A stretch of DNA of 64,000 nt from Aeromicrobium tamlense. GTDB lineage: Bacteria; Actinomycetota; Actinomycetes; Propionibacteriales; Nocardioidaceae. The notes beneath the pieces are model-generated. The model was not told the DNA's origin and did no database searches. It worked only from the letters and a program-made list of their open reading frames with translations. Shown here one piece after another: positions 1-64,000 of this stretch; position 1 is the stretch's first letter, and each line of letters starts with the position of its first letter. The stretch spans positions 124,001 through 188,000 of the forward strand of contig NZ_JACBZN010000001.1 in the NCBI RefSeq assembly GCF_013408555.1, written 5' to 3'. Made by a program: the position numbers and the translations under genes.

Positions 1-1035
1 GCCGACAAGGTCGTCTACTACGTCGCCCCGATCATCGCGGTGGTGCCGTCGTTCCTGGCCTGGGCGGTCATCCCGTTCGGCCCGGTGGTGAACTTCTTCG
101 GCGAGGAGACGCCGCTGCAGCTGACCGACCTGCCCGTCGCGGTGCTCTACATCCTGGCCGTCACCTCGGTCGGCGTGTACGGCATCGTGCTGGCCGGCTG
201 GTCCTCCGGCTCGATCTACGCCCTGCTCGGCGGCCTGCGCTCGAGCGCCCAGGTGATCAGCTACGAGGTGGCGATGGGCCTGTCGCTCGTCGCGGTGTTC
301 ATCTACGCCGGCTCGATGTCGACGTCGGAGATCGTGGCGGCCCAGGAGGACATCTGGTTCTTCATCCCGCTGCTGCCGTCGTTCATCATCTACGTCATCG
401 CGATGGTCGGCGAGACCAACCGCGCCCCCTTCGACCTGCCCGAGGCCGAGGGCGAGCTGGTCGGTGGCTTCCACACCGAGTACTCGTCGTTCAAGTTCGC
501 GATGTTCTTCCTGGCCGAGTACATCAACATGGTCACCGTCGCGGCGCTGGCCACCACGATGTTCCTCGGCGGCTGGCGCGCCCCGTTCGGCATCGCCCAG
601 ATCTGGGAGGGCGCGAACGAGGGCTACTGGCCCGTCCTGTGGTTCTTCCTCAAGACGCTCGGCTTCATCTTCATGTACATCTGGCTGCGTGGCACCCTGC
701 CCCGCATGCGCTACGACCAGTTCATGCACTTCGGCTGGAAGTGGCTCATCCCGATCGCGCTGGGCTGGATCGTCGCGCTGGCGTTCATCCGCAAGCTCCA
801 GGTCGAGGACATGCTCGACCAGAACGCCATGCTGATCGCCGCGGCGGTCGCCGGCGCGCTGCTCATCGTCACCTTCTTCCTGCCCTCGCGGGACGACGAG
901 GACGAGGAGCCCGAGCCGGAGCCCGCGGAGTTCGACGCCTTCGCCGGCGGCTACCCGGTGCCGCCGCTGCCCTCGCAGCGCGCCACCGCTTCCTCCGCAC
1001 CGACCACCTCGCAACCCACCGATGGGGGAGTGTGA
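1..1035 (+). CDS. nuoH: NADH-quinone oxidoreductase subunit H (5' truncated by window)
   Basis: Membrane subunit of respiratory complex I that joins the peripheral arm to the membrane arm and helps form the quinone chamber. The reading frame is open from base 1, so the N-terminus lies outside the window; the GTG at 40 is internal to the protein. The 344 visible residues are largely hydrophobic and include the family hallmark [18 protein letters not shown], followed by [14 protein letters not shown]. After the last membrane helix there is an acidic, proline-rich cytoplasmic tail ([14 protein letters not shown]), an actinobacterial-style extension. The stop is 2 nt before nuoI. First visible gene of a nuoHIJKLMN run. 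Identification is secure; only the start is missing. Confidence 0.97.
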
Positions 1036-1037
1036 CC

Positions 1038-1592
1038 ATGACGACGCTCAAGGAGACGCTCTGGGACCCGATCGCCGGCTTCGGCGTGACGTTCCGGACG
1101 ATGTTCAAGAAGCCCGTCACCGAGAAGTACCCGTTCGAGAAGGTGCCCACGGCGCCGCGCTTCCACGGACGTCACCAGCTCAACCGCTGGCCCGACGGCC
1201 TGGAGAAGTGCGTCGGCTGCGAGCTGTGCGCCTGGGCATGCCCCGCCGACGCGATCTACGTCGAGGGCGCCAGCAACACCGAGGACGAGCGCTTCAGCCC
1301 CGGTGAGCGGTACGGCCGCGTCTACCAGATCAACTACCTGCGCTGCATCCTGTGCGGCCTGTGCATCGAGGCCTGCCCCACGCGCGCGCTGACGATGACC
1401 AACGAGTACGAGCTGGCCGACGACAACCGCGCCGACCTGATCTACGAGAAGTCCGACCTGCTGGCGCCGCTGCTGCCCGGCATGGTCGAGCCGCCGCACG
1501 AGATGCTCATCAGCGACGACCACACGGACTACTACCGCGGGAAGTCGCTGCCGATCGTCGAGACCACGAGCGGCACGGAGGCGACCTCGTGA
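1038..1592 (+). CDS. nuoI: NADH-quinone oxidoreductase subunit I, 2x[4Fe-4S] ferredoxin-like
   Basis: Peripheral-arm subunit that passes electrons through clusters N6a and N6b towards NuoB (family knowledge). The 184-residue product shows two complete CxxCxxCxxxCP motifs: C58, C61, C64, C68 and C103, C106, C109, C113. ATG at 1038 is chosen because it lies directly after the nuoH stop and gives the usual short N-terminal helix before the clusters. The end overlaps nuoJ by 4 nt (GTGA), consistent with translational coupling within the nuo operon. Confidence 0.97.
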
Positions 1593-2422
1593 CGGCGTTC
1601 TGGATCCTCGCCCCGGTCATGGTGCTGGCGGCGATGGGCCTGATCTTCGCGCGCAAGGCCGTGCACGCGGCGCTGTGCCTGGCGGTCGTCATGATCAGCC
1701 TCGCGATGCTCTATGCGGCGCAGGGCGCCCCGTTCCTGTTCGCGGTGCAGATCATCGTCTACACCGGCGCGATCATGATGCTGTTCCTGTTCGTGCTGAT
1801 GCTCGTGGGCGTCGAGACCGCCGACTCGGTCGTCGAGACGATCAAGGGCCAGCGCGCGGCCGCCGTGGTCGTGGGCATCCTGTTCGCGCTCGTGCTGGCC
1901 CTCGCGGTCGCGCAGTCGGTCTCCTCGGCGGTCGTCGGCATCGGCGAGGCCAACGCGAACGGCAACGTGCACGGACTCGCCTCGCTGCTGTTCAGCAAGT
2001 ACGTCATCGCCTTCGAGTTCACCGCGGCCCTGATGATCGTCGCGGTGCTGGGCGCCATGGTGCTGGCGCACCGCGAGCGCCTCGTCGACCCGCCCACGCA
2101 GGCCGAGCTGCAGGAGCGCCGGATGCGCGACTACGCCGAGTCCGGCAAGCACCCCGGCAACGCGCCCACGCCCGGCGTCTTCGCCCGCCACAACGCGGTC
2201 GACACCCCGGCCCTGCTGCCCGACGGCACGCCGCTGCCCGAGTCGGTGCCCGGCACGCTCGTGTCGCGCCACCAGTTCGAGGTGCACGGCGCCGAGGACG
2301 TCACCCACGTGGTCGGCGAGATCTCGGCCAGCGACATCGATCCCGACGAGCGTCCGCTGACCACCGAGAAGCCCGACACCCGAAAGCCCGACGCTGACGA
2401 CGATGAGGGGGTCACGCCATGA
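1589..2422 (+). CDS. nuoJ: NADH-quinone oxidoreductase subunit J
   Basis: Membrane-arm subunit of complex I. The GTG start at 1589 overlaps the nuoI stop. The first ~165 of 277 residues form about five hydrophobic helices, with the conserved segment [20 protein letters not shown] in TM3. Beyond this is a hydrophilic C-terminal tail of roughly 100 residues rich in D, E, P and T that E. coli NuoJ (184 aa) lacks; long tails are common in actinobacterial NuoJ. The stop overlaps the nuoK ATG (ATGA). Confidence 0.95.
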
Positions 2423-2712
2423 CCGAGTACCTCACCCTGTCGATGCTGCTGTTCTCGATCGGCGCGATCGGCGTGCTCGTACGCCGCAACGCGATCGTCG
2501 TGTTCATGTGCGTCGAGCTCATGCTGAACGCCACGAACCTCGCGTTCGTCACCTTCGCGCGCCAGCACGGCAACCTCGACGGCCAGGTCGCGGCGTTCTT
2601 CGTCATGGTCGTCGCCGCCGCCGAGGTCACCATCGGCCTGGCCATCATCGTGTCCATCTACCGCACGCGTCGGACGACTTCGGTCGACGAGGCGAACCTG
2701 CTGAAGGCCTGA
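2419..2712 (+). CDS. nuoK: NADH-quinone oxidoreductase subunit K
   Basis: Small antiporter-associated membrane subunit of complex I, 97 residues with three predicted helices. The buried glutamate in [13 protein letters not shown] (TM2) and the second in [12 protein letters not shown] (TM3) are the conserved proton-pathway acids of this family. Length matches the usual ~100 aa. ATG at 2419 overlaps the nuoJ stop; nuoL follows after a 10-nt gap. Confidence 0.97.
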
Positions 2713-2722
2713 GGGAGACGCC

Positions 2723-4600
2723 GTGCTGGAACTTTCCTGGCTGCTCATCGCCATCCCCCTGGCGGGCGCAGCGCTGCTGCTGACGTGGGGCAAGGAGTCC
2801 GACCGCTTCGGTCACCTCATCGCCACCGCGTGCTCGGCCGCGTCGTTCGTGCTGGGCCTCGTGATGTTCATCGAGCTCGCCGGACGCGACTCCGGCGACC
2901 GCTCGGTCACCACGACCCTCGGCACGTGGATCGACGCGGGCCGCTTCCACGTGGACTTCTCGTTCACGTTCGACACGCTCTCGAGCCTGTTCGTCCTGCT
3001 GATCACCGGCGTCGGCACGCTCATCCACGTGTACTCGATCGGGTACATGGCGCACGACCCGCGCCGCCGCCGCTTCTTCGCCTTCCTGAACCTGTTCATC
3101 GCGGCGATGCTGACGCTCGTCCTGGCAGCGGACTACCTCGTGCTGTTCCTCGGCTGGGAGGGCGTCGGCCTGGCGTCCTACCTGCTCATCGGGTTCTGGC
3201 AGCACAAGCCGTCGGCCGCAGCCGCCGCGAAGAAGGCCTTCGTGCTGAATCGCGTCGGCGACCTCGGCATGGCCCTGGCGATCATGACGATGTTCGCCTG
3301 GTTCGGCACCAGCTCGATCGCCGCGGTGAACGCGCAGGTCCACTCGGTCTCGGGCAACGTCGCCACCGCGCTCGGCCTGCTCCTGCTGCTGGGCGCGTGC
3401 GGCAAGTCGGCGCAGTTCCCGCTGCAGGCCTGGCTGCTCGACGCGATGGAGGGCCCCACCCCGGTCTCGGCGCTCATCCACGCCGCCACCATGGTCACCG
3501 CTGGCGTCTACCTGGTGGTCCGCTCGCACGACGTCTTCGACGCCTCGGAGACCGCGCGCAGCTTCGTCATCGCGGTCGGCTTCATCACGCTGCTGGCCGG
3601 CGCCTGGATCGGCTGTACGAAGGACGACATCAAGAAGGCGCTCGCCGGCTCCACGATGAGCCAGATCGGCTACATGATGCTCGCCGCCGGCCTCGGCCCC
3701 GCGGGCTACGCCTTCGCGATCTTCCACCTGCTGACGCACGGCTTCTTCAAGGCCAACATGTTCCTCGGCGCCGGCTCGGTCATGCACGGCATGAACGACG
3801 ACGTCGACATGCGCCACTACGGCGGCCTGCGCCAGGCCATGCCGATCACGTTCTACACGTTCGGCATCGGCTACCTGGCGATCCTGGGCTTCCCGGGCAC
3901 CTCGGGCTTCTTCTCCAAGGACAAGATCATCGAGGCGGCCCTGGGCGAGAACATCTGGGTGGGCCTCGCCGCCCTGATCGGCGCCGGCATCACCGCGTTC
4001 TACATGACGCGCCTCATGCTGATGACCTTCTTCGGCGAGAAGCGCTGGCGCGAGGACGTGCACCCGCACGAGTCGCCCGCCGTGATGACCGTGCCGCTGA
4101 TCGTGCTGGCGGCGCTCTCGCTGCTGGCCGGCGTGATGGCGTTCGGCGACTGGATCGAGAAGTGGCTCGAGCCGGCCACCGGCCACACCGAGCACCACGA
4201 GTTCGGGGTGCCGATCTTCGTCATCACGCTCATCGTGCTGGCGGTCGTGGCGGCCGGCGTGGCGCTCGCGTGGGTCCTCTACGGACGCCGCGAGATCGCC
4301 GACACGGCGCCCGCCGACTCCGAGGTCTCGATCTTCACGCGGGCCGGTCGCGCCGAGCTGTACGGCAACAACGTGAACGATGCGCTGGTGGGCCGCCCCG
4401 CGACCCACCTCACCCGAGCCCTCGTCTGGGCCGACGCGAAGGTCATCGACGGCCTCGTGTCGGGGTCGGCCGACCGCATCGGTGAAGTCTCCGGCGAGCT
4501 GCGCAAGCCGCAGACCGGCTATGTCCGTTCCTATGCACTGATGGTGCTCGGAGGTGCTCTCGTGGTCCTGCTGGGCCTGCTGGCGGTGACGCTCGCATGA
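2723..4600 (+). CDS. nuoL: NADH-quinone oxidoreductase subunit L
   Basis: Largest antiporter-like proton channel of the complex I membrane arm, 625 aa, GTG start after a GGGAG-type ribosome-binding site. Visible hallmarks are [16 protein letters not shown], the channel segment [20 protein letters not shown] with the following [13 protein letters not shown], and [14 protein letters not shown]. The C-terminal part contains the lateral helix region and a final membrane anchor ([17 protein letters not shown]). Length agrees with E. coli NuoL (613 aa). The end overlaps nuoM by 4 nt. Confidence 0.97.
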
Positions 4601-6135
4601 TGCTGTCCCTGCTGATCGCCGTCCCGCTCATCGGCGCGCTCGTCGTGGCGCTGCTGCCGCGCACGGTCGACGCCGTCCTGCCGCGGTACGTCGCGGTCGC
4701 CGTGTCGCTGCTGACCCTCGTCATGTCGCTCGCGCTGCTCGCGCGGTTCGACATCGAGAGCGGCGGCTACCAGCTGACCGAGGAGTACGAGTGGATCGGC
4801 GCGATCGGCGCCCACTGGGCACTCGGCGTCAACGGCATCGGCCTGACGATGATCTTCCTGGTCACCGTCCTCGTGCCGATCGTGCTGCTGGCCTCGTGGC
4901 GCGACAAGGAGGACGACCCCGCGGGGACGAACTCGTACTTCGCGCTGATGCTGGTGCTGGAGGCGCTCGCGATCGGCGTGTTCGCCGCCACCGACGTCTT
5001 CACGTTCTACGTGCTGTTCGAGGCCACCCTGATCCCGATCTACTTCCTGATCGGTGGTCACGGCACGGGCCAGCGCAGCTACGCCGCGGTGAAGTTCCTC
5101 GTCTACAACCTCGTCGGCGGCCTGCTCATGCTGGCGTCGGTCGTGGGTCTGTACGTGCTCTCCACGCAGCAGGGCGGCCCGAGCTTCCTGCATGCCGACC
5201 TCATGAGCCTCGAGATGTCGCAGTCCACCGAGCGCCTGCTGTTCCTGGGCTTCTTCATCGCGTTCGCGATCAAGGCGCCGCTGTGGCCGCTGCACACGTG
5301 GCTGCCCGACGCGGCCGCCTCGGCGACGCCCGGCACCTCGGTGCTGATGGTCAGCGTGATCGACAAGATCGGCACGTTCGGCATGATCCGCTGGTGCCTC
5401 GAGCTGTTCCCGGGCGCCTCGGAGTGGGCCAGCCCGGTCGTGCTCGTCCTCGCGGTCATCAGCATCCTGTACGGCGCGCTGCTCGCGATCGGGCAGGACG
5501 ACCTGCGCCGCCTCATCGCGCTCACGTCGGTGTCGCACTTCGGCTTCATCATCCTGGGCATCTTCGCCTTCACGTCGGTGTCGATGACCGGCTCGGTGCT
5601 CTACATGTTCAACCACGGTCTCTCCACCGCGGTGCTGTTCCTCGTCGCGGGCATGATGATCGCCCGCCGCGGCTCGGCGCGCATCAGCGACTACGGCGGC
5701 GTCCAGAAGGTCGCCCCGGTGCTCTCCGGCGTGCTGCTCGTGGGCGGCCTGTCGAGCCTCTCGCTGCCCGGCCTGGCGCCGTTCGTGTCGGAGTTCCTCG
5801 TGCTCGTCGGCACCTTCAGCCGCTCGATCCCGATCGCCACCGTGGCGACGCTGGGCATCGTGCTGGCCGCGGTCTACATCCTGCTCATGTACCAGCGCAC
5901 GATGACCGGCCCGCTCAACGAGGGCACTGCCGGGTTCACCGACCTGTCGCGCCGCGAGGTGGGGGCGCTCGCGCCCGCGCTCGTGCTCATCATCGGCCTG
6001 GGCTTCGTGCCCCAGCCGCTGCTCGAGGTGATCGATCCGGCCGTCGAGCCGGTCGTGGCCACGGTGGGGGTCGGCGATCCGCCGCAGCGCGCGCCCATCG
6101 ACCTCGCAGACCAGACGGAAGGAGCCCACGAATGA
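4597..6135 (+). CDS. nuoM: NADH-quinone oxidoreductase subunit M
   Basis: Second antiporter-like membrane subunit of complex I, 512 aa. Conserved features include the TM5 glutamate in [15 protein letters not shown], the lysine helix [15 protein letters not shown], and [15 protein letters not shown]. The ATG at 4597 overlaps the nuoL stop; the next codon is also ATG, so the start could move by one codon. The stop overlaps nuoN by 4 nt, extending the coupled chain. Length matches the family (about 510 aa). Confidence 0.97.
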
Positions 6136-7775
6136 TCGGCACGCTCGCGTCCGTCCTGCCCGGGTCCCTGGCCGCCGACGGCCCCGACATCCCCGCGGCC
6201 GACCTCGACTACGGCCAGCTGTCGCCGCTGATCGCGATCGCCGCGGTCGCGATGATCGGCCTCGTCGTGGAGGTCGTCGCGCCCCGCCGGGCGCGCTTCG
6301 TCGCCCAGACCGTCGTCGCGGTGCTTGGCTCGATCATCACGCTCGGCCTCACCGTGTGGGTCTACCTCGGCCTCGAGGAGGTGCCCGAGGGTCGCTGGGC
6401 GGCCCTGGGCTCCGTCGGGGGCGAGGGCGCCGTCGCGGTCGACGGTCCCGGCGTCCTCACGTGGGCGATGCTGCTCATCTTCGGCATCCTGTCGTTCCTG
6501 ATGTTCGCCGAGCGCAGCCACGAGGGCGGCCTCAGCGACTTCATCGGCCGCGCCGCCGATGCCCCGGGCTCGCCCGGCGAGACCGAGGCCACCTCGGCCC
6601 GCCTCGAGCACACCGAGGTCTTCCCGCTGGCGACGTTCGCGCTGGCCGGCATGATGCTGTTCGCGGTCTCGAACGACCTCATCACGATGTTCGTCGCCCT
6701 CGAGGTGCTGTCGCTGCCGCTGTACGTGCTGTGCGGCGTGGCGCGTCGTCGTCGCCTGCTCAGCCAGGAAGCGGCGATGAAGTACTTCCTGCTGGGTGCG
6801 TTCTCGTCGGCGTTCTTCCTCTACGGCGCGGCGCTGGCCTACGGCTACTCCGGCAGCCTCAACCTGACCGAGATCAACACGGCCGTCTCGGCGCGCGGCG
6901 ACGAGACCGCGATCCTGCTCGCGGCCATCGGGCTGCTGCTGGTGGGCCTGCTGTTCAAGGTGGGCGCGGTGCCGTTCCACAGCTGGACCCCCGACGTCTA
7001 CCAGGGCGCCCCGACGCCGGTCACGGCCTTCATGGCCGCGGCCACCAAGGCCGCCGCGTTCATCGCCATGATGCGCGTGCTGTTCGTGGCCTTCGGCGGA
7101 GCGTCGTGGGACTGGCGACCCGTGCTGTGGGTCGTCGCGGTCCTCACGATGCTCGTCGGCTCGATCGTCGCGATCAGCCAGACCGACGTCAAGCGCATGC
7201 TGGCGTACTCGTCGATCGCGCACGCCGGCTTCCTCACGGTGGGCCTCTCGGGCGCCTACCTGGGCGACCAGGAGGGCCTGTCCATCACGTCGGTCTCCTC
7301 GGTGCTGTTCTACCTGCTGGCGTACGGCGTGGCCACGATCGGCGCGTTCGCGATCGTCACGGTCGTGCGCGACTCCGCGGGCGAGACCACCCACCTGTCG
7401 AAGTGGGCCGGACTCGGCAAGGAGTCGCCGTTCCTGGCGGGCTCGTTCGCCGTGTTCATGCTGTCGTTCGCGGGCATCCCGCTCACCGCCGGCTTCATCG
7501 GCAAGTGGGCCGTCTTCAGTGCGGCGTGGGGCGGCGGAGCCTGGCTCCTCGTCGTCATCGGCGTGCTGTGCAGCGCCGTCGCGGCCTACTTCTACGTCCG
7601 CGTGATCGTGCTGATGTTCTTCACCGACCCCGTCGGTGATGGGCCGACCGTGGCCGTCGCGGGCGTGACGACTACCGTGGTGATTGCCTTGGCCGTGATC
7701 ACGACGGTCGTGCTCGGCCTCCTGCCGGGTCCGATGCTCGATCTGGCCCAGAACGCCGGCGCCTTCGTGCGCTAG
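6132..7775 (+). CDS. nuoN: NADH-quinone oxidoreductase subunit N
   Basis: Third antiporter-like subunit of complex I, 547 aa, last nuo gene of the operon. The start is the ATG that overlaps the nuoM stop. Hallmarks are FVALEVLSLPLYVLCG, the channel helix KVGAVPFHSWTPDVYQGAPT, and AYSSIAHAGFLTVG. A charged loop of about 35 residues near residues 130-165 (SDFIGRAADAPGSPGETEAT region) makes it longer than E. coli NuoN (485 aa). The prenyl synthase gene follows after only 38 nt. Confidence 0.97.
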   Translation: MIGTLASVLPGSLAADGPDIPAADLDYGQLSPLIAIAAVAMIGLVVEVVAPRRARFVAQTVVAVLGSIITLGLTVWVYLGLEEVPEGRWAALGSVGGEGAVAVDGPGVLTWAMLLIFGILSFLMFAERSHEGGLSDFIGRAADAPGSPGETEATSARLEHTEVFPLATFALAGMMLFAVSNDLITMFVALEVLSLPLYVLCGVARRRRLLSQEAAMKYFLLGAFSSAFFLYGAALAYGYSGSLNLTEINTAVSARGDETAILLAAIGLLLVGLLFKVGAVPFHSWTPDVYQGAPTPVTAFMAAATKAAAFIAMMRVLFVAFGGASWDWRPVLWVVAVLTMLVGSIVAISQTDVKRMLAYSSIAHAGFLTVGLSGAYLGDQEGLSITSVSSVLFYLLAYGVATIGAFAIVTVVRDSAGETTHLSKWAGLGKESPFLAGSFAVFMLSFAGIPLTAGFIGKWAVFSAAWGGGAWLLVVIGVLCSAVAAYFYVRVIVLMFFTDPVGDGPTVAVAGVTTTVVIALAVITTVVLGLLPGPMLDLAQNAGAFVR

Positions 7776-7813
7776 CGGGCATGTCGTCGGCGGTCGTGGG
7801 AAGGAAGTGGGAC

Positions 7814-8800
7814 GTGGCCAGCGTCGGGTCGTTCGCGGATGACGCGTTGGAGCAGCGGGTCTCGGCCGGTGTGCAGCAGGTCGAGGACCTGCTCGTCACC
7901 TCGGCCCACAGCCCCGAGCCCCTCGTCGCCGAGGCCTCCTCGCACCTGCTGCAGGCCGGTGGCAAGCGCTTCCGCCCCCTGCTCACGGTGCTGTGCGCCG
8001 AGTTCGGCGACCCCACCGCTCCGGACATCGTCCCGGCGGCCGTGGTGGTCGAGCTGACGCACCTCGCCACGCTGTACCACGACGACGTGATGGACGAGGC
8101 GTCCATGCGCCGCGGTGCTCCCAGCGCGAACGCGCGCTGGAACAACTCGGTCGCGATCCTGGTGGGCGACTTCCTGTTCGCGCGTGCCTCGTCCCTCGTG
8201 GCCGACCTCGGTCCCGAGGCCGTCCGCATCCAGGCCGAGACGTTCGCCCGCCTGGTGCACGGCCAGCTGCGCGAGACCCTCGGTCCCGGTCCCGACGACG
8301 ACCCGCTCGAGCACTACCTCTCGGTGGTGGCCGACAAGACGGGCTCGCTGATCGCCACCGCCGCGCGCTTCGGCGCGATGATGTCCGGTGCGGGCGAGGA
8401 CGTCGAGGCCACGCTGCTGGAGTTCGGCGAGCGCATCGGCGTCGCCTTCCAGCTGGCCGACGACATCATCGACATCGCCAGCGACGCCGACGACTCGGGC
8501 AAGGTGCCCGGCACCGACCTGCGCGAGGGCGTGCCCACGCTGCCCACCCTGCTGGTGCAGTCCGCGCCGGTGGAGGGCGACGAGCGCCTGCGCGAGCTGC
8601 TCTCGGGCCCGATCGCCGACGAGGACGACGTCCAGTGGGTCATCCGCGCCCTGCGCGAGCACCCCGCGATGGACCGCGCCCGCGCCTACGTCCGTGCCGA
8701 GGCCGACGCGGCACGCGCCCTGCTCGCGAAGCTCCCGGCCGGCCCGGCCCGCGACGCCCTCGACGACATCTGCACCCGCGCCACCGACCGCCTCGGCTGA
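7814..8800 (+). CDS. Long-chain polyprenyl diphosphate synthase (trans-isoprenyl)
   Basis: Condenses isopentenyl diphosphate units onto an allylic primer to build an all-trans chain. Next to nuo genes this is most likely the menaquinone side chain (inference from context). The 328-aa product has both aspartate-rich motifs, DDVMD at residues 90-94 and DDIID at 216-220, plus GGKRFRPLL near residue 49. An in-frame ATG lies at 7781, but GTG 7814 is preferred because a strong GGAAGGAAG site sits 6-7 nt upstream of it and the N-terminus then aligns, from memory, with mycobacterial GrcC-type proteins. Product chain length cannot be read from the sequence. Confidence 0.9.
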   Translation: MASVGSFADDALEQRVSAGVQQVEDLLVTSAHSPEPLVAEASSHLLQAGGKRFRPLLTVLCAEFGDPTAPDIVPAAVVVELTHLATLYHDDVMDEASMRRGAPSANARWNNSVAILVGDFLFARASSLVADLGPEAVRIQAETFARLVHGQLRETLGPGPDDDPLEHYLSVVADKTGSLIATAARFGAMMSGAGEDVEATLLEFGERIGVAFQLADDIIDIASDADDSGKVPGTDLREGVPTLPTLLVQSAPVEGDERLRELLSGPIADEDDVQWVIRALREHPAMDRARAYVRAEADAARALLAKLPAGPARDALDDICTRATDRLG

Positions 8801-8847
8801 CCAGCCCTCCGCCGCCGGCCGGAACCGCGCACTCGCGGGGGAGGCGG

Positions 8848-9795
8848 TCAGATCGCGGTCGACTCAGCCGCGCACTCGTCGGCGGTGCGCTTGGCGCGAC
8901 GCCGCGTGCGCATCGCGTCGTAGGTGAAGATCACCAGCGCCGCCCACACGATCACGAAGCCGATCCAGCGCGCCGTGCCCATGTGCTCGCCGAAGATCGT
9001 CAGCCCGAAGATGAACTGCAGGATCGGTCCGAGGTACTGCAGGATGCCGATGGTCGTGAGCGAGAGCCTGATCGCGGCGGCGCCGAACATCAGCAGTGGG
9101 ATCGCGGTGACGATGCCGGTGCCCATCAGCAGCACCGTGTTGAGCGCGCCCTCGTGCCCGAACGCCAGCGTGCCGTTGACCCCGAGGAACACCAGGAAGG
9201 CGATGGCGAACGGGGTGAGGATCGTCGTCTCCACCGAGAGCGCCTCGATCGTGCCGAGGTTCGCGCGCTTCTTGAGGAATCCATAGGTCGCGAAGCTCGT
9301 GGCCAGCACGAGGGCGACCCACGGCGGGCGGCCGTAGTCCACGGTCAGCACGACCACCGCGAGGATGCCCAGCCCGACCGCGACCCACTGCAGGCGCCGC
9401 AGGCTCTCGCCCAGGACGAAGACGCCGAGCAGCACGGTCATGAGCGGGTTGATGAAGTAGCCGAGGCTCGTCTCGATGACGTGACCGTTGGTGACGCCCC
9501 AGATGAACGCACCCCAGTTGATGGTGATGACCACCGAGGCGAGCGCGAGCGGCACCATGAGCCGACGCTGGCCGATGATCGCGCGGAACGCGCCCCACTT
9601 GCGTGCGATGGTCAGCAGGCCGAGGCAGAAGACGAAGGTCCAGACGATGCGGTGCGCGAGCACCTCGTACGCCGACGCGGGCTCGAGCAGGGGCCAGTAG
9701 AGGGGGAAGAAGCCCCAGCACAGGTAGGCGGCCGTCCCGTAGATCAGCCCTGCCTTGGAGTCGGAATTGGTCGTCGCCACGTGCTGAGTCAACAC
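8848..9795 (-). CDS. rarD: RarD-type EamA/DMT family permease
   Basis: Inner-membrane protein of the drug/metabolite transporter superfamily, RarD branch; the substrate is unknown (chloramphenicol-related in name only). 315 aa with about ten hydrophobic helices in two EamA halves. Family-typical stretches are YLCWGFFPLYWPLL near the N-terminus, INWGAFIWGV, SLGYFINPLMTVLLGV and SLTTIGILQYLGPILQF. The start is GTG at 9795, with an AGGAAAGG site just upstream; TTG immediately after it is an alternative. Transcribed divergently from the MFS gene at 9842 and convergent with the prenyl synthase (47-nt gap with no clear terminator). Confidence 0.9.
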   Translation of the reverse strand: MLTQHVATTNSDSKAGLIYGTAAYLCWGFFPLYWPLLEPASAYEVLAHRIVWTFVFCLGLLTIARKWGAFRAIIGQRRLMVPLALASVVITINWGAFIWGVTNGHVIETSLGYFINPLMTVLLGVFVLGESLRRLQWVAVGLGILAVVVLTVDYGRPPWVALVLATSFATYGFLKKRANLGTIEALSVETTILTPFAIAFLVFLGVNGTLAFGHEGALNTVLLMGTGIVTAIPLLMFGAAAIRLSLTTIGILQYLGPILQFIFGLTIFGEHMGTARWIGFVIVWAALVIFTYDAMRTRRRAKRTADECAAESTAI

Positions 9796-9841
9796 CCTTT
9801 CCTGCCGCCGTCTTCCCCGCGGGTGGTCCTAGAGTCGTGGC

Positions 9842-11050
9842 ATGGGGGTGAGAGGCCGGTTCCTGCTGCTGCTCGGGCTGCGCTGGCTGGCCACCGGGCT
9901 CCTCATGCCGGTGTCCCTGCTGCTGCCTTTGGAGCGCGGTCTGACGATCGCCGAGGTCGGCCTGGCGATGGCCGCGCAGGGCGTCGTCGTGCTGGTCATG
10001 GAGATCCCCAGCGGGGCGCTCGCGGACTCGTGGGGGCGCCGGCCGGTGTTCATCGCGTCGGGCGTCGCGGCGATCGCGGCCTACGGCCTCACGCTCGTGG
10101 CGCAGTCGGTGCTGGCGTTCGCGCTGGCGTGGGCCGTCAGCGGCCTGTTCAGGGCCCTCGACAGCGGGGCGCTCGAGTCGTGGTTCGTCGACGCCGAGAA
10201 CGCCCGCGGCGCCTCGGACGAGGTGCCCTCCGCGCTCGCCCTGGCCGGTGGCGTCATCAGCGGAGCCATCGCGGTCGGCTCGGTGCTCACCGCGGGTCTG
10301 CTCTACGTCGCCCCGTGGTCCGACGGGGTCGCGCTGGCCGTGCCCTACGCGCTGTCGATCGCCATCGTCGTCGTGCAGATCGGGTGCGCGCGGCTGCTGA
10401 TGGAGTCGGTCCAGCACACCGAGGAGGCCGCGCCCGGCTGGCGCGCGACGCTCGTCTCGGGCGTGCGGATCGCCTTCGGCCGCCGTCTGCGCCTGCTGAC
10501 CGCCGCGATGCTGCTGTGCGGTGTTGCCGTCGCGGGGCTCGAGCTGCTGATGCCGGTGCGGCTCGCCGAGTTCTCGTCCGACACCAGCAGCGCGGGCACC
10601 GTGCTCGGCATCGTGTCGTCGATCGCGTGGGGCCTGGCGGCGCTCGGTGCCACGGTGGCCTCTCGGGTGCTGCGCGAGGTCGGGCCGGGAGTCCTCGCGC
10701 CGATCCTCGGCGCCGCCGAGGCGATCGGTCTCGCGATCATGGCGATCGCCGGCGGTCCGGTCGCGCTGATCGCGGGCTTCTGGCTCTGCTACCTCGTGCA
10801 CACGTCGTTCGGCGCCGCGTACAACGCGCTCGTGCACGACCGCGTCACCGAGGCGAACCGCGCCACGGCGCTCTCGGTCACCTCGATGGCGTTCCTGGGC
10901 TCGGCCTCGGCCGGGGGAGTGGCGCTCGGGTTCGTCGCGGACGAGCTCAGCGCCGCGTGGGCCCTCGTCGCGGCCGCGGCGGTCATGCTGCTCGCCGCGG
11001 TCCTCGTGGCGGGCGCCGCCCGCCAGCGCGGCGTCACGGTTCAGCGGTAG
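9842..11050 (+). CDS. MFS transporter, substrate unknown
   Basis: Twelve-helix major facilitator, 402 aa. The loop between TM2 and TM3 carries the superfamily motif GALADSWGRRPVF, and the second half shows a related pattern before VAGAARQRG at the C-terminus. ATG at 9842 is supported by a leaderless pattern: TAGAGT at 9830-9835 followed by 6 nt. No ribosome-binding site is evident. Divergent from rarD with 46 bp between them, so both promoters share a very short region. No neighbour identifies the substrate. Confidence 0.82.
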   Translation: MGVRGRFLLLLGLRWLATGLLMPVSLLLPLERGLTIAEVGLAMAAQGVVVLVMEIPSGALADSWGRRPVFIASGVAAIAAYGLTLVAQSVLAFALAWAVSGLFRALDSGALESWFVDAENARGASDEVPSALALAGGVISGAIAVGSVLTAGLLYVAPWSDGVALAVPYALSIAIVVVQIGCARLLMESVQHTEEAAPGWRATLVSGVRIAFGRRLRLLTAAMLLCGVAVAGLELLMPVRLAEFSSDTSSAGTVLGIVSSIAWGLAALGATVASRVLREVGPGVLAPILGAAEAIGLAIMAIAGGPVALIAGFWLCYLVHTSFGAAYNALVHDRVTEANRATALSVTSMAFLGSASAGGVALGFVADELSAAWALVAAAAVMLLAAVLVAGAARQRGVTVQR

Positions 11051-11208
11051 TCGGGAGGTGTGCCCCGATGCCGTCCTCCCACCGGGCACCGGGGCCTTTC
11101 CCCCAGCGCGGGCGGCCTTCCCCAACGGCCCGCGCGTTCGAATGTAGTTCAATCCTCAACGAGTTTCCGGAGAATGCGGAGACCGCGCGACACGACGGGG
11201 CGCAGGCA

Positions 11209-11240
11209 GAGGCCCCAGGGAGGGAGTCACCTGGGGCCTC
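11209..11240. terminator. Hairpin terminator between convergent MFS and yajQ genes
   Basis: Perfect 11-bp stem (GAGGCCCCAGG at 11209-11219, complement at 11230-11240) with a 10-nt loop. It lies between two convergent genes and could serve both strands; there is only a weak T run. The rest of the 337-bp gap (11051-11387) holds no convincing gene. A 62-codon open frame at 11060 has arginine/proline-rich composition with no coding character. Confidence 0.6.
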
Positions 11241-11387
11241 TTCAGTGATCCGCTGCCGGGGAAGAGCGGACCTCGGGGTCGGGGGTCCCCGTGGGGAGAT
11301 TCTCTACACTGCCCGGAACATGCGCCAGTGCCCCGCCACGGGACGGACGAGTAACAAGCGAGAGGCGGCGGGCGCCGCGGCCGGGGA

Positions 11388-11879
11388 TCAGCGGTAGTTG
11401 GTGAACTGCACCGCGAAGTCGAGGTCGGCGTTCTTGACCAGCGCGATGACCTCCTGCAGGTCGTCACGGGACTTGCTCGTGACGCGCAGCTCGTCGCCCT
11501 GGATCTGCACCTTCACGCCCTTGGGCCCCTCGTCGCGGATCAGCTTGCTGACCTTCTTGGCCTGCTCGGTGCTGATGCCCTCGCCGAAGGTGCCGTTGAT
11601 CTTGACGTCCTTGCCCGACTGGCGCGGCTCGTCGGCCTCGAAGGCCTTGAGGCTGATGTTCCGCTTGACCAGCTTGGTCTGGAAGACGTCGAGGATGGCG
11701 CGGGCGCGCTCCTCGGCGTTCGCGGTGATCTCCACGCCCCACTCGCCCTTCCACTCGATGGAGGCGTTGGTGTTCTTGAAGTCGTAGCGCGTCGAGATCT
11801 CCTTGACCGCCTGGTTGAGGGCGTTGTCGGCCTCTTGGCGGTCGATCTTGCTGACGATGTCGAAGGAGGAGTCGGCCAT
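11388..11879 (-). CDS. yajQ: YajQ family nucleotide-binding protein (UPF0234)
   Basis: 163-aa cytosolic protein of the YajQ family; members bind nucleotides, and cyclic di-GMP binding has been reported in Xanthomonas. Starts [20 protein letters not shown], the family N-terminus, and ends with the second ferredoxin-like repeat ([20 protein letters not shown]). Length is exactly typical. The start has a leaderless pattern on the minus strand: TAGGGT (complement of 11886-11891), then 6 nt, then ATG. Single-gene unit divergent from tRNA-Tyr. Whether cyclic di-GMP is the ligand here is not shown. Confidence 0.93.
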
Positions 11880-11934
11880 GGGGCCACCCTACGGCCTGCC
11901 GCGCCGCGCGGGAGCGGTGCTCCGAGGCGGCCCT

Positions 11935-11967
11935 GATTTCGGGCCCGGCGGGACGCTGGGGTAATCT
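11935..11967 (+). promoter_or_regulatory. Promoter of tRNA-Tyr (GATTTC-N21-TAATCT)
   Basis: GATTTC at 11935-11940 and TAATCT at 11962-11967 with exactly 21 nt between, 13 nt before the tRNA. It belongs to a set of six such promoters in front of translation genes in this window (see findings). Confidence 0.65.
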
Positions 11968-11980
11968 TGCAGACTGTCGC

Positions 11981-12062
11981 GGCAGGTTGCCCGAGCGGCC
12001 AAAGGGAGCTGACTGTAAATCAGCCGGCATTGCCTTCAGAGGTTCGAATCCTCTACCTGCCA
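11981..12062 (+). tRNA. tRNA-Tyr (GTA)
   Basis: Class II tRNA with a long variable arm. Acceptor GGCAGGT (11981-11987) pairs with ACCTGCC (12055-12061), discriminator A. Anticodon stem-loop TGACTGTAAATCA gives anticodon GTA. T-loop GTTCGAATC is present. CCA is not encoded. A terminator hairpin follows 9 nt downstream. Confidence 0.97.
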
Positions 12063-12070
12063 CGTGACGC

Positions 12071-12100
12071 GAGCCCCCGACCGGAGACGGTCGGGGGCTC
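12071..12100 (+). terminator. Terminator after tRNA-Tyr
   Basis: Perfect 13-bp stem, GAGCCCCCGACCG at 12071-12083 and its complement at 12088-12100, loop GAGA, followed by a C/T-rich stretch. Confidence 0.85.
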
Positions 12101-12150
12101 GTCCCTTTCCCACCCCACATCCGTCGGTGGTGGCCCCTATCGTCGGTGGC

Positions 12151-12447
12151 ATGAGCGCCACCGACGACCGCCCGGGCGAGGACTGGACGCTGCACGCCCT
12201 CTACGACCTCGTGCCCGACGCGTACGAGCTCGACCTGCTCGAGGAGGCCCGCTGCCCCGCCGGGGGACACTCCCGTGCCGAGGTCGCGGACGCTCTCGAG
12301 GACGCCCGCCGCGAGGCGATCGCCGCGCTGGGCCACGACGCGGAGTCCGCGGCCGAGGTCGACGCCCCGGTGCCGTCGCCGGCCCAGGCGCGCTTCACGG
12401 TCGAGCGGCTGCTCGGCGGCGTGGTCGTCGACGGCGACCCCTGCTGA
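12151..12447 (+). CDS. Small acidic hypothetical protein
   Basis: 98 aa, not recognised. Acidic and probably cytosolic, with no signal or membrane segment. It contains HALYDLVPDAYELDLLEEA and an alanine-rich middle (VADALEDARREAIAALG). The frame is open from 12064, but ATG 12151 is chosen: TATCGT at 12138-12143 lies 7 nt upstream, the leaderless spacing seen at many genes here, and the upstream codons run into the tRNA terminator. The gpgS start follows 21 nt after the stop with its own -10-like hexamer. Confidence 0.6.
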   Translation: MSATDDRPGEDWTLHALYDLVPDAYELDLLEEARCPAGGHSRAEVADALEDARREAIAALGHDAESAAEVDAPVPSPAQARFTVERLLGGVVVDGDPC

Positions 12448-12468
12448 CCCCACGAGTACGGTGAACGC

Positions 12469-13383
12469 GTGGCAGACACGTGGTTCGACCGGCGCACGTT
12501 CCGGCGTCCGTGGGACCTCGACGGGCTGCTCGACGCCAAGCGCGCGACGGGCACCCGCGTCAGCCTCGTGATCCCCGCGGTCAACGAGGCCGCCACGGTC
12601 GGCGACGTCGTGGGCCGGATCCACGACGCATTCGTCCGCGACTCCGACTTCGTCGACGAGCTCGTCGTCGTCGACGGCGGCTCGACCGACGACACGGCCC
12701 GGATCGCGGCGGAGGCAGGTGCCCGCGTCCACTCCCTCGCCGACATCCGCCCCGACCTCGGCCACCGTGCCGGCAAGGGCGAGTCCATCTGGAAGTCGCA
12801 GCTCGTCACCACGGGCGACGTCCTCGCGTTCGTCGACGCCGACCTCACCGAGTGGGACACGCACTTCGTCACCGGCCTGCTCGGCCCGCTGCTCACGGAC
12901 CCGGGGGTCGCCCTCGTCAAGGGCTTCTACGAGCGGCCGTTCCGCGCCGGCGCCGCCGACGACCCGCAGGGCGGCGGTCGCGCCACCGAGCTCGTCGCCC
13001 GTCCGCTGCTCGCGCTGGCCCGACCGCACCTCGGCCGCGTGGTGCAGCCGCTCGCGGGGGAGTGGGCGGTGCGCCGTTCGGTCTACGAGACCCTCCACGT
13101 CCCGGTCGGCTACGGCGTCGACCTCGCGGCCCTCATCGACGTCTCCGACCGCCTCGGCCTCGACGCGGTCGCGCAGGTCGACCTCGGCCGCCGCGCCCAC
13201 TCGCACCAGTCGCTGCAGGACCTCGGACCCATGGCGGTGCAGCTCACCGCGGCCGTGTTGTCGCGCTCCGACGCCCGCGTGGGGGAGGATCGCGTCGTGC
13301 TCCACCAGTTCCGCGGTCTCGAGGAGATCGCGCGCGAGGTCGACCTCTCCGAGCGCCCGCCGGCCGCGGAGGTCGCACGATGA
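12469..13383 (+). CDS. gpgS: Glucosyl-3-phosphoglycerate synthase (GT81 family)
   Basis: Transfers glucose from a nucleotide sugar to 3-phosphoglycerate, the first step towards glucosylglycerate and, in mycobacteria, methylglucose lipopolysaccharides. 304 aa. The GT-A fold shows VSLVIPAVNEAATVG at residues ~31-45, VVVDGGSTDDT, and the metal/nucleotide site FVDADLTEW. The stretch GGGRATELVARPLL followed by QPLAGEWAVRR matches mycobacterial GpgS from memory. GTG 12469 fits the leaderless pattern (TACGGT at 12457-12462, 6-nt gap). It overlaps folP2 by 4 nt (ATGA), the same pairing as Rv1208-Rv1207 in M. tuberculosis. Confidence 0.92.
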   Translation: MADTWFDRRTFRRPWDLDGLLDAKRATGTRVSLVIPAVNEAATVGDVVGRIHDAFVRDSDFVDELVVVDGGSTDDTARIAAEAGARVHSLADIRPDLGHRAGKGESIWKSQLVTTGDVLAFVDADLTEWDTHFVTGLLGPLLTDPGVALVKGFYERPFRAGAADDPQGGGRATELVARPLLALARPHLGRVVQPLAGEWAVRRSVYETLHVPVGYGVDLAALIDVSDRLGLDAVAQVDLGRRAHSHQSLQDLGPMAVQLTAAVLSRSDARVGEDRVVLHQFRGLEEIAREVDLSERPPAAEVAR

Positions 13384-14243
13384 CCCTGCGCCTCGGCCGC
13401 CACACCTTCGCCGACGACGCCACGCTGATGATGGCGATCGTCAACCGCACCCCCGACTCGTTCTTCGACAAGGGCGCCACGTGGGCCGAGGACTCCGCGT
13501 TCGACCGCGTGCAGCAGGTCGTCGAGGAGGGCGCAGAGATCGTCGACATCGGCGGCATCAAGGCGGCACCCGGCGTAGAGATCGACGCGGACGAGGAGAA
13601 GCGCCGCGTCGTCGGCTTCGTCGAGCGCGTGCGATCGGCGTTCCCCGGCGTCGTGATCAGCGTCGACACGTGGCGTGCCGAAGTCGGCCGTGCCGTCTGC
13701 GAGGCCGGCGCCGACCTGCTCAACGACGCCTGGGGCGGTGCCGACCCTGGCCTGGCCGAGGTCGCCGCCGAGTTCGACGTCGCGATGGTCTGCACGCACA
13801 CCGGCGGCGTCACGCCCCGCACCCGGCCGCACCGGCTGGAGTACGACGACGTGGTCGCCGACGCGATCGCCTCCACGGTGGCCCAGGCCGAGCGCGCCGT
13901 CTCGCTCGGCGTCGCCCGTGAGAGCCTCCTGATCGACCCGGCCCACGACTTCGGCAAGAACACGTTCCACTCGCTCGAGGTCACTCGACGGCTCGGCGAG
14001 ATGGTCGACACCGGCTGGCCCGTGCTCGTCTCGCTGTCGAACAAGGACTTCGTCGGCGAGACGCTCGACGCGCCGGTCGGAGAGCGCCTGCTGGGCACGC
14101 TCGCGGCCACCGCCGTCGCCGCCACGGCCGGGGCGCGCGTCTACCGCGTGCACCAAGTGCCCGAGACGCGCCAGGTCGTCGACATGGCGTGGACGATCGC
14201 CGGGCGCCGTCCGCCCGCCCGGGCGATCCGAGGTCTCGCGTGA
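13380..14243 (+). CDS. folP2: Dihydropteroate synthase homologue, FolP2 type
   Basis: TIM-barrel pterin-binding protein, 287 aa. The first loop reads NRTPDSFFDKG instead of the usual NVTPDSFSDGG, and the second reads IGGIKAAPG where functional DHPS has a GESTRPG-like segment. These changes mark the FolP2 group, whose M. leprae member was reported to lack DHPS activity. The catalytic role is therefore uncertain. ATG overlaps the gpgS stop and the end overlaps the next GTG, so three genes are read as one coupled unit. A true folP is not in this window. Confidence 0.88.
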   Translation: MTLRLGRHTFADDATLMMAIVNRTPDSFFDKGATWAEDSAFDRVQQVVEEGAEIVDIGGIKAAPGVEIDADEEKRRVVGFVERVRSAFPGVVISVDTWRAEVGRAVCEAGADLLNDAWGGADPGLAEVAAEFDVAMVCTHTGGVTPRTRPHRLEYDDVVADAIASTVAQAERAVSLGVARESLLIDPAHDFGKNTFHSLEVTRRLGEMVDTGWPVLVSLSNKDFVGETLDAPVGERLLGTLAATAVAATAGARVYRVHQVPETRQVVDMAWTIAGRRPPARAIRGLA

Positions 14244-14758
14244 TCCGCCGACTCGTCGTGCTGCCGCCCGTGCCCGCGCTGCTGCCGCGCTACGCGAGCC
14301 TCGAGGACCCCGTGGCCGAGCTCCGCGTCTCCGCCGTCGCGGCGGTGCAGGCGATCACGCGCGGCGTCGAGGCGGTCTCGGTCGTCGGTGACGACCCCTT
14401 CGCCCCCGAGGTGGCGCGAGCCCTGCTCGACGCGGCCGGCTTCACGGGTCGGGTCGAGGACGGCGCCGAGGTGCTGCTGGTCATGGCCAACGGCACCGCG
14501 AAGCGCGGCGAGAAGGCCCCCGGTCACCTCGACGAGCGCGCGCTCGACTTCGACGACACCGTCGACCTCGCGCTGCGCTCCGGCGACGGCTCGCGGCTCG
14601 CGGCGCTGGATCCGCAGCTCGGCGCCGAGCTCTGGGCGTCGGGGATCGAGCCGCTGGTGGACCTCGGCGAACAGCTGGGCGACGGCTGGCGGGTCTCCGT
14701 CCCCTATGCCGACGCTCCCTACGGCGTCCTCTGGTGGGTCGTCGCCTGGCTCCACTGA
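14240..14758 (+). CDS. Class III extradiol dioxygenase subunit B-like protein
   Basis: 172 aa, recognised from memory as the actinobacterial family annotated as class III extradiol dioxygenase subunit B-like. The segment MANGTAKRGEKAPGHLDERA followed by FDDTVDLAL is characteristic, as is the C-terminal APYGVLWWVVAW. No classical LigB metal site is complete, so a ring-cleaving activity should not be assumed. GTG 14240 overlaps the folP2 stop by 4 nt. The TGA stop is the first base triplet of a dispersed repeat element (14756-14852). Confidence 0.72.
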   Translation: MIRRLVVLPPVPALLPRYASLEDPVAELRVSAVAAVQAITRGVEAVSVVGDDPFAPEVARALLDAAGFTGRVEDGAEVLLVMANGTAKRGEKAPGHLDERALDFDDTVDLALRSGDGSRLAALDPQLGAELWASGIEPLVDLGEQLGDGWRVSVPYADAPYGVLWWVVAWLH

Positions 14759-14852
14759 CCTCCGGTCAGCCAGATCTGTAGCGGCATCCACTGGTTCGGG
14801 CGGATCCGGCGCGAAAAGGGTGGAAAGTGCCACAGATCTCGCGCACCGGAGG
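14756..14852 (+). repeat. Dispersed palindromic repeat, copy A
   Basis: 97-bp element beginning with TGACCTCCGGTCAGC and ending CGCACCGGAGG. Its ends form an imperfect inverted repeat: about 20 of 24 positions of CCTCCGGT..AGATCTGT match the complement of the right end. A second copy lies in opposite orientation at 57486-57584, roughly 80% identical by eye over the full length. The leading TGA is the stop codon of the LigB-like gene. The right end is 20 bp before the pyrD -10 hexamer. Confidence 0.75.
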
Positions 14853-14884
14853 GGTGAGGTCGGCGGTGGCCTAGGGTGGTCGCC

Positions 14885-15910
14885 GTGGCCTACGACGCGC
14901 TCTTCGACACCGTCTTCGCCCGCATGGATCCCGAGCGGATCCACGAGCGTGCCTTCGCCGCGATCCGCGCAGGTCGCCCGCTGACCTCGCTGGCCTGCCG
15001 CGTCGAGCCGAGCCCCGTCACCGTCATGGGCGTCGAGTTCCCGCACCGCTTCGGCCTCGCCGCCGGCTTCGACAAGAACGCGCGCGGCGTCCTCGGCCTG
15101 CTCGCCCTGGGCTTCGGCCACGTCGAGATCGGCACGGTCACCGCCCGCCCGCAGCCCGGCAACGAGCGCCCGCGTCTGTTCCGGCTCGTCGACGACCACG
15201 CGATCGTCAACCGGATGGGATTCAACAACGACGGCGCGGCCCAGGTGGCCGCGCGCCTGCACCGCCTGCGCGGCACCGCCGCCGGGCAGCGGGCCGTCAT
15301 CGGCGTCAACATCGGCAAGACGAAGGTCGTCCCCGCCGAGCGTGCCGCGCAGGACTACGTCGAGAGTGCGCGCCTGCTGTCGCCCTACGCGGACTACCTC
15401 GTCGTCAACGTCTCGAGCCCGAACACGCCCGGGCTGCGCGACCTGCAGGCCGTCGAGTCGCTCGAGCCGATCCTGGCTGCGGTCAAGGCCGTCGCTGACG
15501 GCAACCACGGCCGCCGCGTGCCATTGGTGGTGAAGATCGCGCCCGACCTCGCCGACGAGGACATCGACCAGGTCACCGACCTCGTCCTCGAGCTCGGTCT
15601 CGACGGCATCAGCGCCACCAACACGACGATCGCCCGGCCCGACGCGCTGCGCACGTCACGCGAGGTCGTCGACGCTGCGGGAGCCGGCGGCCTGTCCGGC
15701 CCGATCCTGGCCGAGCGCGCCACCGAGGTGCTGCGCCGGATCCGCGCGCGGGCCGGCGAGGGACTCACCCTCATCGGGGTCGGCGGGGTCACCCACGAGG
15801 CCGACGTGAGGGCCCGGATCGAGGCCGGCGCCGACCTCGTCCAGGCGTACACGGGCTTCATCTACGGGGGCCCGTCGTGGCCCTCCCGACTCGCCCGAGC
15901 CGCTCGATAA
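14885..15910 (+). CDS. pyrD: Dihydroorotate dehydrogenase (quinone), class 2
   Basis: Membrane-associated flavoenzyme that oxidises dihydroorotate to orotate with quinone, fourth step of pyrimidine synthesis. 341 aa. The N-terminal helix pair ([19 protein letters not shown]) is the class 2 quinone-side extension. FMN and substrate regions are visible: [20 protein letters not shown], and [15 protein letters not shown] with the catalytic serine. GTG 14885 is preferred over GTG 14876 because TAGGGT at 14872-14877 leaves 7 nt to 14885, a leaderless layout. Single-gene unit followed by two tRNAs. Confidence 0.95.
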
Positions 15911-15950
15911 TCCCTGCGATGCCGGGGTCGTGCGACGACGTGCCCACCCC

Positions 15951-15983
15951 GATTTGGGAACCCGGCACCTGACCCGGTATCTT
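15951..15983 (+). promoter_or_regulatory. Promoter of tRNA-Thr / tRNA-Met / rpmG (GATTTG-N21-TATCTT)
   Basis: GATTTG at 15951-15956, TATCTT at 15978-15983, 21 nt between, 13 nt before tRNA-Thr. Same architecture as the promoters of tRNA-Tyr, rplJ, rpsL, rpsJ and infA. Confidence 0.7.
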
Positions 15984-15996
15984 TACTTGTCGGCTT

Positions 15997-16069
15997 GCCC
16001 CTTTAGCTCAGTCGGCAGAGCGTTTCCATGGTAAGGAAAAGGTCTACGGTTCGATTCCGTAAAGGGGCT
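15997..16069 (+). tRNA. tRNA-Thr (GGT)
   Basis: 73 nt. Acceptor GCCCCTT (15997-16003) pairs with AAGGGGC (16062-16068), discriminator T. D-arm GCTC..GAGC, anticodon stem TTTCC/GGAAA with loop ATGGTAA (anticodon GGT), T-loop GTTCGATTC. No encoded CCA. Thirty bases upstream of tRNA-Met in the same transcript. Confidence 0.97.
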
Positions 16070-16098
16070 CTGAGGAGCGAGGCGACTCGCAACTCCGT

Positions 16099-16172
16099 GG
16101 CTGGGTAGCTCAGTTGGTCAGAGCGCACGACTCATAATCGTGAGGTCGCGGGTTCGAGCCCCGCCCCAGCTA
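16099..16172 (+). tRNA. tRNA-Met (CAT)
   Basis: 74 nt. Acceptor GGCTGGG (16099-16105) pairs with CCCAGCT (16165-16171, one G-U pair), discriminator A. Anticodon stem CACGA/TCGTG with loop CTCATAA (anticodon CAT). The paired first acceptor position suggests elongator rather than initiator Met. T-arm GCGGG TTCGAGC CCCGC. It precedes rpmG, a common actinobacterial arrangement. Confidence 0.96.
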
Positions 16173-16242
16173 CCGAACCGGCAAGTCAGCATCACATCAC
16201 CCGCCCGGGAACGGGCGGGGCACCGACCAGAAGAGGCACACC

Positions 16243-16413
16243 GTGGCCAGCAAGAGCTCCGACGTTCGTCCCAAGATCACCTTGGCCTGCACTGAGTGCA
16301 AGGAACGCAACTACATCACGAAGAAGAACCGTCGCAACGATCCCGACCGCCTCGAGGTCAAGAAGTACTGCCCGCGCTGCGACGCCCACCAGGCGCACCG
16401 CGAGACGCGCTGA
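16243..16413 (+). CDS. rpmG: 50S ribosomal protein L33 (zinc-binding form)
   Basis: 56-aa ribosomal protein. Two CxxC pairs, C16/C19 and C43/C46, mark the zinc-containing paralogue. Usual family signature [22 protein letters not shown] start at 16243 after an AAGAGG site. Downstream of tRNA-Thr and tRNA-Met and probably cotranscribed. A 7-bp leader hairpin (CCGCCCG at 16201-16207 with CGGGCGG at 16212-16218) lies between the tRNA and the gene. In many actinobacteria secE and nusG follow closely; here murB and two other genes intervene. Confidence 0.96.
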
Positions 16414-16423
16414 ACCCGACTTC

Positions 16424-16459
16424 CGACGACCCCCGTGCCCCTGGGCACGGGGGTCGTCG
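16424..16459 (+). terminator. Terminator after rpmG
   Basis: Arms 16424-16440 and 16443-16459 are perfect complements (CGACGACCCCCGTGCCC and its reverse). In practice this gives a 16-bp stem with a CCTG loop. It is followed by CGTTTGTC. Confidence 0.9.
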
Positions 16460-16502
16460 ACGTTTGTCAGGCCTCCCGAAGCCGCCTGCTAGCGTCACCG
16501 GC

Positions 16503-17525
16503 ATGCACTTGTCCGAGGTCACCACGCTGCGCCTGGGAGGCCCGGCCCGAGAGGTCGTGGAGGCCACCACCGAGGACGAGCTGATCGCCGCCGTCCGCTC
16601 GGCCGACGAGGCCGGCGAGCCGGTGCTGCTGGTCGGCGGCGGCAGCAACCTCGTCGTCGCGGACGACGGCTTCGAGGGCACCGTCGTGCTGATCCGCACG
16701 CGCGGGATCGAGGTCTCGGCCGACGCGTGCAGCGGCGCCATGGTCACGGTGGCGGCCGGCGAGAGCTGGGACGGGTTCGTCGCCCACGCCGTCGCGCAGG
16801 ACTGGGAGGGCGTCGAGGCCCTCGCGGGCATTCCCGGATCGGTCGGTGCCACCCCGATCCAGAACGTGGGCGCCTACGGCCAGGAGGTCGCCGACACGAT
16901 CGTCAGCGTCCGCACGTGGGACCGCGTCGAGCAGCGCGTCCGCACGCTCATGTTCACCGACCTCGGCTTCGCCTACCGGCACAGCCGCTTCAAGGACGAG
17001 CCCGGCCGCTTCGTCGTGCTCACGGTCGCCTTCCAGCTGCGCTTCGCCGGCGCGCTCAGCGCCCCCGTGCGCTACGCCGAGCTGGCCCGCCACCTCGGCG
17101 TCGAGGTCGGCGCCAGGGCGCGCCTGGCGCAGGTCCGCGAGACGGTGCTGGCGCTGCGGCGGGGCAAGGGGATGGTGCTCGACGCCGACGACCACGACAC
17201 GTGGAGCGCCGGGTCGTTCTTCACCAACCCGATCCTCTCGGCGCAGGAGGCCGCGGCGCTGCCCGAGGGCGCTCCGCGCTTCGAGCAGCCCGACGGGTCG
17301 GTCAAGACCAGTGCCGCATGGCTCATCGATCACGCGGGCTTCGAGAAGGGGTTCAGCCGGGGCCCCGTGGGCCTCTCCGGCAAGCACGTGCTGGCCCTCA
17401 CCAATCGCGGGGGCGCCACCACGGCCGAGCTGCTCGACCTGGCGCGCGAGGTGCGCGACGGGGTGCAGCGGGAGTTCGGGATCCGGCTCGTCAACGAGCC
17501 GGTGCTCGTCGGCGCCGACCTGTAG
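16503..17525 (+). CDS. murB: UDP-N-acetylenolpyruvoylglucosamine reductase
   Basis: FAD- and NADPH-dependent enzyme that makes UDP-MurNAc for peptidoglycan; cytosolic. 340 aa. The FAD-binding segment VLLVGGGSNLVVADDGF and the loop GIPGSVGATPIQNVGAYGQE are visible. The catalytic serine lies in SAGSFFTNPIL and the glutamate in the C-terminal NEPVLVG, typical of type I MurB. ATG 16503 is chosen over longer frames because TAGCGT at 16490-16495 lies 7 nt upstream (leaderless), just past the rpmG terminator. Convergent with the DUF4190-like gene. Confidence 0.95.
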   Translation: MHLSEVTTLRLGGPAREVVEATTEDELIAAVRSADEAGEPVLLVGGGSNLVVADDGFEGTVVLIRTRGIEVSADACSGAMVTVAAGESWDGFVAHAVAQDWEGVEALAGIPGSVGATPIQNVGAYGQEVADTIVSVRTWDRVEQRVRTLMFTDLGFAYRHSRFKDEPGRFVVLTVAFQLRFAGALSAPVRYAELARHLGVEVGARARLAQVRETVLALRRGKGMVLDADDHDTWSAGSFFTNPILSAQEAAALPEGAPRFEQPDGSVKTSAAWLIDHAGFEKGFSRGPVGLSGKHVLALTNRGGATTAELLDLAREVRDGVQREFGIRLVNEPVLVGADL

Positions 17526-17541
17526 CCGGCGCCGACGGCAC

Positions 17542-18054
17542 TCAGGAGAACAGCGAGATCAGCGAGAGGTCGGAGTAGTCCGACGTGCTGGTCGAGGACG
17601 ACGCGACGCCGATCATGATCAGCACGATCACGAAGACGAACACCACGACGCCGATGATCAGCAGGACGCTGCCGATGATGCCCAGGATGCGGCCGGCCTG
17701 CGCCTCGCCGCGACCGTCGTAGACGCCCGGGTTCGCATCGATCTCGGCGACGGCGCGGTTGCCCATCACCCAGGCGAAGGGCGCCAGGACGCCGCACACG
17801 ATGAGGCCCAGGATGCCCAGGATGAGCACGAGGGTGGCCTTGGGGTGCTTGGGCGGGGGAGCGCCCCACTGCTGCTGGCCGGGCGCGCCCCACTGCTGCT
17901 GACCGGGGTACGGCTGGCCGGGCTGGGCGCCGTAGGGCTGCTGGCCGGGGTACGCGGGCTGTCCGGAGTGTCCGGGCTGCTCGGGGCCCGGGGTGGGGTC
18001 GTTCGGCTGCTGACCCGAGGAATCGCCGGGGTACGGCGGCTGGTTGTCGCTCAT
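17542..18054 (-). CDS. DUF4190-like two-helix membrane protein with P/Q/G-rich N-terminus
   Basis: 170 aa. Residues 1-70 are low-complexity proline/glutamine/glycine-rich, with repeats of the type PYPGQQ and QQWGAPG. They precede two membrane segments (TLVLILGILGLIVCGVLAPF and IGSVLLIIGVVVFVFVIVLI) separated by a short loop with NRAVAEIDANPGVYDGRGEA, the DUF4190 pattern. Function unknown; such proteins are common in actinobacteria. The ATG overlaps the stop of the upstream deaminase gene by 4 nt, so both are read from one transcript. Convergent with murB, only 16 bp away; GTCGGCGCC (17508-17516) and its complement at 17528-17536 could form a weak shared terminator. Confidence 0.78.
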   Translation of the reverse strand: MSDNQPPYPGDSSGQQPNDPTPGPEQPGHSGQPAYPGQQPYGAQPGQPYPGQQQWGAPGQQQWGAPPPKHPKATLVLILGILGLIVCGVLAPFAWVMGNRAVAEIDANPGVYDGRGEAQAGRILGIIGSVLLIIGVVVFVFVIVLIMIGVASSSTSTSDYSDLSLISLFS

Positions 18055-19082
18055 GGCGCCATCGTTCCACGTGCGTCGGTCAGCCAGGCCTCGACACCCG
18101 CGAGGGCGGAGGCGCGCAGGTCGTCCGGGGCGTGCGAGGCGCGCAGCGACCGCCGGGCCAGCTCGGCGAGCTCCTCGTCGCTGAAGTTCTGCGCGGCGCG
18201 CAGGAGGGCGTACTGGCCCGCGAGGCGGGTGCCGAACAGCAGGGGGTCGTCGGCGCCGAGGGCGACGTCGACCCCGGCCTCGAGCAGGTCGCGCACCGGG
18301 ACCTCGTCGATCGTGGCGTAGACGCCGAGCGCGACGTTGGAGGCAGGGCACACCTCGAGGCCGATCCCGGCGTTCGCGATCGTCTCCAGCAGCCGGGGAT
18401 CCTCGGCCGCCCGCACGCCGTGGCCCAGCCGGTGGGGCGCGAGGTGGGTGAGGCACTGGCGCACGTGGTCGGGCCCGCGCAGCTCGCCACCGTGGGGCGC
18501 CAGCACGAGTCCCGCGCGGTCGGCGATGCGGAACGCCGGGCCGAACGCGGCCGTGTCGCCCCGCCGCTCGTCGTTGGAGAGCCCGAATCCGTGCACGCCG
18601 CGGCCCGCGTACTGCGCCGCGAGGCGGGCGAGGGTGCGCGCGTCCATCGGGTGCCGCGTGCGGTTGGCCGCCACGATGAGGCTCATCCCCAGGCCGGTCG
18701 AGGCCGAGGCGTCACGCACCGCGTCCAGCACGAGGTCGGTGAACGCGGTGATGCCGCCGAAGCGCGCGGCGAAGCCGGAGGGGTCGACCTGGATCTCGGT
18801 CCACACGCAGCCGTCGGCGAGATCGTCCTCGGCGGCCTCGCGCACGAGGCGGCGCACGTCGTCCTCCGTGCGCAGGACCGAGCGCGCCACGTCGTAGAGT
18901 CGCTGGAAGCGGAACCAGCCCTTCTCGTCGGCGGCGGAGAGCTGCGGCGGCCACTCCTCGACGAGCGCCGAGGGCAGGTGCACGCCGTCGCGCTCGGCCA
19001 GCTCGATGAGCGTGCCGTGACGCATCGACCCGGTGAAGTGCAGGTGCAGGTGAGCCTTGGGAAGAGTCGTCAGGGGCCGCAC
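18051..19082 (-). CDS. Adenosine deaminase family metallohydrolase
   Basis: 343 aa, amidohydrolase-fold deaminase of adenosine or a related nucleoside. Metal ligands H13 and H15 sit in HLHLHFTGS, which departs from the canonical ELHxHLDG (E to H, LD to FT). The catalytic glutamate is in HGGE (usual HAGE). RLGHGV, CPASNVALG and GADDP complete the active-site pattern. The variant first motif is, from memory, frequent in actinobacterial members and leaves the exact substrate open (adenosine, aminofutalosine or other). GTG 19082 is the only start that keeps the first motif; no strong ribosome-binding site is seen. Overlaps the DUF4190-like gene. Confidence 0.85.
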   Translation of the reverse strand: MRPLTTLPKAHLHLHFTGSMRHGTLIELAERDGVHLPSALVEEWPPQLSAADEKGWFRFQRLYDVARSVLRTEDDVRRLVREAAEDDLADGCVWTEIQVDPSGFAARFGGITAFTDLVLDAVRDASASTGLGMSLIVAANRTRHPMDARTLARLAAQYAGRGVHGFGLSNDERRGDTAAFGPAFRIADRAGLVLAPHGGELRGPDHVRQCLTHLAPHRLGHGVRAAEDPRLLETIANAGIGLEVCPASNVALGVYATIDEVPVRDLLEAGVDVALGADDPLLFGTRLAGQYALLRAAQNFSDEELAELARRSLRASHAPDDLRASALAGVEAWLTDARGTMAP

Positions 19083-19137
19083 GCGGCCATCGTGTCACGG
19101 CCGTGGGAGAGGGGCTCGGGGGACACCGGGGAAGCCC

Positions 19138-19169
19138 GGTTTCGCATTCGTGGCCCGGCCGCGTACACT
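19138..19169 (+). promoter_or_regulatory. Promoter of tRNA-Trp / secE / nusG (GGTTTC-N20-TACACT)
   Basis: TACACT at 19164-19169 with GGTTTC at 19138-19143, 20 nt apart. It resembles the GATTTG-N21 class but is one base shorter and diverges at the second position. It lies 52 nt before tRNA-Trp. Confidence 0.5.
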
Positions 19170-19221
19170 TGACGAAACCGGCGAAACTCACCCTGTTTCG
19201 TCATGCCCGGAACCGGGCGAA

Positions 19222-19294
19222 AGGGCACTGGCGCAACTGGCAGCGCATCGGTCTCCAAAACCGAAGGTTGGGGGTTCAAGTCCCTCGTGCCCTG
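19222..19294 (+). tRNA. tRNA-Trp (CCA)
   Basis: 73 nt. Acceptor AGGGCAC (19222-19228) pairs with GTGCCCT (19287-19293), discriminator G. Anticodon stem TCGGT/ACCGA with loop CTCCAAA (anticodon CCA). T-loop GTTCAAGTC. Directly upstream of secE, the standard actinobacterial order. Confidence 0.97.
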
Positions 19295-19336
19295 CAAGGT
19301 CGGCGGTGAGCCGACACCGTTCGACGAAGGAGCACC

Positions 19337-19558
19337 GTGAGCGAGAATCACGAACTGGCCGGGACGCGCACCAAGCGCACGTCCCCGCTCACGTTCTACC
19401 GCCAGGTGGTCGCCGAGCTGCGCAAGGTGGTGTGGCCGACCCGTCCGCAGGTCGTCAACTACTTCTTCGTCGTGCTCGTCTTCGTGCTGATCATGATGGC
19501 GTTCGTCTCCGCACTGGACTACGCGTTCGGCAAGGCCGCGTTCGCCATCTTCGCCTAG
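19337..19558 (+). CDS. secE: Preprotein translocase subunit SecE
   Basis: 73-aa single-span clamp subunit of the SecYEG channel. The amphipathic surface helix [19 protein letters not shown] with the conserved KVVWPT is followed by one membrane segment ([20 protein letters not shown]). GTG start with a GAAGGAG site upstream. Between tRNA-Trp and nusG; 16 nt separate it from nusG. Confidence 0.97.
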
Positions 19559-19574
19559 ACCAAGGACTGACATC

Positions 19575-20363
19575 TTGACCTCCGAATTCGACGAGACCGA
19601 CGCGCCCGTGGACGAGACGTCCGCGCACGAGCCGTCGTCCGACGAGACCCCCGACGCCGAGGGCGCGGACGAGGCCGCCGACGCCGACACCGACGCCGCG
19701 ACCGAGACCTCCGAGGCCGACGCGGCCGACGCGGCCGACGAGGAGTCCGTCGACCCCCTGCAGGAGTTCCGCGACCGCCTCTGGAGCCAGCCCGGCGACT
19801 GGTACGTGATCCACACGTACGCCGGCATGGAGAAGCGCGTCCAGCAGAACCTCGAGAACCGCAAGGTCGCGCTCAACGCCGAGGACTACATCCACGAGAT
19901 CGTCGTGCCGACCGAAGAGGTCGCCGAGATCAAGAACGGCCAGCGCAAGCTCGTCAAGCGCACCGTGCTCCCGGGCTACGTGCTCGTCCGCATGGACCTC
20001 ACCGACGACTCGTGGGGCGTCGTGCGCCACACGCCGTCGGTCACCGGATTCGTCGGCAACGCGCACCAGCCGGTGCCGCTGAGCCTGTCCGAGGTCGAGA
20101 AGATGCTCGCCCCGGCCGTCGAGGCCGAGGTCGCCGCGGAGGCCACCGCCACCGCCGAGCCGCAGCAGAGCGCACCCGCCAAGGTCGAGTTCAGCGACTT
20201 CGCCGCCGGCGACTCGGTCCTCGTCATCGACGGGCCGTTCGCCACGCTGCACGCGACGATCACCGAGATCAACCTCGAGGGCCAGAAGGTCAAGGGCCTC
20301 GTCGAGATCTTCGGTCGCGAGACCTCGGTCGAGCTGCCGTTCGACTACATCCAGAAGGTTTGA
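19575..20363 (+). CDS. nusG: Transcription termination/antitermination protein NusG
   Basis: Elongation factor that binds RNA polymerase and Rho or ribosomal S10. 262 aa, longer than E. coli NusG (181). Residues 1-60 are an acidic, threonine-rich extension; the NGN domain starts at [20 protein letters not shown]; the KOW domain ([20 protein letters not shown]) is near residues 212-255, after an Ala/Glu-rich linker. The start is TTG at 19575, with AAGGA 8 nt upstream and no better in-frame ATG or GTG. The acidic N-terminus is typical of actinobacteria. Confidence 0.96.
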
Positions 20364-20445
20364 TCGCCCCGCGATCAAAGGTCGGTCGCCGAGCCGTTCG
20401 AGCGGTGACGGACACAGAACGCACAACCAGTTAGAAGGACCCGAA

Positions 20446-20877
20446 ATGCCTCCCAAGAAGAAGGTCGCAGCTGTCGTCAAGGTGCAGCTGCAGGCCGGCC
20501 AGGCCAACCCGGCGCCGCCCGTCGGCACCGCGCTCGGCCCGCACGGCGTCAACATCATGGACTTCTGCAAGGCGTACAACGCCCAGACCGAGTCCATGCG
20601 CGGCAACGTCGTCCCCGTCGAGATCACGATCTACGAGGACCGCTCGTTCACCTTCATCACGAAGACGCCGCCGGCCGCCGAGCTGATCAAGAAGGCCGCC
20701 GGCCTGTCGAAGGGCTCGTCCGTCCCGAACAAGGACAAGGTCGGCAAGCTCACCAAGGATCAGGTGCGCGAGATCGCCCAGACGAAGATGCCCGACATCA
20801 ACGCCAACGACATCGACGGCGCCATGAAGATCGTCGAGGGAACCGCCCGCTCCATGGGCGTCACCATCGACGGCTGA
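20446..20877 (+). CDS. rplK: 50S ribosomal protein L11
   Basis: 143 aa, binds the GTPase-associated region of 23S rRNA. Starts [20 protein letters not shown], followed by the proline-rich [22 protein letters not shown], both conserved. The C-terminal RNA-binding domain with [14 protein letters not shown] and [10 protein letters not shown] is complete. ATG 20446 follows an AGAAGGA site. 73 nt before rplA. Confidence 0.98.
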
Positions 20878-20950
20878 ACCACCCCGAACATCCCCCGTGG
20901 AAGGGCCAGCTGGGCCCGCACCACACCTGGTACAGAGAGAGAAGCCAGTC

Positions 20951-21667
20951 ATGACACAGCGCAGCAAGGCGTACCGCGCCGTCGCCGAGAAGATCGACCG
21001 CGACGCGCTCTACACGCCGCTCCAGGCCACCACCCTGGCCAAGGAGTCCGGCTCCACCAAGTACGACTCGACCGTCGACGCCGTCGTGCGTCTCGGCGTC
21101 GATCCCCGCAAGGCGGACCAGATGGTGCGTGGCACCGTCAACCTGCCGCACGGGACCGGCAAGACCGCCCGGGTCCTGGTCTTCGCCACCGGCGCCAACG
21201 CCGATGCCGCTCGTGAGGCCGGTGCCGACTTCGTCGGTGCCGACGAGCTCGTCGACAAGATCAACGAGGGCTGGCTCGACTTCGACGCCGTCGTCGCCAC
21301 GCCCGACATGATGGGCAAGGTCGGCCGCCTCGGTCGTGTCCTCGGCCCCCGCAACCTGATGCCGAACCCCAAGACCGGCACCGTCACCACCGACGTGGCC
21401 AAGGCCGTCGGCGACATCAAGGGCGGCAAGATCGAGTTCCGCGTGGACCGTCACGCCAACGTCCACTTCATCGTGGGCAAGGCGTCGTTCTCGGCCGAGC
21501 AGCTCGCCGAGAACTACGGCACCGCCATCGAGGAGATCCTGCGTCTCAAGCCGGCCAGCTCGAAGGGCCGCTACATCAAGCGCGCCACGATCTCCACCAC
21601 GAACGGCCCCGGCATCCCGGTCGACCCCTCGCGCTCGCGCAACTGGGCGGTCGACGAGGAGGCCTGA
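20951..21667 (+). CDS. rplA: 50S ribosomal protein L1
   Basis: 238 aa, L1-stalk protein and, in several bacteria, autogenous repressor of the L11-L1 mRNA. Conserved RNA-contact region [20 protein letters not shown] followed by GTVT, and the C-terminal [19 protein letters not shown] 20951 is used because it gives the standard N-terminus ([13 protein letters not shown]) and follows GAGAGAGAAG; an earlier in-frame start at 20897 overlaps the spacer and adds non-homologous residues. A terminator follows. Confidence 0.97.
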
Positions 21668-21682
21668 GCCTTCACGTTCACC

Positions 21683-21719
21683 CGACGACGCCGTCCTCCT
21701 CGCGAGGGCGGCGTCGTCG
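21683..21719 (+). terminator. Terminator after rplA
   Basis: 11-bp outer stem CGACGACGCCG (21683-21693) with its complement at 21709-21719; an inner CCTC/GAGG pairing shortens the loop. It separates rplK-rplA from the lipoprotein gene. Confidence 0.8.
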
Positions 21720-21765
21720 CGTTCGCATGCAGGGCTGGTGGGTCCCGCCGGGTAGGGTCGGCGGC

Positions 21766-22605
21766 ATGAGGAAGACGCTCGGGATCTCGCTCGCCGCCGG
21801 CCTGCTGGCACTCACCTCCGCCTGTGGCGGCTCCGGGGACGGTGACACCACGCCGGCCGCCTCCGACGGCCCCAGCGCCGCGGCCGCCGCGAAGGAGCCG
21901 GCCGCGGCTCCGGCCGAGGGCGAGCTCACGCAGGACAACTTCGTCGAGCGCCTCAGCGCGGCCCAGCTCGAGGCCGGCAGCGCCCACATGGAGATGACCT
22001 CCGGCATGGGCGGCCAGTCCATCACGATGAACGGCGACGTGCAGATGGCCGAGTCGGTCACCGACTCCGCCTCGCACCTCACGATGGACATGGGCGCGAT
22101 GACGATGGACCTGCGCCTGGTCGAGGGCGTGATGTACCTCAAGATGGGCGAGATGACCGGCGGCAAGTACGCCAAGATCGACCTCACCGATCCCGACAGC
22201 CCGCTGGCGAAGCAGTACGGCTCGATGGCCGACCAGGCCGACCCCACGGCGCAGCTGGAGACCTTCAAGTCCGCGCTGGTCGAGTTCGACAACCAGGGCG
22301 ACGGCGGCCAGGTCGACGGCGTCGACACGACGAGGATCGAGGTCGCGGTCGACACCGCCAAGGTGCTCGAGGAGCAGGGCCAGCAGCTGCCGAAGTCGAT
22401 GCCGAAGGAGCTGCGCTACGTCATGCACGTCGGCGCCGACGACCTCCTGCGCAAGATGACGATGGACCTGGCCGGCACCGAGAGCACCATCACCTGGAGC
22501 AAGTGGGGTGAGCCCGTCGAGGTCGAGGCCCCGGCCAAGGACGAGATCTCGGACATGAAGGGCCTCGGCGCGTTCCCGACCGCCGACCCCACGCGCGAGG
22601 GCTGA
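21766..22605 (+). CDS. Secreted lipoprotein, LppX/LprG-like fold candidate
   Basis: 279 aa. A signal peptide ends in lipobox LTSAC, so the mature protein starts at Cys20 and should be anchored on the outer face of the membrane. A low-complexity Ala/Pro linker follows (to ~residue 50), then a domain with ELTQDNFVERLSAAQLEAGS and alternating Met/Gly strands (MEMTSGMGGQSITMNGDVQM). This resembles the LppX/LprAFG lipid-carrier fold of actinobacteria; that assignment is inferred from pattern, not from a search. ATG 21766 is leaderless (TAGGGT at 21753-21758, 7-nt gap). It sits between rplA and the rplJ promoter. Confidence 0.75.
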   Translation: MRKTLGISLAAGLLALTSACGGSGDGDTTPAASDGPSAAAAAKEPAAAPAEGELTQDNFVERLSAAQLEAGSAHMEMTSGMGGQSITMNGDVQMAESVTDSASHLTMDMGAMTMDLRLVEGVMYLKMGEMTGGKYAKIDLTDPDSPLAKQYGSMADQADPTAQLETFKSALVEFDNQGDGGQVDGVDTTRIEVAVDTAKVLEEQGQQLPKSMPKELRYVMHVGADDLLRKMTMDLAGTESTITWSKWGEPVEVEAPAKDEISDMKGLGAFPTADPTREG

Positions 22606-22613
22606 GCGACCCC

Positions 22614-22646
22614 GATTTGGAGGAACCACCGGCGGCCGCCTAGACT
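22614..22646 (+). promoter_or_regulatory. Promoter of rplJ-rplL (GATTTG-N21-TAGACT)
   Basis: GATTTG at 22614-22619 and TAGACT at 22641-22646 separated by 21 nt. Nine bases downstream of the lipoprotein stop. Confidence 0.72.
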
Positions 22647-22652
22647 GGACGA

Positions 22653-22821
22653 GCCGAAGACCGCCGGTGGTGTCTCCCACGAGTCACCCGAAGTGCCCGA
22701 GAGGGCGACCTGCGCAGGTGCAGATCAGGGTTCGTCCCTGCGTTCACACGAGCGTCCTGTGCCAGTGGCACGGGACGCTCTTCTCGTGCAGGTGGTCTTC
22801 GCATGACAGTGAAGGAGACCC
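22653..22821 (+). ncRNA. Structured 5' leader of rplJ (candidate L10 leader)
   Basis: About 170 nt of untranslated RNA between the rplJ promoter and its start. It contains a 14-bp hairpin with one G-U pair, GAGCGTCCTGTGCC at 22750-22763 and its partner at 22767-22780, loop AGT, followed by TTCTCG, which could act as an attenuator. Upstream lies a GCGACCTGCGCAGGTGCAG segment. Autogenous control by L10-L12 binding to such leaders is established in other bacteria. Here only position and structure support it. Confidence 0.5.
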
Positions 22822-23457
22822 ATGGCACGCCCGGACAAGGCAGCAGCCGTCGCCGAGCTCGCGGACAGCTTCCGCGAGTCCAACGGCGCGGTGCTCACCG
22901 AGTACCGCGGCCTCAACGTCAAGCAGCTGCAGGATCTGCGGCGCGCGCTTGGCGATGCCGCGAGCTATGCCGTCGCCAAGAACACGCTGACCAAGATCGC
23001 CGCGAGGGATGCCGGCCTCGAGCTCGACGAGTCGTTGCTCACCGGTCCCACCGCGATCGCCTTCATCACGGGCGATCCGGTCGATGCGGCGAAGGGTCTG
23101 CGCGACTTCGCGAAGGCTAACCCCGCTCTCGTCCTGAAGGGCGGCTTCCTCGAGGGGAAGACGCTCTCCGCCGACGAGATCAACAAGCTGGCCGACCTCG
23201 AGTCGCGCGAGGTCCTCCTCGCCAAGCTCGCTGGTGGCCTCAAGGCCAACCTGGCCAAGGCCGCGGGGCTGTTCAACGCCCCGCTGTCGCAGGCGGCCCG
23301 CACCATCGCGGCGCTGCAGGCGAAGGCCGAAGCCGATCCGTCGGTCCTGGCTGCGGGTGCTCCCGCCGCCGAGACCGCCGAGCAGGCACCCGCCGACGAG
23401 GCCCCCGCGGCCGAGTCGGACACCGAGAACGTCGAGACCGACGTCACCGAGGGCTGA
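22822..23457 (+). CDS. rplJ: 50S ribosomal protein L10
   Basis: 211 aa, base of the L12 stalk. N-terminal domain with [20 protein letters not shown], then the helical L12-binding region around residues 135-170. The last ~40 residues ([20 protein letters not shown] onward) are an acidic Ala/Pro/Glu tail absent from E. coli L10 (165 aa) and typical of actinobacteria. ATG 22822 follows GGAGA. 57 nt before rplL. Confidence 0.97.
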
Positions 23458-23514
23458 ACCGCCCGATTCCCATCGGGACCCCCTCGGGGTCTCATTGCAG
23501 AAAGGACGCCAATC

Positions 23515-23907
23515 ATGGCGAAGCTGAGCACCGACGAGCTGTTGGATGCCTTCAAGGAGATGACGCTGATCGAGCTCTCGGAGTTCGTGAAGCAGTTCGA
23601 GGAGACCTTCGAGGTCACCGCCGCCGCTCCGGTGGCCGTGGCTGCCGCGGGCGCTCCCGCCGCTGGTGGCGGCGACGCCGCCGCCGCTGAGGAGAAGGAC
23701 GAGTTCGACGTCGTCCTCGAGTCGGCCGGCGACAAGAAGATCCAGGTCATCAAGGAGGTCCGTGGCCTCACGAGCCTGGGCCTGAAGGAGGCCAAGGACC
23801 TCGTCGAGGGCGCCCCCAAGGCCGTCCTCGAGGGTGTCAACAAGGAGACCGCCGACAAGGCCAAGGAGGCCCTCGAGGCCGCCGGCGCCACGATCACCCT
23901 CAAGTGA
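23515..23907 (+). CDS. rplL: 50S ribosomal protein L7/L12
   Basis: 130-aa acidic stalk protein that recruits translational GTPases. N-terminal dimerisation domain ([20 protein letters not shown]), Ala/Gly hinge ([18 protein letters not shown]), and the C-terminal domain with [23 protein letters not shown] 23515 follows AGAAAGGA. A terminator-like hairpin comes 20 nt after the stop and probably reduces read-through into rpoB. Confidence 0.98.
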
Positions 23908-23926
23908 TCTTCGGCTGACTGCTCGC

Positions 23927-23966
23927 GCGAAGGCGCTCGTTCCCCTCGGGGGACGGGCGTCTTCGC
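23927..23966 (+). terminator. Terminator or attenuator between rplL and rpoB
   Basis: Long imperfect hairpin, arms 23927-23945 and ~23949-23966 (GCGAAGGCG..TTCCCC with GGGGACGGGCGTCTTCGC), followed by CGTTTCC. An attenuator between rplL and rpoBC is known in other bacteria. Confidence 0.7.
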
Positions 23967-24012
23967 CGTTTCCGGGGGAGTGTCGAATTCGCCGGGAGCA
24001 AAGGGGAAACGA

Positions 24013-24030
24013 ATGATCGTTCCCGATCAT
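24013..24030. promoter_or_regulatory. Palindrome upstream of rpoB promoter (candidate operator)
   Basis: ATGATCG (24013-24019), 4-nt spacer, CGATCAT (24024-24030), a perfect 7+7 inverted repeat in otherwise non-coding DNA, 23 bp upstream of the -35 hexamer. The site resembles a dimer-binding operator, but no regulator can be named. Confidence 0.35.
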
Positions 24031-24053
24031 CGCGCCGATGTCAAGACCCGGGG

Positions 24054-24082
24054 TTGATATCGGAGTGTCGGCGCGATAGGCT
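24054..24082 (+). promoter_or_regulatory. rpoBC promoter (TTGATA-N17-TAGGCT)
   Basis: TTGATA at 24054-24059 and TAGGCT at 24077-24082, 17 nt apart: a near-consensus housekeeping promoter, unlike the GATTTG-N21 class used by ribosomal operons here. It gives a leader of about 185 nt. Confidence 0.72.
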
Positions 24083-24088
24083 TGAGGT

Positions 24089-24273
24089 TCGCGCCCACTT
24101 TGTCATGCCCTGGTTCCGTCCTGCTCGCTGTGTGCAGGACTTGACGGGGCTCCCGAAGCGTGCGCGCACACGGCACCAGCCGTGTGGTGGAGCGGCACGA
24201 GCCGCTCGACGACAACTGAAGAGTACAGAACCGCCACGTTCACCGCATGCGAGTTCCTTCGGAAGGACTTCTC
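24089..24273 (+). other. Structured untranslated leader of rpoB
   Basis: Two consecutive 7-bp hairpins share the core CGGCAC-A/G-AGCCG: ACACGGC/GCCGTGT at 24168-24185 (loop ACCA) and GAGCGGC/GCCGCTC at 24190-24207 (loop ACGA). A small hairpin, TCCTT (24255-24259) with AAGGA (24263-24267), occludes the ribosome-binding site. No other gene is seen in the 366 bp between rplL and rpoB. Confidence 0.5.
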
Positions 24274-27816
<3,543 letters not shown>

Positions 27817-27857
27817 GTCCGGACTCCACACACCTTTCGAAAGGGAAAGAAGACACC

Positions 27858-31682
<3,825 letters not shown>

Positions 31683-31690
31683 GTCAACGC

Positions 31691-31722
31691 GAAGGGGCCC
31701 TGCCGATCGGCAGGGCCCCTTC
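31691..31722 (+). terminator. Terminator after rpoC (32-bp perfect palindrome)
   Basis: GAAGGGGCCCTGCC at 31691-31704 and its complement at 31709-31722 around a self-complementary GATC. It could also serve the convergent acyltransferase gene. Confidence 0.92.
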
Positions 31723-31748
31723 GTCATGCCCGGGCGGAGGCGCCGGGC

Positions 31749-32906
31749 TCAGCGGAGGTGGTGGTGACTCGGCGGCCGGTGCGCACGGCGGGGGAGGGTG
31801 CGCTCGACGCCGCGGTCCCACACGTCGGGGTGATCGCCCGGGAGGTGCTGGGTGTCCTCGCTCGGGTCGCGGAACATCCACGTCAGTCGCGGCTCGAAGA
31901 CCGGGCGGAATACCGTGGCGACCGGCTTCGTCATGAGCAGGTTGGCCACGATCGTCGCGGTGGCGATGCAGCCCAGCACGGCGGTGGCGCCGTAGGGCTC
32001 GATGCGCTGCCACAGGTCGAAGTGACGGTCGAGCCACAGGATGACGAAGCCGTGCAGCAGGTAGCAGTAGAAGGTGCGCCCGCCCATCGTCGTGGTCCAC
32101 GAGCGGCCCCGCGGCACGAGCGAGAGGGCGGCCAGCGTGAGCACGAAGGCGATCACGAGCAGCAGCGCCCGGATCGCGATGCCCTCGAGCGGACCCGCGC
32201 CGAGCTCGTCGTAGCGGGCCTTCCACAGCAGCCACGTCGTGAGCGGCCAGCGGTCGGCCCAGGACTGCGCGAACGCCAGGCAGACGACGAAGGAGCCGCC
32301 CAGCAGCACCGCCGCGACGATGCGGTTGCGCGCGTGACCCAGCCACAGGAAGACCTCGCGGTCGAAGTGCAGCCCGATGACGTAGAACGGCAGCAGGCCG
32401 AGGACCTTCGGCAGCGCCAGCACGTTGGGGATCTCGATGAGGCCGGCGAGCAGGGAGATCAGCACGGCGGTGGTGATCGGGTACTTCAGGGCCCGCCAGA
32501 TGGGGGTCGTCAGACGCCAGATGAACAGGGCGGCCAGGAACCAGCCGAGCCACTGCGGCGACAGGATCATGAAGTGCTCGGGCTCGCCGTCGTAGTGGCG
32601 GGTGATCAGCTGCAGGCCGGTCTCGACGATGAGGTACGGCACGATCAGGGTCGACACGATGCGCCGGATCTGGCGGAAGTCGCCCACGTAGTGACGAGCC
32701 GTGTAGCCCGAGATCAGCACGAAGAACGGCATGTGGAACAGGTAGATCCACGTGTAGACGCCGCGGGCGGAGTCCATCACCACCAGCTCGGTCAGGGAGT
32801 GGCCGATGACGACCAGGAGCATGACCCAGTACCGCGCGTTGTCGAGGTAGGCGACGCGCTCCTTGGGTGCAGAGGTGCTGACCGGCAGCGGATCGAGACG
32901 ACTCAT
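31749..32906 (-). CDS. Acyltransferase 3 family membrane protein
   Basis: 385 aa with about ten hydrophobic helices. The N-terminus (RVAYLDNARYWVMLLVVIGH) followed by FHMPFFVLISGYTARHYVG has the layout of Acyltransferase 3 proteins, fucose 4-O-acetylase-like branch, which acylate extracellular or cell-wall sugars. The conserved early Arg and His are present. Acyl donor and acceptor cannot be predicted. The His/Pro/Arg-rich tail (RRAHRPPSHHHLR) is cytosolic or disordered. The ATG at 32906 overlaps the stop of a 28-codon leaderless mini-ORF. Convergent with rpoC. Confidence 0.85.
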   Translation of the reverse strand: MSRLDPLPVSTSAPKERVAYLDNARYWVMLLVVIGHSLTELVVMDSARGVYTWIYLFHMPFFVLISGYTARHYVGDFRQIRRIVSTLIVPYLIVETGLQLITRHYDGEPEHFMILSPQWLGWFLAALFIWRLTTPIWRALKYPITTAVLISLLAGLIEIPNVLALPKVLGLLPFYVIGLHFDREVFLWLGHARNRIVAAVLLGGSFVVCLAFAQSWADRWPLTTWLLWKARYDELGAGPLEGIAIRALLLVIAFVLTLAALSLVPRGRSWTTTMGGRTFYCYLLHGFVILWLDRHFDLWQRIEPYGATAVLGCIATATIVANLLMTKPVATVFRPVFEPRLTWMFRDPSEDTQHLPGDHPDVWDRGVERTLPRRAHRPPSHHHLR

Positions 32907-32989
32907 CGCGCCACCGCCTCACGAAGCGCAGGGTAGGCCGGAGGCGCGATTCGGGCCTCTGCATCGTTCACTCGCTGACGCTCGCTCAT
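32903..32989 (-). CDS. Leaderless 28-codon mini-ORF coupled to acyltransferase gene
   Basis: Reads MSERQRVNDAEARI followed by APPAYPALREAVAR, then TGA, which overlaps the acyltransferase ATG (ATGA). On the minus strand its ATG is preceded by TAGGGT (complement of 32997-33002) with a 7-nt spacer, the same leaderless layout as many genes here. It may be a short leader peptide that delivers ribosomes to the acyltransferase start. No homologue is known to me. Confidence 0.45.
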   Translation of the reverse strand: MSERQRVNDAEARIAPPAYPALREAVAR

Positions 32990-33042
32990 CGCCTCAACCC
33001 TAGAGGCTCAGCCGTCCCTCGACAGCCCGAGCGAGCCGGGGC

Positions 33043-34152
33043 TCAGGACGCGGGGTTGAGGAACAGCGAGAGGTAGTTGCCGCGTGCCGACAGCGTGTGC
33101 ACGGTGCGGACCTCGCGACCGTCGGCCCCGGTGCCCCACGTGGAGATGACGACCTCGTTGAGGTCGGCCATCACGTCGCGCTGGACGGTGCCCTCGATGC
33201 GCTCGCTGGTGAACCGCTCTGCGACCTCGGTGGCGATCGACGCCCGCAGCGTGGTCATCGTGGCGAACGGCGGGCGCTGCCCCGACAGCAGGACGGTGGC
33301 GCTGGACGGCGGCGAGAAGCCGTCGATGACGGGCTCGTCGACCGAGGCGTCCTCGTCCATCTTGGGCCAGATCCAGTCGGTCTTCTCGGCCGTGTCCTCG
33401 ATGCGCGGCGGGTTGTCGAGGTCCTCGGGCGTCCGGTCCTCCTGGCCGGCGCGCGGGTCGCCGACGTAGGCGACGTCGAGGCGCATGACGGGGCGCTCGA
33501 GCGAGGCGAAGTTGCCGGTGCGGGTGGACACGTCGCCGGGATCGACACTCATCCGGACGCGCAGGTCGCGGCCGCCCGGCGTGGTGCCCGAGACGTCGAG
33601 CGAGCATCCGGTGACGCGGCGGTCGCTGGCCTTGCAGTAGGCCGAGAGGTCGTCGGTGACGATGCCGGCCTCCGGCAGCAGCACCGACAGCTCGGCCAGC
33701 AGCCGGCGGACCACGAGCGTGGGGTTGCCGTCGATGCGCATGAGCGACACGAAGGTGTCGGGCTTCGGCGGGTCCTCGAGGTCCTCGAAGAAGTCGCCCT
33801 CGGGCCGGTTGTCGATCGTGGGGGTGGGGGTCGGCGTCTCGGTGGCCTCGGTGCCCTGCTCCTCGGCCTCCTCCGCCTCCTCCAGCGCCTGCTCGGCGCG
33901 CACGGCATCGAGCTCGGGCTTGTACGCCGCGATGAGGCGCTCGCTGCGGTAGCGGACGAGCGGGCCCAGCTGGGTGGCGCCGGCGGGCACGCTCAGGCCG
34001 TACGCGATCGGGCTGGCCGGGCCGGACTCGTGCGAGTCGATCTCCGGCGGCACGGTCGTCCGGTCGGCGCTGGGCACGCCGGCGTCGGTGGTGCAGCTCG
34101 ACAGCGTCAGGATCGCCGCCGTCGCGGCGATGGCGGCGGTCAGACGGCGCAT
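33043..34152 (-). CDS. Secreted lipoprotein of unknown function
   Basis: 369 aa, not recognised beyond its export signal. Signal peptide MRRLTAAIAATAAILTLSSC has lipobox LSSC, giving Cys20 as the lipidated residue. The mature part has a Glu-rich coiled segment (AEQALEEAEEAEEQG near residue 95), a Thr/Pro repeat (TEATETPTPTPTID), and a C-terminal domain of about 240 residues. ATG 34152 follows AGGGGA; TACCCT on the minus strand (complement of 34184-34189) is a possible -10 element. Divergent from the regulator unit at 34216. 53 nt before the 28-codon mini-ORF on the same strand. Confidence 0.7.
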   Translation of the reverse strand: MRRLTAAIAATAAILTLSSCTTDAGVPSADRTTVPPEIDSHESGPASPIAYGLSVPAGATQLGPLVRYRSERLIAAYKPELDAVRAEQALEEAEEAEEQGTEATETPTPTPTIDNRPEGDFFEDLEDPPKPDTFVSLMRIDGNPTLVVRRLLAELSVLLPEAGIVTDDLSAYCKASDRRVTGCSLDVSGTTPGGRDLRVRMSVDPGDVSTRTGNFASLERPVMRLDVAYVGDPRAGQEDRTPEDLDNPPRIEDTAEKTDWIWPKMDEDASVDEPVIDGFSPPSSATVLLSGQRPPFATMTTLRASIATEVAERFTSERIEGTVQRDVMADLNEVVISTWGTGADGREVRTVHTLSARGNYLSLFLNPAS

Positions 34153-34202
34153 CGATCCCCTTGCCAGGTAGTAGGAGAAGTCAAGGGTAGCCGGTGCCGT
34201 CG

Positions 34203-34208
34203 TATGGT
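34203..34208 (+). promoter_or_regulatory. -10 element TATGGT ahead of GntR leader ORF
   Basis: TATGGT is followed by 7 nt and then the ATG of a 12-residue ORF. It lies within 14-19 bp of the divergent lipoprotein gene's likely -10, so both promoters share this short region. Confidence 0.5.
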
Positions 34209-34215
34209 TCTGTCC

Positions 34216-34254
34216 ATGCTCGACCCCACCCCGGCGCACCCAGGCCGGGTGTGA
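34216..34254 (+). CDS. Leaderless 12-residue leader ORF ahead of GntR regulator
   Basis: Reads MLDPTPAHPGRV, stop TGA at 34252-34254. The stop overlaps the GTG start of the regulator at 34251 (GTGA). The ORF has three prolines in a PTPAHP run, which could slow ribosomes. It fits translational coupling or an attenuating leader peptide; experimental support is lacking. Confidence 0.45.
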   Translation: MLDPTPAHPGRV

Positions 34255-35006
34255 CCGTGGACACCCGCACCACCGCCACCGACCGCGTCTTCGCCCTGCT
34301 GCGCGAGCGCATCGTCGGGGGAGAGCTGGCGGCGGGCTCCCAGCACTCGATCTACCGGCTGTCCGAGCAGCTCGACGTCTCGCGCACGCCGGTCCGCGAG
34401 GCGGTGCTGCGGCTGGCCGACCTGGGCCTGGTCGAGATCGAGCGCAACCGCGGGGTCCGCATCCGCGGCGTCACCGTCGCCGACGTGCGCGAGGTCTTCG
34501 AGCTGCGGCTGCTCCTGGAGGTCCCGGCCGCCGCGGCCGCCGCGCGGCTGGCCGACCGCGACCTGCGCGAGCGGCTCGCCGCCAACGTGGCAGCCACCCG
34601 CGACCACGCCGCCGCGGGCCGCGAGACCGACTTCAGCCGCGTCGACCGCGACTTCCACGCGCTCGTCGCCTCCGCGGCGCGGAACCCGCGTCTCGAGTCC
34701 GAGGTCACCCGGCTGCGCGACTCGATCCAGGCCCGGGGCGTCTCCACCTTCGGCCGCTCGCGTCCGCTCGCCGAGGTCGCGGCGGAGCACGAGCCCGTCG
34801 CGATCGCGATCGCGGACGGCGATGCCGAGGCCGCCGGACGGGCCATGGCCACCCATCTCGAGCACACCGGCACGCTGCTCATGCACCAGGTGGCCCGGGC
34901 GGGGGACGAGGTCGACGACGGCTGGGCCGGGGACGTCCGCGCCGCGGTCGAGGCAGCGGGCAGTAGCATGCTACTGACGGAACCCGCGGACGAAGGACAG
35001 TCATGA
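34251..35006 (+). CDS. FadR/GntR family transcriptional regulator (FCD domain)
   Basis: 251 aa. N-terminal winged helix-turn-helix (TDRVFALLRERIVGGELAAG to VREAVLRLADLGLVEIERNRG) and an all-helical FCD ligand domain (VREVFELRLLLEVPAAAAAA, VDRDFHALVASAARN). FCD proteins sense small acids; LldR, DgoR and GlcC are examples. GTG 34251 or GTG 34257 could be used; the first overlaps the leader ORF stop. The end overlaps the oxidoreductase gene (ATGA), so it probably controls its own operon in response to the oxidoreductase substrate (inference). Confidence 0.88.
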   Translation: MTVDTRTTATDRVFALLRERIVGGELAAGSQHSIYRLSEQLDVSRTPVREAVLRLADLGLVEIERNRGVRIRGVTVADVREVFELRLLLEVPAAAAAARLADRDLRERLAANVAATRDHAAAGRETDFSRVDRDFHALVASAARNPRLESEVTRLRDSIQARGVSTFGRSRPLAEVAAEHEPVAIAIADGDAEAAGRAMATHLEHTGTLLMHQVARAGDEVDDGWAGDVRAAVEAAGSSMLLTEPADEGQS

Positions 35007-37837
35007 CCACGCCTCCCCTCGAGCGGCTCGAGACCGGTCGCGACGTGCTGGCCCGGCTCGAGCAGTCGGGCGTGCGCGACGTCGACGCCTCGTCGCTGGC
35101 CCGCGCGCTCTACAGCTCCGACGCCTCGCTCTACCGCGTCGAGCCCCAGGTGGTCGTCCGGCCGCACGACCTCGACGAGGTCCACGCGGTCGTCGAGGCC
35201 TGCCGGGCGTCCGGCACCCCGCTGACCTCGCGCGGCGCGGGCACGTCCATCGCGGGCAACGCCATCGGCACCGGCGTGGTGCTCGACTTCTCGCGCCACA
35301 TGAACCGCATCCTCGCGATCGACGAGGCCACCCGCACCGCCGAGGTCGAGCCGGGCGTCGTCCACGCGACGCTCCAGCGGGCCGCGGCCCCGGCGGGGCT
35401 GCGCTACGGACCCGACCCGTCCACCCACACGCGCTGCACCGTCGGCGGCATGATCGGCAACAACGCCTGCGGCAACCGCGCGCTCGGCTACGGCCGCAGC
35501 GCCGACAACGTCGCCGCGCTCGACCTGCTGACGATGGCGGGGGAGCGGTTCCAGGTGGGCCGCGACGTCGCCGTGACCTCGGAGCGGCTCGAGAGCCTGC
35601 GCTCTCTCGTCGGCGCGAACCTCTCGACGATCCGCACCGAGTTCGGTCGCTTCGGCCGCCAGGTCTCGGGCTACAGCCTCGAGCACCTGCTGCCCGAGAA
35701 GGGCTTCGACGTCGCCTCCTTCATGGCGGGCACCGAGGGCACGCTCGCGGTGATGCTGGGCGCCACCGTCGACCTCGTCGCCGACGCCCCGGTGCGCCAC
35801 CTCGTCGTCCTGTCGTTCCCGTCGATGGCCGAGGCTGCCGACCACGTGCCGGCGATCCTGCCCTTCGAGCCGATCGCGTGCGAGGGACTCGGTCGCCGCA
35901 TCGTCGAGGTCTACCGCGCCGCGCACGGTGCCTCGGCGGTGCCGGATCTGCCGCCGGGCGACGGCTACCTCTACGTCGAGCTGGCCGGCGACGACGCGGC
36001 CGAGCTGCAGGCGCGCGCCGACCGCGTGGTGCGCGAGTCCGGCGCGATGGGGCACCGCCACGTCACTTCGCCGATCGAGCAGTCGGTGCTGTGGCGGATC
36101 CGCGAGGAGGGCGCCGGCCTGGCGTCCCGCGCCTGGGACCGCCCGGCACTCGCCGGCTGGGAGGATGCCGCCGTCCCGCCCGAGCGGCTGGGGGAGTACC
36201 TCCGCGGCTTCGAGGCCCTGCTCGACCAGCACGGCCTGCACGGCACGCTGTTCGGCCACTTCGGCGACGGCTGCGTCCACGTGCGCATCGACTTCCCGCT
36301 CGACGCGCCCGACGGCCGCCGCGGGTTCCGCTCGTTCCTCACCGACGCCGCCACGCTGGCCGCGACGCACGGCGGCTCCTTCTCCGGTGAGCACGGCGAC
36401 GGCCGCGCGCGGTCCGAGCTGCTGCCCCTCATGTACTCGCCCGAGGCGGTCGGCCTGTTCGAGCAGGTCAAGCAGGTCTTCGACCCCGACGACCTCATGA
36501 ACCCCGGCGTCCTCGTGCGTCCGCGTCCCCTCGACGAGGACCTCCGCGGGATGGGCGCCGGGTGGCCGGCCGGCATGCCCGAGCGGCGCCGCAGCCTGCG
36601 CCTGCTGCACGACGACGGGGACTTCGGCGCGGCGGTCCACCGCTGCACCGGGGTCGGCAAGTGCCTCGCGGCGCCGGGCGCCGGCGTCATGTGCCCCTCC
36701 TTCCAGGCCACCCGCCAGGAGAAGGACTCCACGCGCGGACGCGCGCGCGTGCTGCAGGAGATGGTGGACGGCCGGCTCGTCGACGGCGGCTGGAGCAGCC
36801 CCGAGGTCCACGAGGCACTCGACCTGTGCCTGTCGTGCAAGGGCTGCGCCGGCGACTGTCCCACGGGCGTCGACATGGCGACCTACAAGGCCGAGGTACT
36901 GCACCAGACGTACAAGGGCAGGATCCGGCCCCGGAGCCACTACGTCCTGGGGCGTCTGCCGATGTGGGCCCGGCTCACCGCGCCGGTGGCGCGGCTGGCG
37001 AACCTGGCCCTGCGCGTTCCCGGCCTGGCCCACGTCGCCCGGTGGGTCGCGGGCATCGACCAGCGCCGCAGCATCCCCACCTTCGCGACCCGCACGCTGT
37101 CGAAGGTGCTGTCCCGCGAGGAGCGGGCCGCCGGGGGCGACCCGGTGCTGCTGTGGGCCGACTCCTTCACCGAGTACTTCTCCACCGACGCGGGCCGCGC
37201 CGCCGTGCGACTGCTGGAGTCGGCGGGCTACGAGATCCGCCTCCTCGAGCGCCAGCAGTGCTGCGGCCTGACCTGGATCTCCACCGGTCAGCTGGACAAG
37301 GCGGCCGAGCTGGCGGCGGCGGCCGTCGAGCAGCTGCACCCGTACGTCGAGGCCGGCATCCCGGTGGTGGGCCTCGAGCCCTCGTGCCTGGCCGCCCTGC
37401 GCACCGACGCCCCCGAGCTCGTCGACGATCCCCGAGCGGCCGAGGTGGCGAAGGGCGTGTTCACCCTGGCCGAGCTGCTGGCCGACCGCGAGGAGCTCGA
37501 GGTCCCCGACCTGTCGGGCCGCACCCTCGTCGTGCAGCCGCACTGCCACCAGGCCTCGGTGATCGGGTTCGACGCCGACCTGCGCCTGCTGTCGCGCACC
37601 GGCGCCCACGTCGTGCGCGTCGGCGGCTGCTGCGGACTCGCCGGCAACTTCGGCGTCGAGAAGGGCCACTACGAGGTCTCGGTGGCGGTCGCGGAGCAGC
37701 AGCTCATGCCGGCCGTGCGGGAGGCCGGACCCGACGCGATCGTCGTCGCGGACGGGTTCAGCTGCCGCACCCAGCTCGACGACCTGGCCGACGTGCAGGC
37801 CGTCCACCTCGCTCAGCTGCTCGTCGGCGACCGGTAG
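35003..37837 (+). CDS. FAD-linked and Fe-S 2-hydroxyacid dehydrogenase, YdiJ/D-lactate dehydrogenase type
   Basis: 944-aa fusion of four modules. FAD-binding PCMH domain (~45-270, with SRGAGTSIAGNAIGTGVVLD and GGMIGNNACGNRALGYG). FAD-oxidase C-terminal domain (~280-515, with GHFGDGCVHVRI and GEHGDGRARS). Two Fe-S motifs (CTGVGKC..MCP near 548-568 and CLSCKGCAGDCPTG near 612). A CCG-type cysteine-rich region (QQCCGLTW, EPSCLAAL, PHCHQAS, GGCCGLAG). This layout matches E. coli YdiJ and D-lactate or D-2-hydroxyglutarate dehydrogenases acting at the membrane face. The exact hydroxyacid is unknown. Directly downstream of, and overlapping, the FCD regulator. Confidence 0.88.
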   Translation: MTTPPLERLETGRDVLARLEQSGVRDVDASSLARALYSSDASLYRVEPQVVVRPHDLDEVHAVVEACRASGTPLTSRGAGTSIAGNAIGTGVVLDFSRHMNRILAIDEATRTAEVEPGVVHATLQRAAAPAGLRYGPDPSTHTRCTVGGMIGNNACGNRALGYGRSADNVAALDLLTMAGERFQVGRDVAVTSERLESLRSLVGANLSTIRTEFGRFGRQVSGYSLEHLLPEKGFDVASFMAGTEGTLAVMLGATVDLVADAPVRHLVVLSFPSMAEAADHVPAILPFEPIACEGLGRRIVEVYRAAHGASAVPDLPPGDGYLYVELAGDDAAELQARADRVVRESGAMGHRHVTSPIEQSVLWRIREEGAGLASRAWDRPALAGWEDAAVPPERLGEYLRGFEALLDQHGLHGTLFGHFGDGCVHVRIDFPLDAPDGRRGFRSFLTDAATLAATHGGSFSGEHGDGRARSELLPLMYSPEAVGLFEQVKQVFDPDDLMNPGVLVRPRPLDEDLRGMGAGWPAGMPERRRSLRLLHDDGDFGAAVHRCTGVGKCLAAPGAGVMCPSFQATRQEKDSTRGRARVLQEMVDGRLVDGGWSSPEVHEALDLCLSCKGCAGDCPTGVDMATYKAEVLHQTYKGRIRPRSHYVLGRLPMWARLTAPVARLANLALRVPGLAHVARWVAGIDQRRSIPTFATRTLSKVLSREERAAGGDPVLLWADSFTEYFSTDAGRAAVRLLESAGYEIRLLERQQCCGLTWISTGQLDKAAELAAAAVEQLHPYVEAGIPVVGLEPSCLAALRTDAPELVDDPRAAEVAKGVFTLAELLADREELEVPDLSGRTLVVQPHCHQASVIGFDADLRLLSRTGAHVVRVGGCCGLAGNFGVEKGHYEVSVAVAEQQLMPAVREAGPDAIVVADGFSCRTQLDDLADVQAVHLAQLLVGDR

Positions 37838-37847
37838 GAAGGGCACC

Positions 37848-38579
37848 GTGGAAGATCCGCTGATCCTGCTGGGCCGCGAGATGGCCGGCGTCGCCTCCCT
37901 CGTCGGACGCATCGAGGGCGACGAGCCCGTGCCCGCCTGTCCCGGATGGACCACCGCCGACCTCGTGCGCCACCTCGGGTCGATCCACCGCTGGGCCGCG
38001 GCCATCGTGCTCTCGGGCCAGCGCATCGCCGAGGAGCCCGACGCGCGCGCCACCGAGCCGCTCGACGAGTGGTACGCCGGCACGGCCACGGCGCTGATCG
38101 CCGCGCTGCAGGCCGTCGACCCCGACGAGCCCGTCCCCAACTTCGCCCGCATCGACGAGGTCGCCGGCTTCTGGCCGCGCCGCCAGCTGCACGAGACGTG
38201 CGTGCACCGGGTCGACCTCGCGCAGGCCCTCGGCCTCCCGGACCTCGCGTTGGACGTCGATCCGCAGGTCGCGGCCGACGGCATCTCCGAGGTCGTGCGC
38301 GTCTTCGGCCGTCGGATGACCGAGCGGGGGAGGCGGCCGCGCGTCGACGCGCCCGTCCGCCTCGTCGCGACCGATCTCGACCGCAGCTGGATCGTCGCGC
38401 CCGACGAGGACGACCCCGACGGACCTCCGCGACTCGTCCAGCGAGAGATCGACGTCGACGGCGAGGCGGTGGGCACGGCCACCGAGCTGTACCTCGGGCT
38501 GTGGGGTCGGATCCCGGCCGCCGCGGTCGCTCCGACGGGTGCCGCCGTCGCGTGGCTGGACGGACCGCGCGTCCCCTGA
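37848..38579 (+). CDS. DinB-like mycothiol-dependent maleylpyruvate isomerase family protein
   Basis: 243 aa. N-terminal four-helix DinB-like domain with PACPGWTTADLVRHLGSIHRWAA, the pattern of the mycothiol-dependent maleylpyruvate isomerase N-terminal domain, and the metal-site element HETCVHRVDLAQALG. The C-terminal ~80 residues match the small C-terminal domain common in these proteins. Most members have no proven reaction; mycothiol-linked transfer is inferred from the family. GTG 37848 starts 10 nt after the dehydrogenase stop with GGAAGGG upstream, so it is probably the last gene of that operon. Confidence 0.78.
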   Translation: MEDPLILLGREMAGVASLVGRIEGDEPVPACPGWTTADLVRHLGSIHRWAAAIVLSGQRIAEEPDARATEPLDEWYAGTATALIAALQAVDPDEPVPNFARIDEVAGFWPRRQLHETCVHRVDLAQALGLPDLALDVDPQVAADGISEVVRVFGRRMTERGRRPRVDAPVRLVATDLDRSWIVAPDEDDPDGPPRLVQREIDVDGEAVGTATELYLGLWGRIPAAAVAPTGAAVAWLDGPRVP

Positions 38580-38607
38580 CTCCGGGCTGCTGCCGGCGGC
38601 CCGAGGC

Positions 38608-38640
38608 GATTTGTTTCGACGTGGCGGGCTCGGGTAAGAT
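38608..38640 (+). promoter_or_regulatory. Promoter of str operon (GATTTG-N21-TAAGAT)
   Basis: GATTTG at 38608-38613, TAAGAT at 38635-38640, 21 nt apart. The leader of about 165 nt to rpsL contains the perfect palindrome CCGTGATCACGG at 38706-38717 and no clear gene. Confidence 0.72.
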
Positions 38641-38811
38641 GGGGAGCCGTGCCCGACGTGAGTCGGCGCGACGTTCGAACGGACAAGGGCCCCTGGCCCG
38701 ATGATCCGTGATCACGGTGGCCGGATGCCGTCCGTGGTGGAGATCGAGGAAGACCCGCGAGGCCGCATGCGCGCCCGCGATCGAACGGGAGAATTCCCAG
38801 GAAGAGGCATA

Positions 38812-39186
38812 GTGCCCACCATCAACCAGCTTGTCCGCAAGGGCCGCCAGAGCAAGGTCGTCAAGACCAACACCCCGGCCCTCAAGGGTTCGCCCCAGCG
38901 GCGTGGCGTGTGCACCCGCGTGTACACCACGACCCCCAAGAAGCCGAACTCCGCGCTGCGGAAGGTCGCTCGTGTGCGTCTGTCCAGTGGCACCGAGGTG
39001 ACCGCCTACATCCCCGGCGAGGGCCACAACCTCCAGGAGCACTCGATCGTGCTCGTCCGTGGTGGTCGTGTGAAGGACCTCCCCGGTGTTCGTTACAAGA
39101 TCATTCGCGGCTCCCTCGACACCCAGGGTGTCAAGGGCCGCAAGCAGGCTCGCAGCCGTTACGGCGCGAAGAAGGAGAAGAGCTGA
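38812..39186 (+). CDS. rpsL: 30S ribosomal protein S12
   Basis: 124-aa decoding-centre protein. GTG 38812 gives [13 protein letters not shown], the universal N-terminus; an open frame from 38701 is leader sequence. The streptomycin-relevant loops [16 protein letters not shown] and [12 protein letters not shown] keep both wild-type lysines (equivalent to K43 and K88). Ribosome-binding site AGGAAGAGG. The stop overlaps the rpsG ATG by 1 nt (TGATG). Confidence 0.98.
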
Positions 39187-39656
39187 TGCCTCGCAAGGGT
39201 CCCGCTCCGAAGCGTGCCATCGAGACCGATCCGGTCTACGGAAGCCAGCTGGTCACCCAGCTGATCAACAAGGTGCTGTTCGACGGCAAGAAGCAGGTCG
39301 CACAGCGCATCGTCTACACGGCCCTCGAGGGCACGCGTGAGAAGTCCGGCACCGATCCGGTCATCACCCTCAAGCGCGCGCTCGACAACGTCAAGCCCGC
39401 CCTCGAGGTCAAGAGCCGCCGCGTCGGCGGTGCGACCTACCAGGTCCCGGTCGACGTCCGTCCCGGCCGCCAGACCACCCTCGCGCTGCGCTGGCTCGTC
39501 AAGTACAGCTCCGAGCGTCGCGAGAAGACCATGGCCGAGCGCCTCATGAACGAGCTGCTCGACGCCAGCAACGGCCTCGGTGCCAGCGTGAAGAAGCGCG
39601 AGGACACCCACAAGATGGCCGAAGCCAACAAGGCGTTCGCCCACTACCGCTGGTGA
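39186..39656 (+). CDS. rpsG: 30S ribosomal protein S7
   Basis: 156 aa, head-assembly protein of the small subunit and autogenous regulator of the str operon in E. coli. Conserved [27 protein letters not shown] and [23 protein letters not shown] 39186 overlaps the rpsL stop. 63 nt to fusA. Confidence 0.98.
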
Positions 39657-39719
39657 TCGTGAGCGCGACGACCTCGCGCTCCCACACCGACCCACACCTC
39701 CGTAAAGGCTGATCCTCAC

Positions 39720-41831
<2,112 letters not shown>

Positions 41832-41933
41832 GCTTCGGCCCCATCGCATAGGGTGGCCTGAGGTTCGCTCCACCGCGTTCCACACGGCGTTTCAGTCAAC
41901 ACAAGCTAGAGAAACCAAACCAGGAGGGCCCCA

Positions 41934-43127
<1,194 letters not shown>

Positions 43128-43155
43128 GCTGATCCGCTGACACGCACTGCGTGAG

Positions 43156-43185
43156 GAACCCCCGGGGCTTCGGCCCCGGGGGTTC
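43156..43185 (+). terminator. Terminator after tuf
   Basis: Perfect 13-bp stem GAACCCCCGGGGC (43156-43168) with complement 43173-43185 and a TTCG tetraloop, then TGTCAT. The strongest-looking terminator in the window. Confidence 0.95.
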
Positions 43186-43249
43186 TGTCATGTCCGGGGT
43201 GTGACGGCGGCCGCATCGGTGCCGGGCGTCCGACGGGTAGCCTCGCGGT

Positions 43250-44158
43250 GTGGGACACGATCATGCGCACGGCGCCGGGGTGAGGCACCGGGGACGCCTC
43301 GTCCTCGTGCTGGCGCTCACCCTGTCGGTGCTCGTGGTCCAGGTGATCGTCGGCTGGCTGACCGGCTCGCTCGCGCTGCTGGCCGACGCCGGCCACATGC
43401 TCAGCGACTCGTTCGGCCTGGTCCTCGCGCTGGCCGCGATCGCGGTGGCGCAGCGACCCGGGGGAGCGCGCAGCACCTACGGCTGGCACCGCACCGAGGT
43501 GCTCGCAGCCGGGGCCAACGGGCTCATCCTGCTCGTGATCTGCGGGATCATCGTGCTCAGCGCCGTGGGACGGCTGTCCGAGCCGCCCGAGATCGCCGGC
43601 CTGCCGGTGCTCGTGGCCGGCGCGATCGGACTGGCCGTGAACGTGGTCGGCCTGCTGGTGCTGCGGGGAGGGGCCGAGGAGAGTCTCAACGTCCGCGGCG
43701 CGTACCTCGAGGTGCTCGGCGACGCCCTCGGCTCGGTCGCGGTCATCGCCTCCGCGGTCGTCATCCTGACCACGGGGTGGGCCCAGGCCGACCCCGTGGC
43801 CTCGCTCGTCATCGCGGCCCTCGTCGTCCCCCGCGCGATCTCACTGCTGCGCGACGTGGGGGAGGTGCTGCTGGAGAACAGCCCCCGCGACGTCGACCTC
43901 GACCAGGTCCGCGACCACATCCTCGGAGTCCAGGGCGTCGTCGACGTGCACGACCTGCATGTCTGGACGATCACCAGCGGGATGCCCGTGATGAGCGCTC
44001 ACGTCGTGGTCGACGAGTCGGTCGTCGACATGGACGACGCCCACCACGTGCTGGACCACCTGTGCACGTGTCTGAGCCACCACTTCGACGTCGCCCACTC
44101 GACCTTCCAACTGGAGCCCGCGGGACACCTGCAGTCGGAGCGTCACGGCCACCACTAG
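43250..44158 (+). CDS. Cation diffusion facilitator family transporter
   Basis: 302 aa, six-helix efflux protein with a C-terminal cytosolic domain and histidine-rich ends (HDHAHG at the N-terminus, ERHGHH at the C-terminus). TM2 carries HMLSD (H49, D53). TM5 reads EVLGD, so E154 replaces the histidine of the zinc-type HxxxD while D158 is kept. The Zn/Co class is most likely, but the altered site leaves metal choice open. GTG 43250 is leaderless: TAGCCT at 43238-43243, 6-nt gap. It stands alone between tuf and the S10 operon. Confidence 0.88.
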   Translation: MGHDHAHGAGVRHRGRLVLVLALTLSVLVVQVIVGWLTGSLALLADAGHMLSDSFGLVLALAAIAVAQRPGGARSTYGWHRTEVLAAGANGLILLVICGIIVLSAVGRLSEPPEIAGLPVLVAGAIGLAVNVVGLLVLRGGAEESLNVRGAYLEVLGDALGSVAVIASAVVILTTGWAQADPVASLVIAALVVPRAISLLRDVGEVLLENSPRDVDLDQVRDHILGVQGVVDVHDLHVWTITSGMPVMSAHVVVDESVVDMDDAHHVLDHLCTCLSHHFDVAHSTFQLEPAGHLQSERHGHH

Positions 44159-44196
44159 CGGTCGTGTCCGAGCCCACGCGAACGTCGCGAGGACCC

Positions 44197-44229
44197 GATT
44201 TGTGTTCGTCGGGCGAAGTCTGTCAGAAT
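44197..44229 (+). promoter_or_regulatory. Promoter of S10 operon (GATTTG-N21-CAGAAT)
   Basis: GATTTG at 44197-44202 and CAGAAT at 44224-44229, 21 nt apart. It is the weakest -10 of the set, but spacing is identical. Confidence 0.6.
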
Positions 44230-44235
44230 GGTCAG

Positions 44236-44500
44236 GTTGCCCCGGCATGTTCGCGGTGGCGCCAGCGGTTGGGAACTCACGCCCAGCTCAACGCTCGCGC
44301 CGATCCCGAGACCATGTTGTCCGGCCAGTCGCACCGCAGCAGCGGGGCGGAGCCGGTCCAACCACCTAACTCGAGAAGTGTGCGTTTCCTTGTGCGCGTC
44401 AGCGCTCGCGACACGCCCGACCTCGGGGTACGGAGACGGGGGGCATGCCTACCCCGAACCCGGGGGCTGGCGAAGACGAACGTAAAGGACGAGCGAGAGC
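44236..44500 (+). other. Long leader of the S10 operon
   Basis: About 265 nt before rpsJ without a convincing gene. It contains a potential long-range stem, TCGGGGTA (44423-44430) with TACCCCGA (44450-44457), enclosing the palindrome GGCATGCC (44442-44449). The length is suitable for autogenous control, which in E. coli is by L4; no recognised leader class can be assigned. Confidence 0.4.
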
Positions 44501-44809
44501 ATGGCGGGACAGAAGATCCGTATCCGGCTCAAGGCCTACGACCACGAGGTCATTGACTCCTCGGCGAAGAAGATCGTCGACACCGTGACCCGCACCGGCG
44601 CCAAGGTTGCCGGCCCCGTGCCGCTGCCGACGGAGAAGAACGTGTACTGCGTCATCCGTTCGCCGCACAAGTACAAGGACAGCCGCGAGCACTTCGAGAT
44701 GCGCACCCACAAGCGGCTCATCGACATCATCGACCCGACGCCCAAGACCGTCGACTCGCTCATGCGACTCGACCTGCCGGCCGGCGTCGACATCGAGATC
44801 AAGCTCTGA
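44501..44809 (+). CDS. rpsJ: 30S ribosomal protein S10
   Basis: 102 aa; also the NusG and NusB partner in transcription. Standard start [20 protein letters not shown] and loop [20 protein letters not shown]. Ribosome-binding site GGACGAGCGAGAG is modest. First gene of the S10-spc run; 16 nt to rplC. Confidence 0.98.
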
Positions 44810-44825
44810 GGGAGGGACGCACACC

Positions 44826-45476
44826 ATGAGCAGCACACTCACCGCGCGCGGCCTCCTCGGTCGCAAGCTCGGGATGACGCAGGTCTGGGACGAGAACAAC
44901 CGGGTCATCCCGGTCACCGTCCTCGAGGCCTCCACCAACATCGTCACCCAGATCCGCACCCGCGAGAACGACGGCTACAGCGCCGTCCAGCTCGGCTTCG
45001 GCGAGACCGACGGCCGCAAGCTGAACAAGCCGCAGGCCGGTCACTTCGCGAAGGCCGGCGTCACGCCGCGCCGCCACGTCGTGGAGATCCGCACCGAGGC
45101 CGTCGCCGACTACACCCTCGGCCAGGAGATCTCGCCCGAGATCTTCGCCGCCGGTGACAAGGTCGACGTGACCGCCACCAGCAAGGGCAAGGGCTTCGCC
45201 GGCGTCATGAAGCGTCACGGCTTCGCCGGCGTCTCCGCCTCGCACGGCGCGCACCGCAACCACCGCAAGCCCGGGTCCATCGGCGGCTGCGCCACCCCCG
45301 GTCGCGTGTTCAAGGGCCTGCGCATGGCCGGCCACATGGGTACCGACACGGTCACCACCCAGAACCTCACCGTCCACGCGATCGACACCGAGCGCGGCCT
45401 GATCCTGGTCAAGGGCGCCGTGCCCGGGGCCAAGGGCGCCCTCGTCGTCATCCGCTCCGCCGCGAAGGGAGCCTGA
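44826..45476 (+). CDS. rplC: 50S ribosomal protein L3
   Basis: 216 aa, reaches the peptidyl transferase centre. Conserved [15 protein letters not shown], the loop [16 protein letters not shown], and [18 protein letters not shown] 44826 follows GGAGGGA. Confidence 0.98.
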
Positions 45477-45481
45477 CCGAC

Positions 45482-46420
45482 ATGGCACAGACCATCGACG
45501 TCGACCTGCCCGTCGACATCTTCGACGCCCGCGTCAGCATTCCGCTGATGCACCAGGTCGTCACCGCACAGCTCGCCGCCGCCCGCCAGGGCACACACGA
45601 CGTCAAGTCGCGCGGCGAGGTCCGCGGCGGCGGCAAGAAGCCGTACCGCCAGAAGGGCACCGGCCGCGCTCGTCAGGGCTCGATCCGCGCTCCCCAGTAC
45701 GCCGGTGGTGGCATCGTGCACGGCCCCACGCCGCGCTCGTACGACCAGCGCACGCCCAAGAAGATGAAGGCCGCCGCCCTGCGCGGTGCCCTCACCGACC
45801 GGGCGCGCAGCGGTCGCCTGCACGTCATCGAGTCGTTCGTCTCCGGTGACGCGCCGTCCACCAAGGTCGCGCTGGCCGCCGTCCGCGAGCTCACGGGCCG
45901 CGCCCGCGTCCTCGTGGTCGTCGATCGCGACGACGCGCTGACGGTCAAGAGCCTGCGCAACGCCGCGTTCATCGCGACGCTGTCCTTTGACCAGCTCAAC
46001 ACGTACGACGTGCTGCTGGCCGACGACGTGATCTTCACGAAGGCCGCGTTCGACGCCTTCGTGGCGGCGCGCTCGGCCGAGGGCACCGACACGGTCAAGC
46101 TGAGCCAGGCGGTCGTCGAGGCCGACGCCCCCGCCGCGAAGCCGGCCAAGAAGGCCGCCCCGAAGACCGAGGCCAAGGCCGAGGTCGCCGACGAGGACGT
46201 CAAGGCGAACGCCACGAAGACCCAGCCGTACGGTCCGGGCTCGAAGGCTCCGCTCGCCAGCGGCAACGCGCCCAAGGGCCACGAGGTCAAGGCCGTCGAG
46301 GCCGACAAGACCTTCGTCGCTCCCGGCGCCGCCGCGTACGACGACACGGAGGCCACGGTCTGGTTCGACAGCGCCGAGACCGCTGAGGCCGCCGGGTTCA
46401 CCGCCCAGGAGGAGAACTGA
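45482..46420 (+). CDS. rplD: 50S ribosomal protein L4 with C-terminal extra domain
   Basis: Core L4 occupies residues ~1-212, with the rRNA-binding loop [20 protein letters not shown]. It is followed by an Ala/Lys/Glu linker (~213-245) and a distinct C-terminal domain (~248-306) with [20 protein letters not shown] and [18 protein letters not shown]. Usual L4 is ~205-220 aa; this one is 312. The added domain resembles the short sunset-type domain attached to some actinobacterial ribosomal proteins such as L17 (from memory). In E. coli L4 represses the S10 operon. The stop overlaps rplW by 1 nt. Confidence 0.96.
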
Positions 46421-46722
46421 TGTCCAACCACGGAACCTTCGCACGGGACGTCCTGATCGCCCCCGTGGTCAGCGAGAAGAGCTACGGCCTGCTCGACGAC
46501 AACAAGTACACGTTCCTGGTCCACCCGGACGCCAACAAGACCCAGATCAAGATCGCCGTCGAGGAGATCTTCGGGGTCAAGGTCACCGGCGTGAACACGA
46601 TCAACCGCAAGGGCAAGGCCCGTCGCACCCGCACCGGCACCGGCAAGCGCAAGGACACCAAGCGCGCCGTCGTCAGTGTGGCCGCGGGTCAGAGCATCGA
46701 CATCTTCTCGAGCCCGAGCTGA
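46420..46722 (+). CDS. rplW: 50S ribosomal protein L23
   Basis: 100 aa, at the exit tunnel, binds trigger factor and SRP. Conserved [20 protein letters not shown] and [18 protein letters not shown] overlaps the rplD stop (TGATG), with GAGGAG upstream. Confidence 0.97.
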
Positions 46723-46737
46723 AGGACTGACTGAGAC

Positions 46738-47565
<828 letters not shown>

Positions 47566-47585
47566 GAGAGGACCTGGAGAAAAAG

Positions 47586-47867
47586 ATGCCTCGTAGTTTG
47601 AAGAAGGGTCCCTTCGTCGACGGCCACCTCGAGAAGAAGGTGGACGCCCAGAACGCAGCCGAGACCCACAACGTGATCAAGACGTGGTCGCGTCGCTCGA
47701 TGATCCTGCCGTCCTTCATCGGACACACGATCGCCGTGCACGACGGCCGCAAGCACGTTCCCGTGTTCATCACCGACTCGATGGTCGGCCACAAGCTGGG
47801 TGAGTTCGCTCCCACCCGCACGTTCAAGGGCCACGAGAAGGACGACCGGAAGGCGAAGCGCCGATGA
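47586..47867 (+). CDS. rpsS: 30S ribosomal protein S19
   Basis: 93 aa. ATG 47586 after AGAGGACC..AAAAAG gives [19 protein letters not shown]; an upstream open frame from 47484 is not homologous. [20 protein letters not shown] and the basic tail KDDRKAKRR are typical. Overlaps rplV by 4 nt. Confidence 0.97.
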
Positions 47868-48280
47868 GTGCCACCACCCGTGACAACACGAGCGAGCGCC
47901 GCGAGCGGCTCCTGGGCGATCGCCCCGGCGCCTTCGCCGTCGCCCGCTACGTCCGCGTCACCGCGCAGAAGTCGCGCCGTGTCGCCGACCTGATCCGCGG
48001 CGCCCGCGTCGAGGACGCGCTGACCATGCTGAAGTTCCAGCCGCAGGCCGTGGCCGAGAACTTCTACAAGCTGGTCGACTCCGCTGCCGCGAACGCCGAG
48101 ACCACCGAGGGCCTCGACCGCTCGACCCTGGTCATCACGACCGTCATGGTCGACGAGGGCCCGACGATGAAGCGCTGGCGCCCGCGCGCCAAGGGTGCGG
48201 CCAACCGCATCCTCAAGCGCACCAGCCACCTGACGGTGGTCGTCGAACCCGCAACCGACCAGAAGAAGGGTGGCAACTGA
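47864..48280 (+). CDS. rplV: 50S ribosomal protein L22
   Basis: 138 aa, lines the exit tunnel. [20 protein letters not shown] and the beta-hairpin [20 protein letters not shown] are conserved. It has a ~20-residue N-terminal extension relative to E. coli. ATGA overlap with rpsS. Confidence 0.97.
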
Positions 48281-48281
48281 C

Positions 48282-49088
48282 ATGGGTCAGAAGATCAACC
48301 CGCACGGTTTCCGCCTGGGCATCTCCACGGATCACAAGAGCCGTTGGTACGCCGACAAGCTGTACTCCAGCTACGTCGGTGAGGACGTCAAGATCCGCCG
48401 CCTGCTCACCAAGGGCATGGACCGCGCCGGCATCAGCCGCGTCGAGATCGAGCGCACCCGCGACCGCGTCCGCGTGGACATCCACACGGCGCGTCCGGGC
48501 ATCGTCATCGGTCGCCGTGGCGCCGAGGCCGACCGCATCCGTGGCGACCTGGAGAAGCTGACCGGCAAGCAGGTCCAGCTGAACATCCTCGAGGTCAAGC
48601 AGCCCGAGATGGACGCGCAGCTCGTCGCGCAGGGCGTGGCCGAGCAGCTGTCCGGCCGTGTCCAGTTCCGTCGCGCCATGCGCAAGGCCATGCAGAGCAC
48701 GATGCGCTCCGGTGCCAAGGGCATCCGGATCCAGTGCTCGGGTCGTCTCGGCGGCGCGGAGATGAGCCGCTCGGAGTTCTACCGCGAGGGTCGCGTCCCG
48801 CTGCACACGCTGCGCGCCGACGTCGACTACGGCTTCTACGAGGCCAAGACGACCTTCGGCCGCATCGGCGTGAAGGTCTGGATCTACAAGGGCGAGGTCG
48901 CCGGCACCCGGGCCGAGCGCGAGGCCGAGCAGGCCCGTCGCGCGGCCGCTCCGGGCAGCCGTCGTCCCGGCCGTGGTGAGCGTGGCGGTCGCCGCCCCGC
49001 TCGTGACGCCGCTCCCGCCGCTGCGCCGGCCGCCGCCGAGGCGGCTCCCGCAGCCGCTCCTGCGGCCACCGAAGGAGTTGAGTCCTGA
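48282..49088 (+). CDS. rpsC: 30S ribosomal protein S3
   Basis: 268 aa at the mRNA entry channel. ATG 48282 gives [20 protein letters not shown]; the KH domain has [16 protein letters not shown]. The final ~45 residues are an Arg/Gly then Ala/Pro-rich tail ([20 protein letters not shown]), an actinobacterial extension beyond E. coli S3 (233 aa). Overlaps rplP by 1 nt. Confidence 0.97.
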
Positions 49089-49507
49089 TGTTGATGCCTC
49101 GTCGCGTCAAGTACCGCAAGCAGCACCACCCCAAGCGGCGTGGCGTTGCCAAGGGTGGCACCGAGCTGGCCTTCGGCGAGTTCGGCATCCAGGCGGTCGA
49201 GGGTCACTACGTGACCAACCGTCAGATCGAGTCCGCCCGTATCGCCATGACCCGTCACATCAAGCGTGGCGGCAAGGTCTGGATCAACATCTACCCGGAC
49301 CGCCCGCTGACCAAGAAGCCCGCCGAGACCCGCATGGGCTCCGGCAAGGGCTCGCCCGAGTGGTGGGTGGCGAACGTCAAGCCCGGCCGCGTCATGTTCG
49401 AGCTCTCCGGTGTGTCCGAAGAGGTCGCCCGTGAGGCGATGCGCCGTGCGATCCACAAGCTGCCGATGAAGGCACGCTTCATCACCCGTGAGACAGGAGA
49501 CCTGTGA
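49088..49507 (+). CDS. rplP: 50S ribosomal protein L16
   Basis: 139 aa. [20 protein letters not shown], and the C-terminal [20 protein letters not shown], are typical. ATG 49088 overlaps the rpsC stop; ATG 49094 is a less likely alternative because actinobacterial L16 usually begins MLMP. Confidence 0.97.
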
Positions 49508-49725
49508 TGGCAAGCAACACCGCAGAGCTCCGCGACCTCAACGCCGATGACCTGGCCGCGAAGCTGAAGGAGGCCAAGGAGGAGCTGTTCAACCTGCGCT
49601 TCCAGAACGCCACCGGTCAGCTCGACAACACCGCGCGTCTGCGCACGGTCCGCAAGGACATCGCGCGCATCTACACGGTCATCCGTGAGCGCGAGCTCGG
49701 CATCATCGAGGAGGTTCAGGCATGA
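49507..49725 (+). CDS. rpmC: 50S ribosomal protein L29
   Basis: 72 aa, two-helix protein near the exit tunnel: [43 protein letters not shown] 49507 has better spacing from AGGAGA than GTG 49504. TGATG junction with rplP and ATGA overlap with rpsQ. Confidence 0.96.
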
Positions 49726-50006
49726 GCACGAAGGACACCACCGAAGTGAGCAACGAGCGCTCGTCGCGCAAGACCCGTGAGGGTCTGGTCGTCAGCGACA
49801 AGATGGACAAGACCGTCGTCGTCAGCATCGAGGAGCGCTTCAAGCACCCGCTGTACGGCAAGGTGCTGCGCCGCAACATCAAGCTGAAGGCTCACGACGA
49901 GGCCAACGAGGCTGGCATCGGCGACCGCGTTCTCCTGTCGGAGACGCGTCCGCTGTCCGCCACCAAGCGCTGGCGCGTCGTCGAGGTCCTCGAGAAGGCG
50001 AAGTGA
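49722..50006 (+). CDS. rpsQ: 30S ribosomal protein S17
   Basis: 94 aa, OB-fold primary binder of 16S r[42 protein letters not shown]. It has a ~12-residue Ser/Thr-rich N-terminal extension. Overlaps rpmC by 4 nt, 7 nt before rplN. Confidence 0.97.
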
Positions 50007-50013
50007 GAGACAG

Positions 50014-50382
50014 ATGATTCAGCAGGAGTCGCGACTCAAGGTCGCCGACAACACGGGTGCCAAGGAGATCCTCTGCATCCGCGTGCTCGGTGGCTCCGGT
50101 CGTCGCTACGCCGGTATCGGCGACACGATCGTCGCCACCGTCAAGGACGCGATCCCCGGAGGCAACGTCAAGAAGGGCGATGTCGTCAAGGCGGTCGTCG
50201 TGCGCACCACCAAGGAGCGCCGTCGTCCGGACGGCTCGTACATCAAGTTCGACGAGAACGCCGCCGTCATCCTCAAGACCGACGGCGATCCGCGCGGAAC
50301 CCGCATCTTCGGCCCCGTGGGCCGCGAGCTGCGCGACAAGAAGTTCATGCGCATCATCTCGCTCGCTCCGGAGGTGCTCTGA
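50014..50382 (+). CDS. rplN: 50S ribosomal protein L14
   Basis: 122 aa, exactly the family length. [20 protein letters not shown] and [20 protein letters not shown] are invariant-type segments. Start of the spc part of the cluster; no promoter is seen before it, so transcription from rpsJ probably continues. Confidence 0.98.
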
Positions 50383-50383
50383 G

Positions 50384-50695
50384 ATGGCTCGAATTCGCAA
50401 GGGTGACCAGGTCAAGGTCATCGCCGGCAAGGACAAGGGCGTCGAGGGCAAGATCATCGGTGTCCTCGAGAACGACCGCGTCCTCGTCGAGGGCGTGAAC
50501 CGCGTCCAGAAGCACACCCGCGCCGGACAGACCGGGACCGAGGGCGGCATCATCACCGCCGAGGCCCCGATCCACGTCTCGAACGTCATGCTCGTGGTCG
50601 ACGCCGATGGCGGCAAGACCACGACCAAGGTCGGCTCGGGCGTCGTCGACGGCAAGAAGACCCGTATCAGCCGCAAGACCGGAAAGGAGATCTGA
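50384..50695 (+). CDS. rplX: 50S ribosomal protein L24
   Basis: 103 aa with KOW motif [20 protein letters not shown] and [23 protein letters not shown] 50384 starts one base after the rplN stop. Confidence 0.97.
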
Positions 50696-50696
50696 G

Positions 50697-51254
50697 ATGG
50701 CCACCACCACCGCGCCCCGCCTCAAGGCGAAGTACCGCGAGGAGATCGTGACCGCGCTGCGTGAGCAGTTCGACTACGACAACGTCATGCAGGTCCCCGG
50801 CCTCACCAAGATCGTCGTCAACATGGGCGTCGGCGAGGCTGCCCGCGACGGCAAGCTCATCGAGGGTGCCATCGCGGACCTCACGGCCATCACCGGCCAG
50901 AAGCCGCAGGTCACCAAGGCCCGCAAGTCCATCGCGCAGTTCAAGCTGCGTGAGGGCATGCCGATCGGCGCGCACGTCACGCTGCGCGGCGACCGCATGT
51001 GGGAGTTCCTCGATCGTCTGCTGACGCTCGCGCTGCCGCGCATCCGCGACTTCCGCGGACTGTCGGCCAAGCAGTTCGACGGCCGGGGCAACTACACGTT
51101 CGGCCTGACCGAGCAGGTCATGTTCCACGAGATCGACCAGGACAAGATCGATCGCAGCCGGGGCATGGACATCACGGTCGTCACCACGGCCACCAACGAC
51201 GATGAGGGCCGCGCTCTGCTCAAGCTGCTCGGCTTCCCGTACAAGGAGAACTGA
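50697..51254 (+). CDS. rplE: 50S ribosomal protein L5
   Basis: 185 aa, binds 5S rRNA and contacts P-site t[40 protein letters not shown], and [23 protein letters not shown] 50697 after AAAGGAG. Confidence 0.97.
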
Positions 51255-51255
51255 C

Positions 51256-51441
51256 ATGGCGAAGACCGGTCTGAAGGTCAAGCAGTCCCGCACGCCGAAG
51301 TTCGGCGTCCGTGGCTACACGCGCTGCCAGCGCTGCGGCCGTCCCCGCTCCGTCTACCGCAAGTTCGGCCTGTGCCGCATCTGCCTGCGAGAGATGGCGC
51401 ACCGCGGCGAGCTGCCCGGCGTGACCAAGAGCTCCTGGTAA
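51256..51441 (+). CDS. rpsZ: 30S ribosomal protein S14 type Z (zinc-binding)
   Basis: 61 aa. Zinc ligands C24, C27, C40 and C43 (CQRC, CRIC) identify the short zinc form. ATG 51256. An 87-nt spacer to rpsH follows, the longest gap in this part of the operon; no terminator or ORF is seen in it. Confidence 0.97.
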
Positions 51442-51528
51442 TCACCACCACCAACCCGCAGCAGGTCCCCTCCCACGGCGTCACGCCGGACGAGACGGAA
51501 ACCGCGGCGAGAAACGGAACACACTGAA

Positions 51529-51936
51529 ATGACGATGACCGATCCGATCGCGGACATGCTCACGCGTGTCCGCAACGGCAACCAGGCGTACCACGACGCC
51601 GTCACGATGCCGCACTCCAAGCTGAAGGAGGGCGTCGCCGCCATCCTGAAGCAGGAGGGCTACATCACCGACTACTCCGTGGCCGAGCCGTCCGAGGGTG
51701 AGGTCGGCAAGTCGCTGACGATCACGCTCAAGTACGGACCGCACCGTGAGCGCTCGATCGCCGGCATCCGCCGCATCAGCAAGCCGGGCCTGCGCGTGTA
51801 CGCCAAGTCCAACAACCTTCCGAAGGTCCTCGGCGGCCTGGGCGTGGCGATCATCTCCACGAGCCAGGGTCTGCAGACCGACCGTCAGGCCAACAACAAC
51901 GGAGTGGGTGGGGAAGTCCTCGCCTACGTCTGGTGA
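51529..51936 (+). CDS. rpsH: 30S ribosomal protein S8
   Basis: 135 aa, primary 16S rRNA binder and spc-operon repressor in E. coli. [20 protein letters not shown], and C-terminal [13 protein letters not shown] with a Gln/Asn-rich end typical of the family. ATG 51529 (ATG 51535 is possible). Confidence 0.97.
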
Positions 51937-51952
51937 CGAGAGGAGACTGAAC

Positions 51953-52495
51953 ATGTCGCGCATCGGCAAGCTCCCCGTCGCCGTCCCCTCCGGCGTCGAG
52001 GTCAACATCGACGGCCAGACCGTCACCGTCAAGGGCCCCAAGGGCCAGCTCTCGCACACCGTTGCCGAGCCCATCACCGTCCGCAAGGACGATGACGGCG
52101 CGCTGGCGGTCGAGCGCCCCAACGACGAGCGTCGCAGCAAGGCCCTCCACGGCCTGTCCCGCACGCTGGTCAACAACATGGTCATCGGTGTCACCGACGG
52201 CTACGAGAAGAAGCTCGAGATCGTCGGCGTCGGCTACCGCGTGCTCTCCAAGGGCCCGTCGGAGATCGAGCTGAACCTCGGCTTCAGCCACCCGGTGCCG
52301 TTCCTGGCGCCCGAGGGCATCACGTTCACCGTCGAGGGTCCGACCAAGCTGACCGTCTCGGGCATCGACAAGCAGGTCGTGGGCGAGGTCGCCGCCAACA
52401 TCCGCAAGATCCGCAAGCCGGAGCCCTACAAGGGCAAGGGCGTGCGTTACGCCGGAGAGCGCATCCTGCGCAAGGCCGGAAAGGCTGGTAAGTAA
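51953..52495 (+). CDS. rplF: 50S ribosomal protein L6
   Basis: 180 aa, two-domain protein near the factor-binding site. [20 protein letters not shown] and [19 protein letters not shown] are conserved. ATG 51953 follows GAGAGGAGA. Confidence 0.97.
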
Positions 52496-52498
52496 GCC

Positions 52499-52882
52499 AT
52501 GGCAATCTCGATCAAGCACGCCAAGCACACCGCGGGCCGGGTCGCGTCGCGTCAGCGCCGCCAGATCCGTGGCCGCAAGAAGATCCAGGGTTCGGCCGAG
52601 CGTCCTCGCCTCGTCGTCACCCGTTCGAGCAAGCACATCGTCGCCCAGGTCGTCAACGACCTCGAGGGCCACACGCTGGCGTCGGCCTCCACCATGGAGG
52701 CGGACCTGCGCTCGTTCGACGGCGACAAGACGGCCAAGGCGAAGAAGGTCGGCGAGCTGCTCGCCGATCGCGCCAAGGCCGCCGGCATCGGCGCCGTGGT
52801 CTTCGACCGCGCCGGCAACAAGTACGCCGGTCGCGTCGCGGCTCTGGCCGACGGCGCCCGCGAGGGCGGACTGGAGTTCTGA
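52499..52882 (+). CDS. rplR: 50S ribosomal protein L18
   Basis: 127 aa, 5S rRNA-binding protein: [20 protein letters not shown] and [20 protein letters not shown]. Its stop overlaps an 11-codon mini-ORF that leads to rpsE. Confidence 0.97.
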
Positions 52883-52917
52883 TGACCATCACGACGAACA
52901 AGGGGAGTGCCGCATGA
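52882..52917 (+). CDS. 11-codon mini-ORF linking rplR and rpsE
   Basis: ATG 52882 shares a base with the rplR stop (TGATG). The ORF reads [11 protein letters not shown] and its TGA overlaps the rpsE ATG (ATGA at 52914-52917). It spans exactly the 31-nt gap and contains the rpsE ribosome-binding site AGGGGAG. It could be chance or a re-initiation bridge. Confidence 0.3.
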
Positions 52918-53510
52918 GCACGCGCCGACAGGGTGGCGAGCGTCGCGGAGGCCGCGGCGACCGCAACGCCGACAAGTCCAACTACATCGAGAAGGTCGTC
53001 ACGATCAACCGTGTGGCGAAGGTCGTCAAGGGCGGCCGCCGCTTCTCCTTCACCGCGCTGGTGATCGTCGGTGACGGCGACGGCCAGGTCGGTGTCGGCT
53101 ACGGCAAGGCCAAGGAAGTTCCGACGGCCATCGCCAAGGGTGTCGAGGAGGCGAAGAAGAGCTTCTTCCGCGTCCCGCGCATCCAGGGCACCATCCCGCA
53201 CCCGGTGCAGGGTGAGAAGGCGGCCGGTGTCGTCTTCCTGCGCCCCGCGTCCCCCGGTACCGGCGTCATCGCCGGTGGCCCGGTCCGGGCCGTGCTGGAG
53301 GCTGCTGGCATCCATGACGTCCTGAGCAAGTCCCTCGGCTCCTCGAACGCGATCAACATCGTCCACGCGACGGTCGAGGCGCTGCGTTCGCTCGAGTCCC
53401 CCGAGGACGTGGCCGGCCGTCGTGGCCTGGCCGTCGAGGACGTCGCCCCCGCCGCCCTGCTGAAGGCCGGCAAGGAGAAGGCGCCCAGCGCCGCGGAGGT
53501 GACCGTCTGA
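52914..53510 (+). CDS. rpsE: 30S ribosomal protein S5
   Basis: 198 aa. ATG 52914 preceded by AGGGGAG. The dsRNA-binding domain has [20 protein letters not shown] and [20 protein letters not shown]. Arg/Gly-rich N-terminal extension of ~20 residues. Overlaps rpmD by 1 nt. Confidence 0.97.
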
Positions 53511-53692
53511 TGGCGAAGCTCGAAGTCACCCAGGTCCGTTCGGGCATCGGTCGTGAGCAGAACCAGCGCAACACGCTGCGTTCGCTCGGGCTCAAGCGCA
53601 TCGGCGACGTCAAGGTCGTCGAGGATCGTCCCGAAATCCGCGGCATGGTCAACACCATTCCGCATCTCGTCACCGTGAAGGAGGTCGACTGA
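53510..53692 (+). CDS. rpmD: 50S ribosomal protein L30
   Basis: 60 aa: [43 protein letters not shown] overlaps the rpsE stop (TGATG). 2 nt before rplO. Confidence 0.97.
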
Positions 53693-53694
53693 TC

Positions 53695-54135
53695 ATGGCG
53701 ATCAAGTTGCACCACCTGCGTCCCGCCCCGGGCGCCAAGACCGCCAAGACCCGCGTGGGTCGCGGTGAGGGCTCCAAGGGCAAGACCGCCGGTCGCGGCA
53801 CCAAGGGCACCAAGGCCCGCTACCAGGTGTCGGCCGGCTTCGAGGGCGGCCAGATCCCGCTCCACATGCGCCTGCCGAAGCTCAAGGGCTTCACGAACCC
53901 GTTCCGGGTCGAGTACCAGGTCGTCAACGTGGGCCGGATCGCCGAGCTCTTCGCCGAGGGCGGCACGGTCGACGTGCCCTCGCTCGTCGAGAAGGGCGCG
54001 GTCCGCAAGGGCCAGCCCGTCAAGGTGCTCGGAGGCGGCGACATCGACGTGGCGGTCCAGGTGACCGTCGACAAGGTGTCCGCCTCGGCCCAGGCCAAGA
54101 TCGAGGCCGCCGGCGGTTCCGTCTCCGCGTCCTGA
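53695..54135 (+). CDS. rplO: 50S ribosomal protein L15
   Basis: 146 aa with the Gly/Arg/Lys-rich N-terminus ([20 protein letters not shown]) and [20 protein letters not shown]. Last ribosomal gene before a terminator; secY follows on a separate start. Confidence 0.97.
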
Positions 54136-54165
54136 CGCGGTCGTTCGGAGTCGTTCAGCGAACAT

Positions 54166-54199
54166 CGGGCGGGTTCTCCCCATCGGGAGGGCCCGCCCG
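54166..54199 (+). terminator. Terminator after rplO
   Basis: CGGGCGGG (54166-54173) pairs with CCCGCCCG (54192-54199); inner CTCCC (54176-54180) pairs with GGGAG (54185-54189), loop CATC, two-base internal bulges, followed by TTTC. TAAAGT at 54213-54218 may be the -10 of a secY promoter (weak, no clear -35). Confidence 0.75.
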
Positions 54200-54253
54200 T
54201 TTCGCTCACTGTTAAAGTCAGACGGCATCGTGCCGTGAAGCTGGAGGAAGTTC

Positions 54254-55558
54254 GTGCTCAAAGTCTTCGTGAACGCGTTCAGGACACCTGAACTGCGTCG
54301 CAAGATCCTCTTCGTGCTGGGGATCGTCGTGCTCTTCCGGCTCGGCTCGATGCTGCCCGCGCCCGGGGTCAACGTCGCCAACGTGCGCGAGTGCGTCGAC
54401 CTGGCGGCGGGCGGCGAGAACGCCGGCCTGTTCGCCCTGATCAACGTCTTCTCCGGCGGCGCGTTGCTGCAGTTGACCGTGTTCGCGCTGGGCATCATGC
54501 CCTACATCACCGCGAGCATCATCCTGCAGCTGCTCGTCGTGGTCATCCCGCGACTGGAGGCCCTCAAGAAGGAGGGCCAGTCCGGTCAGGCGAAGATCAC
54601 GCAGTACACCCGCTACCTCACGGTCGGTCTCGCGATCCTGCAGGCCGCCGGCATCGTGGCCCTCGCCCGCAGCGGCGACCTCTTCCAGGGCGCCTGCAAC
54701 CTGCCGTTGCTCTACAGCCCCGACAGCATGCTGTCGTACCTGCTCATCGTCACCGTCATGGTCGCCGGCACCACCGTCATCATGTGGTTCGGCGAGCTCA
54801 TCACCGACCGCGGCGTCGGCAACGGCATGTCGATCCTGATCTTCACGCAGGTCGTCGCCACGTTCCCCGGCGCGATGTGGAACATCCGCCAGACGAACGG
54901 CTGGGCCACCTTCTCGGTCGTCGTGGCCGTCGGCCTCGCGGTCGTCGCGCTGGTCATCTTCATCGAGCAGGCCCAGCGCCGCATCCCGGTGCAGTACGCC
55001 AAGCGCATGGTCGGACGCCGCATGTTCGGCGGCTCGTCCACCTACATCCCGCTCAAGGTGAACCAGGCCGGCATCATCCCGGTCATCTTCGCCTCGTCGT
55101 TGATGTACCTGCCGGTCCTGTGGGTCAACTTCAACTCCGACTCCGGTGCCGCGAGCTGGATCCAGGACCACTTCGTCCAGGGCGATCACCCGTACTACAT
55201 GATCACCTTCTTCGCGCTGATCGTGTTCTTCACGTACTTCTACGTGTCGATCACCTTCAACCCCGAGGAGGTCGCCGACAACATGAAGAAGTACGGCGGC
55301 TTCATCCCGGGCATCCGCGCCGGCAAGCCCACCCAGGACTACCTGGGCTACGTCCTCTCGCGCATCACCGCTCCGGGCGCTTTGTACCTGGGTCTGATCT
55401 CGCTCATCCCGATGCTCGCGATCGCGTTGGTCGGGGCCAACCAGAACTTCCCGTTCGGCGGCACGACGATCCTCATCATCGTGGGCGTCGGCCTGGACAC
55501 CGTGAAGCAGATCGAAAGCCAGTTGCAGCAGCGCAACTACGAAGGGTTCCTCAAGTGA
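54254..55558 (+). CDS. secY: Preprotein translocase subunit SecY
   Basis: 434 aa, ten-helix protein-conducting channel. Starts VLKVFVNAFRTPELRRKILF; the plug/gate region VFALGIMPYITASIILQLL and cytosolic loop QYAKRMVGRRMFGGSSTYIP are typical. GTG 54254 follows GGAGGAAG. The stop overlaps adk (GTGA), coupling secY-adk. Confidence 0.98.
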   Translation: MLKVFVNAFRTPELRRKILFVLGIVVLFRLGSMLPAPGVNVANVRECVDLAAGGENAGLFALINVFSGGALLQLTVFALGIMPYITASIILQLLVVVIPRLEALKKEGQSGQAKITQYTRYLTVGLAILQAAGIVALARSGDLFQGACNLPLLYSPDSMLSYLLIVTVMVAGTTVIMWFGELITDRGVGNGMSILIFTQVVATFPGAMWNIRQTNGWATFSVVVAVGLAVVALVIFIEQAQRRIPVQYAKRMVGRRMFGGSSTYIPLKVNQAGIIPVIFASSLMYLPVLWVNFNSDSGAASWIQDHFVQGDHPYYMITFFALIVFFTYFYVSITFNPEEVADNMKKYGGFIPGIRAGKPTQDYLGYVLSRITAPGALYLGLISLIPMLAIALVGANQNFPFGGTTILIIVGVGLDTVKQIESQLQQRNYEGFLK

Positions 55559-56127
55559 CGCGACTCCTCATCATGGGTCCTCCCGGCGCGGGCAAGGGCA
55601 CGCAGGCCGTGGCGCTCGCCGAGCGCATCAACGGTGCGCACATCTCCACCGGCGACATCTTCCGCGCCAACGTGGCGCAGCAGACCGAGCTGGGCAAGAC
55701 GGCGCAGCGCTACATGGACGCCGGCGAGTACGTGCCCGACGAGGTCACCAACGCCATGGTCGCCGACCGTCTCGCGCAGGACGACGCCCGTGAGGCGTTC
55801 CTGCTCGACGGCTACCCGCGCACCCTCGACCAGGTCGCGAAGCTCGACCAGATCCTGTCCGATCTCGGCTCCGAGCTCGACGGCGTCGTCGCGCTCACCG
55901 TGGTCGAGGACGAGCTGATCGGTCGTCTGCTCGAGCGGGCGAAGGTCAGCGGCCGGTCGGACGACACCGAAGAGGTCATCCGGCACCGCCAGGACGTCTA
56001 CCGCAACGAGACCGAGCCGCTGCTCGCGGTGTACCGCGACCGTGGCCTGCTCATCGAGGTCGACGGCATGGGCACCCCGGACGAGGTCGGCTCCCGCATC
56101 GCCGACGCGCTGTCCACGCTCGCCTGA
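55555..56127 (+). CDS. adk: Adenylate kinase
   Basis: 190 aa. Interconverts ATP, ADP and AMP. P-loop GPPGAGKGT at residues 8-16, AMP site HISTGDIFRANV, and FLLDGYPRTLDQV. The LID is the short form without zinc cysteines, usual in actinobacteria (E. coli 214 aa). GTG 55555 overlaps the secY stop. 14 nt before map. Confidence 0.97.
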   Translation: MTRLLIMGPPGAGKGTQAVALAERINGAHISTGDIFRANVAQQTELGKTAQRYMDAGEYVPDEVTNAMVADRLAQDDAREAFLLDGYPRTLDQVAKLDQILSDLGSELDGVVALTVVEDELIGRLLERAKVSGRSDDTEEVIRHRQDVYRNETEPLLAVYRDRGLLIEVDGMGTPDEVGSRIADALSTLA

Positions 56128-56141
56128 CGGACGGATCCACC

Positions 56142-56960
56142 ATGTTCGGTGAGTCGATCGAGCTGAAGACGCCCGAGCAGCTGGCCTCGATGCGCCAGGC
56201 CGGCCTGGTCGTGGGCCGCACCCTGGAGGTGCTGCGCGCGGCCGTCGCTCCCGGCGTCAGCACCGACGACCTCGACGCGTTGGCCCGTGAGCGGCTGGCC
56301 GCCGAGGGTGCCACGTCGAACTTCCTCGGCTACCACGGGTTCACGGGCGTCATCTGCGCCTCGGTCAACGACGAGATCGTCCACGGCATCCCGGGCGACC
56401 GGGTGCTGGCCGAGGGCGACCTGATCTCGATCGACTTCGGTGCCGTCGTCGACGGCTGGCACGGCGACGCCGCGATCAGCGTGCCGGTCGGCGAGGTCGC
56501 GCCCGAGGTCGCCGAGCTGAACCGGGTCACCGAGGAGTCGCTGTGGCGCGGCATCGCCGCGGCACGCATCGGCGGCCGAGTCGGCGACATCTCGCACGCG
56601 ATCGAGTCCTACGTCCGCAGCCAGGGCCGCTACGGCATCACCGAGGGCTTCACCGGGCACGGCATCGGCTCGGAGATGCACATGGCCCCCGACGTGCCCA
56701 ACAGCGGACGTCGTGGCAAGGGTCCCAAGCTGCAGCTGGGCATGGCGCTCGCGATCGAGCCGATGATCACGCTCGGCACCTCGCGCGCCGCGATCCTCGA
56801 GGACGACTGGACGGCCGTCACCACCGACGGCACGTGGGCCGCGCACCACGAGCACTCGATCACCGTCACCACGGAGGGCGTGTGGGTGCTCACCGCGCTC
56901 GACGGCGGCGCAGCGCGCCTCGCCGAGCTCGGCGTCCCCTGTGCCGAGCCCACCTCCTGA
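56142..56960 (+). CDS. map: Methionine aminopeptidase type I
   Basis: 272 aa. Removes initiator Met. All active-site residues are visible: H81 (VHGIPG), metal ligands D98, D109, H173 (GHGIG), E206 (AIEPMIT) and E237 (HEHSI). No N-terminal SH3/zinc extension. ATG 56142 follows a GGACGGA-type site. In most actinobacteria infA follows directly; here it is 6.8 kb downstream. Confidence 0.97.
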   Translation: MFGESIELKTPEQLASMRQAGLVVGRTLEVLRAAVAPGVSTDDLDALARERLAAEGATSNFLGYHGFTGVICASVNDEIVHGIPGDRVLAEGDLISIDFGAVVDGWHGDAAISVPVGEVAPEVAELNRVTEESLWRGIAAARIGGRVGDISHAIESYVRSQGRYGITEGFTGHGIGSEMHMAPDVPNSGRRGKGPKLQLGMALAIEPMITLGTSRAAILEDDWTAVTTDGTWAAHHEHSITVTTEGVWVLTALDGGAARLAELGVPCAEPTS

Positions 56961-57035
56961 CCATGCGGCCGAACGACCGTGCGGGGAATCCTCGTCAGCC
57001 ACGGCTCGGGTTGGCCGCGGGGGCAGACTGGAGGC

Positions 57036-57464
57036 ATGCGCACCTCGTGGGTCGTCCCGTTCCTGATGGTGGTCGCCCTGCTCGGCGGCTGCGGCGGGGG
57101 CGCGTACGACTCGGGGGACGGCAGCGGTGACGGCTACGGTGCGTCGCCCGGCGAGACCGCAGCGCAGGACGCCGAGCGCGCCCTGCGCCGGTACCTGATG
57201 GCATCCGACGAGGGCGACTGCGAGGCCGTGAAGGAGACCGTCCTGGTCCCGGAGGACCTCGAGTGCGGCGACGTCCGCGACCAGGAGGGTCAGTGGACCG
57301 CCGATGGCGCCGATCTCGAGGAGGTGCCGATGACCGCCGAGGTGGTCGACGACAGCGCCACCGTCACGGTGCAGTGGCCCGGCGGCCTCGAGGACACCTG
57401 GGACCTCCAGCGCGAGGGCGACACCTGGCACGTCCTCACCGCGGACTCCGGCGACGGCGTCTGA
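57036..57464 (+). CDS. Small secreted lipoprotein, unknown function
   Basis: 142 aa. Signal peptide MRTSWVVPFLMVVALLGGCG with lipobox LGGC (Cys19). The mature region begins Gly/Asp/Ser-rich (GAYDSGDGSGDGYGASPGE), then a helix AAQDAERALRRYLMASDEGD, a Cys pair (DCEAV, LECGD), and a beta-rich end (VEDDSATVTVQWPGGLEDTW-like). This resembles small lumazine/NTF2-like export domains, but no family is claimed. ATG 57036 has GGAGG 2 nt upstream and also CAGACT at 57024-57029 with 6-nt spacing, so it may be leaderless. Confidence 0.68.
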   Translation: MRTSWVVPFLMVVALLGGCGGGAYDSGDGSGDGYGASPGETAAQDAERALRRYLMASDEGDCEAVKETVLVPEDLECGDVRDQEGQWTADGADLEEVPMTAEVVDDSATVTVQWPGGLEDTWDLQREGDTWHVLTADSGDGV

Positions 57465-57485
57465 CCCTCGACCCTCCCGACCGCG

Positions 57486-57584
57486 CCTCCGGCGCGCGAG
57501 ATGTGCAGCGCTGTCCACCCTTTTTGACGGCCGATCCACCGGAAAACGGTGGATACCGCTACAGATCTCGCTGACCGGAGGTCA
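57486..57584 (-). repeat. Dispersed palindromic repeat, copy B
   Basis: Second copy, inverted relative to copy A at 14756. Read on the minus strand it begins TGACCTCCGGTCAGCGAG and its first TGA is the stop codon of the AraC-type gene. It has an internal perfect 8-bp hairpin, ATCCACCG with CGGTGGAT (57536-57556 on the plus strand), and imperfect terminal inverted repeats. It lies between a plus-strand and a minus-strand gene, so it may act as a bidirectional terminator. Confidence 0.75.
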
Positions 57585-58403
57585 GGCGCGGGGCTCGGCG
57601 GCGAACTCGCCGGGGGTCAGGCCGGTGACCGCGCGGAAGTCGCGGCCGAAGTGCGCCTGGTCGGCGTAGCCGAGGTCGGCCGCCACGCGGGCGAGGTCGG
57701 GTCGAGGCGCGTCGCGCAACCGCTCGGCCGCCTCGTGCAGCCGGCGCCGCTGGATCAGCCACTTCGGCGAGAGTCCGATCCGGCGGGCGGTGAGCCGCTG
57801 CAGGGTGCGCTCCGTGATCGCGAACTTCTCGCAGACCTGTCGCACGCGCTGGACCTCGGGATCGCCCTCGACGTACTCGACGATCGCGTTGACCAGCAGG
57901 CCCTCCTCGTCGACGGGCAGCAGGCGCTTCAGCGACTCCTCCATCGCAGCCACGGCGGCCCGCTGCCGCTCGGGATCGTCCGGGGCTTCGCCGGCCGCGG
58001 CGCGGATGCGGGAGACGAGATTGTCGTCCCCGAGCGGCACCGCGCGGTCGGTCAGACCCTCGACGGGGCCGCCGGCCAGCGCGATGCCCGCCGCGGGCTG
58101 CAGCATCGTGCCGAGGGCCCAGCCGCTCCCACCCAGCTCGGTGGTGGACAGGCCGCTGCTCGGGCCGACCAGCCGCGCGTACTCGTGGGAGACGACGATC
58201 AGGCAGACCGGGTACTGGAGCACGCGCTGGACCGTGACGTGGCCGTCGGGCAGGGACCAGACGGGCATCCAGTACCGACGCACCACGGACGCGAGCGCGG
58301 GGGAGGGGGCGAACCGGTGGATGGGCGGCGTGTAGCCCGACGCGTCGAGCAGGTGCGCCCGCTCGGTCGGGTCGATGCGCCGGACGTCGTCTCCACCGGT
58401 CAT
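57582..58403 (-). CDS. AraC family transcriptional regulator
   Basis: 273 aa. N-terminal sensor half (IHRFAPSPALASVVRRYWMP, PGHV-like VTVQRVLQYPVCLIVVSHEY) of the type found with DUF6597 domains, and a C-terminal AraC DNA-binding domain with two helix-turn-helices (FAITERTLQRLTARRIGLSP; LARVAADLGYADQAHFGRDF). The effector is unknown. Divergent from the TIGR03086-type gene with 50 bp between, so that gene is its most likely target. The stop codon is contributed by repeat copy B. Confidence 0.88.
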   Translation of the reverse strand: MTGGDDVRRIDPTERAHLLDASGYTPPIHRFAPSPALASVVRRYWMPVWSLPDGHVTVQRVLQYPVCLIVVSHEYARLVGPSSGLSTTELGGSGWALGTMLQPAAGIALAGGPVEGLTDRAVPLGDDNLVSRIRAAAGEAPDDPERQRAAVAAMEESLKRLLPVDEEGLLVNAIVEYVEGDPEVQRVRQVCEKFAITERTLQRLTARRIGLSPKWLIQRRRLHEAAERLRDAPRPDLARVAADLGYADQAHFGRDFRAVTGLTPGEFAAEPRA

Positions 58404-58453
58404 GTGTCGGATTCTTTCAAGAGTCGAGGCCGTCCCGCGACCACGCTGGAGTC

Positions 58454-58990
58454 ATGAGCATCTACCTCGACGCGGCCGACCGCTTCAGCGACGTCGTCGC
58501 CGCCACCACCGACTGGTCCGCGGAGTCCCCCTGCGAGGGGTGGACCGCCGCCGACGTCGTCGACCACGTCATCGACACCGAGCGCGAGTTCCTCGCCCGG
58601 CACGAGATCGACGCGGGACCGCGGCCCTCCGGCGCTCCCGCGCAGGCGTGGGCCGAGCACCTCGCCGCCATCCGGCCCCTCGCCACGGACGACGCGGTCA
58701 CATCGCGCGAGTTCGACGGCGTCTTCGGCCGCACCACGATCGGCGCGACCCTCGACGCGTTCTACGGCTTCGACCTGGTCGTGCACGGCTGGGACCTCGG
58801 CACGTCGAACGGCCGGCCCACGACCTTCACCGAGGCCGACATGGACGCGATGGAGGCCGCCTTCGAGGGCTTCGGCGACCACGCCTACGACGACGGGGTC
58901 TTCCGGTCCCCGGTCGAGGTGCCGCAGGACGCCGATCGCCAGACGCGCCTGCTCGCGCGGATGGGCCGCCGCGCGCCCGTCACCGCCTGA
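58454..58990 (+). CDS. TIGR03086-type DinB-like metal-binding protein
   Basis: 178 aa. DinB-like four-helix fold with CEGWTAADVVDHVIDTEREF and FYGFDLVVHGWDLGTSNGRP, the two conserved segments of the TIGR03086/mycothiol maleylpyruvate isomerase superfamily. The putative metal ligands are H (DHVID) and H (VHGWD). Reaction unknown. ATG 58454; no strong ribosome-binding site. Divergent from the AraC gene and ends 3 bp from the convergent hydrolase gene. Confidence 0.82.
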   Translation: MSIYLDAADRFSDVVAATTDWSAESPCEGWTAADVVDHVIDTEREFLARHEIDAGPRPSGAPAQAWAEHLAAIRPLATDDAVTSREFDGVFGRTTIGATLDAFYGFDLVVHGWDLGTSNGRPTTFTEADMDAMEAAFEGFGDHAYDDGVFRSPVEVPQDADRQTRLLARMGRRAPVTA

Positions 58991-58993
58991 GCG

Positions 58994-59851
58994 TCAGCGG
59001 TGCAGCTCGGCGGTGCAGCACTTCACGCTGCCGCCGCCCTTGACGAACTCCGAGAGCTCGACGGGCACCGGCTCGTAGCCTCGCTCGCGCAGGGACGCGG
59101 CGAGTCCGGTGGCCTCGGCCGGCAGCACGACGTTCCGGCCGTCGCTGACGAAGTTCAGCCCGAAGGCGAGCGCGTCGGCCTCGAAGCACTCGAGGGCGCC
59201 GGGGAACATCCGTCGCAGCGTGCGGCGCGCCGCGGGGCTGAAGGCGGCGGGGAACCAGGCGATGTCGGCCGGGCCGTCACCGTGGCCGTCGTCGAGCACG
59301 CCCAGGGCGACGTCGAGGTGGTAGAACCGCGGGTCGACGAGCTCGAGCGAGACCACCGGACGCCCGAGGGCGGCCTCGGCCTCGCGGTGCGCGTCGGTCG
59401 TGGTGCGGAAGCCGTGGCCGGCGAGCACCACGTCGCGCAGGACGAGGAAGTCGCCCTCGCCCTCGTTCGTGTGGGCCGGGCGATGGACCTCGCGGCCGGC
59501 GGCGCGCAGGAAGTCGACGTGCGCGTGGGCCTCCGCCTGGCGCTGCGGGAACGCGAAGGCGGCACCGTACGTGCGGTCGGCCACCGAGACGGCACCGTTG
59601 GCCGCGAACACCATGTCGGGCAGTCCAGCGACGGGCTCGAGCAGGTCGATGCGGTGCCCGAGACCCGCGTACACGTCCTGCAGCGCCTGCCACTGGGCGC
59701 GCGCGAGCTCGCGGTCGACCGCGGTGGAGGGGTCCATCCACGGGTTGATCGAGTAGACCACGTCGAACTCGGTGGGCGGGCACATCACGTAGTGGCGCGT
59801 GCGCGCACTGCGGACGGGGGCGACCAGGGGCGTGGTCAGGATCTGCGTCAT
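58994..59851 (-). CDS. ddaH: Dimethylarginine dimethylaminohydrolase / amidinotransferase family protein
   Basis: 285 aa, guanidino-group-modifying fold. Catalytic histidine H178 in RFYHLDVALG and nucleophilic cysteine in the C-terminal GGSVKCCTAE (C278 or C279). MCPPTEFDVVYSINPWMD and TNEGEGDFLVLRDVVLAGHG are characteristic of the actinobacterial DDAH group, which forms citrulline from methylated arginines; other arginine-derived substrates are possible. ATG 59851 has GAGGAG 5-6 nt upstream. Divergent from an Lrp-type regulator, a pairing that suggests amino-acid-responsive control (inference). Confidence 0.85.
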   Translation of the reverse strand: MTQILTTPLVAPVRSARTRHYVMCPPTEFDVVYSINPWMDPSTAVDRELARAQWQALQDVYAGLGHRIDLLEPVAGLPDMVFAANGAVSVADRTYGAAFAFPQRQAEAHAHVDFLRAAGREVHRPAHTNEGEGDFLVLRDVVLAGHGFRTTTDAHREAEAALGRPVVSLELVDPRFYHLDVALGVLDDGHGDGPADIAWFPAAFSPAARRTLRRMFPGALECFEADALAFGLNFVSDGRNVVLPAEATGLAASLRERGYEPVPVELSEFVKGGGSVKCCTAELHR

Positions 59852-59976
59852 GGAGCTCCTCGGGGGACGATGACACGAGCCTAGGGAGCGTGCGATGCCA
59901 CAACCAGTGGTTTTTCGCGCGCGTGGCAGGCGCTTTCTTGCGCATTCGCGGTCCTCGCACTTGATACGTTGCGCGC

Positions 59977-60432
59977 ATGAGCCTGGACCAGATCGACCGC
60001 TCCCTGCTGGACGCCCTGACCGAGGACGGCCGGGCCAGCTACGCCGCACTCGGCTCGCGCGTGGGCCTGTCCGCGCCGGCCGTGAAGCGCCGCGTCGACC
60101 GCCTCGTCGAGTCCGGCGTCATCAGCGGCTTCACCGTGGTGGTCGACCCGCACCACCGCGGCTGGACCACCGAGGCCTACGTCGAGGTGCACTGCCAGGG
60201 GACGATCTCGCCGCACGTCCTGCGCGAGGCGTTCCTGCAGGTACCGCAGGTCCACGCGGCGGCCACGGTCTCGGGCGCCGCCGACGCGATCCTGCACCTG
60301 GTCGCCGAGGACGTGCGCGACCTCGAGCAGGCGCTCGAGCAGATCCGCATCGGTGCGGCCAGCGTGAGCCAGACCGAGACCTCGATCGTGCTGTCGCGAC
60401 TCATCCACGACCGCCACGGTGTCGAGGGCTGA
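59977..60432 (+). CDS. Lrp/AsnC family transcriptional regulator
   Basis: 151 aa. N-terminal helix-turn-helix (LDQIDRSLLDALTEDGRASY to VKRRVDRLVESGVISGFTV) and a C-terminal RAM ligand domain (TEAYVEVHCQGTISPHVLRE). Such regulators sense amino acids. ATG 59977 is leaderless: TACGTT at 59965-59970 with a 6-nt gap. Divergent from ddaH across a 125-bp region, its probable target. Confidence 0.92.
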   Translation: MSLDQIDRSLLDALTEDGRASYAALGSRVGLSAPAVKRRVDRLVESGVISGFTVVVDPHHRGWTTEAYVEVHCQGTISPHVLREAFLQVPQVHAAATVSGAADAILHLVAEDVRDLEQALEQIRIGAASVSQTETSIVLSRLIHDRHGVEG

Positions 60433-60485
60433 GCGACCTCGGCGGTCCCGCCCCGGACGGCGAGCGCGGGGTCTAGCCTGTGGCG

Positions 60486-61925
60486 ATGGAACGAACGCGC
60501 GCGGCCTCGGTCGGAGCCGGACTCGTCGGCGCTCTCGTGTTCGTCGAGTTCGTCAGCGGGTTCCTTCAGGGGTACTACACGCCGCTGGCCAGCGACATCG
60601 CGCGCCACCTCCACGTCAACGACGCCGACGTCAACTGGTTCGAGGCGGCCCAGCTGCTGCTCTCGGCGCTGTGCGTCCCACCGCTGTCGAAGCTCGGTGA
60701 CCTGATCGGGCACCAGAAGGTGCTGGTGTGGTCGGCCGTGCTGACCGCGATCGCCACGTGCGGCATCGCCTTCGCCACCACCTTCGAGGCCTACCTGGTG
60801 TTCTGGGCGCTGCAGGGCGTGTTCACGGTCTGGCTGCCCCTCGAGGTCGCGCTGATCTACCGGCGCAGCGCCGGGATGGACCAGCGCGCCGCCGCCACCC
60901 GGCGCGCGACGGGCGTCATCGTCGCGGCCCTCCAGGCCGGCGCGATCGCCGGCGCCCTGTCGGCGGGTGCGACGTCCGCCGCGTTCGACTCGCTGTGGAT
61001 GGTGCTGGCGGTGCCGGGGCTGCTCACCGTCGGCGTCGTCTTCGTCATCATCGGCTTCGTCCCCGACGTCCACGAGCGCCAGTCGGGATCGCTCGACGGC
61101 GTCGGGCTGGTCCTGTTGAGCTCGAGCCTGCTGCTCGTGACCGGCGGCCTGTCCCTGGTGCGGGTGCTCGGCGTCGGCTCGCCGTGGCCCTGGATCGCGA
61201 TCGCCCTCGGCGCGCTGGTCCTGGTGCCGTTCGTCGCGTACGAGCTGCAGACCGGCGACCCGATCATCGACCTGCGCGTGATGCGTCGCGCCTCGATGTG
61301 GCCGGTGCAGTTCACCGCCCTGCTGTTCGGCGTGAGCGTGCTCGGCGCGCAGATCCCGCTGTCGACCTTCGCCCAGACCGACCCCGACGTGCACGGCTAC
61401 GGACTCGGCCTCAACTCCTCGACGGTGGCTCCGATCATCGGCGGCTACGTGCTCTCGATGCTGATCGGCGCCCTCGTCTTCGCCCGGGTGAGCCAGCGGT
61501 TCACGCCGCGGGCCTGCCTCATCGGCGCGGCGACCCTCGTGGGGGTCGGCTACGCCTCGCTCGTGCCGCTGCACCACTCCGTCGCCCAGATGGCGGCGTG
61601 CATGGTGGTGGCGGGGCTCGGCTCCGGCGCGCTGGTCGCCGCGCTGCCCGCCGCCGCCGCGGCCGCGGCGCCCGAGGGCCGGACCGCCGTCGCGACCGGC
61701 CTCACCAACACCACCAAGACCATCGGCGGGTCGTTCGCGTCCTGCGTCTTCGGCGTCGCCCTCGCGACGGGCGCCACGCACGCGACCGCTGCGTCCATGT
61801 CCGGCTACTACACCGTCTGGATCGTCTGCTCGGTCACGGCGTTCGTGGCCGCGATCGGACTGACGTTCGTGCCGCGGCTGGCGTTCGCCGACCCGGCCGG
61901 CATCGAGGAGGAGATCGGTCGATGA
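60486..61925 (+). CDS. MFS transporter, DHA2-like
   Basis: 479 aa, about 14 hydrophobic helices as in drug:proton antiporter family 2. KLGDLIGHQKVLVWSAVL is the loop 2-3 motif and LNSSTVAPIIGGYVLSML belongs to the second half. Substrate unknown. ATG 60486 is preferred over GTG 60480 because TAGCCT at 60474-60479 then leaves 6 nt (leaderless), whereas GTG 60480 would abut the hexamer. Overlaps the peptidase gene by 4 nt, so exported or imported material may be linked to that enzyme. Confidence 0.85.
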   Translation: MERTRAASVGAGLVGALVFVEFVSGFLQGYYTPLASDIARHLHVNDADVNWFEAAQLLLSALCVPPLSKLGDLIGHQKVLVWSAVLTAIATCGIAFATTFEAYLVFWALQGVFTVWLPLEVALIYRRSAGMDQRAAATRRATGVIVAALQAGAIAGALSAGATSAAFDSLWMVLAVPGLLTVGVVFVIIGFVPDVHERQSGSLDGVGLVLLSSSLLLVTGGLSLVRVLGVGSPWPWIAIALGALVLVPFVAYELQTGDPIIDLRVMRRASMWPVQFTALLFGVSVLGAQIPLSTFAQTDPDVHGYGLGLNSSTVAPIIGGYVLSMLIGALVFARVSQRFTPRACLIGAATLVGVGYASLVPLHHSVAQMAACMVVAGLGSGALVAALPAAAAAAAPEGRTAVATGLTNTTKTIGGSFASCVFGVALATGATHATAASMSGYYTVWIVCSVTAFVAAIGLTFVPRLAFADPAGIEEEIGR

Positions 61926-63229
61926 ACGCCGCCGCACGCCTGGCCGAGCTGATCGCGTGTCGCACCGTCTCGGCGCCCGACGAGCGGGACGAGGCCGAGT
62001 TCGTCGCGTTCCGCGAGACGTTCGCCGGGCTCTACCCGAGCCTGCACGCGGCTCTCGAGCTGACGCAGTTCGAGGGAGGCACGCTGCTGTTCCGCTGGCC
62101 CGGACGCTCCACCGAGCGCCCCCTCGTGCTGATGGCGCACTACGACGTGGTGCCCGCCCCCGCCGAGCAGTGGGAGCGCGACCCGTTCTCGGGTGCCATC
62201 GAGGACGGCTTCGTCCACGGTCGCGGCGCCCTCGACGACAAGGGCCCGCTGGTCTGCATCGCCGAGGCGGTCGAGTCGCTGCTGGCCGAGGGGTTCGAGC
62301 CCGCCCGCGACGTCTACCTCTCCTTCGGCTCCGACGAGGAGGTCTTCGGGCACGGCGCGGCCGAGGTCGTCGACCACCTCGACTCGATGGGCGTGCGCCC
62401 GTGGCTCGTCTCGGACGAGGGCGGCGCGATCGTCGACGACGGCCTGCCGGGCGTCTCGGCCACCACCGCGATGGTCGCCATCGTCGAGAAGGGCACCGTC
62501 GACGTCGGCCTGCTGGCGCGCGGCGGGGGAGGGCACGCGTCCACCCCGTCGAAGAACGGCGCCACGGCGCGCCTGGCCCGGGCCATCGTGCGGATCGACC
62601 GGCACCCGGCCACGCCGCACCTGTCCGAGCCGGTCCTGCAGATGCTCGAGGCCCTCGCCGGCCTGGTGCCCAAGCCCGTGGCGCCCGTGCTCGCGCACGC
62701 CCGCCGCGCGAACCGTCCCGTGGCCGAGCTGCTGGCCCGGCTGGGCAAGGAGACCGGCGCGATGGTCCGCACGACGATGGCGGTGACCCAGCTCAGCGGC
62801 AGCCCGGCGCGCAACGTGCTGGCCACCGAGGCGCGCGCCAACGTCAACGTGCGGCTGGCCGTGGGGGACACCCGCGAGCAGCTGCGCGCCCGCCTCGAGA
62901 GGCTGTTCCGCGGTCTCGACGTCGAGGTGGAGCGGATGGACGGCGAGGACCCGCCTCCGGTGTCGCGCACCGACAACGACGCCTGGCGCGCGCTGGGGGA
63001 GGCCGTGAAGGCCCTCGGTCCCGACATCGCCGTCGTCCCGTACGTGCAGACCGGCGGCACCGACTCCCGGCACTTCACGCGGATCAGCGACTCGGTCTAC
63101 CGGTTCGCGCCGCTGCACATGACCCGGGCGCAGCGCGACTCGATCCACGCGCCGAACGAGAAGGTCGCGATCGACACGCTCGAGCGGGGCGCGGCCTTCC
63201 ACCGCGCGCTCATCACCGGGATGGACTGA
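61922..63229 (+). CDS. M20 family metallopeptidase
   Basis: 435 aa, cytosolic di-zinc amidohydrolase/exopeptidase related to carboxypeptidase S/PM20D1. Metal-site segments are MAHYDVVP, GRGALDDKG, FGSDEEVFGHG and the late RDSIHAPNEKV; the lid domain lies around residues 200-320 (GGGGHASTPSKNGATARLAR). The substrate, a peptide or N-acyl amino acid, is unknown. ATG overlaps the MFS stop (ATGA), so it is the second gene of a two-gene operon. Confidence 0.9.
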   Translation: MNAAARLAELIACRTVSAPDERDEAEFVAFRETFAGLYPSLHAALELTQFEGGTLLFRWPGRSTERPLVLMAHYDVVPAPAEQWERDPFSGAIEDGFVHGRGALDDKGPLVCIAEAVESLLAEGFEPARDVYLSFGSDEEVFGHGAAEVVDHLDSMGVRPWLVSDEGGAIVDDGLPGVSATTAMVAIVEKGTVDVGLLARGGGGHASTPSKNGATARLARAIVRIDRHPATPHLSEPVLQMLEALAGLVPKPVAPVLAHARRANRPVAELLARLGKETGAMVRTTMAVTQLSGSPARNVLATEARANVNVRLAVGDTREQLRARLERLFRGLDVEVERMDGEDPPPVSRTDNDAWRALGEAVKALGPDIAVVPYVQTGGTDSRHFTRISDSVYRFAPLHMTRAQRDSIHAPNEKVAIDTLERGAAFHRALITGMD

Positions 63230-63247
63230 AGCCGCTAGGGTCGCGTC

Positions 63248-63613
63248 ATGGCCGTCGATCCCACCGGTGCCGACCTCAAGCGGTTCCTCGCCGAGGACCC
63301 CGGAGGTCCTGTCGTGATGCTCAACCTGCTGCAGTTCCGCGAGGACGGCGTCGCTTCCTACCGCGAGTACACGACCCGCATCGGGCCGTTCCTGGACAGG
63401 GTCGGCGGCGAGGTCGTCTACGCCGGCGACCTCGCGACGGCGCTGGTCGCACCCGAGGGCTGGGCGTGGGACGCGGTGCTGCTCGTGCGCTACCCGTCGC
63501 GCGCCGCGTTCAGCCAGATGGTGGCCGATCCGGAGTACCAGCAGATCACCGGCCTGCGCACCGCGGCGCTCGACGAGGCCGTCCTGCAGGCGGGCCTTCC
63601 CTGGCCGATTTGA
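63248..63613 (+). CDS. DUF1330 family protein
   Basis: 121 aa, small ferredoxin-like alpha/beta fold: PVVMLNLLQFREDGVASYRE, FLDRVGGEVVYAGDLATALV, VLLVRYPSRAAFSQMVADPE. No reaction is established for the family. ATG 63248 is leaderless: TAGGGT at 63236-63241 with 6 nt. Its final codons CCG ATT TGA overlap the GATTTG element of the infA promoter. Confidence 0.85.
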   Translation: MAVDPTGADLKRFLAEDPGGPVVMLNLLQFREDGVASYREYTTRIGPFLDRVGGEVVYAGDLATALVAPEGWAWDAVLLVRYPSRAAFSQMVADPEYQQITGLRTAALDEAVLQAGLPWPI

Positions 63614-63639
63614 GTCCGGCACCCCTTTCGACGTAGACT
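63607..63639 (+). promoter_or_regulatory. infA promoter (GATTTG-N21-TAGACT)
   Basis: GATTTG at 63607-63612 overlaps the last codons of the DUF1330 gene; TAGACT at 63634-63639, 21 nt between. Both hexamers are identical to those of the rplJ promoter. Leader of about 100 nt to infA. Confidence 0.75.
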
Positions 63640-63747
63640 TGTGTGTCGGCCTTGTCGGGCCGTATCCCCATGCCCTCCGGCAGCCCGTGAACGGGCGGGG
63701 AGACGTGCGTGCCAGGTCGAACAGTCGATACGAAGAAGTTGAGGTGT

Positions 63748-63969
63748 ATGGCGAAAAAAGAAGGCGTCATCGAGATGGAGGGTGCGGTCGTCGAGGCCCT
63801 GCCCAACGCGATGTTCCGAGTCGAGCTGGCCAACGGCCACAAGGTCCTCGCGCACATCAGCGGCAAGATGCGCCAGCACTACATCCGGATCCTCCCCGAG
63901 GACCGTGTCGTGGTGGAACTCTCGCCGTACGACCTCAGCCGCGGACGCATCGTCTACCGCTACAAGTGA
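63748..63969 (+). CDS. infA: Translation initiation factor IF-1
   Basis: 73 aa OB-fold factor: [20 protein letters not shown], and [20 protein letters not shown] then [18 protein letters not shown] 63748 gives the universal N-terminus; an earlier GTG at 63709 is leader. Upstream GAAGTTGAGG is the probable binding site. rpmJ, rpsM and rpsK would be expected beyond the window edge. Confidence 0.98.
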
Positions 63970-64000
63970 CAACTACACATCCCCCACGTTCAGTTCGTAC

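Follow-up and report, generated by a model that had tools for sequence, protein, structure and literature searches.

What system has placed two copies of one noncoding sequence in the 64,000-nucleotide stretch of the Aeromicrobium tamlense genome analyzed here (the window), and does a protein belong to it? Copies A (14756-14852, plus strand) and B (57584-57486, minus strand) lie where a preliminary description, made from the letters alone, had placed them, and they align end to end; the identity of about 80% estimated there by eye is 83% by BLAST over 97 bases (E = 4e-21). Both had been called noncoding, and no gene is called across either core, which just mechanical open reading frames overlap. 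The same description expected many copies per genome, as in dispersed REP/BIME or MITE families, and BLAST, a covariance model, and a half-site scan bear this out. BLASTN of copy A against the whole genome (G000, 3.37 Mb) returned copy B at 83% and many more places. The covariance model, built from 28 copies, matched 39 places genome-wide at E ≤ 0.1, so further copies do exist: 35 belong to the type of A and B and 4 to a 59-bp sister type, with A and B the sole matches in the window. Since the element is palindromic, most of the 39 gave matches on both strands; a weak match at L067:3097-3197 is left out of the 39, and its type-2 pair is counted under the CTCC type. No described family had been recognized, and none emerged here: tRNAs alone exceeded the Rfam gathering score in the window, weak matches to microRNA models in seven further loci fell far below the cutoff, and a 13-base core string was found in no paper. 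We therefore reject membership in an Rfam RNA family.

The outer ~24 bp had been described as imperfect inverted repeats. The inverted repeat is real, but it takes in the whole 68- to 70-bp core, a palindrome of two half-sites, and the two hairpins that flank this core are separate structures. The usual build is a hairpin, often with a TCC loop, followed by the core and then by another hairpin, whose loop is mostly GGA; the core consists of two inverted half-sites of about 23 bp, AGAT(C/G)TGTAGCGGYATCCACCGTTTT. In both window copies the first TGA is the stop codon of the neighboring gene (Table 1). The stem of the first hairpin varies between copies, and across the 28 copies both sides change in six of six pairs of each hairpin, with 71% and 84% of cells paired; the whole structure pairs at 81%, versus 36 to 48% when slid. 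The core is kept as sequence, and its variable positions are often unpaired (columns 25/86 in 16 of 28 copies). Across 70 half-sites, positions 1 to 4, 6 to 12, and 17 to 21 carry high information and positions 24 to 26 moderate information, a profile that is partly a consequence of how half-sites were picked. TAGCGG-type (type 1) half-sites gave 72 matches in G000, 70 of them forming 35 pairs, and unpaired ones do not exceed chance in this genome; as two of the 35 pairs flank a nuclease gene, 33 are solo elements. There are also 20 pairs of CTCC-type (type 2) half-sites, every one exactly 59 bp. The bases immediately before and after the 35 type-1 cores of G000 are identical in 23 cases (14 C/C, 9 G/G; C/G never), a tendency that is less clear in relatives. 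Elsewhere in the window, a strong hairpin between convergent genes at 31683-31748, GGGGCCCTGCC-GATC-GGCAGGGCCCC, looks like an ordinary terminator and contains no element.

Table 1. Parts of the two window copies and nuclease units of the same genome. Coordinates are window positions unless prefixed G000:C1.
Feature	Coordinates	Strand	Remark
Copy A left hairpin, TGACC-TCC-GGTCA	14756..14768	+	First three bases are the upstream gene's stop codon
Copy A core palindrome, 68 bp	14772..14839	+	Two inverted half-sites
Copy A left half-site, AGATCTGTAGCGGCATCCACT	14772..14792	+	1 mismatch
Copy A right half-site, inverted	14819..14839	-	2 mismatches
Copy A right hairpin, GGA loop, imperfect stem	14842..14856	+	
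Copy B left hairpin, TGACC-TCC-GGTCA	57572..57584	-	TGA is the stop of the AraC-like gene 57582-58403(-)
Copy B core palindrome, 70 bp	57499..57568	-	Two inverted half-sites
Copy B half-site, AGATCTGTAGCGGTATCCACC	57548..57568	-	0 mismatches
Copy B second half-site, inverted	57499..57519	+	1 mismatch
Copy B right hairpin, GGA loop	57482..57496	-	
Nuclease, TAGCGG type, 69-bp palindromes	G000:C1:2003726-2004643		Outside the window; type of copies A and B
Nuclease, CTCC type, 59-bp palindromes	G000:C1:791585-792638 (L257)		Gene at 791635
Third, diverged nuclease, ~53-bp palindrome at stop codon	G000:C1:3243164-3244060 (L258)		Also in G121 (L266)

The elements are closely tied to gene ends. Directly behind a stop codon sit 36 of the 39 model matches: in 23 cases the flanking genes converge and each stop codon is within -35 to +20 nt, 13 elements follow the upstream gene of a tandem pair, and none lies between divergent genes. 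The three without a nearby stop comprise one that is 39 nt off and two inside an array of three elements between ksgA-like and ispE-like genes (G000:C1:349709-350187, L024). Genes were called with a codon-position script, and names such as ksgA were assigned by eye. For comparison, the 71 intergenic gaps of the window are 6 convergent, 6 divergent, and 59 tandem, and 75 elements of related genomes are 45 convergent, 23 tandem, 3 divergent, and 4 unclassed.

Relatives share the design and use other half-sites. A kernel pattern, AGATNTG-N10-CACC ... GGTG-N10-CANATCT with free spacing of 47 to 77 bp, matched 74 stretches in 84,980 species genomes: 63 in records titled Aeromicrobium, 8 in strain LLX17, 1 in an Actinomycetes MAG, and 2 in unrelated records (52 and 71 bp), the last two probably by chance. 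At family level it occurs in 24 of 341 genomes, and the reversed pattern in none; two of the 80 elements in the fetched set lack the kernel pair. The 75 elements in related records measure 59 (32 elements), 60 (26), 69 (16), and 54 bp (1), and forms of 48 and 67 bp were seen once each, with mismatches. Core lengths thus cluster at 58 to 60 and 68 to 70 bp. The two clusters differ by one helical turn, as would suit a protein that sits on duplex DNA as a dimer. These lengths are anchored on half-sites; unanchored palindrome lengths are smeared over 49 to 76 bp because palindromes extend past the kernel. At six sites where one flank or both could be matched, the same gene end has a 68- to 69-bp core in one species and a 58- to 59-bp core in another, and copy A is among them (68 bp in G000, 58 bp in G077). 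The outer hairpins do covary, but unpaired core positions and one-turn length steps lead us to prefer recognition of duplex DNA and to reject an RNA element as the main function.

The preliminary description had suggested a search for a transposase or RAYT-type protein with matching ends. A protein with matching ends exists, a DUF559/Vsr-like nuclease rather than a known transposase or a RAYT. Among the fetched loci, 13 cases have two elements enclosing 0.3 to 2.5 kb, and 7 of the 13 enclose one gene family, DUF559/MTES_1575, with weak AbiEi_4 and Vsr matches. All seven enclosed nucleases, one of them in another genus (L036), are flanked by their own genome's half-site type or a near form. A single gene is called in each of the seven units, and the second gene sought, an AbiEii nucleotidyltransferase partner, is absent between these palindromes. 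The family occurs in at least 46 of 49 genus genomes (E ≤ 1e-10). We took 50 nuclease loci from the matches listed (30 plus a further 20, the latter picked by score and genome before their flanks were viewed). Upstream palindromes with at least 17 of 22 pairs accompany 40 of these 50 loci versus 3 of 70 window genes; on both sides the figures are 24 of 50 versus 1 of 70, and downstream alone 32 of 50 versus 8 of 70. A strong upstream palindrome is thus missing at 10 loci, and at 26 one is missing on one or both sides. Without the six loci that seeded the search profile, the counts are 35 of 44 upstream and 19 of 44 on both sides. Window genes were taken as the control because neighbor genes share the nuclease palindromes: a first downstream control of same-locus neighbors was unsuitable, with 61 of 86 ending at such palindromes (at least 16 pairs).

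Palindrome and protein also vary together. In the 40 loci with both sides reaching 15, the two palindromes of one gene agree at a median of 18 of 20 positions, versus 11 of 20 across loci, and the gene's own partner palindrome ranks first in 32. Protein similarity correlates with half-site similarity (Mantel, 44 loci, r = 0.46, 0 of 2000), mainly from pairs above 60% identity; below 60%, r is 0.20. Half-sites of the ACTTTTGG type number 18, 21, 21, and 35 in four genomes with a matching nuclease; two further genomes have 2 and 1, and the remaining 43 have 0, in a test chosen after the four nucleases with ACTTTTGG ends had been seen and in which the nucleases of the other 45 genomes were only partly typed. 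The four genomes hold 37 exact ACTTTTGG pairs, all 59 bp, and 21 of the 95 half-sites lack an exact partner. At phylum level, a homolog (E ≤ 1e-20) occurs in 28 of 119 genomes, G000 included. Like palindromes on both sides (at least 19 of 24) appear in 9 of 28 fetched foreign loci, in a scan without a null; the best case stands out, at 48 bp with 23 of 24 positions alike. Distant DUF559 genes of other Actinomycetota with matched palindromes of 43 to 65 bp on both sides are found at L307, L301, L287, L284, and L309. A different arrangement was seen at L223:285-735 (G077:C1:1389435-1389885), where a 97-amino-acid GIY-YIG-like nuclease gene, named by eye, sits between two copies of a different repeat, ..CTCGATAC..CTCGCTTCGCTCGC..ACTCGATCA; the same gene pair holds a solo palindrome in G000, and in G088 this other repeat appears at two such gene ends, clearly at L219 and in diverged form at L217. 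This is possibly a second nuclease-plus-palindrome system.

What kind of protein is enclosed can be judged from an AlphaFold2 model, which was made for the HQM.2 homolog (L190) rather than the G000 protein (mean pLDDT 86.5, 4 sequences). Residues 1 to 180 match AbiEi and residues 185 to 289 match the catalytic domain of I-Bth0305I, so the model suggests that an AbiEi-antitoxin fold is linked to a nuclease of the Vsr/I-Bth0305I-like kind. Columns invariant in all 50 sequences include two Glu, one Asp, and three His, as counted by residue type rather than mapped one by one onto the EDxHD of I-Bth0305I. dN/dS is 0.10 to 0.39 in 44 pairs above 62% identity. According to the excerpted text of PMC7319586, AbiEi binds two 23-bp inverted repeats 3 bp apart, the pair of a mycobacterial relative is 13 bp apart, and its authors suggest that the extra 10 bp may give space for a larger domain. 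Gaps of 3 or 13 bp give 49 or 59 bp, which the observed 48 and 58 to 60 bp fit; 69 bp would be the next turn, a third step absent from that paper, and we became aware of the fit only once the lengths had been established. That the spacing steps may be helical turns is our reading, not that of the authors as excerpted.

Comparison of sites between species shows that elements come and go. At 2043978, relative G121 keeps both gene ends without the element (L207), and at the site of copy B, G088 has 15 bp between stop codons (L211); such empty sites indicate gain or loss, although a number of elements are common to species. The G000 solo at 2317494 is the sole solo-versus-unit site: the same gene pair encloses a full unit in G077, G037, and G121. 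The gene before the G000 unit has neither unit nor kernel palindrome behind it in the stretch covered for G077, G037, G088, and G121 (122 bases for G121), and the gene beyond the unit differs in some relatives, so rearrangement was also involved. Ten site groups contain 40 of the 50 units. Among same-site pairs, 15 of 94 are inverted; these go back to L231, L275, and the split between L242/L270 and L269/L272. Ends of differing type can occupy one site. Shared, inverted, and mixed-type sites fit recombination between, or reentry into, palindromes.

Given the observed anatomy, copy number, 3'-end position, length clusters, nuclease association, covariation of half-site and protein, and shared, filled, and empty sites, we think it probable that the elements are paired binding sites for a DUF559-family protein whose autonomous unit is palindrome, nuclease gene, palindrome; binding, dimer, cutting, and spreading are what we infer. 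The two ~23-bp inverted half-sites, on the same helix face, would be the predicted site for a protein with an AbiEi-like DNA-binding part and a Vsr/I-Bth0305I-like nuclease. Copies A and B would be solo, nonautonomous palindromes of the type served by the TAGCGG-type nuclease of Table 1. Two nuclease subunits may bind one palindrome, bend the DNA, and cut at or near it, and repair or recombination using another copy would spread palindromes and, on occasion, the gene. If the two end palindromes recombined with each other, solos would be left or the gene inverted, and solos may be kept behind stop codons since they are harmless or favored there.

Several observations count against this explanation. 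Six of the 13 palindrome pairs enclose unrelated genes, and it leaves the two outer hairpins of the TAGCGG type unaccounted for. The lack of a target-site duplication weighs against it as well, as do the nuclease loci without strong palindromes (10 of 50 upstream, 26 of 50 on one or both sides) and the weak correlation of protein with half-site below 60% identity. The G121 unit has 58-bp palindromes, and 11 of 13 fetched G121 elements are 69 bp. G088 keeps four diverged TAGCGG-type elements, and its two nucleases among the matches listed are of other types. The single lengths of 54 and 67 bp fall off the helical steps, and many dS values, lying near 1, approach saturation. Finally, the units are mostly at old shared sites and so are not obviously mobile.

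Could the solos instead be older, independent targets into which the nuclease gene homes by cutting and by copying from an occupied locus, without spreading palindromes? The site that is solo in G000 and filled in three relatives would follow, as would inverted units at one palindromic site and a catalytic domain closest to that of a homing endonuclease. We nevertheless regard this as unlikely, for it leaves unexplained both the tens of copies of one half-site type almost only where its nuclease was found and the solos at gene ends that are empty in relatives, and the G000 unit is placed where four relatives have no palindrome. Less likely still is a host function, in which a bidirectional 3'-end element (a terminator or an insulator of transcription or supercoiling) is bound by an AbiEi-type regulator and the nuclease-side palindromes serve as operator and terminator. 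Relatives keep the genes yet have gene ends without any element, half-site types differ between species, one whole type is missing from G000 but abundant in four relatives, and the core lacks an obvious U-tract terminator form; these points outweigh the placement of 36 of the 39 matches behind convergent or tandem stops and of none between divergent genes, the covarying hairpins on both sides, and the number of sites common to species.

The short length, inverted ends, and many copies of the element resemble those of small nonautonomous MITEs, here of a conventional transposon whose terminal repeats are ~23 bp long. We consider this very improbable: no unpaired TAGCGG half-sites beyond chance are present in G000 to end a longer element, no direct repeat above shuffled flanks surrounds the 35 elements (best values lie within the shuffled maxima) and thus no target duplication was found, spacing falls into fixed classes one helical turn apart, and the enclosed gene encodes no known transposase. 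A REPIN mobilized by a RAYT (TnpA-REP) would account for extragenic palindromes and a cognate gene flanked by them, but we give it almost no credence and reject it, together with the RAYT-type partner first suggested. A search for the Y1 transposase PF01797 was negative in all 49 genus genomes (of which 37 have a completeness of at least 90% and a contamination of at most 5%) and positive in 5 of 14 control genomes, and GTAG is present in the TAGCGG half-site but not in the CTCC, ACTTTTGG, or GGAT half-sites. A phage origin was also rejected, with no kernel matches and no protein relative in viral_contigs.

The nuclease-and-palindrome unit that we favor can be compared with the closest known systems. 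Like BIMEs, which are placed behind genes, the elements are dispersed extragenic palindromes (35 type-1 and 20 type-2 pairs in G000), and as in REPtrons an enzyme gene is bordered by them (upstream in 40 of 50 loci, on both sides in 24). The excerpted text of PMC8266576 describes the REPtron enzyme gene as palindrome-bordered, usually single-copy, and housekeeping-like. Here, however, a DUF559/Vsr-like nuclease that carries an AbiEi-like part stands in place of the Y1 HUH enzyme, and recognition looks like that of duplex DNA with helical phasing, whereas REPtrons use single-stranded hairpins. The predicted catalytic domain is Vsr-like, as in the EDxHD homing endonuclease I-Bth0305I, but the DUF559 nuclease has no relative in the viral collection, is attached to an AbiEi-like domain, and has its gene between two copies of the presumed site, with tens of solo sites per genome. 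The modeled fold of residues 1 to 180 recalls the AbiEi antitoxin of type IV toxin-antitoxin systems, and the element lengths may recall its operator, in which two 23-bp inverted repeats 3 or 13 bp apart would span 49 or 59 bp; in contrast, a nuclease domain is joined on here, no toxin gene lies between the palindromes, sites occur behind genes genome-wide and not only at the protein's own promoter, and a 69-bp form exists too.

The system works like a REPtron but, as no Y1 enzyme was found, is not one; it is built from unrelated parts that are not reported together in the texts searched, and literature searches of open-license PMC text showed no report of an association between palindromes and a DUF559 nuclease. 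The palindromes look like strays from a selfish element of a kind not described before. We propose tentatively, with slightly less than even confidence, a new class of selfish DNA in which a fusion of an AbiEi-type repressor and a Vsr-fold nuclease copies its own operator palindrome genome-wide, each spacing (49, 59, or 69 bp) and half-site being matched to its nuclease. The class would be widespread in Actinomycetota, because matched palindromes (43, 48, 58, and 63 to 65 bp) accompany some distant DUF559 genes, including ones in other classes, and the REP/RAYT way of life would have evolved independently. The route by which REP-like palindromes spread is described as unsettled in the excerpted text of PMC8266576, where the enzyme studied is the Y1-type TnpA-REP. 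If an enzyme unrelated to TnpA-REP does go with the same genome pattern, that pattern would be shown to be general and a fresh testable system would be at hand. The finding would also propose a role for DUF559/AbiEi-like nucleases, which now carry names such as "protein of unknown function," and would provide a family of natural protein-DNA pairs whose recognition sequence and half-site spacing may be read from genomes.
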